From NCBI GenBank assembly GCA_022340465.1, contig JAJDNW010000070.1:1-37638 (forward strand): 37,638 nt of DNA, in the 5' to 3' direction. This DNA is from Deltaproteobacteria bacterium (GTDB lineage Bacteria; Desulfobacterota; Desulfobacteria; Desulfobacterales; B30-G6). Position numbers and translations under genes: made by a program. Of this stretch, positions 1 to 37,638 are shown in pieces (the stretch's first letter is position 1; the number at the start of each line of letters is the position of its first letter). The notes beneath the pieces are model-generated. The model was not told where the DNA came from. It saw nothing but the letters and a program-made list of their open reading frames with translations, and made no database searches.

Positions 1-3000
1 CCGGCCTTCAACCAGGCCGTGCAGAGCTGCTGGTGGTGGGACACGCACGACGATTACGAAACCGGCGACAGGACCCAGCACGCCATCTCCATACAGAACC
101 ACTGCGAGACCCTGTACGCCTCCCAGGACCCGGAAAGCATCACCCCGGAAAGCCCGGGATACGTGTGCTACGGCAAATTCGACGGAACCGACGACACCAC
201 CAACACAGGAACGGGCTATGTGGGCAGCTGCTGGGTGCCCGAAGAGATCATCAGCGGCAGCGGTGAAACCTGCACCACCATCACCTGTGACCTGGCCGCC
301 GGCACCTACACCAGCGGATCCATGAGCGGCGATGCCCTGATCGAGGGCGACCGCTGCACCGGCGGCATTGTTGAATACTGCTCCGGCAACTACAACGCCA
401 ATCAGGACTCCTGCAACAAGGCCTGGCTCGCCAAAGAGGAATGCAGTGACGACCCCACGGCCATCATCATCCCGGCCCACTGGGTCGCCGACGCCACCAA
501 TTGCGTCAGCGAAGCGCTCTACCGGTTCTGTCAGGGGCTCGAACTGCCCGAGGTCGTGGACCCCAGCGACCAGACCACGGCCACCGGCGAGGTGTACAAC
601 CTGCCGGCCATGCTCACCGACACCGGCGTCTCCGGCCAGTTGGGCGACCCGCTCTTGACCATGCAAAGCGTCATCTACGACGCCGCGTGGGCCGCCGACA
701 GCCCCTCGGGCCTCCTGCACGAGTTCGCCAGCGACATCCGCATGGGCGTCATGAAGTTCAACTACGACGGGGCCCAGGCCGAGTGCGCCCTGCGCGATGC
801 CGATGCGGCCGCCAACCCCACGTTGACCAGGATTCTCTATGAATGCGACGGCACCACCGACGGCGGTAACGTGGTCACCGAAATCGCCGACGGAACCACG
901 GCCCACATCAATGCCATGGTGACCGCCATCAACGCCATCGAAGCCGACTCCTGGACCCCCCTGGCCGAAGCCGTGTACAACGCCATCGGCTATTACACCC
1001 AGCGCAACGACATGCGCCTCAACACCGCCGACTTCACCATCGACGCCGCCACGGCCCCCTGCACGGACTGGTGCCAGAGCAACAACATCCTGGTGATCAC
1101 CGAGGGCGCTTCCACGGCGGACCTGAACACCGATGTGACCACCTTTGCCGCGGTGTCGGGCCAGAGCGACGACGACGGCGACACGACGGCAAAGTGCAAC
1201 GATCTGTACGGCAGCACCTATCTGGACGACATTACCTATTACGGCTACCACGGCACCAACATCCATTTAGAAGCATCTTATGATGCCGAGGAGCACTTTC
1301 AGAACATCAAGACCTATTTCGTGGTGGCCGGCACGCCGCGCACCAGCGGCACCGGCGAGTGCAGCCCGGCGACCATGATGGACGATGCGGCCGCCAACGG
1401 CGGAACGGACGCGCCCTATTATGCCGACAACCCCGAGGATCTGAACGAAGAGCTCAAAACCGTGTTCAACGTCATCCGCGCGGGCGCCGCGGCCGGGTCT
1501 GCGGCCTCGGTCATCTCTGCCACCCGCGGCGGCGAGGGCGCCATCTACCAGGCCATTTTCTGGCCCAGCATCGATGGGCCCATGGTGAACGGCGAACCCA
1601 AGCACAAGGTCACCTGGACCGGCGAGGTGCACTCCCTTCTGGTGGACGCCTACGGCAAAATGTTTGAAGACACGGACGGCGACTACGCCTTGAGCAGCAG
1701 CGACGAACAGGTCGTCCTCTATTACGACACGGATGCCCGAGAATCAAAGGCCTGCGACCAGGACCTCGAACTCGACGGCACCTGTGCCGGCAACGCCAAG
1801 TCCCTCCACGAGGTCAACTACCTGTGGTCCACGGGTGAGTGGCTGGCCGGCATCAGCGATACCGACATCAACACCAACCGGGCGGGCTTTCTCGCCAGCA
1901 CCCAGCAGCGCTACATCTTCACCTGGGACGACCTGGACAACGACGGCGTGGTCGACAGCGGCGAGCAGCTGCCCTTTACCATCCGCAGCGACTGGGGCAC
2001 GGCGGCATTGGCTGTCAGCGGTGATCGGGCGCCGGTTCCCATCGATTTCGGCGTGACCACGACAGACGAGGTCAACCGCATCATCAGCTGGGTCAGAGGG
2101 CTGGACGATCTCAGCGACAACACCCTGCGCCCACGGGAACTTAACACGCCGACCAATTTCGACCTGCCCGGCAGCCCGGCCACCATCACCTGGCGGCTGG
2201 GTGACGTGGTGCACTCGACGCCGACGGCCGTCTCGCGGCCGTCGGAAGGCTATCATCAGCTTTACCAGGACGACGAGTATGCCGCCTTCTACGATGCATA
2301 CCAGCACCGGCGGCACGTGATCTATTTCGGCGGCAACGACGGCATGGTCCACGCCATCAACGCCGGCTTTTACGACGATAACTACAAGAAATTCTGGCGC
2401 GGCTACAACACGGGCACGGGCACCTTTTCAGACACCGGCCCCGCACTGGGTGCCGAGCTGTGGGCCTACGTGCCCTACAACCTGCTGCCGCACCTCAAGT
2501 GCCTGACCGATCCCGGATACAACCATAAATATTTCGTGGACCTGAAGCCCCGGGTCTTCGACGTCCAGATCTTCGACTCCTCGCCGAACACCCTCGGACA
2601 CGTTGAGGGGTGGGGCACCATCATGGTGGTGGGCATGCGCTTCGGCGGCTATCGCATAACGGCCCAGGAGATCATATCGGAGGTATCGGCCACCGCTTAC
2701 ACGGACGACAGGGTCTTCACCTCCGCCTACATGGTCTTCGACGTCTCCGACCCGGAAAACCCGCCTCGACTCCTGGGCGAAATGACCTACGACCCGGGCA
2801 GCAGCGTCGACCTGGCCTACACCGCGGCGGTACCGGCTGTCGTGCCCATCAAGACGAGCGAAGACGGTTCGGACTGGTACCTCATCCTGGGGAGCGGCCC
2901 CACGGATGTAACCGGTCTCAGTACCCAGCACGCCAAGATCGGCATGTTCCCCCTGAATCTGTTCGATTCCACGCCTCCGCAGGCGTTCCGGATTCCCAAT

Positions 3001-4071
3001 AACAGTACGATTGACTACGCCACGGCGGGGAGCTTCGACCTGGGGTCGTCCCCGAACGGTTTCGTGTCCGACACCGTCACCGTGGACTACGACCTCTACG
3101 ATCTTTACAAGGCCGACGTGGTCTACTTCGGAACCATCGAGGGCACCTGGGGGGGCTGGGGCGGCAAGCTCTACCGCTGGGTGACCAACGAAGGCGATCC
3201 CCAGGACTGGAGTACCCCGGCGGTCATGATCGATGTCGGAAGACCGGTGACCGCAGCCCCCAGCATCGGCACCGACGGAACCTTTTTCTGGGTCTACTTC
3301 GGTACGGGACGCTTCTTTGACATCAAGGACAAGTCCGATGCCAGCAGCAACGCCCAAGAGTATTTCTACGGAATCAAGGAACCGGTGGATGCCGACACTG
3401 GCGATTTCACCTGGGCGCCGGTCGATAACACTTTCTCCACGACCAAACCGGCGGCCGGCAACGATGCCGGATCCCGGACCCTGCTGCAGGTGGACGGCAT
3501 CGAGGTGCAGGAAGCCATTACCCCCTATGCGTCCACACTCAACTGTAAAACCGGTGCATCCGGCTGTCTGCCTTCTGATGTCGGTACCTTTGCCGACCTG
3601 CGGGATTACATTGTAGGCACCTGCGACCCCACCAACGGCTGCACAGGCACCGACGGCTGGGTGCTGGCGCTGGAGGAAGACCGGGAACGCAACCTGGGCC
3701 AGGGGGCCCTTCTGGGAGGCCTGATGACTTTCACCACCTACCAGCCCTTTGCCGACATATGCAAACCCGAAGGCGAGGCATTTCTGTACGGTGTTTATTA
3801 CCAGACCGGTACGGCCTACTATGAGGCGGTGTTTACCACCCTGAGCAATGGCGGAACCTATACAGGCAGTACCGGAAACACGGTCGTGACCACAAGGCTG
3901 GCCATCGGCAGGGGACTGGCTACGACGCCGAACCTGCACGTGGGCCGACAGGAGGGCAGCAAGGCGTTCGTGCAAACGAGCACCGGTACGATTGTGGAAA
4001 TTCCACAGCCCAATCTTCCCATCAAAACCACCAAGTCGGGCAGGCTGAACTGGCGCGATACCTGTCCGTAA
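1..4071 (+). CDS. PilY1/PilC-like type IV pilus tip protein, 5'-truncated by the window
   Basis: The frame is open from base 1 with no convincing start, so the N-terminus lies upstream; about 1,356 codons are visible. The family makes large exported proteins associated with the type IV pilus tip, acting in adhesion, pilus extension and mechanosensing. The first kilobase is rich in cysteine and contains VWA-like pieces: a TPLAEAVYNAIGYY stretch near 957-998 and an ILVITEG strand near 1087-1107. A DLDNDGVVDSGE loop near 1930-1965 resembles the calcium-binding loop of PilY1. The second half has the hallmark of the PilC/PilY1 beta-propeller, GGNDGMVHAINA, near 2329-2364, and the protein ends in an LNWRDTCP tail similar to the SWRE ending of the family. 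In canonical VWA domains the ILVITEG strand usually ends in DG, so metal binding at that point may differ. A strong terminator follows. The family call is confident; the exact adhesive role is inferred. Confidence 0.88.
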   Translation, partial: PAFNQAVQSCWWWDTHDDYETGDRTQHAISIQNHCETLYASQDPESITPESPGYVCYGKFDGTDDTTNTGTGYVGSCWVPEEIISGSGETCTTITCDLAAGTYTSGSMSGDALIEGDRCTGGIVEYCSGNYNANQDSCNKAWLAKEECSDDPTAIIIPAHWVADATNCVSEALYRFCQGLELPEVVDPSDQTTATGEVYNLPAMLTDTGVSGQLGDPLLTMQSVIYDAAWAADSPSGLLHEFASDIRMGVMKFNYDGAQAECALRDADAAANPTLTRILYECDGTTDGGNVVTEIADGTTAHINAMVTAINAIEADSWTPLAEAVYNAIGYYTQRNDMRLNTADFTIDAATAPCTDWCQSNNILVITEGASTADLNTDVTTFAAVSGQSDDDGDTTAKCNDLYGSTYLDDITYYGYHGTNIHLEASYDAEEHFQNIKTYFVVAGTPRTSGTGECSPATMMDDAAANGGTDAPYYADNPEDLNEELKTVFNVIRAGAAAGSAASVISATRGGEGAIYQAIFWPSIDGPMVNGEPKHKVTWTGEVHSLLVDAYGKMFEDTDGDYALSSSDEQVVLYYDTDARESKACDQDLELDGTCAGNAKSLHEVNYLWSTGEWLAGISDTDINTNRAGFLASTQQRYIFTWDDLDNDGVVDSGEQLPFTIRSDWGTAALAVSGDRAPVPIDFGVTTTDEVNRIISWVRGLDDLSDNTLRPRELNTPTNFDLPGSPATITWRLGDVVHSTPTAVSRPSEGYHQLYQDDEYAAFYDAYQHRRHVIYFGGNDGMVHAINAGFYDDNYKKFWRGYNTGTGTFSDTGPALGAELWAYVPYNLLPHLKCLTDPGYNHKYFVDLKPRVFDVQIFDSSPNTLGHVEGWGTIMVVGMRFGGYRITAQEIISEVSATAYTDDRVFTSAYMVFDVSDPENPPRLLGEMTYDPGSSVDLAYTAAVPAVVPIKTSEDGSDWYLILGSGPTDVTGLSTQHAKIGMFPLNLFDSTPPQAFRIPNNSTIDYATAGSFDLGSSPNGFVSDTVTVDYDLYDLYKADVVYFGTIEGTWGGWGGKLYRWVTNEGDPQDWSTPAVMIDVGRPVTAAPSIGTDGTFFWVYFGTGRFFDIKDKSDASSNAQEYFYGIKEPVDADTGDFTWAPVDNTFSTTKPAAGNDAGSRTLLQVDGIEVQEAITPYASTLNCKTGASGCLPSDVGTFADLRDYIVGTCDPTNGCTGTDGWVLALEEDRERNLGQGALLGGLMTFTTYQPFADICKPEGEAFLYGVYYQTGTAYYEAVFTTLSNGGTYTGSTGNTVVTTRLAIGRGLATTPNLHVGRQEGSKAFVQTSTGTIVEIPQPNLPIKTTKSGRLNWRDTCP

Positions 4072-4134
4072 AAGGTAAAAAATCCTGGCTTAGAGGACCA
4101 GGTTTCAAATACAGGAATAAAGACGTGCATCCCA

Positions 4135-4182
4135 AAACGCAAAGGAATCCGCTGCCGTGTGGCGACGGATTCCTTTGTGTTT
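4135..4182. terminator. Strong bidirectional Rho-independent-type hairpin
   Basis: The arms at 4135-4151 and 4166-4182 form a 17-bp stem with a single G-U wobble and a 14-nt loop. The A-rich left flank and T-rich right flank give a U tract on either strand. It sits between the stop of the pilus gene and the stop of the convergent CBS gene, so it can end both transcripts. A smaller imperfect hairpin (CCTGG/CCAGG) lies just upstream at about 4084-4102. Confidence 0.85.
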
Positions 4183-4213
4183 ATAACGCTTGACAACCGG
4201 TATAGCGGTACGT

Positions 4214-4663
4214 TTATCCCGCCAGTGTCCTGAGGATGTCCTCTTTGCCCACAACCCCCACCAGTTTTCCCTCCGCGACCACGGGCAGGGTATGAAAATT
4301 GCGGTCCACCATCAGTGCGGCAAGCGTCTCGATGGTGGCGTCGGGAGGCACCCACACGGGGTCGGACGTCATGGCCTGCCTGACGGTTGTAGCGGCTATC
4401 TTCCGGGCCTCCTTCTCGAGGGCTTTCGTGGAGCGCAGGCTGATCAAGCCGTCCAGAAAGGTAAAGTAGGAAGGCAGGGGCAGCTTTTTCTGCTGCGCGA
4501 CGATATCGCTCTGACAGATGATACCCACCAGCTGTCCCTGATCGTCGACAACCGGAAGCCCATTGAACCCCTTTTCGATCATAATGGCTGTCGCACGGCT
4601 GACTTCGTCTTCCGGCGACACGAAAACCGGGTCGGACGTCATAATTTCACTCGCTTTGATCAT
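4214..4663 (-). CDS. CBS-domain pair protein
   Basis: 149 residues made almost entirely of two CBS motifs, about residues 1-60 and 92-149. Each starts with an IMTSDPVF or AMTSDPVW segment and ends with GLPVVDDQGQLVGII or TLPVVAEGKLVGVVGKEDIL. Tandem CBS domains form a Bateman module that usually binds adenosine nucleotides and regulates a partner; free-standing ones are common and their partner cannot be read from sequence. An upstream in-frame TTG at 4675 is possible, but GGAGGTG at 4667-4673 is an ideal Shine-Dalgarno for the ATG at 4663, so that start is chosen. The gene is convergent with the pilus gene. Its leader carries a double hairpin that recurs before exbB (see 4674-4717). Confidence 0.88.
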   Translation of the reverse strand: MIKASEIMTSDPVFVSPEDEVSRATAIMIEKGFNGLPVVDDQGQLVGIICQSDIVAQQKKLPLPSYFTFLDGLISLRSTKALEKEARKIAATTVRQAMTSDPVWVPPDATIETLAALMVDRNFHTLPVVAEGKLVGVVGKEDILRTLAG

Positions 4664-4673
4664 ACCCACCTCC

Positions 4674-4717
4674 AATAAAATCGTGTTCCACGATTTTATG
4701 AAACGCGACTGCGTCGC
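4674..4717 (-). promoter_or_regulatory. Double-hairpin leader before the CBS gene, copy 1 of 2
   Basis: On the minus strand a small stem GCGAC/GTCGC with a 3-nt loop (4705-4717) is followed by a 5-nt GTTTC spacer. An 11-bp perfect stem with a 3-nt loop comes next (arms 4675-4685 and 4689-4699), and it abuts the Shine-Dalgarno. The same arrangement precedes exbB at 22338-22380, with paired changes in the long stem. It could be a translational control element or a dispersed repeat that landed in leaders; sequence alone does not decide. Confidence 0.6.
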
Positions 4718-4799
4718 TCCTATTCAAAAGATTTATCCGCCGTCAGTTGGGCGGGCCTAAATTCCTATCCAGCACTGCAAGCTGCGGGATACGCTTTCA

Positions 4800-4824
4800 G
4801 TCCCGCCGCAAGGCCTTGCGGGAC
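4800..4824. repeat. Small palindrome in the CBS/acyl-CoA synthetase spacer
   Basis: GTCCC pairs with GGGAC around the self-complementary core GCAAGGCCTTGC, with a 3-nt bulge. It lies in the roughly 400-bp spacer 4664-5062, where I see no gene, only this palindrome, the leader hairpins and a candidate promoter. Confidence 0.5.
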
Positions 4825-4914
4825 AGCCAGTTTACCCGGTGTTCTAGTGGAACATTAATACCAATCAACGCGCCTGTCAAAAGGGTTGCGCCGCAGGTCT
4901 CCGGAAGTTCCTGT

Positions 4915-4943
4915 TTGACCTTCACCGGCATTTGTCATATATC
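4915..4943 (+). promoter_or_regulatory. Candidate sigma-70-type promoter for the acyl-CoA synthetase alpha gene
   Basis: TTGACC at 4915-4920 and TATATC at 4938-4943 are separated by 17 bp. Transcription would start near 4950, about 115 bp before the preferred start codon. This is a consensus match only. Confidence 0.5.
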
Positions 4944-5062
4944 ACCCTCTGTTTGTCGTTTCCCTTCATCTTCCACCGGCGATCGCCATGGGGCGGACGG
5001 TTCACCTCAACATTGCAACGTTGGGGTTCAGTACGGATGGGACTGGATACCAGAGCATCGAT

Positions 5063-6562
5063 ATGGCAATGAATTCAAATACCTTAGAGCGCCTGTTCAA
5101 TCCTGAAAGCATCGCCTTGATCGGTGCGTCGGCAACCCCTTTCAAATGGGGATCGATCATTCCTCTAAACATCCTAAAAGGCGATTTTCAGGGAAAATTT
5201 TTTCCGGTAAACCCGGGTCTGGATGCTCTGCTGGGGCAAAAGTGCTATCCGTCGGTCGCCGATATTCCCGGACCGGTCGACGTGGCTCTCGTTACAACGC
5301 CGGCGAAAACGCTCCCCGACATCGTACGGCAGTGCGGTGAAAAAGGCGTCGCCTTCCTCCTGGTGATAACCGCGGGATTCAGCGAGACGGGTCCCGAGGG
5401 AAAAGCCAGCGAAAAGCGGCTCATAGAAAGCGCCAAAACGTCCGGTATGCGTGTTGTGGGCCCCAACAGCATGGGCATTTACAGCGCCCGGTCAAAGCTC
5501 CACGCGCTCATGCCGCCCATCATGCCTTTAAAAGGGCCGGTTTCCATGTTTTCCCAGAGCGGCAATGTCGGGGTGCAGATGCTCGCCTGGGGGGCCGACG
5601 AAGGGGTCGGTTTTGAAAAATTCGTCAGCAGTGGAAATGAAGGCGATCTGAACAGTGCGGACTACCTGAAATTCCTGGCCGACGATGAAGCTACCCGTGT
5701 CATCCTGACCTACATGGAGGGCGTGGATCCTGATATTGCCCTTTTTTCGGCAACGGCGGAGGCCAGCCGCAAAAAACCGGTGCTGCTGTTCAAGGGGGGC
5801 CGTACCGGTGCGGGCGAAAAAGCGGCAGCATCCCACACCGGCGCCATCGCGGGCTCCCATCGGGTTTTCGAAGCAGCCATGCACCAGGCAGGCGTCATCG
5901 AAATGCGCTCCAGCCAAACCTTGATGGACTGCGCCAAAGCTTTTTCGAACTGCCCCATACCCGAAGGAAAACGTGTCGGCATTCTGACACGCGGCGGCGG
6001 CTGGGGGGTGATCACCTCCGATTGCTGCGAGGAAAACGGGCTTGTCGTACCGCCCCTGCCGGACAGCATTGTCAAAGCAATCGACAAGCTGCTGCCCAGT
6101 TACTGGAGCCGGGGGAACCCGATTGACATGGTGGCCACCATCTCCCACGACCCTTTCCTGGAATGTCTATCGCTTTTGGCCGAGTGGAACGGTGTCGATG
6201 CCGTTATCGCTCTGGGGGCGATCCGGGCCACATACCGATTTAAAGCCTCGGAAAAAGTAACCGGCCCAGCGGAATTGATGGAAGCCATGGACAGGGTGCG
6301 CGCACACCAGAAAAACCTGTCCGCTCAACCGGATGCCATTCTTGCCGGCATTAAAAACCTGATGGATGCCACCGGTAAACCCATTATAGCCGTGTCCATT
6401 GGCACCGACAGTGTGCACAAGGCTACCCTCCGGGATTACCGGGTGGTGTCCTACCCTACCCCGGAGCGAGCGGTGAGGGTCATCGCCCACATGGCCGCCT
6501 ATGCGGCATTCAGGCAATCTTCGTGCCCGGTTACAGACAGCAAAACGATACAGCAAGGTTGA
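5063..6562 (+). CDS. ADP-forming acyl-CoA synthetase, alpha (CoA-binding) subunit
   Basis: About 499 residues. This subunit family works with an ATP-grasp beta subunit to interconvert acyl-CoA + ADP + phosphate with acid + CoA + ATP. The N-terminal CoA-binding Rossmann domain starts at LFNPESIALIGAS (residues 11-23). The middle succinyl-CoA-ligase-like domain has FSQSGNVG (163-170) and an ASHTGAIAG segment in which His258 is the expected phosphohistidine. A third domain follows, with a glycine-rich TRGGGWGV turn. Size and domain order match the separate alpha subunits of archaeal-type acetyl-CoA synthetases (ADP-forming). Homology begins right after ATG 5063 or 5069; an ATG at 4988 would add 25 unmatched residues, and no start has a strong Shine-Dalgarno. 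The beta partner is the next gene, after a palindromic spacer. The acyl substrate cannot be told. Confidence 0.85.
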   Translation: MAMNSNTLERLFNPESIALIGASATPFKWGSIIPLNILKGDFQGKFFPVNPGLDALLGQKCYPSVADIPGPVDVALVTTPAKTLPDIVRQCGEKGVAFLLVITAGFSETGPEGKASEKRLIESAKTSGMRVVGPNSMGIYSARSKLHALMPPIMPLKGPVSMFSQSGNVGVQMLAWGADEGVGFEKFVSSGNEGDLNSADYLKFLADDEATRVILTYMEGVDPDIALFSATAEASRKKPVLLFKGGRTGAGEKAAASHTGAIAGSHRVFEAAMHQAGVIEMRSSQTLMDCAKAFSNCPIPEGKRVGILTRGGGWGVITSDCCEENGLVVPPLPDSIVKAIDKLLPSYWSRGNPIDMVATISHDPFLECLSLLAEWNGVDAVIALGAIRATYRFKASEKVTGPAELMEAMDRVRAHQKNLSAQPDAILAGIKNLMDATGKPIIAVSIGTDSVHKATLRDYRVVSYPTPERAVRVIAHMAAYAAFRQSSCPVTDSKTIQQG

Positions 6563-6626
6563 CCAAGACAGGCATTCGATTCTTTGATATGAAAACTGGA
6601 ATGTAGATAAAACACCAATTGAGCCG

Positions 6627-6742
6627 TCGGGGTGTTTTTCCCGTCATCCCCGCGCAGGCGGGGATCCAGGGCATTCAGCTAATCGCTATCTGGGTTCCCG
6701 CCTTCGCGGGAATGACAAGGGTTTTAAGCTAAAACTCCCCGA
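6627..6742. repeat. REP-like nested palindromic element
   Basis: An outer 12-bp inverted repeat (6627-6638 / 6731-6742, one mismatch) encloses a second inverted repeat with arms at about 6643-6669 and 6690-6716. Each inner arm is itself a small hairpin (CCCCGC/GCGGGG and CCCGC/GCGGG). The inner part resembles the GTCATTCCCGCG-type intergenic repeats widespread in proteobacteria. It sits between the alpha and beta acyl-CoA synthetase genes. Confidence 0.8.
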
Positions 6743-6872
6743 CCCTTGAACTAATTTAATACACATTAAAAATGGTTGCTCGCACGAATGGATGCGGTGA
6801 CGACGCTTGAGTGTCATCGAACAAGTGCCAAAAGGGGAACGGAACATTTTTAATGCGTGGAAGGAAAAAACG

Positions 6873-7544
6873 ATGGAATTGATTCAAAAAGCCTTGGACC
6901 GAGGCGCAAAAAACCTTTCCGAATTCGAATCCAAAGCCGTATTGTCCGCCTATGGCATTCCCGTCACCAGTGAAAAGACCGTCCACACCGAAGAAGAGGC
7001 CCTCGCGGCGGCCGCCGACCTGGGGTATCCGATCGTACTCAAGGGCTCGGGTGAAAGCATGAGCCACAAGACCGAAATGGACCTGATCGCACTCGATATA
7101 CGGGATGAACGGGGCCTCGTCGACGCCTTTCGGGGGTTCAGGAACCGTCAGGACGTCACCGTGGACGAGCTGCTGGTACAGCCGATGGTCAAAGGCAACC
7201 GCGAACTCATGGCCGGTTTGAAGCGGGATCCCCAGTTTGGCCCCTGTGTGATGTTTGGCCTCGGGGGGGTGCTGGCCGAAATTCTGGACGACGTCGCCAT
7301 TCGGGTCGCTCCCCTGTCGGAATTCGACGCCATGGAAATGCTCGACGACATCCGTGCAAAAAAAATTCTGGACGCTTTCCGGGGAAAACCGCCTGCCGAC
7401 AGGAATAAACTGGCGCAGCTTCTGATAGCACTGGGCCGGCTCGGCCTGGAGAACAAAAACATCGCCGAAATCGACATCAACCCGATCAAGCTGGTGGCGG
7501 GCAACCCCGTTGCCGTGGATGCCCTCGTTGTGCTGGGGGATTGA
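6873..7544 (+). CDS. ADP-forming acyl-CoA synthetase, beta (ATP-grasp) subunit
   Basis: 223 residues, the usual size of a separate ATP-grasp_5-type beta subunit. It supplies ADP/ATP binding and completes the phosphohistidine relay from the alpha subunit. Visible features are the N-terminal LSEFESKAVLSAYGIPV segment, the nucleotide-binding lysine in YPIVLKGSG (Lys57), the LVQPM hinge (about 101-105), a glycine-rich FGLGGVLAE strand (128-136) and the metal-binding AEIDINPI near residues 198-205. ATG 6873 is chosen because AAGGA sits 8 nt upstream and homology begins there; the longer TTG-started frame from 6807 is not needed. The alpha gene ends 310 bp upstream with a REP-like palindrome between, so the pair may be co-transcribed but differentially expressed. 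Downstream genes are on the same strand. Confidence 0.85.
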   Translation: MELIQKALDRGAKNLSEFESKAVLSAYGIPVTSEKTVHTEEEALAAAADLGYPIVLKGSGESMSHKTEMDLIALDIRDERGLVDAFRGFRNRQDVTVDELLVQPMVKGNRELMAGLKRDPQFGPCVMFGLGGVLAEILDDVAIRVAPLSEFDAMEMLDDIRAKKILDAFRGKPPADRNKLAQLLIALGRLGLENKNIAEIDINPIKLVAGNPVAVDALVVLGD

Positions 7545-7639
7545 CACCACCGCGGGCAGTAGATCGATAACCACAGCTGAAGTCATCGCCATAAGAAATG
7601 GGATTTTCTTCCATTCCCCGTATGGGACATTGATTGACC

Positions 7640-8665
7640 ATGTCATTAAGAAACGATCAACAACTGTCGGGCATCGCCGTCGAACGTTTAGACAACGGGG
7701 TATTCCGCATCTCGTGGGATGCCCTGGAAAGGGATGAACGGGTCCGGGTATTCGCCGGGGACTCCCCGCATGGCATCGACATGCGGGCGCCTGTCGCCGA
7801 GGTCCGGGGAGGGGACGGACTCGAGCTGTCCCTAACCGGGCGCCCGGACAACCCCTATTTCAAACTTATCCGGGGAAACGGCCCGGGCGTTGTCTGGGCC
7901 CAGCGGCGGCTGCCCCTTGAAAAAACGTATAATTTCAGAGATATCGGAGGATATCGCACCAAGGACAATCGGCGCATGCGTTGGGGGATGATCTACCGGT
8001 CCGCCAATCTTTCACAATTGACGGATAACGACCATCTGCTCCTGAAGCGCATCGGCATCCGGCTTGTCTGCGATTTCCGGACCCGGGAGGAAGCCCAAGC
8101 CCAACCCGACAGACTGCCCCAAGACGAATCCATGCAGTACCTGCACATGCCGATCGCCCACGGGAAATTCGACCCTGCCGAAGCGCTCGATAGCATCAAA
8201 AAGGGAGATATCAGCTGGTTGACAGACGATTTTATGACCAACAACTACCTCAAACAGGTCGATCGATTCCCCGGCCTCTGGAAACAGTTTTTCGAACGCC
8301 TGATGGATAACAATCAGCGACCGCTCCTGTTTCACTGCACGGCCGGCAAGGACCGCACCGGCGTGTGCACCGCCCTGATCATGCTGACGGCCGGGGTGCC
8401 CGAACCGGTGGTGATCGCCGACCATCAGCTCTCCAACACCTACAACGCCGAGGTCATCGGCCGCATCGAGCAGGAGATCAAGAAATGCGGCATCGATCCC
8501 GAAAAGATGCGCTCCTATCTGACGGCCCCTCGCGAGGCCATCGAGGCCGTGCTCGAACGCCTCAGAACCCGCTACGGATCCGCGGAAGAATACCTGATCA
8601 AGAAAGCGGGCCTGGCGCGCCGGGACCTGCAGCGACTCAGGCGGGAAATTACGACAGACGCCTGA
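7640..8665 (+). CDS. Tyrosine-phosphatase-family protein (Y_phosphatase3 type)
   Basis: 341 residues. The P-loop signature HCTAGKDRTG carries the nucleophile Cys233 and the phosphate-binding Arg239. The NFRDIGGY motif at 98-105 marks the Y_phosphatase3 / dual-specificity-like branch that includes bacterial protein-tyrosine and lipid phosphatases. Residues 1-90 form a separate, probably beta-rich N-terminal domain ending in a WAQRRLPL linker. No signal peptide or membrane segment is visible, so it should act in the cytoplasm. ATG 7640 is preferred over the TTG two codons upstream; neither has a good Shine-Dalgarno. The next gene starts 60 bp downstream and has weak kinase-like motifs, so the two may act on a common phosphorylated target. 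That link is inference, and the substrate is unknown. Confidence 0.82.
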   Translation: MSLRNDQQLSGIAVERLDNGVFRISWDALERDERVRVFAGDSPHGIDMRAPVAEVRGGDGLELSLTGRPDNPYFKLIRGNGPGVVWAQRRLPLEKTYNFRDIGGYRTKDNRRMRWGMIYRSANLSQLTDNDHLLLKRIGIRLVCDFRTREEAQAQPDRLPQDESMQYLHMPIAHGKFDPAEALDSIKKGDISWLTDDFMTNNYLKQVDRFPGLWKQFFERLMDNNQRPLLFHCTAGKDRTGVCTALIMLTAGVPEPVVIADHQLSNTYNAEVIGRIEQEIKKCGIDPEKMRSYLTAPREAIEAVLERLRTRYGSAEEYLIKKAGLARRDLQRLRREITTDA

Positions 8666-8725
8666 GGGCAGGTTGCCAAGGCGGAATGACGAAAACTGCA
8701 ATCCGCCCAACGGCGGCTTACATCT

Positions 8726-9655
8726 ATGTTTGGATCTATGGAAACACCCATCGACATCCGCGACCGGGAAACCATCACCCACGAGGATGTTCTCGCCCTC
8801 AATTTCATCCGCAACGCCTCACGGTACCGTTTCAGAGGGCATTTCACCGAAGGGCTGCGGTCCCGGATCATTCAGTTGCTCGACCCTGAGGACGTCGCCA
8901 ACGAAACCAAAGGCATCGTCACAGAGGGCGTCCGCCGATACCCCCTGGCCCGTCCGATTAAGATGTTGAGAATTTTCCGCCGGCCGTTCAATAGCCTGGT
9001 GGACATAGAAGATGAAATCGTCAACTACAAGATTATCCAAAAATACCTGCCGGCAGCCTACTTCGCCGCCTCCAGCGAATTCATCGTTCACTATGAAAAA
9101 CCGGACGGCAGTGAAATCGTCCTGTGCGGTCTGCAGGAATATGTGGAGGGAGAAACGCTCGATCCTTGGAACCCGGACCTGATCGGTGCCGTCAAGTCTA
9201 CTTACAGCGGCTGGGCGCCCCGGGATCATCAAGATCCATGGGCTTTTGCCGAAAGGAAAACACACGTGCTTCAACAGCACGCCAAGGCCTTCATAAAATA
9301 CCTGAAAAAGATGATCCGCGCCTCCGGGCGCATTCCCGACCTTGCCGGTGTCGGCAATTTGCTCTTCACCAGGTCAGCCACCATCCACCTGGTTGACATC
9401 AACAATATTTCAACCATCGACCACAGCAACGAGATTCCCATCGACGACAAAGGCTACCCCGCCTGCGACAAATCGATCGAGTCGTTGTTTCTGCTGGAAA
9501 GAAACCTCTTGGGCCGCCCGGTGGACGCGCAGTCGGACCCTTATCTTCTTTTCCTGAGCCCCGAACGCATGCAGCGGGTCCGGGAAATCGAAAAAAAGTT
9601 CCACGCCTCCATTGCCAATCGGGGCGGCTATCCCCTCGCTGGGATGTTCTATTGA
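8726..9655 (+). CDS. Uncharacterised protein with faint kinase-fold motifs
   Basis: 309 residues, not confidently recognised. No signal peptide or membrane helix is seen. Several short segments recall the protein-kinase-like fold: GLQEYVEGETL (135-145) looks like a hinge region; a PDLAGVGNLLF stretch with Asp205 and Asn211 resembles the catalytic loop of aminoglycoside/Kdo-type kinases, though with one extra residue between Asp and Asn; and HLVDINN (Asp224) falls where a DFG motif would. No clear nucleotide-binding glycine loop is visible, so it could be a highly diverged kinase, a pseudokinase or unrelated. Start choice is uncertain between ATG 8726 and ATG 8738. It follows the tyrosine-phosphatase gene by 60 bp on the same strand, which suggests co-expression. 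Confidence 0.6.
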   Translation: MFGSMETPIDIRDRETITHEDVLALNFIRNASRYRFRGHFTEGLRSRIIQLLDPEDVANETKGIVTEGVRRYPLARPIKMLRIFRRPFNSLVDIEDEIVNYKIIQKYLPAAYFAASSEFIVHYEKPDGSEIVLCGLQEYVEGETLDPWNPDLIGAVKSTYSGWAPRDHQDPWAFAERKTHVLQQHAKAFIKYLKKMIRASGRIPDLAGVGNLLFTRSATIHLVDINNISTIDHSNEIPIDDKGYPACDKSIESLFLLERNLLGRPVDAQSDPYLLFLSPERMQRVREIEKKFHASIANRGGYPLAGMFY

Positions 9656-9713
9656 TATTTTACAAAAATCCGGTTAAGAAATATACGACTGCCGACATTC
9701 CAATCACCCTGAT

Positions 9714-9733
9714 TTGAAACGCTCAACCTAAAG
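9714..9733. repeat. Isolated end-like remnant of the CTAAGTTGAGCG element
   Basis: TTGAAACGCTCAACCTAA resembles the right terminus of the MITE-like elements at 22398-22489 and 24571-24780, with substitutions in the last bases. No matching left end is found in the adjoining spacer, so this looks like a decayed or solo terminus just before the corA Shine-Dalgarno. Confidence 0.4.
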
Positions 9734-9760
9734 TCACATACGATTCAAGGAGTACGACTT

Positions 9761-10822
9761 TTGAAAAAAGGGACCTCCATTAAAGCCGGTATGCCGCCCG
9801 GTGCGCTGGTGTATGTCGGTGACAAGAAAGAGGACCGCGTCAAGATCCAGGTCATCGATTACACCAAGCAGGAAGTGGTGGAGTCCGAAGTCCACGATAT
9901 CCGGGACTGTTCGGCCTTCATTGAAAAAAATTCGGTGACCTGGTTCAACATCACCGGCATCCACGACACCGAACTCGTCGCCGAAATCGGTTCCCAGTTC
10001 GGCCTGCACGCGCTTACTCTCGAGGACATCGTCAACAGCCATCAACGCCCGAAAATCGAGGAATTTGGAAATTACCTGTTTATCGTGCTGAAAATGCTTT
10101 ACACCAGAGAATCGGATCAGGCCATTGTGCATGAACCGGTCAGCCTGATCGTAGCGCCGTCTTACGTCATCTCCTTCCAGCCCTCGGCCGATGATGTCTT
10201 CACATCGGTTCGCAACAGGATCAGACAGGGGCGGCCGCGTATCCTCAACAAGAGCAGCGATTACCTGGCATACGCATTGATCGACACGATCGTGGACAAT
10301 TATTTCACGGTGTTGGAAGTGTTGGGCGACAAAATAGAACTGCTGGACAATGAGGTCATTTCCCACCCGCACACCGGAATGCTGCACGACATTCAACACC
10401 TGAAAAGGGACGTGTTGTACATCCGCAAATCGATCTGGCCCCTGCGGGAAATTATCCATGCCCTGATAAAAGACGAATCGCAGATTTTCCATGAGGATAT
10501 CCACGCCTATATCAAGGATGTCTACGACCATGCCGTTCAGGCCCTTGAAACGATCGAAACCTACCGCGACATGCTGTCCGCCATATTGGACATCTATCTT
10601 TCAAGCCTGAACAACCGCATGAACGAGGTGATGAAGGTGCTGACCGTCATGGCCAGCATATTCATTCCTCTGACCTTTATTGCCGGAATTTACGGCATGA
10701 ACTTCAAATGGATGCCGGAATTGGATTGGCATTGGTCCTACCCGGTGCTGCTGCTGGTAATGGCCGTCATTTTCATCGGCCTGCTGGTATGGTTTAGACG
10801 AAAAAAATGGATCGGAAAGTAA
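9761..10822 (+). CDS. corA: CorA-family divalent metal (Mg2+/Co2+) transporter
   Basis: 353 residues, typical of CorA. The N-terminal alpha/beta cytoplasmic domain (about 1-230) and long helices lead to two C-terminal membrane segments: TM1 at about 292-312, ending in the diagnostic YGMNF (GMN at 312-314), and TM2 at about 327-345, with a basic RRKKW tail. The loop after GMN carries the acidic PELDW expected near the pore mouth. The pentameric channel mediates Mg2+ influx across the inner membrane. The TTG start at 9761 is supported by AAGGAG 8 nt upstream; the first ATG lies 10 codons in. A large MscS-type channel gene follows on the same strand after a palindromic spacer. Confidence 0.93.
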   Translation: MKKGTSIKAGMPPGALVYVGDKKEDRVKIQVIDYTKQEVVESEVHDIRDCSAFIEKNSVTWFNITGIHDTELVAEIGSQFGLHALTLEDIVNSHQRPKIEEFGNYLFIVLKMLYTRESDQAIVHEPVSLIVAPSYVISFQPSADDVFTSVRNRIRQGRPRILNKSSDYLAYALIDTIVDNYFTVLEVLGDKIELLDNEVISHPHTGMLHDIQHLKRDVLYIRKSIWPLREIIHALIKDESQIFHEDIHAYIKDVYDHAVQALETIETYRDMLSAILDIYLSSLNNRMNEVMKVLTVMASIFIPLTFIAGIYGMNFKWMPELDWHWSYPVLLLVMAVIFIGLLVWFRRKKWIGK

Positions 10823-10841
10823 TCGGAATCCTGAGGTCGGA

Positions 10842-10912
10842 GGGGAAAAAGCATATAGCTCATAGCTGATAGCGGGCTATCAGCTACGTGCTATCAGCTA
10901 TGAGCTTTCCCC
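10842..10912. repeat. Long palindrome between corA and the mscS-type gene
   Basis: The outer arms GGGGAAA/TTTCCCC enclose AGCTCATAGCTGATAGC and its inverted counterpart, with the core motif ATAGCT occurring repeatedly in both orientations. A related AGCTCATAG palindrome lies at the other end of the channel gene (13454-13565). It may work as a terminator or attenuator, but there is no clean T tract. Confidence 0.65.
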
Positions 10913-10953
10913 TGGAACCCTCGAATCCTTTTCCCGTGTGGAAAATTAAACCA

Positions 10954-13500
10954 ATGACGATACGCTCTTTCTTTTTAAAAAACCTGGCTTTGACACTACC
11001 CATCGGGATGCTCGTGTGCGCCCTGTTATCAGGCCCCTCCCTGGCCCAAACAGCCAGCAGCCTGCCGGCACCGGATTACAAGGCACTGAAAAAGTCTCTG
11101 GAGGAGACCATTCAGTCGGAATCGACGGACCTTCAAAAACTCAAGGGCCGGATGCAGCAGTTGCCGCACACGAAACAGGCTGTGCTTTCAGAAATCAATG
11201 CCTACAAGGTCCAAATCTCCGCCCATGGCAATCTGCTCACGATGCAGTCCACCAACCTCAAATACCTGGAAAGCGCCCGCAGCGACAACCATGTGGCTTT
11301 CGAAAATGTCCAACTGCGTATAAAAACCTTCAAACAGGACTCGGCTGCCACGCGGGAGGAACTGGGGCAGATCGGGGGGCGAATCCAAATCAACAAAGAT
11401 CAACTGGAATCGCTCAAGGCACTGAATCGGGATGGTGGAGACACCACAGGTGTCGTCGCCGATCTCAAAACGTTGATAGGTGTGCTCAGAGCCAAACAAG
11501 ACCTGCTGAACGACATACAGGAAAACGACACTTCCCTTCTGCAACAGTTCGAAGCGATCCGCGACATGCTCGAAAACCTCGCTTCGGACTTCGATGAAAC
11601 AATCGAACTTCGCAAAAGGCAGTTTCTTCTGTCGCGCACAAACTCTCCAACCGCCATCTTCAACAAAAAGGATTTGATGGGTGCCATAGAAAAATCACGG
11701 GCCCGTCTCAGGCAGTTGTCGAAGAAGGAAACCTGGCTCAAAGAGTTGCGCACGGATTGGAAATCGGGGCAATCTTTTCTGATGAGCCTGATCGTCATCT
11801 ACTGTATTTTGCAGTTCCTGCTTATGCGGCTGAAATCCTTTCTCAGGAAATATAGCCACGAAGATGACGCCAACCCAAACAGGTATCAATGCCTTGCCGT
11901 GAATATGAGTGTCCAGACCTTGTACCTATTCGGCCTCACGGGCTTTGCATTTGTTTACTCGAGCATCGGCGGCTTGTACAGCAATATTCCGTTGATCAAA
12001 ACGATCATCCTTGCCCTGACGGTTATTCTCTTTACGAAATGGGGGTATCTGTTCTTCGATCTGTGGCTGAACGAATGCGCCTGGTTGAAAAATGGACAAG
12101 CGCGTCTGTTGAGGGGGCTTGTCAGGTTCATCCGCTATTTTTCCCTGATCTATCTGTTCATTGCCTGGCTAGCGGAAAGCGACATCCTGCTGTTGCAGAT
12201 GGCCAGGCTGGTGCTGGAAGCCTTCCTTGTCGCCTGGTTGATCATATTCTGGAACGCCTTCAAAAAGGAGCGCTATCCTGCGGAAACATCCGGGTATAAA
12301 ATCGTCCCGTTGCTGTCCTTTATGAGTTACGGGATCGTCGCCGCGGGCGTTGTGCTTGAATTCACAGGCTACAGCGGGCTGGCTGCCTTGTGGTACAGCT
12401 CCTGGGGCATCTCGGCCATTGTGCTCCTATGGTCCAGCTTGATCTTCTTCGCCCTCAGGGAATGGCGCCTCATCCTCAAGACGAAAATTATCGAAAATGA
12501 AGACGATCATCCCAAGCCAGCCCTGTTGTTCCACTGGGCGGCGTTGCAGGTGGGCTGGATTGCCTGGCTGATCTCGACGTCCATTTTTTTGATTACCGCC
12601 TGGGGGGGCAAGAAAGTCATCCTGATGAACGTTTTCAAAGCGGCAACCAGGGAGGTGCCCCTCGGCAGCATCAGATTCAGCCTGATGAATCTGGTGAACG
12701 CCCTGCTGATTCTGATTTTGACCCAGGCCCTGGCCAGGTTCTGGCGCTATTTTTTAAAGGAAAAGATCCTCTCCGGAAGCGGTATGAACACCGGCCTTCA
12801 AAATTCCATCACGATGATATCCGTTTATTCCCTGTGGACCTTCGGGATTCTCCTGTCGCTGCACGTGTTTGGTTTCGGTGCGACGTCATTGGCCGTCGGA
12901 TTCGGTGCTCTCGGCATAGGGTTGGGTTTCGGCCTGCAGGCGATTTTCAATAATTTTATCAGCGGCATCATCCTGTTGATCGAGCGTCCCATAATGGTCG
13001 GGGATGATATTGAAATCAACGAGACCTGGGCGACGGTAAAAAAAATCAACGTCCGTTCGACCGTGGTTCAGACCTATGACAACGCAACCCTGATCATTCC
13101 GAATTCCGAATTTATCAGCCAGCAGGTCAAAAACTGGAGTTTCAAGGACAAGCGCCTGAGGGTGAAAATAGATGTCGGCGTGGCTTATGGCTCGGACATC
13201 GAATTGGTGCGCAAAACGTTGTTGGAAATTGCCCAGAGCACGGCCAAGGTTTTTAAAAATCCGCCACCGGATGTCATTTTTCGTGATTTCGGCGACAGCG
13301 CCCTGATCTTCAGACTCCGTGCATGGACCGACATCGACAACATGTTCAAGGTGGAAACCGCCATTCGGTTTGATATCGATCGCCTTTTTAAAGAAAAAAA
13401 TATTGTCATAGCGTTTCCGCAGAGAGATGTTCACCTGTTTTATCAGGATTCAAGGGGCCAAGGATCAGAGGGGTCAGGTGAAACAGAGATGAGTTCATAG
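10954..13500 (+). CDS. Large MscS-family mechanosensitive channel (MscK/MscM-like layout)
   Basis: 848 residues. A signal peptide (about 1-33, ending GPSLAQ) is followed by a roughly 230-residue helical, coiled-coil-like periplasmic region. A run of about 8-10 membrane helices then leads to the conserved MscS core: TM3 with the GFGALGIGLGFGLQAIFNN pore motif near 648-666, then the beta domain (ERPIMVGDDIEI, IPNSEFISQQVKNWS) and a C-terminal alpha/beta domain. This layout matches the long MscS relatives that release solutes on hypo-osmotic shock. ATG 10954 starts the signal peptide directly; a longer frame from 10888 would run back into the palindrome and is rejected. The last residues (SRGQGSEGSGETEMSS) and the stop are encoded by a palindromic repeat, so the tail is probably not functional sequence. 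Confidence 0.9.
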   Translation: MTIRSFFLKNLALTLPIGMLVCALLSGPSLAQTASSLPAPDYKALKKSLEETIQSESTDLQKLKGRMQQLPHTKQAVLSEINAYKVQISAHGNLLTMQSTNLKYLESARSDNHVAFENVQLRIKTFKQDSAATREELGQIGGRIQINKDQLESLKALNRDGGDTTGVVADLKTLIGVLRAKQDLLNDIQENDTSLLQQFEAIRDMLENLASDFDETIELRKRQFLLSRTNSPTAIFNKKDLMGAIEKSRARLRQLSKKETWLKELRTDWKSGQSFLMSLIVIYCILQFLLMRLKSFLRKYSHEDDANPNRYQCLAVNMSVQTLYLFGLTGFAFVYSSIGGLYSNIPLIKTIILALTVILFTKWGYLFFDLWLNECAWLKNGQARLLRGLVRFIRYFSLIYLFIAWLAESDILLLQMARLVLEAFLVAWLIIFWNAFKKERYPAETSGYKIVPLLSFMSYGIVAAGVVLEFTGYSGLAALWYSSWGISAIVLLWSSLIFFALREWRLILKTKIIENEDDHPKPALLFHWAALQVGWIAWLISTSIFLITAWGGKKVILMNVFKAATREVPLGSIRFSLMNLVNALLILILTQALARFWRYFLKEKILSGSGMNTGLQNSITMISVYSLWTFGILLSLHVFGFGATSLAVGFGALGIGLGFGLQAIFNNFISGIILLIERPIMVGDDIEINETWATVKKINVRSTVVQTYDNATLIIPNSEFISQQVKNWSFKDKRLRVKIDVGVAYGSDIELVRKTLLEIAQSTAKVFKNPPPDVIFRDFGDSALIFRLRAWTDIDNMFKVETAIRFDIDRLFKEKNIVIAFPQRDVHLFYQDSRGQGSEGSGETEMSS

Positions 13501-13565
13501 CTCACAGGTCATAGCTCATGGCACTTTGTCAGCTATGAGCTACGCGCTTTTTTCCCCTTGGCCCC
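13454..13565. repeat. Palindromic element overlapping the 3' end of the mscS-type gene
   Basis: The outer arms GGGGCCAAGG (13454-13463) and CCTTGGCCCC (13556-13565) are a perfect 10-bp inverted repeat. Inside are CATAGCT/AGCTATG arms similar to the palindrome at 10842-10912. The left half lies within the coding sequence and supplies the TAG stop at 13498-13500. A T-run follows the inner palindrome (about 13549-13553), compatible with termination. Confidence 0.7.
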
Positions 13566-13586
13566 TGGGATCCTTATAGGAAACCA

Positions 13587-13705
13587 TTGAACACTCCCCG
13601 CAGCAAGCGTAAGGGGAATCTTCACCGTAAGGAATTCTATCAATTATGATTCGCTCGCTTACCCTGCAGCAAGCTGCAGGGAATGCGCTCGCTATCTCGG
13701 TTCAA
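13587..13705. repeat. 119-bp dispersed repeat, copy 1 of 3
   Basis: It begins TTGAAC and ends GTTCAA, giving 6-bp inverted termini. It has an internal CCCC/GGGG hairpin near the left end and a perfect CCCTGCAG-caag-CTGCAGGG hairpin near the right. Copies 2 (20972-21090) and 3 (22560-22678) have the same length and orientation and differ from copy 1 at about 3 positions each by my alignment. It carries no coding capacity. Confidence 0.9.
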
Positions 13706-13752
13706 AAACAGCTTTCAGGCGGCGCTCCGGAAAGCCATTAACACGTGGCACG

Positions 13753-13793
13753 CCGTATACCGTGAACCGTATACACCGTATACCGTACACCGT
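13753..13793. repeat. CCGT-heptamer tandem tract
   Basis: CCGT recurs at 13753, 13760, 13767, 13776, 13783 and 13790, mostly at 7-nt spacing, with units such as CCGTATA and CCGTGAA. It lies just upstream of the thioesterase start. Function is unknown; slippage-type repeat. Confidence 0.6.
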
Positions 13794-13820
13794 TTTAATA
13801 TATGTCCTAAGGTTGTCAAC

Positions 13821-14291
13821 ATGCATGCAGAAAAACCATCCCTCTCCGATATGTTGAAAATACTGGCCGATGTGTACGAAAACAAGTTGCCCTTCAACAA
13901 AGTGCTCGGGCTGCGCATAGAACGCATCGAGCCGGACAATGTTCGGGTTGCCTTCGACATGCGGCCCGAGCTTGTCGGCAACTATGTCCACGGCGTGCTC
14001 CACGGCGGGGTCATTTCGTCGGTACTGGACGCCACCGGTGGTATGGTGGCCTCCATCGGCGTCGTCAAAAAACTGCGGACAAAACCCCCCGAGGAGATCG
14101 CCGAAGGAATTTACAAGGTGGGCACCATCGATCTGCGGGTGGACTACCTGCGACCGGGACTGGGGCAGTCTTTTTATGCCACCGGAACGACGATGCGCTC
14201 CGGCAAAAAAGTCACCGTCGCCCGCATGGAACTGCACAACGATTTGGGAAAACTCATTGCGGTGGGTACGGGAACGTATATTGTCGGCTAA
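13821..14291 (+). CDS. YigI-like hotdog-fold acyl-CoA thioesterase
   Basis: 156 residues, the same length as E. coli YigI and strongly reminiscent of it from start to end. Shared features are LPFNKVLGLRIE near the N-terminus, the VHGVLHGGVISSVLD active-site helix (about 56-70), MGTIDLRVDYLRPG-type sequence (here VGTIDLRVDYLRPG) and a YIVG C-terminus. Hotdog enzymes of this kind hydrolyse acyl-CoA thioesters in the cytoplasm; the chain-length preference is not visible. ATG 13821 is chosen because AAGG lies about 8 nt upstream and homology starts there; the open frame upstream runs through repeat DNA. The gene stands alone between repeat-filled spacers. Confidence 0.85.
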   Translation: MHAEKPSLSDMLKILADVYENKLPFNKVLGLRIERIEPDNVRVAFDMRPELVGNYVHGVLHGGVISSVLDATGGMVASIGVVKKLRTKPPEEIAEGIYKVGTIDLRVDYLRPGLGQSFYATGTTMRSGKKVTVARMELHNDLGKLIAVGTGTYIVG

Positions 14292-14348
14292 GGCCAATGT
14301 GGAATGCACCCAGTGCCGCAGTTCAACATTACAACTTCGAACCTCAAT

Positions 14349-14592
14349 GTTGCAAAAGCCTGAGGGCTTCAGAGTCAAGGCGTCTGAGGGTGAAGACGTA
14401 GTTCTTTACTTCGAATCCTCAGCAACGCAGAATCTGAAGACCTCGGGCTTTCCCGGAGTGGTAAACAACATGGCAAAATAGACATCATCCTTGAGATTCA
14501 CCTTATGTCGCATCCGGAAAGTGGTGTTGCTGTTTTGATATCCACTGTGACAACAAATCATTATATACTACTTGCCATGTTGTTTATGCAAC
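14349..14592. repeat. GTTGCA-bounded structured element, copy 1 of 2
   Basis: It is bounded by GTTGCA (14349-14354) and TGCAAC (14587-14592). The left half folds on itself: AAAGCCTGAG..CTTCAGA pairs imperfectly with TCTGAAG..CTCGGGCTTT, with CTGAGG/CCTCAG inside. The right half is enclosed by a perfect 15-bp inverted repeat (14462-14476 / 14572-14586) starting TAAACAACATGG. A relative lies at 28997-29270; the span between the inner arms is 125 bp in both. The spacer 14292-14603 contains no gene. Confidence 0.75.
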
Positions 14593-14603
14593 TATGAGGT
14601 AAA

Positions 14604-15527
14604 TTATCCCACCACCCGGTTGCGCCCCCCCTTCTTGGCCCGGTACAGGTTGGCGTCGGCCATATCCAGCAGCTTATCCGGTGAATTACCCGCTTTTCCA
14701 CCCTGTTGCCGAGTTCCTGCCAGGCCGAAGCTTGCCGTGATACTGATCTCATGCCCTGACGCCCTGATGGTGGCCTGGGCCACGAATTCCCGCAGCATCT
14801 CCGCCAGTTTTCGGGCTCCGTCAAAATCGGTTTCGGGAAGTACCAGCAGAAACTCCTCTCCGCCGTAACGGACAACCCAGTCCTTGCGGTAATCGACGGA
14901 ATCCCTGATGATCCTTGCAAAAGACCTCAGCACCGCGTCCCCAACGGCATGGCCGTAGGTGTCGTTGACCCGTTTGAAATAATCGATGTCGCACAAAACC
15001 ACCGACAACGGCCTGGCCTGCTCGAGCGCCCGGTCGACGGCGTTTGGCAGGTGTTCGTTGAGATAGCGCCGGTTGTAGGTTTCCGTCAGAGAATCGGTGA
15101 TGGTGAGGGTATAAATCTCATCGTTGGCTTTTTTCAGGTTGCGTTCCAGTTCGAGGATGCGCCTGCCGTTCTTGATGCGCGCGGCAAGCTCCACGAAGTA
15201 AACCGGTTTGGTCAGGTAGTCATCCGCCCCTGCTTCCAACCCCACGATAATGTCATCCTGCGTATCTTTGTGGGTCAGCAAAACGATATAAACATATCCG
15301 CGGTCCTCCTGGCTGCGAATCGCCCTGCACAGTTCCAGGCCGCTCATCTCGGGCATTATCCAGTCGGTCAGGACGAACGGATAAAATTTTTTCTCGAATG
15401 CGTCCAAGGCCTTGCGGCCATTCTCCACAGCAGTAACGCTGAATCCTTCCTTGGTAAACAGCCGGCTTAACACTTTGCGGGAAACCGGTTCATCTTCAGC
15501 GATCAATATGGGCATGGGCTTGTTCAT
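14604..15527 (-). CDS. Response regulator with REC and GGDEF (diguanylate cyclase) domains
   Basis: 307 residues. The REC domain (about 6-122) has the acidic pair Glu11-Asp12, phosphoacceptor Asp55 (VLTDW), Thr85 and Lys107. A helical linker (about 120-142) joins it to the GGDEF domain (143-307), which has the DSLTETYNRRYL start, the CDIDYFKRVNDTYGH nucleotide/metal motif and an active-type GGEEF at 222-226. This is the PleD/WspR-like type that makes cyclic di-GMP when phosphorylated and dimerised. The product-inhibition RxxD site expected six residues before GGEEF reads YRKD, so feedback inhibition may be absent. ATG 15527 precedes the REC domain, without a clear Shine-Dalgarno. The gene is transcribed divergently from the kinase-like gene; a cognate histidine kinase is not in view. 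Confidence 0.9.
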   Translation of the reverse strand: MNKPMPILIAEDEPVSRKVLSRLFTKEGFSVTAVENGRKALDAFEKKFYPFVLTDWIMPEMSGLELCRAIRSQEDRGYVYIVLLTHKDTQDDIIVGLEAGADDYLTKPVYFVELAARIKNGRRILELERNLKKANDEIYTLTITDSLTETYNRRYLNEHLPNAVDRALEQARPLSVVLCDIDYFKRVNDTYGHAVGDAVLRSFARIIRDSVDYRKDWVVRYGGEEFLLVLPETDFDGARKLAEMLREFVAQATIRASGHEISITASFGLAGTRQQGGKAGNSPDKLLDMADANLYRAKKGGRNRVVG

Positions 15528-15629
15528 TGAAAAGCATAGATCCTTGTTGTTTGTGCAACGATGCGGTTTATCCAATTCGATACCACGCGACAGGGGGAAA
15601 TTCAATCGCTAAAGCACGCATAAAGCGGT

Positions 15630-15658
15630 TTGACACTTGAGCGGATATTCTTTATAGT
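15630..15658 (+). promoter_or_regulatory. Near-consensus sigma-70-type promoter for the kinase-like gene
   Basis: TTGACA at 15630-15635 and TATAGT at 15653-15658 are separated by exactly 17 bp. The predicted start near 15665 gives a leader of about 75 nt before ATG 15741. Confidence 0.78.
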
Positions 15659-15678
15659 GCCTGAACTGCTATTCACAA
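15651..15678 (-). promoter_or_regulatory. Candidate divergent promoter for the REC-GGDEF gene
   Basis: On the minus strand TTGTGA (15678-15673) and TATAAA (15656-15651) are separated by 16 bp. The -10 overlaps the -10 of the plus-strand promoter, so the two could compete. The leader would be about 120 nt. Confidence 0.35.
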
Positions 15679-15740
15679 TTTTGGTGAAGCCCAATCTCTT
15701 CCCAATCATCAGGATCAAACCGTACCGGGAACCTGTTGGA

Positions 15741-18146
15741 ATGAAAAAACTGATACCGTTGCTGCTGCTCGTTTTAACCGTCGTTTTCGGTGCGCTGATT
15801 TTCAAGAATTTCATTACCAGCAGTGTGATCATTCTGAAGGATAATACCCGCATCGTCGTCGATGAAACCTGGGTGAAGGATGACAAGGTCTTTTACAGGC
15901 ACAAAGACGAAACCGATTTCGTGCCCATCGACAAGGTACGCAAGATCGAACAGGGGGGGGTCAGGGAAGGGTCCGGCATCGCCCGTTTCATGCAGAAACA
16001 GATCGATACGGGCAAAGAAACCGCCGATGGCCTCATGACCCGGGTCAGCCCCGGCAATCTGAAAAAAAAGCCCCTGTTCATACGCTGGGCGCTGGGGCTG
16101 GCAGGCATTCTTTTGTGCATCGTTTTCGCCGTTGTGCTGCTGCGCAAGAGGAGATCGGGCACGCCGCCCAAACAGGCCGTCGAAAAGAAAACACACCCTG
16201 CCGAAACAGCGGAAACCGTTGAAGCCGACGTCGATTACAGGGGGCGGGAAATCGTCGTCGAACACTTCTTGAAGGTGTTCAAGGCACAGAAAGGTGCCGA
16301 CGATGACGCTCCGACGGCCCTCAAGCCGCTGGCCCCCCCTGCACCCGATGGCAACCGTATTTACGAACTGCGGGTAAAAATAGGCGATGAATGGGCCACC
16401 CGGCGGATGTCGCTGGGCCGCATCGGTGAAGACAGCGGCAGCAGAAGCCGCTGCTACTATGTCATCTACGACGATCACCTCGTGGTAAAAATCCCCCCCT
16501 ACCCCATCAAAAATTTCAACATATACCTCGAGAGGCTCCAAAAGGAAGCTGGAATTGCCGGCAAGTTGGCTCCCAGAGAATGCCTGGTGCCCAGTATTTC
16601 GGTCATCCTGAAGAAGGTTCACCCCTTTTATGACGACGGCTCGCTGCCGCCGGAAGCGTTGGAGCGAAAATACATCGATTGGATCGAAGACAACCAGGCG
16701 TTTCGGGAGTTTCTGAAAATCGAAGGGGCCTACGCCTATTTCATGGATCTTTCCAAGTACTATTTTCTGGCAAGCATCATTGACGGTATGCACGATCCCC
16801 GGCGCAACTTCGCCAAAGAGATCACGGACCATCCCGATGTTCCCTGGGACACGATGGCATTCGAGGCCCGGTATGGACATGGCCGCAGTGCGATCTGTGA
16901 TGACATACAGTCGGTGTATAACCGTTTTGAAAGCCGGGTCAAAGAGTTCCTCCGGCAAAACAGTGTTGAAAACGCCGTCCAGAATTTCCAGATCAAAGAA
17001 TGGTTTCTGACCTTCCTTTCCAAAGGGCGGCTCAGTTCCGCCGATTTTGACATGAAATCCGGCATGGCGTCAGGACTGCACGGCATCGCCAATAAACTGT
17101 TCAAAGAAAAGCGGACGTCCGTCGACGCTTACCGGGGTATGATCGCGTCTTATGTGGCCAATAAAAGCCTGACGCGCAATAAAGCGCAGATTTCCAGCAT
17201 GATCACCAATCTGCTCGATCTGCTGGCGTGGCTGCACAACAGGAAAGTGGCCATGCGCGACCTCAAACCGGACAACCTTCTCATCGCCGGGGATCCCACG
17301 AAATTTCCCCAGTTTCTGGAGTCCGCATCCCTTTATTCGGTCGGTCTGATCGACGTGGAAACGGCGGCATGGCTGGAAACAGAAGGCGGCAGAGAGATCG
17401 AACAGCCGCCGCTCGGCGGCACGCCCGCCTTTGCCACGCCCACCCACACATTTCCCAACAACATCATCCAAAAAATATACGGCGACCCGTCACTGATCCT
17501 GTACCTTCAGGACTGGTATGCCGCCGTCGCCATGGTTTTTCACATGGTTACCGGAAAGCGCCTGTTCACGGACACCGCCAAAACGCTTATGAAAATCAAG
17601 AAAGATATCAAGGAAGGTGTCAAATCGAAAAACCGGATGCCGGAACTATTGGGGAAAACCAGCCGAATTTTCTGGACCCATGCCGTTGCCGAATTTGATG
17701 GAAAATTAGGTGCTGAAGGAAAAAAGGTGAATTATATCAGTATGATCATGAGTCCGGACACACGAGATATGCTGCGGCCGATCTTAAATGCCACGCACCG
17801 GCAAATAAACGCATCCATCAAGGGGCTCATTCTGAAGCAACAGATATTCAAGAGTGGAAAGCTTAAAAAAGCCCTTTATTCGGCTTCCTTTATGAAGGTG
17901 AACCGCTTCAAGGCTAAACTGACCGGCGACGCGGCTGCCGACATGTCCGCAGAGAAAAAAACCAGGGCACTCGCCCTGCTCGACGAACTGGAAGCACTCA
18001 AAAGAAACAGCGCCTGTTTGATCGGACCGGCAAAGGTGCTGGAAAAATCCACCCCCATTATATCAGCACATGATCTGCTGCAGGCCATGTTTACCATCGT
18101 GCTTACCCATATGCACGAAAACGTCTGGGGGGTTCTGAAACGGTAG
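15741..18146 (+). CDS. Membrane-anchored Ser/Thr protein-kinase-like protein
   Basis: 801 residues. TM1 (about 4-22) is followed by a short extracytoplasmic region (about 25-112) containing an IILKDNTRIVVDETW segment of the kind seen in small envelope domains, then TM2 (about 116-134). The cytoplasmic part holds a kinase-like domain: Lys250 in HLVVKIPP as the VAIK-type lysine, Glu269 as a possible alpha-C glutamate, the catalytic loop MRDLKPDNLL (505-514, with Met for the usual His or Tyr), and Asp538 in GLIDVETA in place of DFG. A GGTPAFATP segment (559-567) resembles the activation-loop end. About 250 residues separate Lys250 from Asp507, far more than in a standard kinase, so a large insertion lies in or after the N-lobe. 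ATG 15741 begins the first TM; it has a near-consensus promoter. The stop is 4 bp from that of the convergent TPR gene. The substrate is unknown. Confidence 0.75.
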   Translation: MKKLIPLLLLVLTVVFGALIFKNFITSSVIILKDNTRIVVDETWVKDDKVFYRHKDETDFVPIDKVRKIEQGGVREGSGIARFMQKQIDTGKETADGLMTRVSPGNLKKKPLFIRWALGLAGILLCIVFAVVLLRKRRSGTPPKQAVEKKTHPAETAETVEADVDYRGREIVVEHFLKVFKAQKGADDDAPTALKPLAPPAPDGNRIYELRVKIGDEWATRRMSLGRIGEDSGSRSRCYYVIYDDHLVVKIPPYPIKNFNIYLERLQKEAGIAGKLAPRECLVPSISVILKKVHPFYDDGSLPPEALERKYIDWIEDNQAFREFLKIEGAYAYFMDLSKYYFLASIIDGMHDPRRNFAKEITDHPDVPWDTMAFEARYGHGRSAICDDIQSVYNRFESRVKEFLRQNSVENAVQNFQIKEWFLTFLSKGRLSSADFDMKSGMASGLHGIANKLFKEKRTSVDAYRGMIASYVANKSLTRNKAQISSMITNLLDLLAWLHNRKVAMRDLKPDNLLIAGDPTKFPQFLESASLYSVGLIDVETAAWLETEGGREIEQPPLGGTPAFATPTHTFPNNIIQKIYGDPSLILYLQDWYAAVAMVFHMVTGKRLFTDTAKTLMKIKKDIKEGVKSKNRMPELLGKTSRIFWTHAVAEFDGKLGAEGKKVNYISMIMSPDTRDMLRPILNATHRQINASIKGLILKQQIFKSGKLKKALYSASFMKVNRFKAKLTGDAAADMSAEKKTRALALLDELEALKRNSACLIGPAKVLEKSTPIISAHDLLQAMFTIVLTHMHENVWGVLKR

Positions 18147-18150
18147 CCGG

Positions 18151-20109
18151 CTATCGCATCCCGTCCAAATAGCGCCGGGCGTCCGCGTTCCCCAGGGCGG
18201 AGGCATGTTCAAAATCCCGTATGGCGGCACCCTTGTCTCCGGACAACAGGTAAACCCTTCCCCGTCCGTAGTAATAAGCAGCGTTGCCCGGATCGATGCC
18301 GATGGCCTTCTCCATCTGATCCAAAGCCATGGGATAATTGCCCAGTTCGCCGTAGGCAATGCCCAGGTTGAAATGGGTCCGACCCTCTTCGGCTCCCGCG
18401 GCGAGCGCCTTTTCATAACACCTGACAGCGGATTCATAGGCGCCGTATGTCGCTGCCAGCTCTCCACGGTCAATCCAGTACGCGGCATCTTTGATGATGA
18501 CCGGTTCCGGCGTCTTTGTCGGTTTGGCGGCCAGGGGCGGCGGCTGGTTGGTCCGGGCATCGGTTTTACCCTTTATTTCCCTCAGATAGGCAATCATCAG
18601 GCGGATATCGTCCGTGTCCATGGCGGCACTGGAAATAATCCGTCCCCCGCCGGTCGAGAGGCTGCATGTCAGACTGCCGAAATCGGGGATCGACCGGGGA
18701 TCGATGCCGTGTCCCGGTATCAGACGCGCCAGTGATGCCAGGTACCTCCCCATATCCACCTCGAATCGCATCAGGGGACCGCTGAATGTCGTCTTTTTCA
18801 AAGAATCCACCATGCGGATCATTGCTCCCAGGCGATCGTCATCCGATGCCACCAGCATCAGATGACCGGTGACGGTGGTGCGCATGCTGTAGGTCATCAA
18901 GCTGTCCCTGCGGCTGCTGTCAAAAGACATTGGCGCCAAGGGGACGTTAATGCGCATGCCGACAACCCGCTGCCCTTCGACCCGACTGTCCGCTGTACGG
19001 GTCATCACCGAAACGATTCTGGTGCCGGTGCTCTTTTCCATCATCCTGCCGATGCTCTTGCCGTAAGCTTCGATCCAGGGCAGGTAGACACCATCCAGGA
19101 AATTTTCCGAATCCACTTCATCCTTGAGGACCACTATCGATTCAAAGATCACATTGGCGCCGTCGCCGTAAGACATGCCCCCGACCGTCTCCCCGGTAAA
19201 ATTCCTGCCTATCGAAATCAGTTCCGAAAAATCGATGCCCAGTTTACTGTAGACAGGTCCCAGCACCGTATCGAGCATATCCAGCAGCGAATCCACCCGG
19301 TAACTGCAGGAGCGGAAGGTGATGTCGTGGACCGGCCGGTAGGCGTTCAGACGTGTTGTCGTACCGCCGCTTGCCAAAACGGACGACAGGTCGCTGCCGC
19401 CTACAGGCACCGTCTCCACAACCGTTTTAAACTGCTGCTCGTTCAGATCCAGCTTGACGTCGACCCTATCGATCTGATCGGCTGTCTCCAGCACGCCTTT
19501 CACCATCTGCCTGAGCTCTTCCGGGCTGATCGCCGGTGCACCTTCCTGCTGCGCGGACTCCATCTGCCCGGCGGAACGCATCATCCCGTCAATCCGCTCC
19601 CTGTTGTTCTCCAGAAACCGGCGCAACGCTATGGTTATGGAAATAGCGGCAACAGACGGCCGGCGTGAGGCAACCGCCATTTTCGTCTCCATGCTTTCCG
19701 GAATGGTTACACCGCTGCCCGGTGGCAGGGACACAATGTAGTAGCCATCCCGTCCCAGCGCGTTGTAAGCCTCCCTGAAATTCGGGTTGACACGGCGATA
19801 TGGAATCAGCAAGGCTGACAAGGTCCTGTCTCCGACCTGATCCAGCGCCAGGACGATGGCCCGCTCAGCGTCGATCCAATCCACCCCCTGCAGCATTCCT
19901 CTGATCTGCGCGGTCGGTGCCTGCCCGCTGTCCGACGACCCCATGGTGTCGATCAGGTCCAGCACCGTTTCCAATCTGGAGATCTTCATTAAAAGGGGCA
20001 TCGATGTTTCAGCGCCCAACGCCGCTCCCACCGGCAGCAGAATACCGATGACAAACAATATGGCCGAAAAAGTTTTCAATGCATGCCAGCGGCCCGACCG
20101 TTTCTTCAT
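18151..20109 (-). CDS. Exported protein with C-terminal TPR repeats
   Basis: 652 residues with an N-terminal signal peptide (about 1-32, hydrophobic FSAILFVIGILLPVGAALGA). The bulk (about 33-500) is a long domain I do not recognise, with repeated phrases about mean residues such as RFLENNRERIDGMM and a VDVKLDLNEQQFK strand. The last 110 residues hold about three tetratricopeptide repeats (YESAVRCYEKAL, YPMALDQMEKAIGIDP, KGAAIRDFEHASALG), preceded by a proline-rich NQPPPLAAKPTKTPEP linker. TPRs are protein-binding, so an envelope scaffold role is likely. GAGGTG just upstream fits ATG 20109 (a GTG one codon earlier is possible). It follows the TonB-like gene by 83 bp on the same strand and probably ends that operon. 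Confidence 0.75.
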   Translation of the reverse strand: MKKRSGRWHALKTFSAILFVIGILLPVGAALGAETSMPLLMKISRLETVLDLIDTMGSSDSGQAPTAQIRGMLQGVDWIDAERAIVLALDQVGDRTLSALLIPYRRVNPNFREAYNALGRDGYYIVSLPPGSGVTIPESMETKMAVASRRPSVAAISITIALRRFLENNRERIDGMMRSAGQMESAQQEGAPAISPEELRQMVKGVLETADQIDRVDVKLDLNEQQFKTVVETVPVGGSDLSSVLASGGTTTRLNAYRPVHDITFRSCSYRVDSLLDMLDTVLGPVYSKLGIDFSELISIGRNFTGETVGGMSYGDGANVIFESIVVLKDEVDSENFLDGVYLPWIEAYGKSIGRMMEKSTGTRIVSVMTRTADSRVEGQRVVGMRINVPLAPMSFDSSRRDSLMTYSMRTTVTGHLMLVASDDDRLGAMIRMVDSLKKTTFSGPLMRFEVDMGRYLASLARLIPGHGIDPRSIPDFGSLTCSLSTGGGRIISSAAMDTDDIRLMIAYLREIKGKTDARTNQPPPLAAKPTKTPEPVIIKDAAYWIDRGELAATYGAYESAVRCYEKALAAGAEEGRTHFNLGIAYGELGNYPMALDQMEKAIGIDPGNAAYYYGRGRVYLLSGDKGAAIRDFEHASALGNADARRYLDGMR

Positions 20110-20192
20110 CACATCACCTCATTGCTGGGTTGTATTACGGCAGTATGGTCATACGCCTGGTTCCGGATCGTATTCATTATACAGAATCGCCG

Positions 20193-20918
20193 CTACTTCA
20201 ATTGAAAAAGGAATGGAACATAGACCGTTATAGGACCGTCCGGCGGCTTGGCAAAAGGCGCGACCGCCCTTACTTCCCTGATGACGAAGCGGTCGAGGGT
20301 GCGATGTCCGGAACTTTGCACGATTTTCAAATCGACGATCCTCCCTTGCGCATCTATTTCAATGGATATATCCACCCTGCCCTGCTGATTTTTCCGCTTC
20401 GCCCGGGAGGATCGATAGCTGTCTCCAATGTGATCGACGATGCGCTTCCTGATAACGCTCTGGTATTGGTCTTTAGTGATCACCGGCTGTCGCGATGCCT
20501 GCGGTACCTGCGGTGCCGGCGCCTCGGCCGCCCCTCCAGACGGCTGCCATTCGGTAACCTTGACATCCGATATCGAAGGCGCGGGAGGGGTCTCGGCCGC
20601 CCCCGGTGCCGCGTCCGGGTAATCCGCAACAGAGGGAACATCCGGGAGCGGCTGCAGCCGGGGGGGGCCTTGCGGCATTATGTGCTGCGTGCGGATGTCA
20701 TCCAGGCCGGGCATGCCTTCTTCACTGGTATGGGGTTCGGGAATCTCCCTTGCGACCGGCTTTACAGTGCTGCGCATGGTCAGCTCGATATAGGACAGCG
20801 TGCGCGGCCGGTACATGTCGGCGATGCGCATGAACACCACAACGTGCACCAGCAGAGAAAAGACGATCAGGCCAAGGAAAAGCCAGTTGGGTCTGCTGTC
20901 TGCGTCAGTCATATCCAT
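20193..20918 (-). CDS. TonB-family energy-transducer protein
   Basis: 241 residues. One N-terminal membrane anchor (about 13-31, LFLGLIVFSLLVHVVVF) is followed by a proline-rich periplasm-spanning stretch (about 58-145) and a C-terminal TonB-type domain (about 150-241) with GRVDISIEIDAQGRIVDLKIVQSSGH and FAKPPDGPITVYVPF. TonB proteins convey proton-motive force from ExbB-ExbD to outer-membrane partners. Here exbD and exbB lie upstream on the same strand, so a dedicated complex is likely. The start ATG 20918 is followed by MDM; no strong Shine-Dalgarno is seen. The exbD-tonB spacer carries copy 2 of the 119-bp repeat. No TonB-dependent receptor is present in the window. Confidence 0.88.
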   Translation of the reverse strand: MDMTDADSRPNWLFLGLIVFSLLVHVVVFMRIADMYRPRTLSYIELTMRSTVKPVAREIPEPHTSEEGMPGLDDIRTQHIMPQGPPRLQPLPDVPSVADYPDAAPGAAETPPAPSISDVKVTEWQPSGGAAEAPAPQVPQASRQPVITKDQYQSVIRKRIVDHIGDSYRSSRAKRKNQQGRVDISIEIDAQGRIVDLKIVQSSGHRTLDRFVIREVRAVAPFAKPPDGPITVYVPFLFQLK

Positions 20919-20971
20919 CAGATCAAAAAAACAATAGATCGCTTTGGGGTCTATTTATCCAAATGCCATCA

Positions 20972-21090
20972 TTGAACACTCCCCGCAGCAAGTTTAAGGG
21001 GAATCTTCACCGTAAGGAATTCTATCAATTATGATTCGCTCGCTTACCCTGCAGCAAGCTGCAGGGAATGCGCGCGCTATCTCGGTTCAA
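20972..21090. repeat. 119-bp dispersed repeat, copy 2 of 3
   Basis: Same length, orientation and hairpins as copy 1, with TTGAAC/GTTCAA ends. Compared with copy 1 it differs at two adjacent-region bases in the left hairpin loop and one base near the right end. It occupies almost the entire exbD-tonB spacer. Confidence 0.9.
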
Positions 21091-21101
21091 GACATAAGGG
21101 A

Positions 21102-21509
21102 CTAAAACGGTTTTTCCGTCGCCAGGGCCAGTCTGCCGGCACCGGCGGCTTTGGCCACATCCATGACCTGCACCGCCTTGTTCAGCACCACCGACCTGTC
21201 GGCCTTGATAACGACCAGGCTGTCCTCCCGGTTCTCCAGCCGGCCTTTCAATTCGCTGAAAAGCTCGTTCAACGGTATCTCCCGGTTGTCCAGAAAAGGC
21301 CTGCCGTTTCTGTCGACAACGATGGTGATCTCCTTCTCGGTTTGTGAAGATGCCGCACGGGCATTGGGCAGCTTGACCTTGATGCCCTCGTCCACAATGA
21401 AATTGGTGGTCAGCAGAAAATAGATCAGCAGCAGAAATACAATATCGATCAAAGAGGTGAGCGGCGCCTGCAGCTGATAAAAATGACGTTCCTTCTTGGG
21501 AAAGAGCAT
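21102..21509 (-). CDS. exbD: ExbD/TolR-family biopolymer transport protein
   Basis: 135 residues, the usual ExbD length. A single membrane helix (about 17-36) contains the proton-carrying aspartate Asp22 in SLIDIVFLLLIYFLL. The periplasmic domain that follows has the EKEITIVVDRNGRPFLDN and SLVVIKADRSV segments typical of ExbD. Works with ExbB as the proton-driven motor for TonB. ATG 21509 is chosen because GGAG lies about 9 nt upstream and the family starts there; the longer frame to 21557 is rejected. exbB ends 209 bp upstream, a wider gap than usual for exbB-exbD. Confidence 0.93.
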   Translation of the reverse strand: MLFPKKERHFYQLQAPLTSLIDIVFLLLIYFLLTTNFIVDEGIKVKLPNARAASSQTEKEITIVVDRNGRPFLDNREIPLNELFSELKGRLENREDSLVVIKADRSVVLNKAVQVMDVAKAAGAGRLALATEKPF

Positions 21510-21554
21510 GGTTTCAATCTCCGTAGATCCCCGGATTCGCCCCGGCACTGGTCT

Positions 21555-21647
21555 CACCCTGAAAGGGTGTTGGACACGTGATTATCGGACATTGGATATT
21601 GATTATTGGTTATTTAAAAAGAAAAAAACGAACAACCAATATCCAGG
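21555..21647. other. exbB-exbD spacer with hairpin and imperfect inverted repeat
   Basis: A perfect CACCCT-gaa-AGGGTG hairpin (21555-21569) is followed by an imperfect inverted repeat in which TGGATATTG..GGTT (about 21593-21611) faces AACCAATATCC (about 21634-21645). It may attenuate exbD relative to exbB or may be another dispersed repeat. No gene is seen in this spacer. Confidence 0.4.
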
Positions 21648-21718
21648 TTGATGTCGGACCGCCGGGTTTTCGTGCTTGAAAATTTACTATCGTTATTACC
21701 GGCCCAGAGAACCAAACC

Positions 21719-22321
21719 TCAGGGAATGACCGCCTTCACAAATGTTACGGCCCCGTCCTGCAGCCTGGCTTCATAATTGTTGACGCGGGAAACCAGATAG
21801 GAGTGCGCCAAAATGATGGGCAGGGCCACTGACAGCCCCAGGGCGGTCGTCAACATGGCCTCCCATATCCCGCCGGCCAGGACGGCCGCATTGACCCTGC
21901 CGCCCATTTCCTGAATCACCATGAATGCCTTGATCATCCCTATCACCGTGCCGAGGAGTCCCAAAAGAGGCGCTATATTGCCAATGGTCGCCAGGGCCTG
22001 CAGATAACTGGAAAGCTTTCGAACCTGTTCATCGGTGGCATGCACGATGACGGTTTCGAGGGTTTCGCGCTCCTTGTCCTTGACCTCCATCGCCTGCGCC
22101 AGGATGTATCCCATGGGGGATTTGCTCTGCAACGCCATCTGGTAAGCACCGCTGTCGTCGCCCTCTTTGATCAAGCCGGCCACTTTTTGCGCCAGTCCCG
22201 CCCCCCGCTTCCTCAGGCTTGCGAAACGAATCAATCGTTCCAGGAAGATAGCCAGCCCAAAAATGGAGCACAGCAGAATCGGTATAACCAGCACGCCGCC
22301 TTTAACCAGAAGATCGAGCAT
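21719..22321 (-). CDS. exbB: ExbB/TolQ/MotA-family proton-channel protein
   Basis: 200 residues. Three membrane segments are visible: an N-terminal one (about 5-26), and a pair in the C-terminal half around IAPLLGLLGTVIGMIKAF (about 113-131) and AMLTTALGLSVALPIILAHSY (about 153-173). The conserved TVIGM and TALGLSVALP motifs are diagnostic for the MotA/TolQ/ExbB proton-channel domain. The protein forms the inner-membrane stator with ExbD. ATG 22321 is preceded by GGAGGA, and the family starts there; the upstream extension to 22354 would be encoded by the hairpin leader. This is the first gene of the exbB-exbD-tonB-TPR series. Confidence 0.93.
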   Translation of the reverse strand: MLDLLVKGGVLVIPILLCSIFGLAIFLERLIRFASLRKRGAGLAQKVAGLIKEGDDSGAYQMALQSKSPMGYILAQAMEVKDKERETLETVIVHATDEQVRKLSSYLQALATIGNIAPLLGLLGTVIGMIKAFMVIQEMGGRVNAAVLAGGIWEAMLTTALGLSVALPIILAHSYLVSRVNNYEARLQDGAVTFVKAVIP

Positions 22322-22337
22322 ATTTTTTCCTCCTTCA

Positions 22338-22380
22338 ATAAAATTTTGTCCCAAAATTTTATGAAACGCGACTGCGTCGC
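22338..22380 (-). promoter_or_regulatory. Double-hairpin leader before exbB, copy 2 of 2
   Basis: Same architecture as 4674-4717: GCGAC/GTCGC hairpin (22368-22380), GTTTC spacer, then an 11-bp perfect stem with a 3-nt loop (arms 22338-22348 and 22352-22362), followed by the Shine-Dalgarno. Three stem positions differ from the CBS copy and every change is matched on the opposite arm, so pairing is kept while sequence is not. Confidence 0.6.
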
Positions 22381-22397
22381 TTCTCTATAATAATTTT

Positions 22398-22489
22398 ACC
22401 TAAGTTGAGCGATTTTCGGGTTTGCCGCAGATGCATTGAAGTTATTTTTATTTTTATCATTTTTAAAATTTGTAACGCTCAACTTAGGT
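22398..22489. repeat. MITE-like element A with 14-bp terminal inverted repeats
   Basis: 92 bp bounded by ACCTAAGTTGAGCG and its exact inverted complement. Its first 38 bp are identical to element B (24571-24780), and the last 40 or so bp are similar. It has no coding capacity. It lies between exbB and the DxDxDG-repeat gene. Confidence 0.8.
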
Positions 22490-22559
22490 TTTAATTTCTC
22501 CAGAGCTACCCCCGATACGGGATCTTTGCACCGTTTTGACAAGCAGCGGGGAATTCAAA

Positions 22560-22678
22560 TTGAACACTCCCCACAGCAAGCGTAAGGGGAATCTTCACCG
22601 TAAGGAATTCTATCAATTGTGATTCGCTCGCTTACCCTGCAGCAAGCTGCAGGGAATGCGCGCGCTATCTCGGTTCAA
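22560..22678. repeat. 119-bp dispersed repeat, copy 3 of 3
   Basis: Full-length copy with TTGAAC/GTTCAA ends. Its right end overlaps the last codon and supplies the TGA stop (22675-22677) of the minus-strand DxDxDG-repeat gene. About 3 differences from copy 1. Confidence 0.9.
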
Positions 22679-24468
22679 AAAACCTCTTCAACATCTGGGT
22701 TTCCGTCGAAATCCAGGTCTTTTTCCCTCTTGACGACCTGCTGATCGGCGCCGTAGTCTTCCCAGACATCCACCCGTCCGTCATTGTTGGCATCCTCCTT
22801 GACCGCACTCAGCAAACCGTTTTCATAGGTGTACCAGATGTCCGGCCGGCCGTCACCGTTCCTGTCCCTTTCCGCCCTGACCGGTCTGCCGTCCGGTGCG
22901 AAAAACCACACGATGCTCGCCGTGCCAAGGGGGTCTTGCAACTCCTCGCTCTTGACGAGGGTTCCCCCGGCATCGTAATACTCCCGCAGAAAGACACCCC
23001 CCTTCCGTATTTCGTCGGTTTCTTTGACTCTGACGACATCGTCTTGATAGAAATAACGCCGGTCGACCTGCCCGTCCTCATCGCTGTCGATTTCGAGAAC
23101 CACCTGCCACGCATCCCGGTTGAACCACTCGGTCTTTTCGAAAAAGCCGTCAAAGTCACCGTCCTTGACCAGTTTTTCACGGCGACCGTCGCGATAGTCC
23201 ACCCGCATATCCACCTTGCCGTCCCCGTTCAGGTCTTTTTGCACCGCGGCGAGTTCACCCGCGGAATACAATTGCCATGTATCCGGGCGGCCGTCCAATG
23301 TCGTGTCGTGCTCCGAGCGGACCGGCTCTCCCCGGTCGTTGAAAAAAATGCGCACATCGGCCTGCCCGTCCCGGTTGACGTCCTCCGATTTTACGTAAGC
23401 GACACCATCCCGGTACAGCCAGACAGTCTCGCGGAATCCGTCGCCATCGCCATCCACTTCGACCCGTGTCGGAACGCCGTTTTCGAAAACGCTGATCTTT
23501 TCTATTTTGCCGTCACCGGCGTTCAGGGTCTCCTGCCTGGACACTTGTCCCTGATTGTCGAACTCGGTCACCGTTTCCTTTATCCCGTCGAAATCGAGAT
23601 CTTCTTCCAACGATGCCGGTTTGCCGGCCCGATAGGTCGTCTTGCGGTCAAAGATGCCGTCACCGTTTACATCCTCCTGTTTTTCGACCGCCCGTCCATC
23701 CTTGAAAATGGTTTTCGACACCGGTTTTCCAGCGCTGCTCGGCTCGCTCCTCTGCTCCGCCACCCGGCCGTTCCGGTAGGTGCGGAACAGGTCCATCTCC
23801 CCGTCATGGTCGGTATCGTGGCGGCTTTCGAGCGGGAGGCCGTCCGAACCGTAAACAATGGCCGCATCCTGGCGGCCGTCGCCATCCTCGTCCAGGCGTC
23901 TTTCGCTAAGCGTGCCTTTCACATAGGTGTCCCATGTATCGACCTGTCCGTCGGCATCGGTGTCCCGGGTGGAAGACGTCAACTGCCCCGCGGTGTAAAA
24001 AGAAACGGTATCCATGCGGCCGTCACCGTTTGTGTCCCTTCTGACCGCGGCGATTTCGCCCCCGGTATCGAAATCCACTCTCTCGGTAATATTTCCCCGG
24101 GCCCCAAGCCTTTCCTCCGACACCCTGTCGCCCTTTTTGAAACGATCTCTGGTGTCAATGATGCCGTCGAAATCCGTGTCCCTTTCGATACACACGAGAG
24201 CGCCTTTTTCGTATATCTGAAACAGATCCTCGATACCATCCCGGTTCGTGTCGATGTTCATCCGTTTCAGCCTGCCCTTGTCATCGAAATACGCCCGCTG
24301 GTTTTCCGTGCCGCCCGACATGTTCCCCTCGTTGGGGCCGGCGGGTCCTTCGGCTTCGGCATAACCGACGGTCACGACCATTAGCAGCAGCGCCATTATG
24401 GCAGCAGGCAGCCATCTATCGACCACCCAACGCCTGGGCGTCGTTGGATTTTCCCGTCTCGCTTTCAT
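22675..24468 (-). CDS. Secreted protein of about 17 DxDxDG (calcium-type) repeats
   Basis: 597 residues. A basic N-terminus and hydrophobic stretch (about 18-38, LPAAIMALLLMVVTVGYAEA) look like a signal peptide. Nearly all the rest is built of about 17 units of roughly 24 residues, each opening with a D-x-(D/N)-x-DG-x-x-(D/E) loop followed by a Tyr/Phe and a Gly-containing turn, for example DTNGDGRMDTVSFYTAG and DANNDGRVDVWEDYGAD. The loop resembles the calcium-binding loops of dockerin, EF-hand and thrombospondin type 3 repeats, so a rigid Ca2+-stabilised surface or periplasmic protein is likely. Four units carry inserts that look like degenerate repeats. The stop codon comes from the 119-bp repeat, so the original C-terminus may have been cut. 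It is upstream of exbB on the same strand but separated by 350 bp of repeats. Function unknown. Confidence 0.78.
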   Translation of the reverse strand: MKARRENPTTPRRWVVDRWLPAAIMALLLMVVTVGYAEAEGPAGPNEGNMSGGTENQRAYFDDKGRLKRMNIDTNRDGIEDLFQIYEKGALVCIERDTDFDGIIDTRDRFKKGDRVSEERLGARGNITERVDFDTGGEIAAVRRDTNGDGRMDTVSFYTAGQLTSSTRDTDADGQVDTWDTYVKGTLSERRLDEDGDGRQDAAIVYGSDGLPLESRHDTDHDGEMDLFRTYRNGRVAEQRSEPSSAGKPVSKTIFKDGRAVEKQEDVNGDGIFDRKTTYRAGKPASLEEDLDFDGIKETVTEFDNQGQVSRQETLNAGDGKIEKISVFENGVPTRVEVDGDGDGFRETVWLYRDGVAYVKSEDVNRDGQADVRIFFNDRGEPVRSEHDTTLDGRPDTWQLYSAGELAAVQKDLNGDGKVDMRVDYRDGRREKLVKDGDFDGFFEKTEWFNRDAWQVVLEIDSDEDGQVDRRYFYQDDVVRVKETDEIRKGGVFLREYYDAGGTLVKSEELQDPLGTASIVWFFAPDGRPVRAERDRNGDGRPDIWYTYENGLLSAVKEDANNDGRVDVWEDYGADQQVVKREKDLDFDGNPDVEEVF

Positions 24469-24479
24469 GGGTCACGTCT

Positions 24480-24517
24480 CCGGCTTAACAGAATTCAAAC
24501 GAACGCCCATTAAGCCG
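24480..24517. promoter_or_regulatory. Inverted repeat upstream of the DxDxDG-repeat gene
   Basis: CGGCTTAA and TTAAGCCG form an 8-bp perfect inverted repeat about 12-50 bp before the ATG at 24468. It could be an operator or a weak leader hairpin. The rest of the 24469-24874 spacer is AT-rich and contains MITE-like element B. Confidence 0.35.
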
Positions 24518-24570
24518 AGTTTATATTTCTATGTTATTCAATTAGTTATAGATAATTTCCACTATCCCAT

Positions 24571-24780
24571 ACCTAAGTTGAGCGATTTTCGGGTTTGCCG
24601 CAGATGCAAGGAAAATGTCTTTTCGCTATAGTGGTCTATGCGTGATGACATTTGACACCGCAGGTGCGGTGAACCCGGAAATCCCGGAGGATTTCAAATT
24701 TTAAGAATTCAAATAGATAGAATCCTTTGAAATTATTCTTACTTTTATCACTCTTAAAATTTGAAACGCTCAACTTAGGT
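24571..24780. repeat. MITE-like element B with 14-bp terminal inverted repeats
   Basis: 210 bp with the same ACCTAAGTTGAGCG termini as element A and the same first 38 bp. It contains about 110 bp not present in A, including a CCGCAGGTGCGG palindrome. Together with A it brackets the DxDxDG-repeat gene in the same orientation. Either A is an internal deletion of B or B carries an insertion. Confidence 0.8.
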
Positions 24781-24874
24781 CGCAGCCTCTGCGAGAGCAT
24801 GACGCTCATTACTGAACAGGCACCGCGTGTGTCAATATGTTTAAAATTGCCGGCAAAAGTGGTATATATGATCG

Positions 24875-25519
24875 ATGGCCTTGATTATCAATGAAATCTT
24901 TCACAGCATACAGGGAGAATCGACCTTCGCCGGCCGCCCATGCGTATTCGTCCGCCTTGCCGGGTGCAACCTGCGCTGCACCTACTGCGACACACGCTAT
25001 GCCTACGATGGGGGCCGGTCCATGGAAATACCGGAAATAATCGCCTTGGCAAAGGGCTTCGGCTGCAGCCTCATCGAGATTACCGGCGGCGAGCCCCTGC
25101 TTCAACAGGAAACCCCTGCACTTGCCGGCGTTCTGCTCGAAAACGGTTACCGGGTGCTGGTGGAAACCAACGGAAGCTACGACATCGCCTGCCTCGATCC
25201 GGCCTGCATCAAAATCCTGGATATCAAGTGCCCCGGCAGCGGTGAGGCCCACCGGTGTGACATGGCCAATCTCAACCGGTTGTCGCCGTCCGACCAGGTC
25301 AAGTTTGTCATCACCTCCCGTGAGGACTATCGCTACGCGAAAAACGTCATGCAAGGTGTTCCGCAACATGTTCCGCGGGGCAATCTGTTGCTGTCGCCGG
25401 TTCACGACAAACTGCCCGTCAGCGAACTGGCCCGCTGGATGATCGAAGACCGCCTGACGGCAAGGCTTCAGCTTCAGCTGCACAAATATATTTGGCCGGG
25501 CGTGGAACGGGGGGTGTAA
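24875..25519 (+). CDS. queE: 7-carboxy-7-deazaguanine synthase (QueE)
   Basis: 214 residues. QueE is a radical-SAM enzyme that rearranges 6-carboxytetrahydropterin to 7-carboxy-7-deazaguanine in queuosine/preQ1 synthesis. The N-terminal INEIFHSIQGESTFAG is diagnostic, and the cluster-binding cysteines are Cys31, Cys35 and Cys38 (CNLRCTYC), followed by ITGGEPLLQ for SAM binding. The length and C-terminal LQLHKYIW agree with the family. ATG 24875 is used; a nearby ATG at 24868 is out of frame. The next gene is queC, 195 bp downstream on the same strand. queD and queF are not in the window. Confidence 0.93.
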   Translation: MALIINEIFHSIQGESTFAGRPCVFVRLAGCNLRCTYCDTRYAYDGGRSMEIPEIIALAKGFGCSLIEITGGEPLLQQETPALAGVLLENGYRVLVETNGSYDIACLDPACIKILDIKCPGSGEAHRCDMANLNRLSPSDQVKFVITSREDYRYAKNVMQGVPQHVPRGNLLLSPVHDKLPVSELARWMIEDRLTARLQLQLHKYIWPGVERGV

Positions 25520-25714
25520 GCGCTGACGCGCGTTTTTGGAGTGGTAATTCGCTTCGCTGTCACTAGGCCTTCGGCCGTAACTTGCGCTGCCGCGCGATAG
25601 TCATCGTTGCTAACAGCCCCGCGCCAAAAGCAACAACAAATGACGCACCAAGAAGCCCTATAATGTCAACAACCTGAAACCTTAATCGAGTTAAATAAGG
25701 AACATATCAATAAG

Positions 25715-26413
25715 ATGACGAATGTTATGAAACCCGCCGTGATCCTGTCGAGCGGCGGACTGGATTCCACAACGGTCATGGCTATCGCCAGGGAGCAGGG
25801 ATTCACCCTCTACGCCCTGAGCTTTGATTACGGACAGCGGCACGCCTTCGAGTTGTCCGCTGCGGCACGGGTCGCCCGGGAAATGGGCGTCGAAAAACAC
25901 CTGGTGGTCAGGGCGGATCTCACCGGTATCGGCGGATCGGCCCTTACCGGCGATATTGCCGTACCCAAGAACCGGATCGTCGAGAATGAAAACAATGCCG
26001 ATATCCCCGTTACCTACGTACCGGCCCGCAACACGATTTTCCTGTCTTATGCGCTTGCATGGGCGGAAGTGCTGGATTCGGAAGACATCTTCGTCGGTGT
26101 CAATGCCGTGGATTACAGCGGCTATCCGGACTGCCGCCCGGAATACCTAGAGGCCTTCGAGGCCATGGCCAACCTGGCGACCCGGGCGGGCGTGGAAGGC
26201 AAATCCCGGTTCAGGATTCACGCCCCCCTGGTTCATATGAGCAAGGCAATGATCATCCAGAGAGGGGTGCAGTTGAATGTCGACTACAGTCTGACCCACT
26301 CCTGTTACGATCCGGACGCCTCGGGCAGGGCCTGCGGCGCCTGTGACAGCTGCCTTCTCAGAAAAAAAGGGTTCGAGGAAGCCGGCGTCGAAGATCCGAC
26401 CCGGTATCTGTAA
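25715..26413 (+). CDS. queC: 7-cyano-7-deazaguanine synthase (QueC)
   Basis: 232 residues. QueC uses ATP and ammonia to convert 7-carboxy-7-deazaguanine to preQ0, the step after QueE. The PP-loop SSGGLDSTT (12-20) binds ATP, FDYGQRH follows, and the C-terminal zinc site uses Cys197, Cys207, Cys210 and Cys213 (CGACDSC). The internal [11 protein letters not shown] and [13 protein letters not shown] motifs are canonical. The start at 25715 has AAGGA about 12 nt upstream; the Met at codon 5 is an alternative. The 25520-25714 spacer holds no convincing gene or riboswitch. Downstream of the stop begins the AAATCCGTGTC repeat cluster. Confidence 0.94.
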
Positions 26414-26450
26414 CCAGGCGGATAGACCACACCGTTTGAAAGCTGGTCTT

Positions 26451-26598
26451 AGACACGGATTGCACGGAATTTTAAAGAATTGGTAAATGAAATCCGTGAA
26501 ATCCGTGTCTATAAAAACCACATGAAATCCGTGAAATCTGCGAAATCCGTGTCTAAAAGAATCAAAATGAAAACCGTGAAATCTGCGAAATCCGTGTC
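26451..26598. repeat. AAATCCGTGTC repeat cluster without a gene
   Basis: GACACGGATT (26452-26461) faces AATCCGTGTC (26500-26509) across about 40 bp, forming an inverted repeat like that around the GxxExxY gene at 32358-32809. Two more direct copies of TGAAATC..CGAAATCCGTGTC end at 26554 and 26598. The cluster lies between queC and the glycosyltransferase gene; no gene is present in this 224-bp spacer. Confidence 0.75.
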
Positions 26599-26637
26599 AA
26601 AAAAACATTCCACTAAAAACCAGGAACCGACGGCTAC

Positions 26638-28047
26638 ATGAAAATCGCCCTCCTGCACTACCATCTGAAAGCGGGCGGCGTCACCACCGTTATCCGCCAC
26701 CAGGTGGAAGCCCTCAAAGAGGATTGCCGGCTGCTGGTCCTCAGCGGCGAACCGCCGCAAAGCCCCTTCCCGGTGCCGGTTCGCCACATAGCCGGGCTGG
26801 CCTATGACGCACCGGCACAGCCTCCCCGCGACCCCCACAAAATCGCCGCCGAGATCCACCAGGCCATTCTCGGAGAGTGGGAAGGCGGATGCGACCTGCT
26901 GCACGTTCACAACCCGACCATAGCAAAAAACAACGCCTTCCTGGATATTCTCGAGGCGCTCCAGGAGCGCGGAATAAAACTGTTCCTCCATATTCACGAC
27001 TTTGCCGAGGACGGTCGACCCGGCGCATATTTCCCGGGGGACTACCCCGATGACTGCCACTACGGGGTGATCAACTCCCGGGACTACCGGTTGCTGCTGG
27101 CCGCCGGCCTGAAACCCGAAGGCCTCCACACGCTGCACAACCCGGTCAAAGCCTTGGGTGCTTCCCGACGTTCCACACCGGCAGGCAACGACATCCTCTA
27201 TCCCGTCAGAGCCATCAGGCGAAAAAACATCGGGGAGTCCCTATTGCTGTCCCTTTATTTCCAGAAGGGGCATGCGCTGTCCATCACATTGCCCCCCAAC
27301 AGCCCCGCAGACCTGGCGGCCTACAACGGATGGAAGCGTTTCGCCCGGGAAAACCACCTCGAGGTCCATTTCGACAAAGGCGTGACCCACCGCTTCGAAG
27401 ATCTGGTGGACGGGACGCCCTATCTTATCACCACCAGCATCACCGAAGGGTTCGGATATGCCTTTCTGGAGGCCTGGACGGCCGGAAAACTTGTCCGGGG
27501 GAGAAACCTGGCCGACATCACCCGGGACTTTGCCGCCTGCGGCCTCCAACTGGAACACCTATACAACGACCTGCCGGTCCCCCTGGAATGGATCGACCAC
27601 CGGCGTTTTTTTTCGCAGTGGGGGTCCTGTCTTCTGAAAAACAGCAGGCATTTCGGCCTGCCCCTGGACCCCGAAACCATAGCCCATATCGTCGAAAGCA
27701 TGCAGGCTGCAGGCCGCCTGGATTTTGGGCTGCTGAACGAATCTCACCAAAAAGCGTTCATAAGACGACTCATCAAGGATCCGGCAAAGAGGAAACACCT
27801 GGCGGAAATCAACCCCTTGCTGGAAGAACCGGTGCTGTCCGCCGATACAGAAAACATAATAAGGCACAACCGCCGCATCGTTTCCACCGGGTTTACCATG
27901 GACAGCTGCCGGGAAAATCTGCTCGATGTTTATCAGAAGGTGGCCCGCCGTGACGTAAAACAGCACATCGACAAGTCACGTCTCGCCGCTTCTTTTTTCA
28001 AACCCGAACGCTTCAGCCTGTTGAAGTGGGGGCCCTATGTTGAATGA
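26638..28047 (+). CDS. GT-B-fold glycosyltransferase-like protein
   Basis: 469 residues. The N-terminal LHYHLKAGGVTTVIRHQVEAL is the glycine-loop start of GT-B (GT4-like) enzymes, LLHVHNP and LFLHIHD follow, and the C-terminal half contains TSITEGFGYAFLEAWTAGK (about 265-283), the donor-binding EGFG..LEA motif in which the first Glu contacts the sugar nucleotide. The last 150 residues (about 315-469) extend beyond a minimal GT4 domain and are not recognised. It is cytoplasmic, with no membrane segments. The downstream HAD-family gene overlaps by 11 nt, so the two are translationally coupled and probably belong to one pathway, for example making a sugar phosphate conjugate that the HAD enzyme acts on. 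The acceptor and product cannot be inferred. Confidence 0.75.
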   Translation: MKIALLHYHLKAGGVTTVIRHQVEALKEDCRLLVLSGEPPQSPFPVPVRHIAGLAYDAPAQPPRDPHKIAAEIHQAILGEWEGGCDLLHVHNPTIAKNNAFLDILEALQERGIKLFLHIHDFAEDGRPGAYFPGDYPDDCHYGVINSRDYRLLLAAGLKPEGLHTLHNPVKALGASRRSTPAGNDILYPVRAIRRKNIGESLLLSLYFQKGHALSITLPPNSPADLAAYNGWKRFARENHLEVHFDKGVTHRFEDLVDGTPYLITTSITEGFGYAFLEAWTAGKLVRGRNLADITRDFAACGLQLEHLYNDLPVPLEWIDHRRFFSQWGSCLLKNSRHFGLPLDPETIAHIVESMQAAGRLDFGLLNESHQKAFIRRLIKDPAKRKHLAEINPLLEEPVLSADTENIIRHNRRIVSTGFTMDSCRENLLDVYQKVARRDVKQHIDKSRLAASFFKPERFSLLKWGPYVE

Positions 28048-28876
28048 GTACCTTGCCCGCGTGCACATTCCGCCGCTGGAACCGCTGCCGACCGGCCTCG
28101 CCCCCCGGGGGGGCCTCGCCGTCCCCCTGCAGAGCGTTTTGTTCGATATCTACGGCACCCTCCTTATCAGCGGCTCGGGCGATGTGGGCACATCCACACA
28201 GGCAGACGCCGGCGACGAGCGTTTGCAGCGGATGCTGCTGGATTTCGGCGTCGACCGTGCCCCCGCAAGTGTGCTGAACGATTTTCATGCGGCCATAGAG
28301 GCCCGCCACCGGAAGCTGAGGGCAAGGGGGGTGGACCACCCCGAGGTGAGGATCGATCGGATTTGGGCAAGCGTGCTGGGATTCGAGGACATTACTGTCT
28401 GCCGCCGGTTTGCCCTGGCATTCGAGCTGCTCTGCAACCCGGTGTTCCCCATGCCCGGGCTGACCCGGCTGATGGAAAAGGGGCGCGCAAGCCTTCCCAT
28501 GGGAATCATTTCCAATGCACAATTCTATACCCCTTTGCTTTTTAGGAAATTTTTCGACGCCTCCCTCGAAGATCTCGGGTTCTCTCGAGACCTCACGATC
28601 TTTTCCTTCGAGCTGGAATGTGCTAAACCCTCCGATTATCTGTTCCGTGTTGCCAAAAGACGGCTGAACAGGCGCGCCATCGATCCGGAAAAGACCCTGT
28701 ATGTGGGCAACGACATGCTCAACGACATCCTGCCTGCCGCAAGGGCCGGTTTCAAAACCGCCCTCTTTGCAGGCGACCGGCGCTCTCTGAGGCTGCGGGA
28801 AGATGATGCCAGATGCAGGGGGCTAAAGCCGGATATGGTAATCACGGAGCTTGAGCAGCTGATGGACTATCTCTGA
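28037..28876 (+). CDS. HAD-superfamily hydrolase
   Basis: 279 residues. HAD motif I is FDIYGTLL with nucleophile Asp37; motif II is GIISNAQ; the motif III lysine is in CAKPSDYLF; motif IV is YVGNDMLNDI. In motif I the second acidic residue of DxD phosphatases is replaced by Tyr39, a pattern known from haloacid-dehalogenase-like members. A simple phosphatase is therefore not assured. The helical cap lies between motifs I and II (about 60-150). Its ATG overlaps the end of the glycosyltransferase gene by 11 nt, which points to coupled translation. The first 30 residues precede the HAD core and may be linker. Confidence 0.82.
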   Translation: MLNEYLARVHIPPLEPLPTGLAPRGGLAVPLQSVLFDIYGTLLISGSGDVGTSTQADAGDERLQRMLLDFGVDRAPASVLNDFHAAIEARHRKLRARGVDHPEVRIDRIWASVLGFEDITVCRRFALAFELLCNPVFPMPGLTRLMEKGRASLPMGIISNAQFYTPLLFRKFFDASLEDLGFSRDLTIFSFELECAKPSDYLFRVAKRRLNRRAIDPEKTLYVGNDMLNDILPAARAGFKTALFAGDRRSLRLREDDARCRGLKPDMVITELEQLMDYL

Positions 28877-28900
28877 CGGCGATGAGCCCGGAGTCGGGCT

Positions 28901-28942
28901 GAGTTTGTTGAGTTTGTTGGGTTTGTTGGGTTTGTTGAGTTG
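28901..28942. repeat. 9-bp tandem repeat, about 4.6 units
   Basis: Units GAGTTTGTT, GAGTTTGTT, GGGTTTGTT, GGGTTTGTT and a partial GAGTTG. The following AACTCAAGTAACTCAAC is a partial inverted counterpart, so the tract can fold back on itself. It lies in the 28877-29340 spacer, which contains no gene. Confidence 0.75.
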
Positions 28943-28996
28943 CGCCTGCTAACTCAAGTAACTCAACCCCAACGTTGGGTTCAAGTAAACCCCAAC

Positions 28997-29270
28997 GTTG
29001 CAAAAGCCTGAGGGCTTCAGAGTCAAGGCGTCTGAGGGTGACGTCGTAGTTCTTTACTTTGGACCCTCAGCAACGTAGAATCTGAAGTTCTCAGGCTTTC
29101 CCGACTTGTCGGGCGTAGCTGAAAGCGAAGCCCGAAGGGTAAACAACATGGCAAAACAGACAATATCCTTGGAATGCACCGGTGGTTCTATCCGGAATTT
29201 TGCGATGTTGTTATGAATTTTAAAATTATTACAAAACATTATCTATTCTCTGCCATGTTGTTTATGCAAC
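28997..29270. repeat. GTTGCA-bounded structured element, copy 2 of 2
   Basis: It is bounded by GTTGCA (28997-29002) and TGCAAC (29265-29270). The left third is nearly identical to the copy at 14349. The right half is enclosed by a 14-bp inverted repeat (29140-29153 / 29251-29264), with the same 125-bp span as in copy 1. A 30-bp insertion near 29100-29135 contains a GGGCG..CGCCC-like secondary palindrome and explains the length difference. Confidence 0.75.
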
Positions 29271-29340
29271 CTTGGGGTAAACCGATAACCCGGGTATGTC
29301 GTAGGCATAAAACGTATAAAAAGACTATAGGAAAAGAAAT

Positions 29341-29994
29341 ATGGTAAACACCGCGATTCTGATACCGGCAATCTTTTTACTGGGCCTGCTTCTCTTCTTC
29401 GAAAAACAGGAAAACACGAAGCGCATGCTGCCAACCAAGACCGCACTTTCCGGCCTCTTCATCCTGGCGGCCCTGGTTCAGCCGCACCCCCTTATGAGCT
29501 ACTATCAATTTGTGCTCATCGGCCTGATATTCTGTCTGGGGGGCGATGTGTGTCTGGCCATGCCCCAGAAAAAAATGTTCACCCTGGGTCTGGTGTCATT
29601 TCTGGTCGGGCACCTTTTTTATGTGTTGGCTTTTCTCAAAGTCGCGGGTTTCAATATCCTCGGCGTCATCGGCACGCTGCTGACCATCGGTGTGAGCTAC
29701 GGCGTTTTCAGATGGCTGAAGCCCCATCTGGGGGCCATGAAAATACCCGTGATTGCCTATATTGCCGTTATCAGTGCCATGGTCTGCGGGGCCTGGTCCA
29801 TCTGGGGGGAGTCCGGACTGCCCGCCAATGGGCGCCTTTTGGTTTTCATCGGGGCCTTGAGTTTTTACGTTTCGGACCTGTTTGTCGCCCGCGACCGGTT
29901 CCTAAAGAATGAATTTCTGAACCGGTTCCTGGGCTTGCCGCTCTACTATGCCGGGCAGTTCATGATCGCCTTCTCGGTAGGAGCGCTATCATAA
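29341..29994 (+). CDS. YhhN-family membrane protein (lysoplasmalogenase-like)
   Basis: 217 residues with about 7-8 hydrophobic helices and short loops. The segments LIFCLGGDVCLAM and VFIGALSFYVSDLFVARDRF carry the paired acidic residues typical of the YhhN/TMEM86 family; animal TMEM86B hydrolyses the vinyl-ether bond of lysoplasmalogens. Plasmalogens occur in many anaerobes, so a lipid role fits, but bacterial members are little characterised. ATG 29341 has GGAAAAG 5-11 nt upstream. The gene is solitary, next to the structured repeat element. Confidence 0.82.
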   Translation: MVNTAILIPAIFLLGLLLFFEKQENTKRMLPTKTALSGLFILAALVQPHPLMSYYQFVLIGLIFCLGGDVCLAMPQKKMFTLGLVSFLVGHLFYVLAFLKVAGFNILGVIGTLLTIGVSYGVFRWLKPHLGAMKIPVIAYIAVISAMVCGAWSIWGESGLPANGRLLVFIGALSFYVSDLFVARDRFLKNEFLNRFLGLPLYYAGQFMIAFSVGALS

Positions 29995-30000
29995 CTTTTG

Positions 30001-30222
30001 TTACTGGCTAAGTTTGGAACTAGCGATGCGATTGAGGCTCACGCCAGATTCAGCAGCCTGCACAGCGAGCTTTCGATGAACATCCGGCGGGATTCTGACC
30101 ATAAACTTACCACTGTAGTTTTTATGGGACAGGTACTTTATGCTCTCTTCTATTCTTACCACTTCAAAAAAGCCTTTTGGCTTCGCGATATCCGTCCAGC
30201 CCGATAGAACAACTGTCGGCAA
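30001..30222 (-). pseudogene. HicB-like antitoxin fragment
   Basis: 73 codons at most, with only a TTG start at 30222 and a stop 7 codons further upstream. The C-terminal half (YSGKFMVRIPPDVHRKLAVQAAESGVSLNRIA) matches the ribbon-helix-helix segment of HicB antitoxins, in which the SGKFMVRIP(P/S)xLH motif is characteristic. The usual N-terminal HicB partial RNase-H-like fold is missing and no HicA toxin gene adjoins. It is most likely a remnant, though a short functional RHH protein cannot be excluded. Confidence 0.5.
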
Positions 30223-30320
30223 AATAGTGAGGTAAACGCATTAAGGCGGGATTTTATCGTGCAGGCGCACGCCGGCCCTTTAAACCGGCTGAAAACACTG
30301 TAATAGAGGAGGTTGTCTCT

Positions 30321-30461
30321 TCAGATCAATTCCGAAAGCCGTTTCAGGGAGTAGATCCCCGAAAGGCCCTGGATCGGTTTGGGGACTTTTTCGTTTTTCG
30401 ACTGAAAATGATGCTTGAACTGCTGGTGGTAGCGCCGCACACGCTCCTTTTCACTCTTCAC
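30321..30461 (-). CDS. Possible small protein of 46 residues downstream of the acetyl-CoA hydrolase/GNAT gene
   Basis: A GTG-started frame overlaps the upstream gene by 11 nt and ends at TGA 30321-30323. The peptide is basic and polar (ERVRRYHQQFKHHFQSKNEK then VPKPIQGLSGIYSLKRLSEL). 28 of its last 40 codons end in G or C, similar to the neighbouring genes, which argues for coding. No Shine-Dalgarno is seen, as is usual for coupled overlapping genes. No family is recognised. It could instead be a C-terminal remnant. Confidence 0.35.
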   Translation of the reverse strand: MKSEKERVRRYHQQFKHHFQSKNEKVPKPIQGLSGIYSLKRLSELI

Positions 30462-32304
30462 TCTGAAAAGGTATCTTCAAATAGTACACGCCGTTCTTGA
30501 GCAACGCTTCCACCGGAAGATCGCCATCCTCGAACACCTTGATCATGCCCTTGTTGTCCTGAAGCACTTCGGCGGTAAACCCCTTGAGACCGCGCTCCCC
30601 CGCAAGCCGGATCAGCATGCCATAAAGATACTGGCCAAGGCCGATGCCCTGGTACTGTTCGTCCACGAAAAAACCTAAATCGCCGAAACCGGTTTCCGCA
30701 TTCCGTGCATACCTGGCTTCGGCAATGATGATTTCCTGACCGGGTTCGTTGATCAGGGCCACGATGGACATCTCGTCCCGGTAATCGATGTTTACATAGG
30801 CCTGCACCTTGTCATGCGGCATGGTCGAAATGGGAAAGAAAAAGCGGCGGTACACCGATTCTCTGGAGAATCGGTAGAAGAAACGCCGCACGGCCTCTTC
30901 ATCGGATGGTTTGATGGGACGAAAACGGACCTGCAGGCCGTTGTCCATCACATGCTCGGTTGCAACCTCCATGGGATACAGCCGGGCGCTGTCCGCCAAA
31001 AATATCTGGTCGCTGAAAAGAATGTTTTTGGCTTTGGCTTCGTCGACCAGCTTCTGCCGGTCGTCGGGGTGGGCGATGTCGATCAGGGCCTGGGCCCTCT
31101 CCCTGATGGTGCGCCATTTGAGATTGGCGACACCGTATTCCGTGGCCACGGCATCGATGGACTCCCGCATGTGGAACTGATTGCGCAGGTTGCGCAACGT
31201 CACCACGATATTGGGGGATCCCTTGCTGTTGCGGCTGGGCAGGCCGATGATCGAGCGCCCCCCCTTGGACATATCCGCGCCGGTAAAGAGATCCGCCGCC
31301 TTGCTGGGGCCTGAGCTAATGTCGTTTTTGCCCAGCGAAAAGGCCATTCGCCCCAGGAGGTCCACTTTGCGGGCCTCGTCCACGACCACGAAATTGGGGA
31401 TGCGGCCCAACTGAATGGGATCGAACACCTGCTCCACACTCTGAAATTCCACCACGGGGTTGCGGTCCAGCCACTGCATCAGTTTTGGGGTGCCCAGGGC
31501 ATAGGAAGCGACCGACTTTCCCCTGAACAACGGCTTGCGGTAGTTGGTCACGGCGCCGCTCTTCACCAGGTCCATCAAGGCATCGGTAAAATAGGAGGTG
31601 TGGATCCCCAGGTGCTTTTTACCCGCCAGATGGCGGCCGATTGCCTCGAACAGGGGGCCGGTCAACAGGCTGATGCAGTCCCCATCCTTGATAATCTGGG
31701 CGATGTTGGCACCGACCCGGTCGATAACAGGCCGGGCAGGCCTGCGCTTGAAATAGGTCGGCGGCTCGGAGGACTCGACCAGCAGGTTGAAGTCGGAGAT
31801 GGACACGATCGTGTCGCCGAAGGTGAAAGGAATCTCCCGGTTTATCTCACCTACCACCAGGTCGGCCCGTTCCATGGCTTCCCTGGCAATGTCCACGGCC
31901 ACACCCAGGCTGCAGTAACCGGCCTCATCCGGCGGCGTAATCTGGATGAAGGCGATGTCGATGGGGATGCGGTTTGACTTTATAATTTTGGGAAGCTGTG
32001 AAATCCTGGCCGGAATGAGATCCACGCTCCCGGTAACCATGGCTTCGGTGGACACCCACGTCGAAAAAAAAGTTTTGAGGCGATACTTGCGGTAGTCCAT
32101 GCCCTTCAACGAATTGAAGTCGCTGTGGCTGGTCAGCTGAATCACTTCCAGATCGTTGACATCCGAAAGCCCGGATGCGATCAGGCTCTTGACCAGCGTG
32201 CGGGGTTCGGCCACGCCGCTGCCGATAAATATGTTCATGCCCGGCCTGATATACTGCAGCACTTCTTCGGGCGTTACCACCTTTTTCTTCCAGTTCGTTT
32301 TCAT
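30451..32304 (-). CDS. Acetyl-CoA hydrolase/CoA-transferase fused to a GNAT domain
   Basis: 617 residues. Residues 1-450 match the acetyl-CoA hydrolase/4-hydroxybutyrate CoA-transferase family (IRPGMNIFIGSGVAEP, FIQITPPDEAGYCSLG, LGIHTSYFTDALMDLVKSGAVTN, GGRSIIGLPSRNSKGSPNIV). Residues 455-617 form a GNAT acetyltransferase domain with the acetyl-CoA-binding QYQGIGLGQYL (550-560). The fusion may both move CoA between acids and acetylate a protein or small molecule in response to acyl-CoA. In characterised CoA-transferases of the family a Glu (Glu238 in the Clostridium aminobutyricum enzyme, in a GIH-(S/T)-E-M context) is the catalytic residue; here that position reads GIHTS (Ser237), so the classical mechanism looks lost. 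AAGGT lies about 10 nt before ATG 32304. Confidence 0.85.
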   Translation of the reverse strand: MKTNWKKKVVTPEEVLQYIRPGMNIFIGSGVAEPRTLVKSLIASGLSDVNDLEVIQLTSHSDFNSLKGMDYRKYRLKTFFSTWVSTEAMVTGSVDLIPARISQLPKIIKSNRIPIDIAFIQITPPDEAGYCSLGVAVDIAREAMERADLVVGEINREIPFTFGDTIVSISDFNLLVESSEPPTYFKRRPARPVIDRVGANIAQIIKDGDCISLLTGPLFEAIGRHLAGKKHLGIHTSYFTDALMDLVKSGAVTNYRKPLFRGKSVASYALGTPKLMQWLDRNPVVEFQSVEQVFDPIQLGRIPNFVVVDEARKVDLLGRMAFSLGKNDISSGPSKAADLFTGADMSKGGRSIIGLPSRNSKGSPNIVVTLRNLRNQFHMRESIDAVATEYGVANLKWRTIRERAQALIDIAHPDDRQKLVDEAKAKNILFSDQIFLADSARLYPMEVATEHVMDNGLQVRFRPIKPSDEEAVRRFFYRFSRESVYRRFFFPISTMPHDKVQAYVNIDYRDEMSIVALINEPGQEIIIAEARYARNAETGFGDLGFFVDEQYQGIGLGQYLYGMLIRLAGERGLKGFTAEVLQDNKGMIKVFEDGDLPVEALLKNGVYYLKIPFQSEE

Positions 32305-32357
32305 ACCGGTATTTACCTTTTTCTTTCTTTTTTTGACATGGTTTTTCTGTATTTTTT

Positions 32358-32809
32358 GACACGGATTACGCGGATTTCACTGATAGATGATGGGGTTAGA
32401 CCGATCCATCACTTTGCGCTTGATCTCAACGGAGTGTCCAAAATTGATCAGCAAACCAACCTCAATACCTGTGGCCTTCAAATAATTAACCAATTGCACT
32501 TCATGGATATTCGTAATTGTCTTAACTGCTTTCAATTCCAATATGACCTTATGTTCAACAATCAAGTCGGCAAAATATTGGCCCACCAATACATCTTCGT
32601 AATAGACATCTGTCGCGCACTCTTTGGCAACTTCCAGCCCTGATCGCTCCAGCTCGACGCTCATGGCATTCTGGTAGACTTTTTCTAAAAATCCGAATCC
32701 GAGTATATTGTGAACCTTGAAAGCAGCTTTGATGATTTGGTCTGTCAGGCTAGCATGTTTCATTTATCAATTCCATTTTAATGTCTGTGCAATCCGTGAA
32801 ATCCGTGTC
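32358..32809. mobile_element. Inverted-repeat-bounded cassette containing the GxxExxY gene
   Basis: Arms of 23 bp at 32358-32380 and 32787-32809 match at 20 of 23 positions when inverted; both start GACACGGATT when read inward. The only gene inside is the GxxExxY protein, and it fills the interval almost completely. Calling it mobile is inference from this structure and from a gene-less relative at 26451-26510. Confidence 0.45.
32377..32763 (-). CDS. GxxExxY-family protein with PD-(D/E)XK nuclease-like fold
   Basis: 128 residues. The family signature G-F-L-E-K-V-Y lies at 24-30. Asp66 (YFADLIVEHK) and Glu76-x-Lys78 (ILELKAV) have the spacing of a PD-(D/E)XK nuclease site, with Gln90 in HEVQLVNYL as a possible fourth residue. 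The biochemical function of the family is not established. The gene is bracketed by an inverted repeat of the GACACGGATT family (left arm 32358-32380, right arm 32787-32809), and its TGA stop (32377-32379) lies inside the left arm. On the upstream side the repeat expands into a 48-bp tandem array. This arrangement suggests a repeat-associated mobile cassette. ATG 32763 has only a weak GGA ahead of it. Confidence 0.85.
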   Translation of the reverse strand: MKHASLTDQIIKAAFKVHNILGFGFLEKVYQNAMSVELERSGLEVAKECATDVYYEDVLVGQYFADLIVEHKVILELKAVKTITNIHEVQLVNYLKATGIEVGLLINFGHSVEIKRKVMDRSNPIIYQ

Positions 32810-32964
32810 TGTTACCCGAACCACTTCATTGTCCGTGGAATCCGCGAAATCCGTGTCTGTTACCCGAACCACTTCATTGTCCATGAAATCCGCGAAATCC
32901 GTGTCTGTTACCCGAACCACTTCATTGTCCGTGGAATCCGCGAAATCCGTGTCTGTTATTCGAA
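32783..32964. repeat. 48-bp tandem repeat array, about 3.8 units
   Basis: Units begin at 32783, 32831, 32879 and 32927; the last is cut after about 38 bp. Each contains two or three AATCC-G-(C/T)-G half-motifs followed by TCTGTTACCCGAACCACTTC. Because 48 is a multiple of three, frames through it read as 16-residue repeats, but nothing suggests translation. The last unit overlaps the 3' end and supplies the TAA stop (32956-32958) of the minus-strand helicase gene. Confidence 0.9.
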
Positions 32965-35900
32965 ATTCACCGGCACCCGCACCCTATTGCCGGCCTTGTT
33001 TTTGAACAACAGGTAGCCCCTGGCCTGGCCGAACAGGTATAACTCCAGCGTCAACTTAACGTCCTTCCGGCAGTAGTCCAGAAGCTCACGCAGACGCTGC
33101 TGCTTCCACCACCTGAGCGCCTGCAGCCCGTCGGCACTTTTTTCGGCCTGCAGCGTGACCCTGGACAGATGGTCGAGGGAAAGCCGATACCCCAGGTGGT
33201 TGTGAACTTCCTCCAGAATATCCAGCGTGGGCAGCCGCCTGAAATCGAAGTCGGTATACCCGCTCAGGACTTTGTAGTCGAAACGTTTGATGTTGAAGCC
33301 GATCACCAGGTCCAGAACCCGCAGATGTTCGAACATTTCCGGAAGCTGCTCTTCCATGTATTCGAAGTAACGATCCTCCCGGGAATCGTACAGGACACCG
33401 CAACTGACTTTCATGCGATCGGCCCGGTGCCATCCGCCGACCTCTGCCGCGGAAAGCTGGGTTTCGAGGTCCAGAACACCGTAGCGCATCGGTTGTTCGG
33501 CGGTCAATACGGCTGCCGCTTCGCCGTCGCTCTCCGACCTGAAACGTTTCCGTTTTCTGGCATCCCGCCGTTTTCGCAAACGCCCCCCGTACCTGCCCTT
33601 CATTTTCTTTTCGGGTGCTGTCCGCTCAGGCGCTGCGACGACCTCCGAAGGTTCTGAATGCCTGCCTGATGCTTGTTCTGCGGTTGCAGGCAGCGATTTT
33701 TCCGCTTTGGCGGGCTCGCCCGCGCCGGCAAGGGTCAGGCTTTGAACGTCCACCCCTTCGCTTGTTTCTCCGGCCGGCCGGCCCGCAGGGGGTCGACGCC
33801 CGGCGCCACGCCGCAGATGCTCGAGAATGAAAATCGCGGCAGCCTTGTCGATGGGGCGATTTCCCGAACCGCACTTGGGCGAATGCACGCAGGAGGGGCA
33901 GCCGTTGTCGCATGGGCATTCCCTGATGGCTTTAAGGGTGACCTCCAGGAGGGACCCGGCGCGTGCGAACGCCTGGCGGCTCAACCCGGCACCTCCCGGA
34001 ACACCGTCGTACACGAAAACGGCGGGGCGGCCCAGCTGCGGATGGAGGGGGATGGAGATGCCGCCCAGATCGTTGCGGTCCGCCATGACCAGCAGGGGAA
34101 ACATGCCGATGGCAGCGTGTTCGATGGCGTGGATGCCCCCCATAAAGTGCATGAAGGCCGCTTCCGCGGCCGACTGGACCCGTGAGGGGATTTCGAACCA
34201 CAGTCCCTCGGTTTCGAACGTCTGTGCCGGTAAATCCAGCGGCACCCTGTCGATTCTTTTGTGGGATCTGATCCGCCAGCGTTCATAGCCGGTCACCTGT
34301 TCGGTGACCTTCAGCTTTCCCAGGGATACGGTGGTGTCCCAGACCCTGCTCTCGTGCCACACCGCCATTATCTCCGTATCTTTGTGCGCCCTCACCCGTG
34401 TGTAGTAGTCTACATCCGCCGGCGACACACGCGCCGTCTTCGTTTCCAGATCGAGGTCGTCCACCAGGTAAGTGGATCCCCGGTGAAGGTAGATCGCACC
34501 CGGGTGGGTTTCCTTGAAAGCCCTGTGGCCGTCGATTTCACCACGGTGCTCTCCGTCGGAGCTGGCGACGATCTGATACCGGCTGCCGGTTCCCCTCAAA
34601 TCGACATGGCGCTGGGGGGACTTGTATTTCGAAAACCAGCTGTCGCCGTCGGCGCTCTTGAGGAGTTCCCCCTCCTTTTCCAGTTGCCGCACGACGCCGG
34701 AAATCTGCCCCTTTTGCATTAACGGCTCCTGTTTCTTCAACGGCAGCTCCGCGGCTGCGCACACCAGGTGCTGCGCCACAATACCCGGATTGTCGGGGTT
34801 GATAACCGCCGCTTCCGGTTCGCGCCGGAACAGGTCTTCGGGATTACGCATGAAATATTGATCCAGGGCATCCTCGCCGGCGATCATGATCATGCCCGAC
34901 GCCTGACCGCTGCGCCCCACCCTGCCCCCCCGCTGCAGGGTGGCCACGACGGTTCCCGGGTACCCCACCAGCAGGCAGAGGTCCAGATCGCCGATGTCGA
35001 TCCCCAGTTCCAGCGCACTGGTCGAGATGACCGCCAAAAGTTCTCCGCTGTTGAGTTTGGCCTCGATTTCACGCCGCTCCCCGGGGAGGAAGCCGGCCCG
35101 GTAGGCGCTGATGCGGTCGGCGTACTCGCCGGCACTGCTGCCGGCCCAGATGGCGATCAGTTCGGCCAACTTCCTCGACTGGGTGTACACAATGGTTCGC
35201 AGGCCCCTGTGAAGCGCCGCTTTCAAAAGCAGAATGGCCGTCTGGGCCGGGCCCTCCAGTGGATCGATGAATACGGTGTGACGCTCACCCTGGGGATGAC
35301 CGCCCTTCAAAACGGTGTCAACAGGCAGGCCGGTCAACTGCTCCGCCAGGTCGGCCGGGTTGGCGACCGTGGCCGAATTGAAGATGAATGTGGGGGCCGC
35401 CCCGTAGTAACGGCAGATCCGCCGGAGACGTCTGAACACCTGGGCCATGTGGGAGCCCATGACCCCCCGGTAGGTGTGGACCTCATCCACCACCACCAGC
35501 CGCAGCCCGGAAAAAAAATCCGACCAGTTCTGATGGTGCGGCAGAAAGGAAAGGTTGAGCATTTCGGGGTTGGTCATGATGACGTTGGGGGGGCGTTCCC
35601 TGATCTTTTTCCGCTGATGCCCCGGCGTGTCACCGTCGTAGATGGCCGCCGACGGCTTGCGGCCGTTTAAAAAAAAAGCGGTTTTATTGAAATTCAACAG
35701 CTGGTCCTGGGCCAGCGCCTTGAGGGGAAAAAGATAGAGGGCCCGCGCGCCGGGGTCGGCCAAAAAATGCTCCAGCAGCACCAGGTTGTACACCAGCGTC
35801 TTTCCCGAGGCCGTCGGCGTGGCCACGACGACATGCCGCCCGGACCTTGCCAGATCGATCGCTTCCGCCTGGTGGCGGTACAGCTGCCCGATGCCCAGCT

Positions 35901-36060
35901 CCGGCAGCATCCGGCTCAGTTCGGCTGGCCAGGCTGCGGGGGGCGCGGACAACCCGGCCGCTACCGCCGGAAGAACCTTGTGAAACACCACCTGTCCACC
36001 GAGCCGTCGGGAAGCCTTCAGGGCCCGAATGTAGGCTTTCACGCCTGAACGCTCATCCAT
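32956..36060 (-). CDS. DEAD/DEAH helicase fused to a DnaQ-like exonuclease (MrfA-MrfB-like fusion)
   Basis: 1,034 residues. Residues about 55-400 are a superfamily 2 helicase: Walker A TPTASGKT (81-88), DEVH (192-195), SAT (229-231) and QRGGRVGR (376-383). Residues 400-745 match the YprA/MrfA type with a C-terminal DUF1998 (MZB) domain and the metal-binding cysteines 715, 717, 721, 724 and 730. A proline- and then Lys/Arg-rich linker (about 750-850) leads to a DEDD exonuclease domain: Asp864 and Glu866 (VLDLETQ), Asp928 (GFNIKRFDYK), Tyr996 and Asp1000 (YCRKD). In Bacillus subtilis MrfA and MrfB are separate partners in mitomycin lesion repair; here the two activities are on one chain. ATG 36060 is preferred; a GTG 13 codons earlier is possible. 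The stop lies in the 48-bp tandem repeat. Confidence 0.85.
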   Translation of the reverse strand: MDERSGVKAYIRALKASRRLGGQVVFHKVLPAVAAGLSAPPAAWPAELSRMLPELGIGQLYRHQAEAIDLARSGRHVVVATPTASGKTLVYNLVLLEHFLADPGARALYLFPLKALAQDQLLNFNKTAFFLNGRKPSAAIYDGDTPGHQRKKIRERPPNVIMTNPEMLNLSFLPHHQNWSDFFSGLRLVVVDEVHTYRGVMGSHMAQVFRRLRRICRYYGAAPTFIFNSATVANPADLAEQLTGLPVDTVLKGGHPQGERHTVFIDPLEGPAQTAILLLKAALHRGLRTIVYTQSRKLAELIAIWAGSSAGEYADRISAYRAGFLPGERREIEAKLNSGELLAVISTSALELGIDIGDLDLCLLVGYPGTVVATLQRGGRVGRSGQASGMIMIAGEDALDQYFMRNPEDLFRREPEAAVINPDNPGIVAQHLVCAAAELPLKKQEPLMQKGQISGVVRQLEKEGELLKSADGDSWFSKYKSPQRHVDLRGTGSRYQIVASSDGEHRGEIDGHRAFKETHPGAIYLHRGSTYLVDDLDLETKTARVSPADVDYYTRVRAHKDTEIMAVWHESRVWDTTVSLGKLKVTEQVTGYERWRIRSHKRIDRVPLDLPAQTFETEGLWFEIPSRVQSAAEAAFMHFMGGIHAIEHAAIGMFPLLVMADRNDLGGISIPLHPQLGRPAVFVYDGVPGGAGLSRQAFARAGSLLEVTLKAIRECPCDNGCPSCVHSPKCGSGNRPIDKAAAIFILEHLRRGAGRRPPAGRPAGETSEGVDVQSLTLAGAGEPAKAEKSLPATAEQASGRHSEPSEVVAAPERTAPEKKMKGRYGGRLRKRRDARKRKRFRSESDGEAAAVLTAEQPMRYGVLDLETQLSAAEVGGWHRADRMKVSCGVLYDSREDRYFEYMEEQLPEMFEHLRVLDLVIGFNIKRFDYKVLSGYTDFDFRRLPTLDILEEVHNHLGYRLSLDHLSRVTLQAEKSADGLQALRWWKQQRLRELLDYCRKDVKLTLELYLFGQARGYLLFKNKAGNRVRVPVNFE

Positions 36061-36123
36061 TTTCCGCCATCGTTCCCCGGTTTGGGCTTGACGCCACACC
36101 CAACAAATTGATATTTTTTGATA

Positions 36124-36152
36124 TTGACTTGAATTTTATGAAAATATATCTA
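36124..36152 (+). promoter_or_regulatory. Candidate promoter toward the CNNM/CorC-type gene
   Basis: TTGACT at 36124-36129 and TATCTA at 36147-36152 are separated by 17 bp in an AT-rich stretch. The leader to ATG 36386 would be about 225 nt. The 36061-36385 spacer holds no convincing gene; a short frame from 36138 is discussed among the rejected items. Confidence 0.4.
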
Positions 36153-36177
36153 TATTTCATTAGATGGAACCGTACAA
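36149..36177 (-). promoter_or_regulatory. Candidate promoter for the helicase-exonuclease gene
   Basis: On the minus strand TTGTAC (36177-36172) and TATAGA (36154-36149) are separated by 17 bp. The -10 box overlaps the -10 of the opposing promoter, so the divergent genes could compete for polymerase. The leader would be about 80 nt. Confidence 0.45.
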
Positions 36178-36385
36178 TAGGCATTAATCATCTGTACCTG
36201 CATCGTTCAGAATCGGCAGGTGCTGCATTTTATGGCATGACCACATATCCTTTTCAAGAGGAAGCGGCAATATTGGAAGAACCTTCTTTATTGGCAGCAA
36301 ATCCATTGTCTAAAACAGCTACCGCGATTTTTATCCCTTCCGGACAGTTCCGACACCTCCCATGCCAACCGGGGAACGGCCCGAC

Positions 36386-37638
36386 ATGACAAACGAGATT
36401 TTCCTACTGCTTGGCTTAGTCGTTTTGTCCGGATTTTTCTCTTCGGCGGAGACGGCACTCTTTTCCATCAGCAAAACCAAGGCGATTCACCTGGCCAAAG
36501 AGGGCGGGGGCCCATGCCATCTGATCCTGCGCATGAAAACGGACCCCCACACCCTTTTGACCACGATCCTCATCGGCAACAACCTCGTCAACGTGGCAGC
36601 GGCGGCGCTGGCCACCTCCGTGGCCATGCGTTCTTTCCCCGGTTTTGCCATCGGAATCGCCACCGGCGGCATGACCTTCCTGATCCTGGTTTTCGGCGAG
36701 GTTTTTCCCAAATCGATCGCCACGCGCAACAACATTCTGATCGCCAAAGCCGCCATTTACCCTATCTTCTGGCTCTCGCTGCTGTTCTTTCCGGTCATCA
36801 AGTTCCTGAACTTCATCCCCTGGTTGACCGGCCGCATCAAAAAACCGCAGGCGGTGACCGAAGAGGAGCTGATGACCTTCGTGGAAGTGGTTGAGAAAGA
36901 GGGTGAAATCAAGGAGGAAGAGCGGGAACTGATTCACAACATTTTCGAATTCGACGACACCAACACCTCCGAAATCATGACGCCCCGGGCCGACATGTTC
37001 GTCATCGACATCGCCGAGGAGCTGGATATCGAAAAAATCGTGGACTCCGGCTTTTCCCGCTTTCCGGTCATCCAGGGAGATATCGACCACGTCGTCGGCA
37101 TCCTGAACATCAAGGATCTTTTCAAACACATCGCCGCCGGCGACAAAGAGACCGACATCGCCCAGATTATGAAAAAGCCCTACGTTGTCCCGGAAAATAA
37201 AAAGCTGGACAAGCTCCTGCATCAGTTCAAAAAAACCAAAACCCACATCGCCATCGTGGTCGACGAACACGGCGGTGTTTCCGGCCTCATCACCCTGGAG
37301 GATGCCCTGGAGGAACTCGTGGGAGAAATCGAGGACGAAACCGACAAGGATGAGCCCTGCATCGTCAGCTTGAAGCCCAAGACCTGGATCGTCCTGGGAA
37401 AAACCGATGTCGACGACGTGAACGCAGAGATCGGCATGGAGATCCCCGATTCGGCAACCTATGACACCTTTTCGGGGTACATCCTGGACACCATCGGGAG
37501 AATCCCCGCCGAAAACGAAGAGATCAGCCTGCGCAACTACTTGATTACGGTGAAGAAAAAAGACGGCAACCGGATTGTTCGCTATGCCGTCAAAGAGCTG
37601 GAGCCCCGGGAAGAGCCGGCCCCTGAGGCGAATGAAGC
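36386..37638 (+). CDS. CNNM/CorC-type membrane protein (DUF21-CBS-CorC_HlyC), 3'-truncated by the window
   Basis: 417 codons are visible and the frame is still open at the window end. Residues about 1-145 form a DUF21/CNNM membrane domain with 3-4 helices and the GFFSSAETALFSISKTK and TILIGNNLVNVAAAALAT motifs. An acidic EEEL..EKEGEIKEEERELIHNIFEFDD linker follows, then a CBS pair (about 195-315: IMTPRADMFVIDI, IVVDEHGGVSGLITLEDALEELVGEI) and a CorC_HlyC C-terminal domain (from about 330). Proteins of this family, often annotated hemolysin C or CorB/CorC, are linked to Mg2+/Na+ transport; the CNNM fold has been shown to be a Mg2+ transporter in some prokaryotes. ATG 36386 has GGGGAA about 10 nt upstream. 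Confidence 0.9.
   Translation, partial: MTNEIFLLLGLVVLSGFFSSAETALFSISKTKAIHLAKEGGGPCHLILRMKTDPHTLLTTILIGNNLVNVAAAALATSVAMRSFPGFAIGIATGGMTFLILVFGEVFPKSIATRNNILIAKAAIYPIFWLSLLFFPVIKFLNFIPWLTGRIKKPQAVTEEELMTFVEVVEKEGEIKEEERELIHNIFEFDDTNTSEIMTPRADMFVIDIAEELDIEKIVDSGFSRFPVIQGDIDHVVGILNIKDLFKHIAAGDKETDIAQIMKKPYVVPENKKLDKLLHQFKKTKTHIAIVVDEHGGVSGLITLEDALEELVGEIEDETDKDEPCIVSLKPKTWIVLGKTDVDDVNAEIGMEIPDSATYDTFSGYILDTIGRIPAENEEISLRNYLITVKKKDGNRIVRYAVKELEPREEPAPEANE

Follow-up and report, generated by a model that had tools for sequence, protein, structure and literature searches.

The closest described systems to the element reported here are the REP and BIME sequences, which are likewise short extragenic palindromes, present in tens to hundreds of copies and in mosaic with other modules. 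For the REPs of Escherichia coli, PMC12306157 gives a figure of 446/4,072 within 15 nt of a stop codon and cites a report that REPs no more than 15 nt from a stop stall ribosomes. A GTAG family of REPs is reported from D. alkenivorans in PMC3733652. MITEs and the RU elements of enterobacteria are similar in being non-coding, dispersed, intergenic and patchy among relatives, and bidirectional intrinsic terminators are similar in forming an AAAA-stem-TTTT palindrome 3' of genes. D. alkenivorans, which we take to be a Desulfatibacillum, is presumably a relative of the bacterium studied here. The hallmarks of MITEs are terminal inverted repeats and a target-site duplication. Integron attC sites, whose core is GTTRRRY, also touch stop codons.

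The window, i.e., the whole stretch of 37,638 nucleotides that was analyzed, carries two double hairpins on its minus strand. At both loci the order is a first hairpin (hp1, GCGACnnnGTCGC), the linker GTTTC, a second hairpin (hp2) with an 11-bp stem and a 3-nt loop, a Shine-Dalgarno (SD) sequence and an ATG, and in this the sequence-only reading of the same DNA was accurate. The copy before an exbB-like gene spans 22338-22380, as that reading had it, and consists of hp1 (GCGAC-GCA-GTCGC, 22368..22380), the linker (22363..22367) and hp2 (stem ATAAAATTTTG/CAAAATTTTAT, loop GGA, 22338..22362), followed outside the stem by the SD sequence AGGAGG (22329..22334) and the gene itself (21719..22321, ATG at 22321), whose product has a MotA_ExbB domain match (E 1.8e-31). 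The second copy spans 4675-4717 and not 4674-4717, position 4674 being the base after it; its parts are hp1 (GCGAC-GCA-GTCGC, 4705..4717), the linker GTTTC (4700..4704) and hp2 (stem ATAAAATCGTG/CACGATTTTAT, loop GAA, 4675..4699), and 3' of it are the SD sequence GGAGG (4669..4673) and a gene (4214..4663, ATG at 4663) whose product matches the CBS domain in two stretches (E 3.6e-34). The long stems had been said to differ at three compensated positions; they differ at two, since CGT and TTT share their last T, and both differences are matched on the other arm, while the loops differ too. We consider it probable (roughly 0.7) that these stretches are copies of a lineage-restricted, dispersed, REP/BIME-like palindromic repeat, and not a leader switch of two genes.

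The pair belongs to a large dispersed family that is invisible from the window alone. A similarity search with a 71-base query found 30 places in the genome of the window and matched 5 of 20 genomes, this one included (the others being G001 with 39 places, G002 with 6, G017 with 2 and G010 with 1), leaving 15 of the 20 without any match. The pattern GCGRCNNNGYCGCGTTNC has 52 sites in the own genome, 27 on one contig strand and 25 on the other, compared with none for the reversed pattern. Across the order, the pattern GCGRCNNNGYCGCGTTTCATAA occurs in 18 of 291 genomes and 12 of 138 genera, and the reversed-pattern control columns are zero. At least 120 stretches of a named collection were matched; the titles among the matches listed are Desulfobacterales, Desulfobacteraceae, Deltaproteobacteria, Ca. 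Desulfatibia vada and Olavius Delta 3, plus a single Syntrophales title and a single Proteobacteria title. A covariance model was then built from 40 copies and used to score the best 150 candidates per genome in 13 hand-chosen genomes, eight of them carriers and five previously shown to have none or almost none. Within those candidates there were 96 matches in the own genome and 107, 72, 38, 57, 118, 52 and 60 in the seven other carriers, and none in the five non-carriers. The window copies themselves score far beyond chance (E 1.2e-15 and 2.1e-14), values to be read with the caveat that the exbB copy was itself in the training set, as was another copy with the same sequence as that of the CBS gene. 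A further match at 25710-25758 is weak (14 bits, E 0.096) and lies over the start of an open reading frame, and we do not believe it to be a real copy.

Several identities for the element were considered and dropped. A known RNA family was set aside as an Rfam search of the window gave no match above the gathering score, the two sub-threshold matches in 22300-22700 being to microRNA families (E 2.1 and 3.7). Virus cargo as the origin was abandoned since GYCGCGTTTCATAAAATCG has no exact match in the viral contigs, a set that may omit near records. An integron attC site would be a poor fit in that the linker GTTTCAT departs from the core of those sites and the copies are dispersed. No paper among those listed in literature searches was recognizable as a description of this double-palindrome element, and a search for the exact 12-mer GTTTCATAAAAT returned matches only on a nematode and a Lactiplantibacillus.

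The anatomy of the element was defined from 184 distinct copies picked on hp1, GTNNN and RTAA alone, none being dropped for the length of hp2. The fixed part is hp1 (GCGRCnnnGYCGC) with its short linker, GTTTC in most copies. The palindrome of hp2 has RTAA...TTAY at its limits, A-tract and T-tract arms and a variable interior. The hairpin begins exactly at RTAA in 161 of the 184 copies (0.8 expected when the right side is shuffled), and 27 different perfect hp2 arms occur among them, some of the stems being long and unrelated in sequence, up to 23 bp in L228. Many copies are extended leftward by further hairpin modules that recur at different loci in varying combinations, and the long copies start near TTAAATTTGAATTCCCCGC. 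A short form at L161 2395 (minus) lacks hp1 and has hp2 next to the left-end hairpin with almost nothing between them, which shows that the modules combine freely. Relative to REPs and BIMEs, the element differs in having two hairpins in fixed order, an interchangeable hp2 and a TAA that often lies in the stem at one register. It also has no GTAG/CGTC tag, as that tag is defined in PMC3733652, before hp1, where the bases vary and by eye mostly end in A. As for a likeness to MITEs, the ends of the element (TTAAATTTG and AATAAAATC) are dissimilar, each with a hairpin of its own, and neither terminal inverted repeats that would join them nor a target duplication was found, the flanks of the relatives compared being too diverged to show a duplication. 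Unlike bidirectional terminators, it starts in the stop codon, carries hp1, stands also before SD sequences and in its common form has no free U-run, although some long forms are nearer to a terminator than the common form is.

Copies of the element are numerous within genomes and patchy among them, and it is the hp2 side that abuts a gene boundary, in many cases with an embedded TAA. Placement was measured without a gene caller on 178 of the 184 copies (37 of them from the own genome, compared with its 96 model matches), by looking on the opposite strand for a frame with 80 or more open codons whose end falls between -4 and +15 relative to the hp2 edge or, on the start side, for an SD sequence and start within 32 nt. 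On the hp2 side, 90 of the 178 copies abut the stop of such a frame and 21 precede an SD sequence and start, while the same test on the hp1 side gave 10 and 5, i.e., 15/178. By source, the hp2-side totals (stop plus start) are 33/37 in the own genome, 18/24 in G001, 32/49 in Olavius, 26/43 in others and 2/25 in G259. The sequence-only reading had proposed a covariance-model scan for a tie to start codons on one strand, with hits at random positions and strands as the outcome that would speak for an ordinary dispersed palindrome. The copies are on both contig strands and not tied to starts, yet they are not random, being polar with respect to gene ends.

These counts bear directly on the interpretation that had been offered for the window, namely that exbB and the CBS gene each have a 5' leader whose double hairpin governs how accessible the ribosome site is. 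The same order directly before the SD sequence of both genes, the strong covariation over 40 copies, the 21 start-side copies and a start-side pair in the own genome (L209) and a relative (L113) that by eye looks orthologous, with stems changed but still paired, are all in its favor. Against it, the 90 copies noted above are at stops instead, and the element is missing from most orthologues of the two genes. It is within 140 nt 5' of exbB in 1 of 8 orthologues, the seven without it including G001, where only the last 60 nt of the leader are readable (N beyond); and it is within 110 nt 5' of the CBS gene in 1 of 14, from 16 genomes of which G254 (weak) and G155 (partial) were left out. In addition, neither hairpin includes the SD sequence in the best fold predicted for either leader, the predicted unpaired fraction being 0.47 for exbB and 0.22 for the CBS gene, whose SD sequence would pair with coding sequence in the best fold. 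On copy position and orthologue absence we reject a leader switch, which we now regard as very improbable. Under the repeat reading, the copies before exbB and the CBS gene would be tolerated in a 5' leader, where they give no sign of regulation.

At both window loci the copy is present in neither congener, and among the genomes compared it was seen in this one alone. The gap between exbB and the gene upstream is 353 nt in the own genome and is full of repeat modules; it is 49 nt in G002 and 75 nt in G003, where the upstream protein ends alike, 235 nt in G017 and 171 nt in G155, and the upstream frames in G085 and G283 may be a different gene. The Apt protein ends FEGE or FEGD in all 8 genomes used (of 10 with a match, those of G012 and G113 being weak), and the element follows in three, G000, G003 and G017, the last with a different hp1 sequence, and not in the other five. 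At hemW, the element is found in 1 of 14 orthologues (G000), with a bare stem in G259 (14 of 16 genomes were used, G254 and G005 being weak), and thus even stop-side copies are often not conserved. The gene before smpB, which from its letters we take to be PtsI-like, has the element in three congeners, G000, G001 and G002, and lacks it in 11 other genomes; the G002 copy has one compensated pair changed in hp2. Two of the three copies carry GCAAC/GTTGC as hp1, and the G000 copy carries an imperfect GCGGC/GCTGC. Together, the locus comparisons indicate that individual lineages acquire copies, that a copy can be passed on by descent, and that its stem can be exchanged for another without loss of pairing.

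The placement at stops is not only close but often exact to the codon. In tests that used open frames only and required no start codon (as did those on flush placement, on mismatches and on G259), the stem TAA is the exact end of a frame of 100 codons or more in 42 of 161 copies, compared with 12 and 13 for the other two frames. In many cases the stem contains the TAA stop and the end of the protein is still the usual one. The same register was seen in counts based on a simple gene caller of our own, in which short frames and duplicates were filtered and starts are rough (it also served for stop usage, left ends and neighbor orientation). Among own-genome genes, the best stem is at offset -4, so that it begins one base ahead of the stop codon, in 13 of 24 with hp1 downstream, compared with 1 of 80 without; the corresponding figures are 3/5 and 1/17 for G001 and 12/31 and 3/416 for the named contigs. 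Genes with hp1 downstream use TAA as their stop in 24/24 cases in the own genome, 4/5 in G001 and 24/31 in the named contigs, versus 30/80, 9/17 and 165/416, respectively, for genes without it. At L130 560-1405 the palindrome mirrors the actual stop codon: TAG replaces TAA, and the far stem arm reads CTA to match. The left gene's TAA is also inside the left end of the element in 4 of the 32 listed long-copy places (L024, L049, L106 and L144), in all four at the same offset.

A hairpin that embeds a stop codon might be an intrinsic terminator, ending transcription of the gene whose stop it contains, in which case its letters would be free and the hairpin alone would matter. The A-tract and T-tract arms of hp2 are consistent with this, as are the predicted stabilities of some long copies (-45.0 kcal/mol for L228, -27.3 for smpB in G001 and -30.5 for smpB in G002) and the different stems that genomes of one family carry at the same place after smpB. 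The common forms, however, are predicted to be weak (-5.7 to -10.8 kcal/mol), start one base before the stop and run on into GAAAC with no U-run, and start-side copies would shut off their own genes. PMC4824070 reports that the ribosome represses terminators that lie a few bases from a stop, and for the common weak form this speaks against plain termination. Downstream neighbors are not clearly more convergent at the element than elsewhere either (11/27 vs. 33/105 in the own genome, 4/10 vs. 10/25 in G001, and 7/32 vs. 125/567 in others). Its absence from tandem gaps of at most 40 nt (0/47 vs. 168/529) is no evidence for a terminator, since the element alone fills 43 nt. Termination as the general role is in our judgment unlikely. 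Like the two ideas on upkeep and insertion discussed below, it is compatible with the identity of the element as a repeat, and our estimates for these readings of function and placement overlap with that for the repeat and are not shares of one total. What the stop-embedded hairpin of the repeat may do is meet the terminating ribosome and slow it or affect the 3' end of the mRNA, by analogy with what is reported for REPs that lie no farther than 15 nt from a stop in E. coli.

Pairing in the element is retained although its letters change. An alignment of 40 of the 51 distinct windows from the own genome and G001 has 97.5% of its cells paired, a figure that leans high because the 11 windows with an hp2 of other length or not formed were left out beforehand; it shows 46 double changes versus 9.3 when shuffled and a covariation score of 0.252 versus 0.083, and every slid control was lower on all measures. 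This much of the claim of a conserved paired structure stands; a preference for the RNA strand does not accompany it. Selection on RNA should favor G-U over A-C mismatches. Among 173 of the 184 copies, 139 stems are perfect, and the non-Watson-Crick pairs on the gene-sense strand of stop-side copies are 9 G-U, 7 A-C and 12 other, with 1, 1 and 1 at start-side copies and 0, 6 and 6 in unplaced copies (plus strand), and these small numbers show no preference for G-U on the strand that is transcribed. Upkeep of the palindrome at the DNA level thus explains the covariation, few as the informative cases are, as well as selection on RNA does. Template switching is reported, in PMC8794818, to create and maintain such hairpins. 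We take the covariation as evidence of palindrome upkeep and not as proof of an RNA regulator, and more generally copying at the DNA level can produce covariation among dispersed palindromes, even compensated changes at orthologous sites, so that covariation alone does not suffice to establish a regulatory RNA.

The same observations would suit a selfish or neutral repeat whose arms are kept complementary by template switching during replication and which stands at gene ends where it is harmless. The unbiased mismatches, the perfect stems and the scattered near-identical copies in G259 agree with such a repeat; harmlessness alone, however, leaves the one-sided and often exact-register abutment on genes unexplained, and we see this account as possible but doubtful. 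Within the repeat reading that we prefer, the copies would spread as DNA through a putative mover, and template switching or hairpin-based copying would preserve the complementarity of their arms, whether or not selection also acts.

For the codon-precise placement, targeted insertion and strong sorting are candidate routes. Insertion machinery that recognizes gene ends, either the stop codon or the edge of the SD sequence, would account for codon-exact placement beside usual C-termini and for the shared offset of the left-end TAA in the four long copies; no enzyme is linked to the element, however, and the copies of G259 are mostly not flush (2/25), and putative machinery of this kind is at present quite unlikely. 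RAYT enzymes as the mobilizing agent are unsupported by the distribution of PF01797 (Y1), which is present in 12 of the 13 genomes, including G005 and G013 that have no model matches, and has no match in G259 despite 52 model matches there among the best 150 candidates; of 30 Y1 loci fetched, one (L196) has a copy nearby.

The copies in G259 are near-identical (0.8 differences in 40) and mostly not flush, and so flush placement is not a property of every insertion. That flush copies are simply old is suggested by comparing G259 with the other genomes, and is little supported within single genomes: near-consensus copies are flush about as often as diverged ones (13/17 vs. 16/16 in the own genome, 13/18 vs. 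4/5 in G001 and 20/32 vs. 5/9 in Olavius), which gives little support to simple slow sorting. G259 may hold either a different sub-element or a recent burst that precedes sorting. Its near-identical long mosaic copies (L143, L145, L153, L156, L161, L165, L166 and L168) make it a place to look for the mover. Along with the 2/25 of G259 and the distribution of Y1 genes, which links no mover to the element, the stop-side hemW copy in 1 of 14 orthologues and a left-end TAA in only 4 of 32 places count against the repeat reading, and comparison of orthologous flanks gave no clean empty site with a target duplication, the flanks of relatives being too diverged.

In our view the unusual part is the codon-precise placement, and the smpB case is also worth following. 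Among the 14 of 16 genomes compared at smpB (two had no match), a stop-embedded stem is present at the 3' end of the gene in G001, G002, G254 and G113 (L266, L267, L270 and L276), and the protein keeps its usual end. For G000 and G003 the automated search gave no stem, and an imperfect one is seen by eye (L265 and L268); the eight other genomes have no stop-embedded stem. The four stems are unrelated except for shared outer ends of the TAAAA type, and the flanks of G254 and G283 are unlike from the stop onward and re-align only at a 33-nt stretch. As smpB is a ribosome-rescue gene, feedback through stalled termination is conceivable. A bolder proposal is that a mobile double palindrome inserts at frame ends to the exact codon, the stop becoming part of its hairpin, and would thereby be a portable module setting translation termination or mRNA 3' ends in dozens of genes per genome, smpB included; we hold this to be rather unlikely. 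If the embedding of the stop is mechanistic, the mobile repeat would have chosen its target in an unusual way, and nature would have provided an experiment on how hairpins at stop codons affect termination, recycling and rescue.

Other palindromic modules lie near both copies in the window, all on the minus strand. Near the CBS copy, CCCGCCCAACTGACGGCGG (4737..4755) resembles the left flanks of other copies (L022 and L024). Beyond the exbB copy are a module of the left-end type, TTCAATTTGAATTCCCCGCTGCTT (22541..22564), and a hairpin, CCCTGCAGCTTGCTGCAGGG (22635..22654), that is present also in the left flanks of other copies. A separate module beside the exbB copy (22399..22488) runs from CCTAAGTTGAGCG (22488-22476) to CGCTCAACTTAGG (22411-22399); its first half, CCTAAGTTGAGCG, is seen again next to a copy of the element in G017 (L044), and a diverged look-alike is found 3' of smpB in G085 (the L274 smpB flank). 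In G017, the 3' flanks of smpB and hemW (L275 and L328) are filled with short tandem repeats like GGATGCTGGATACT.
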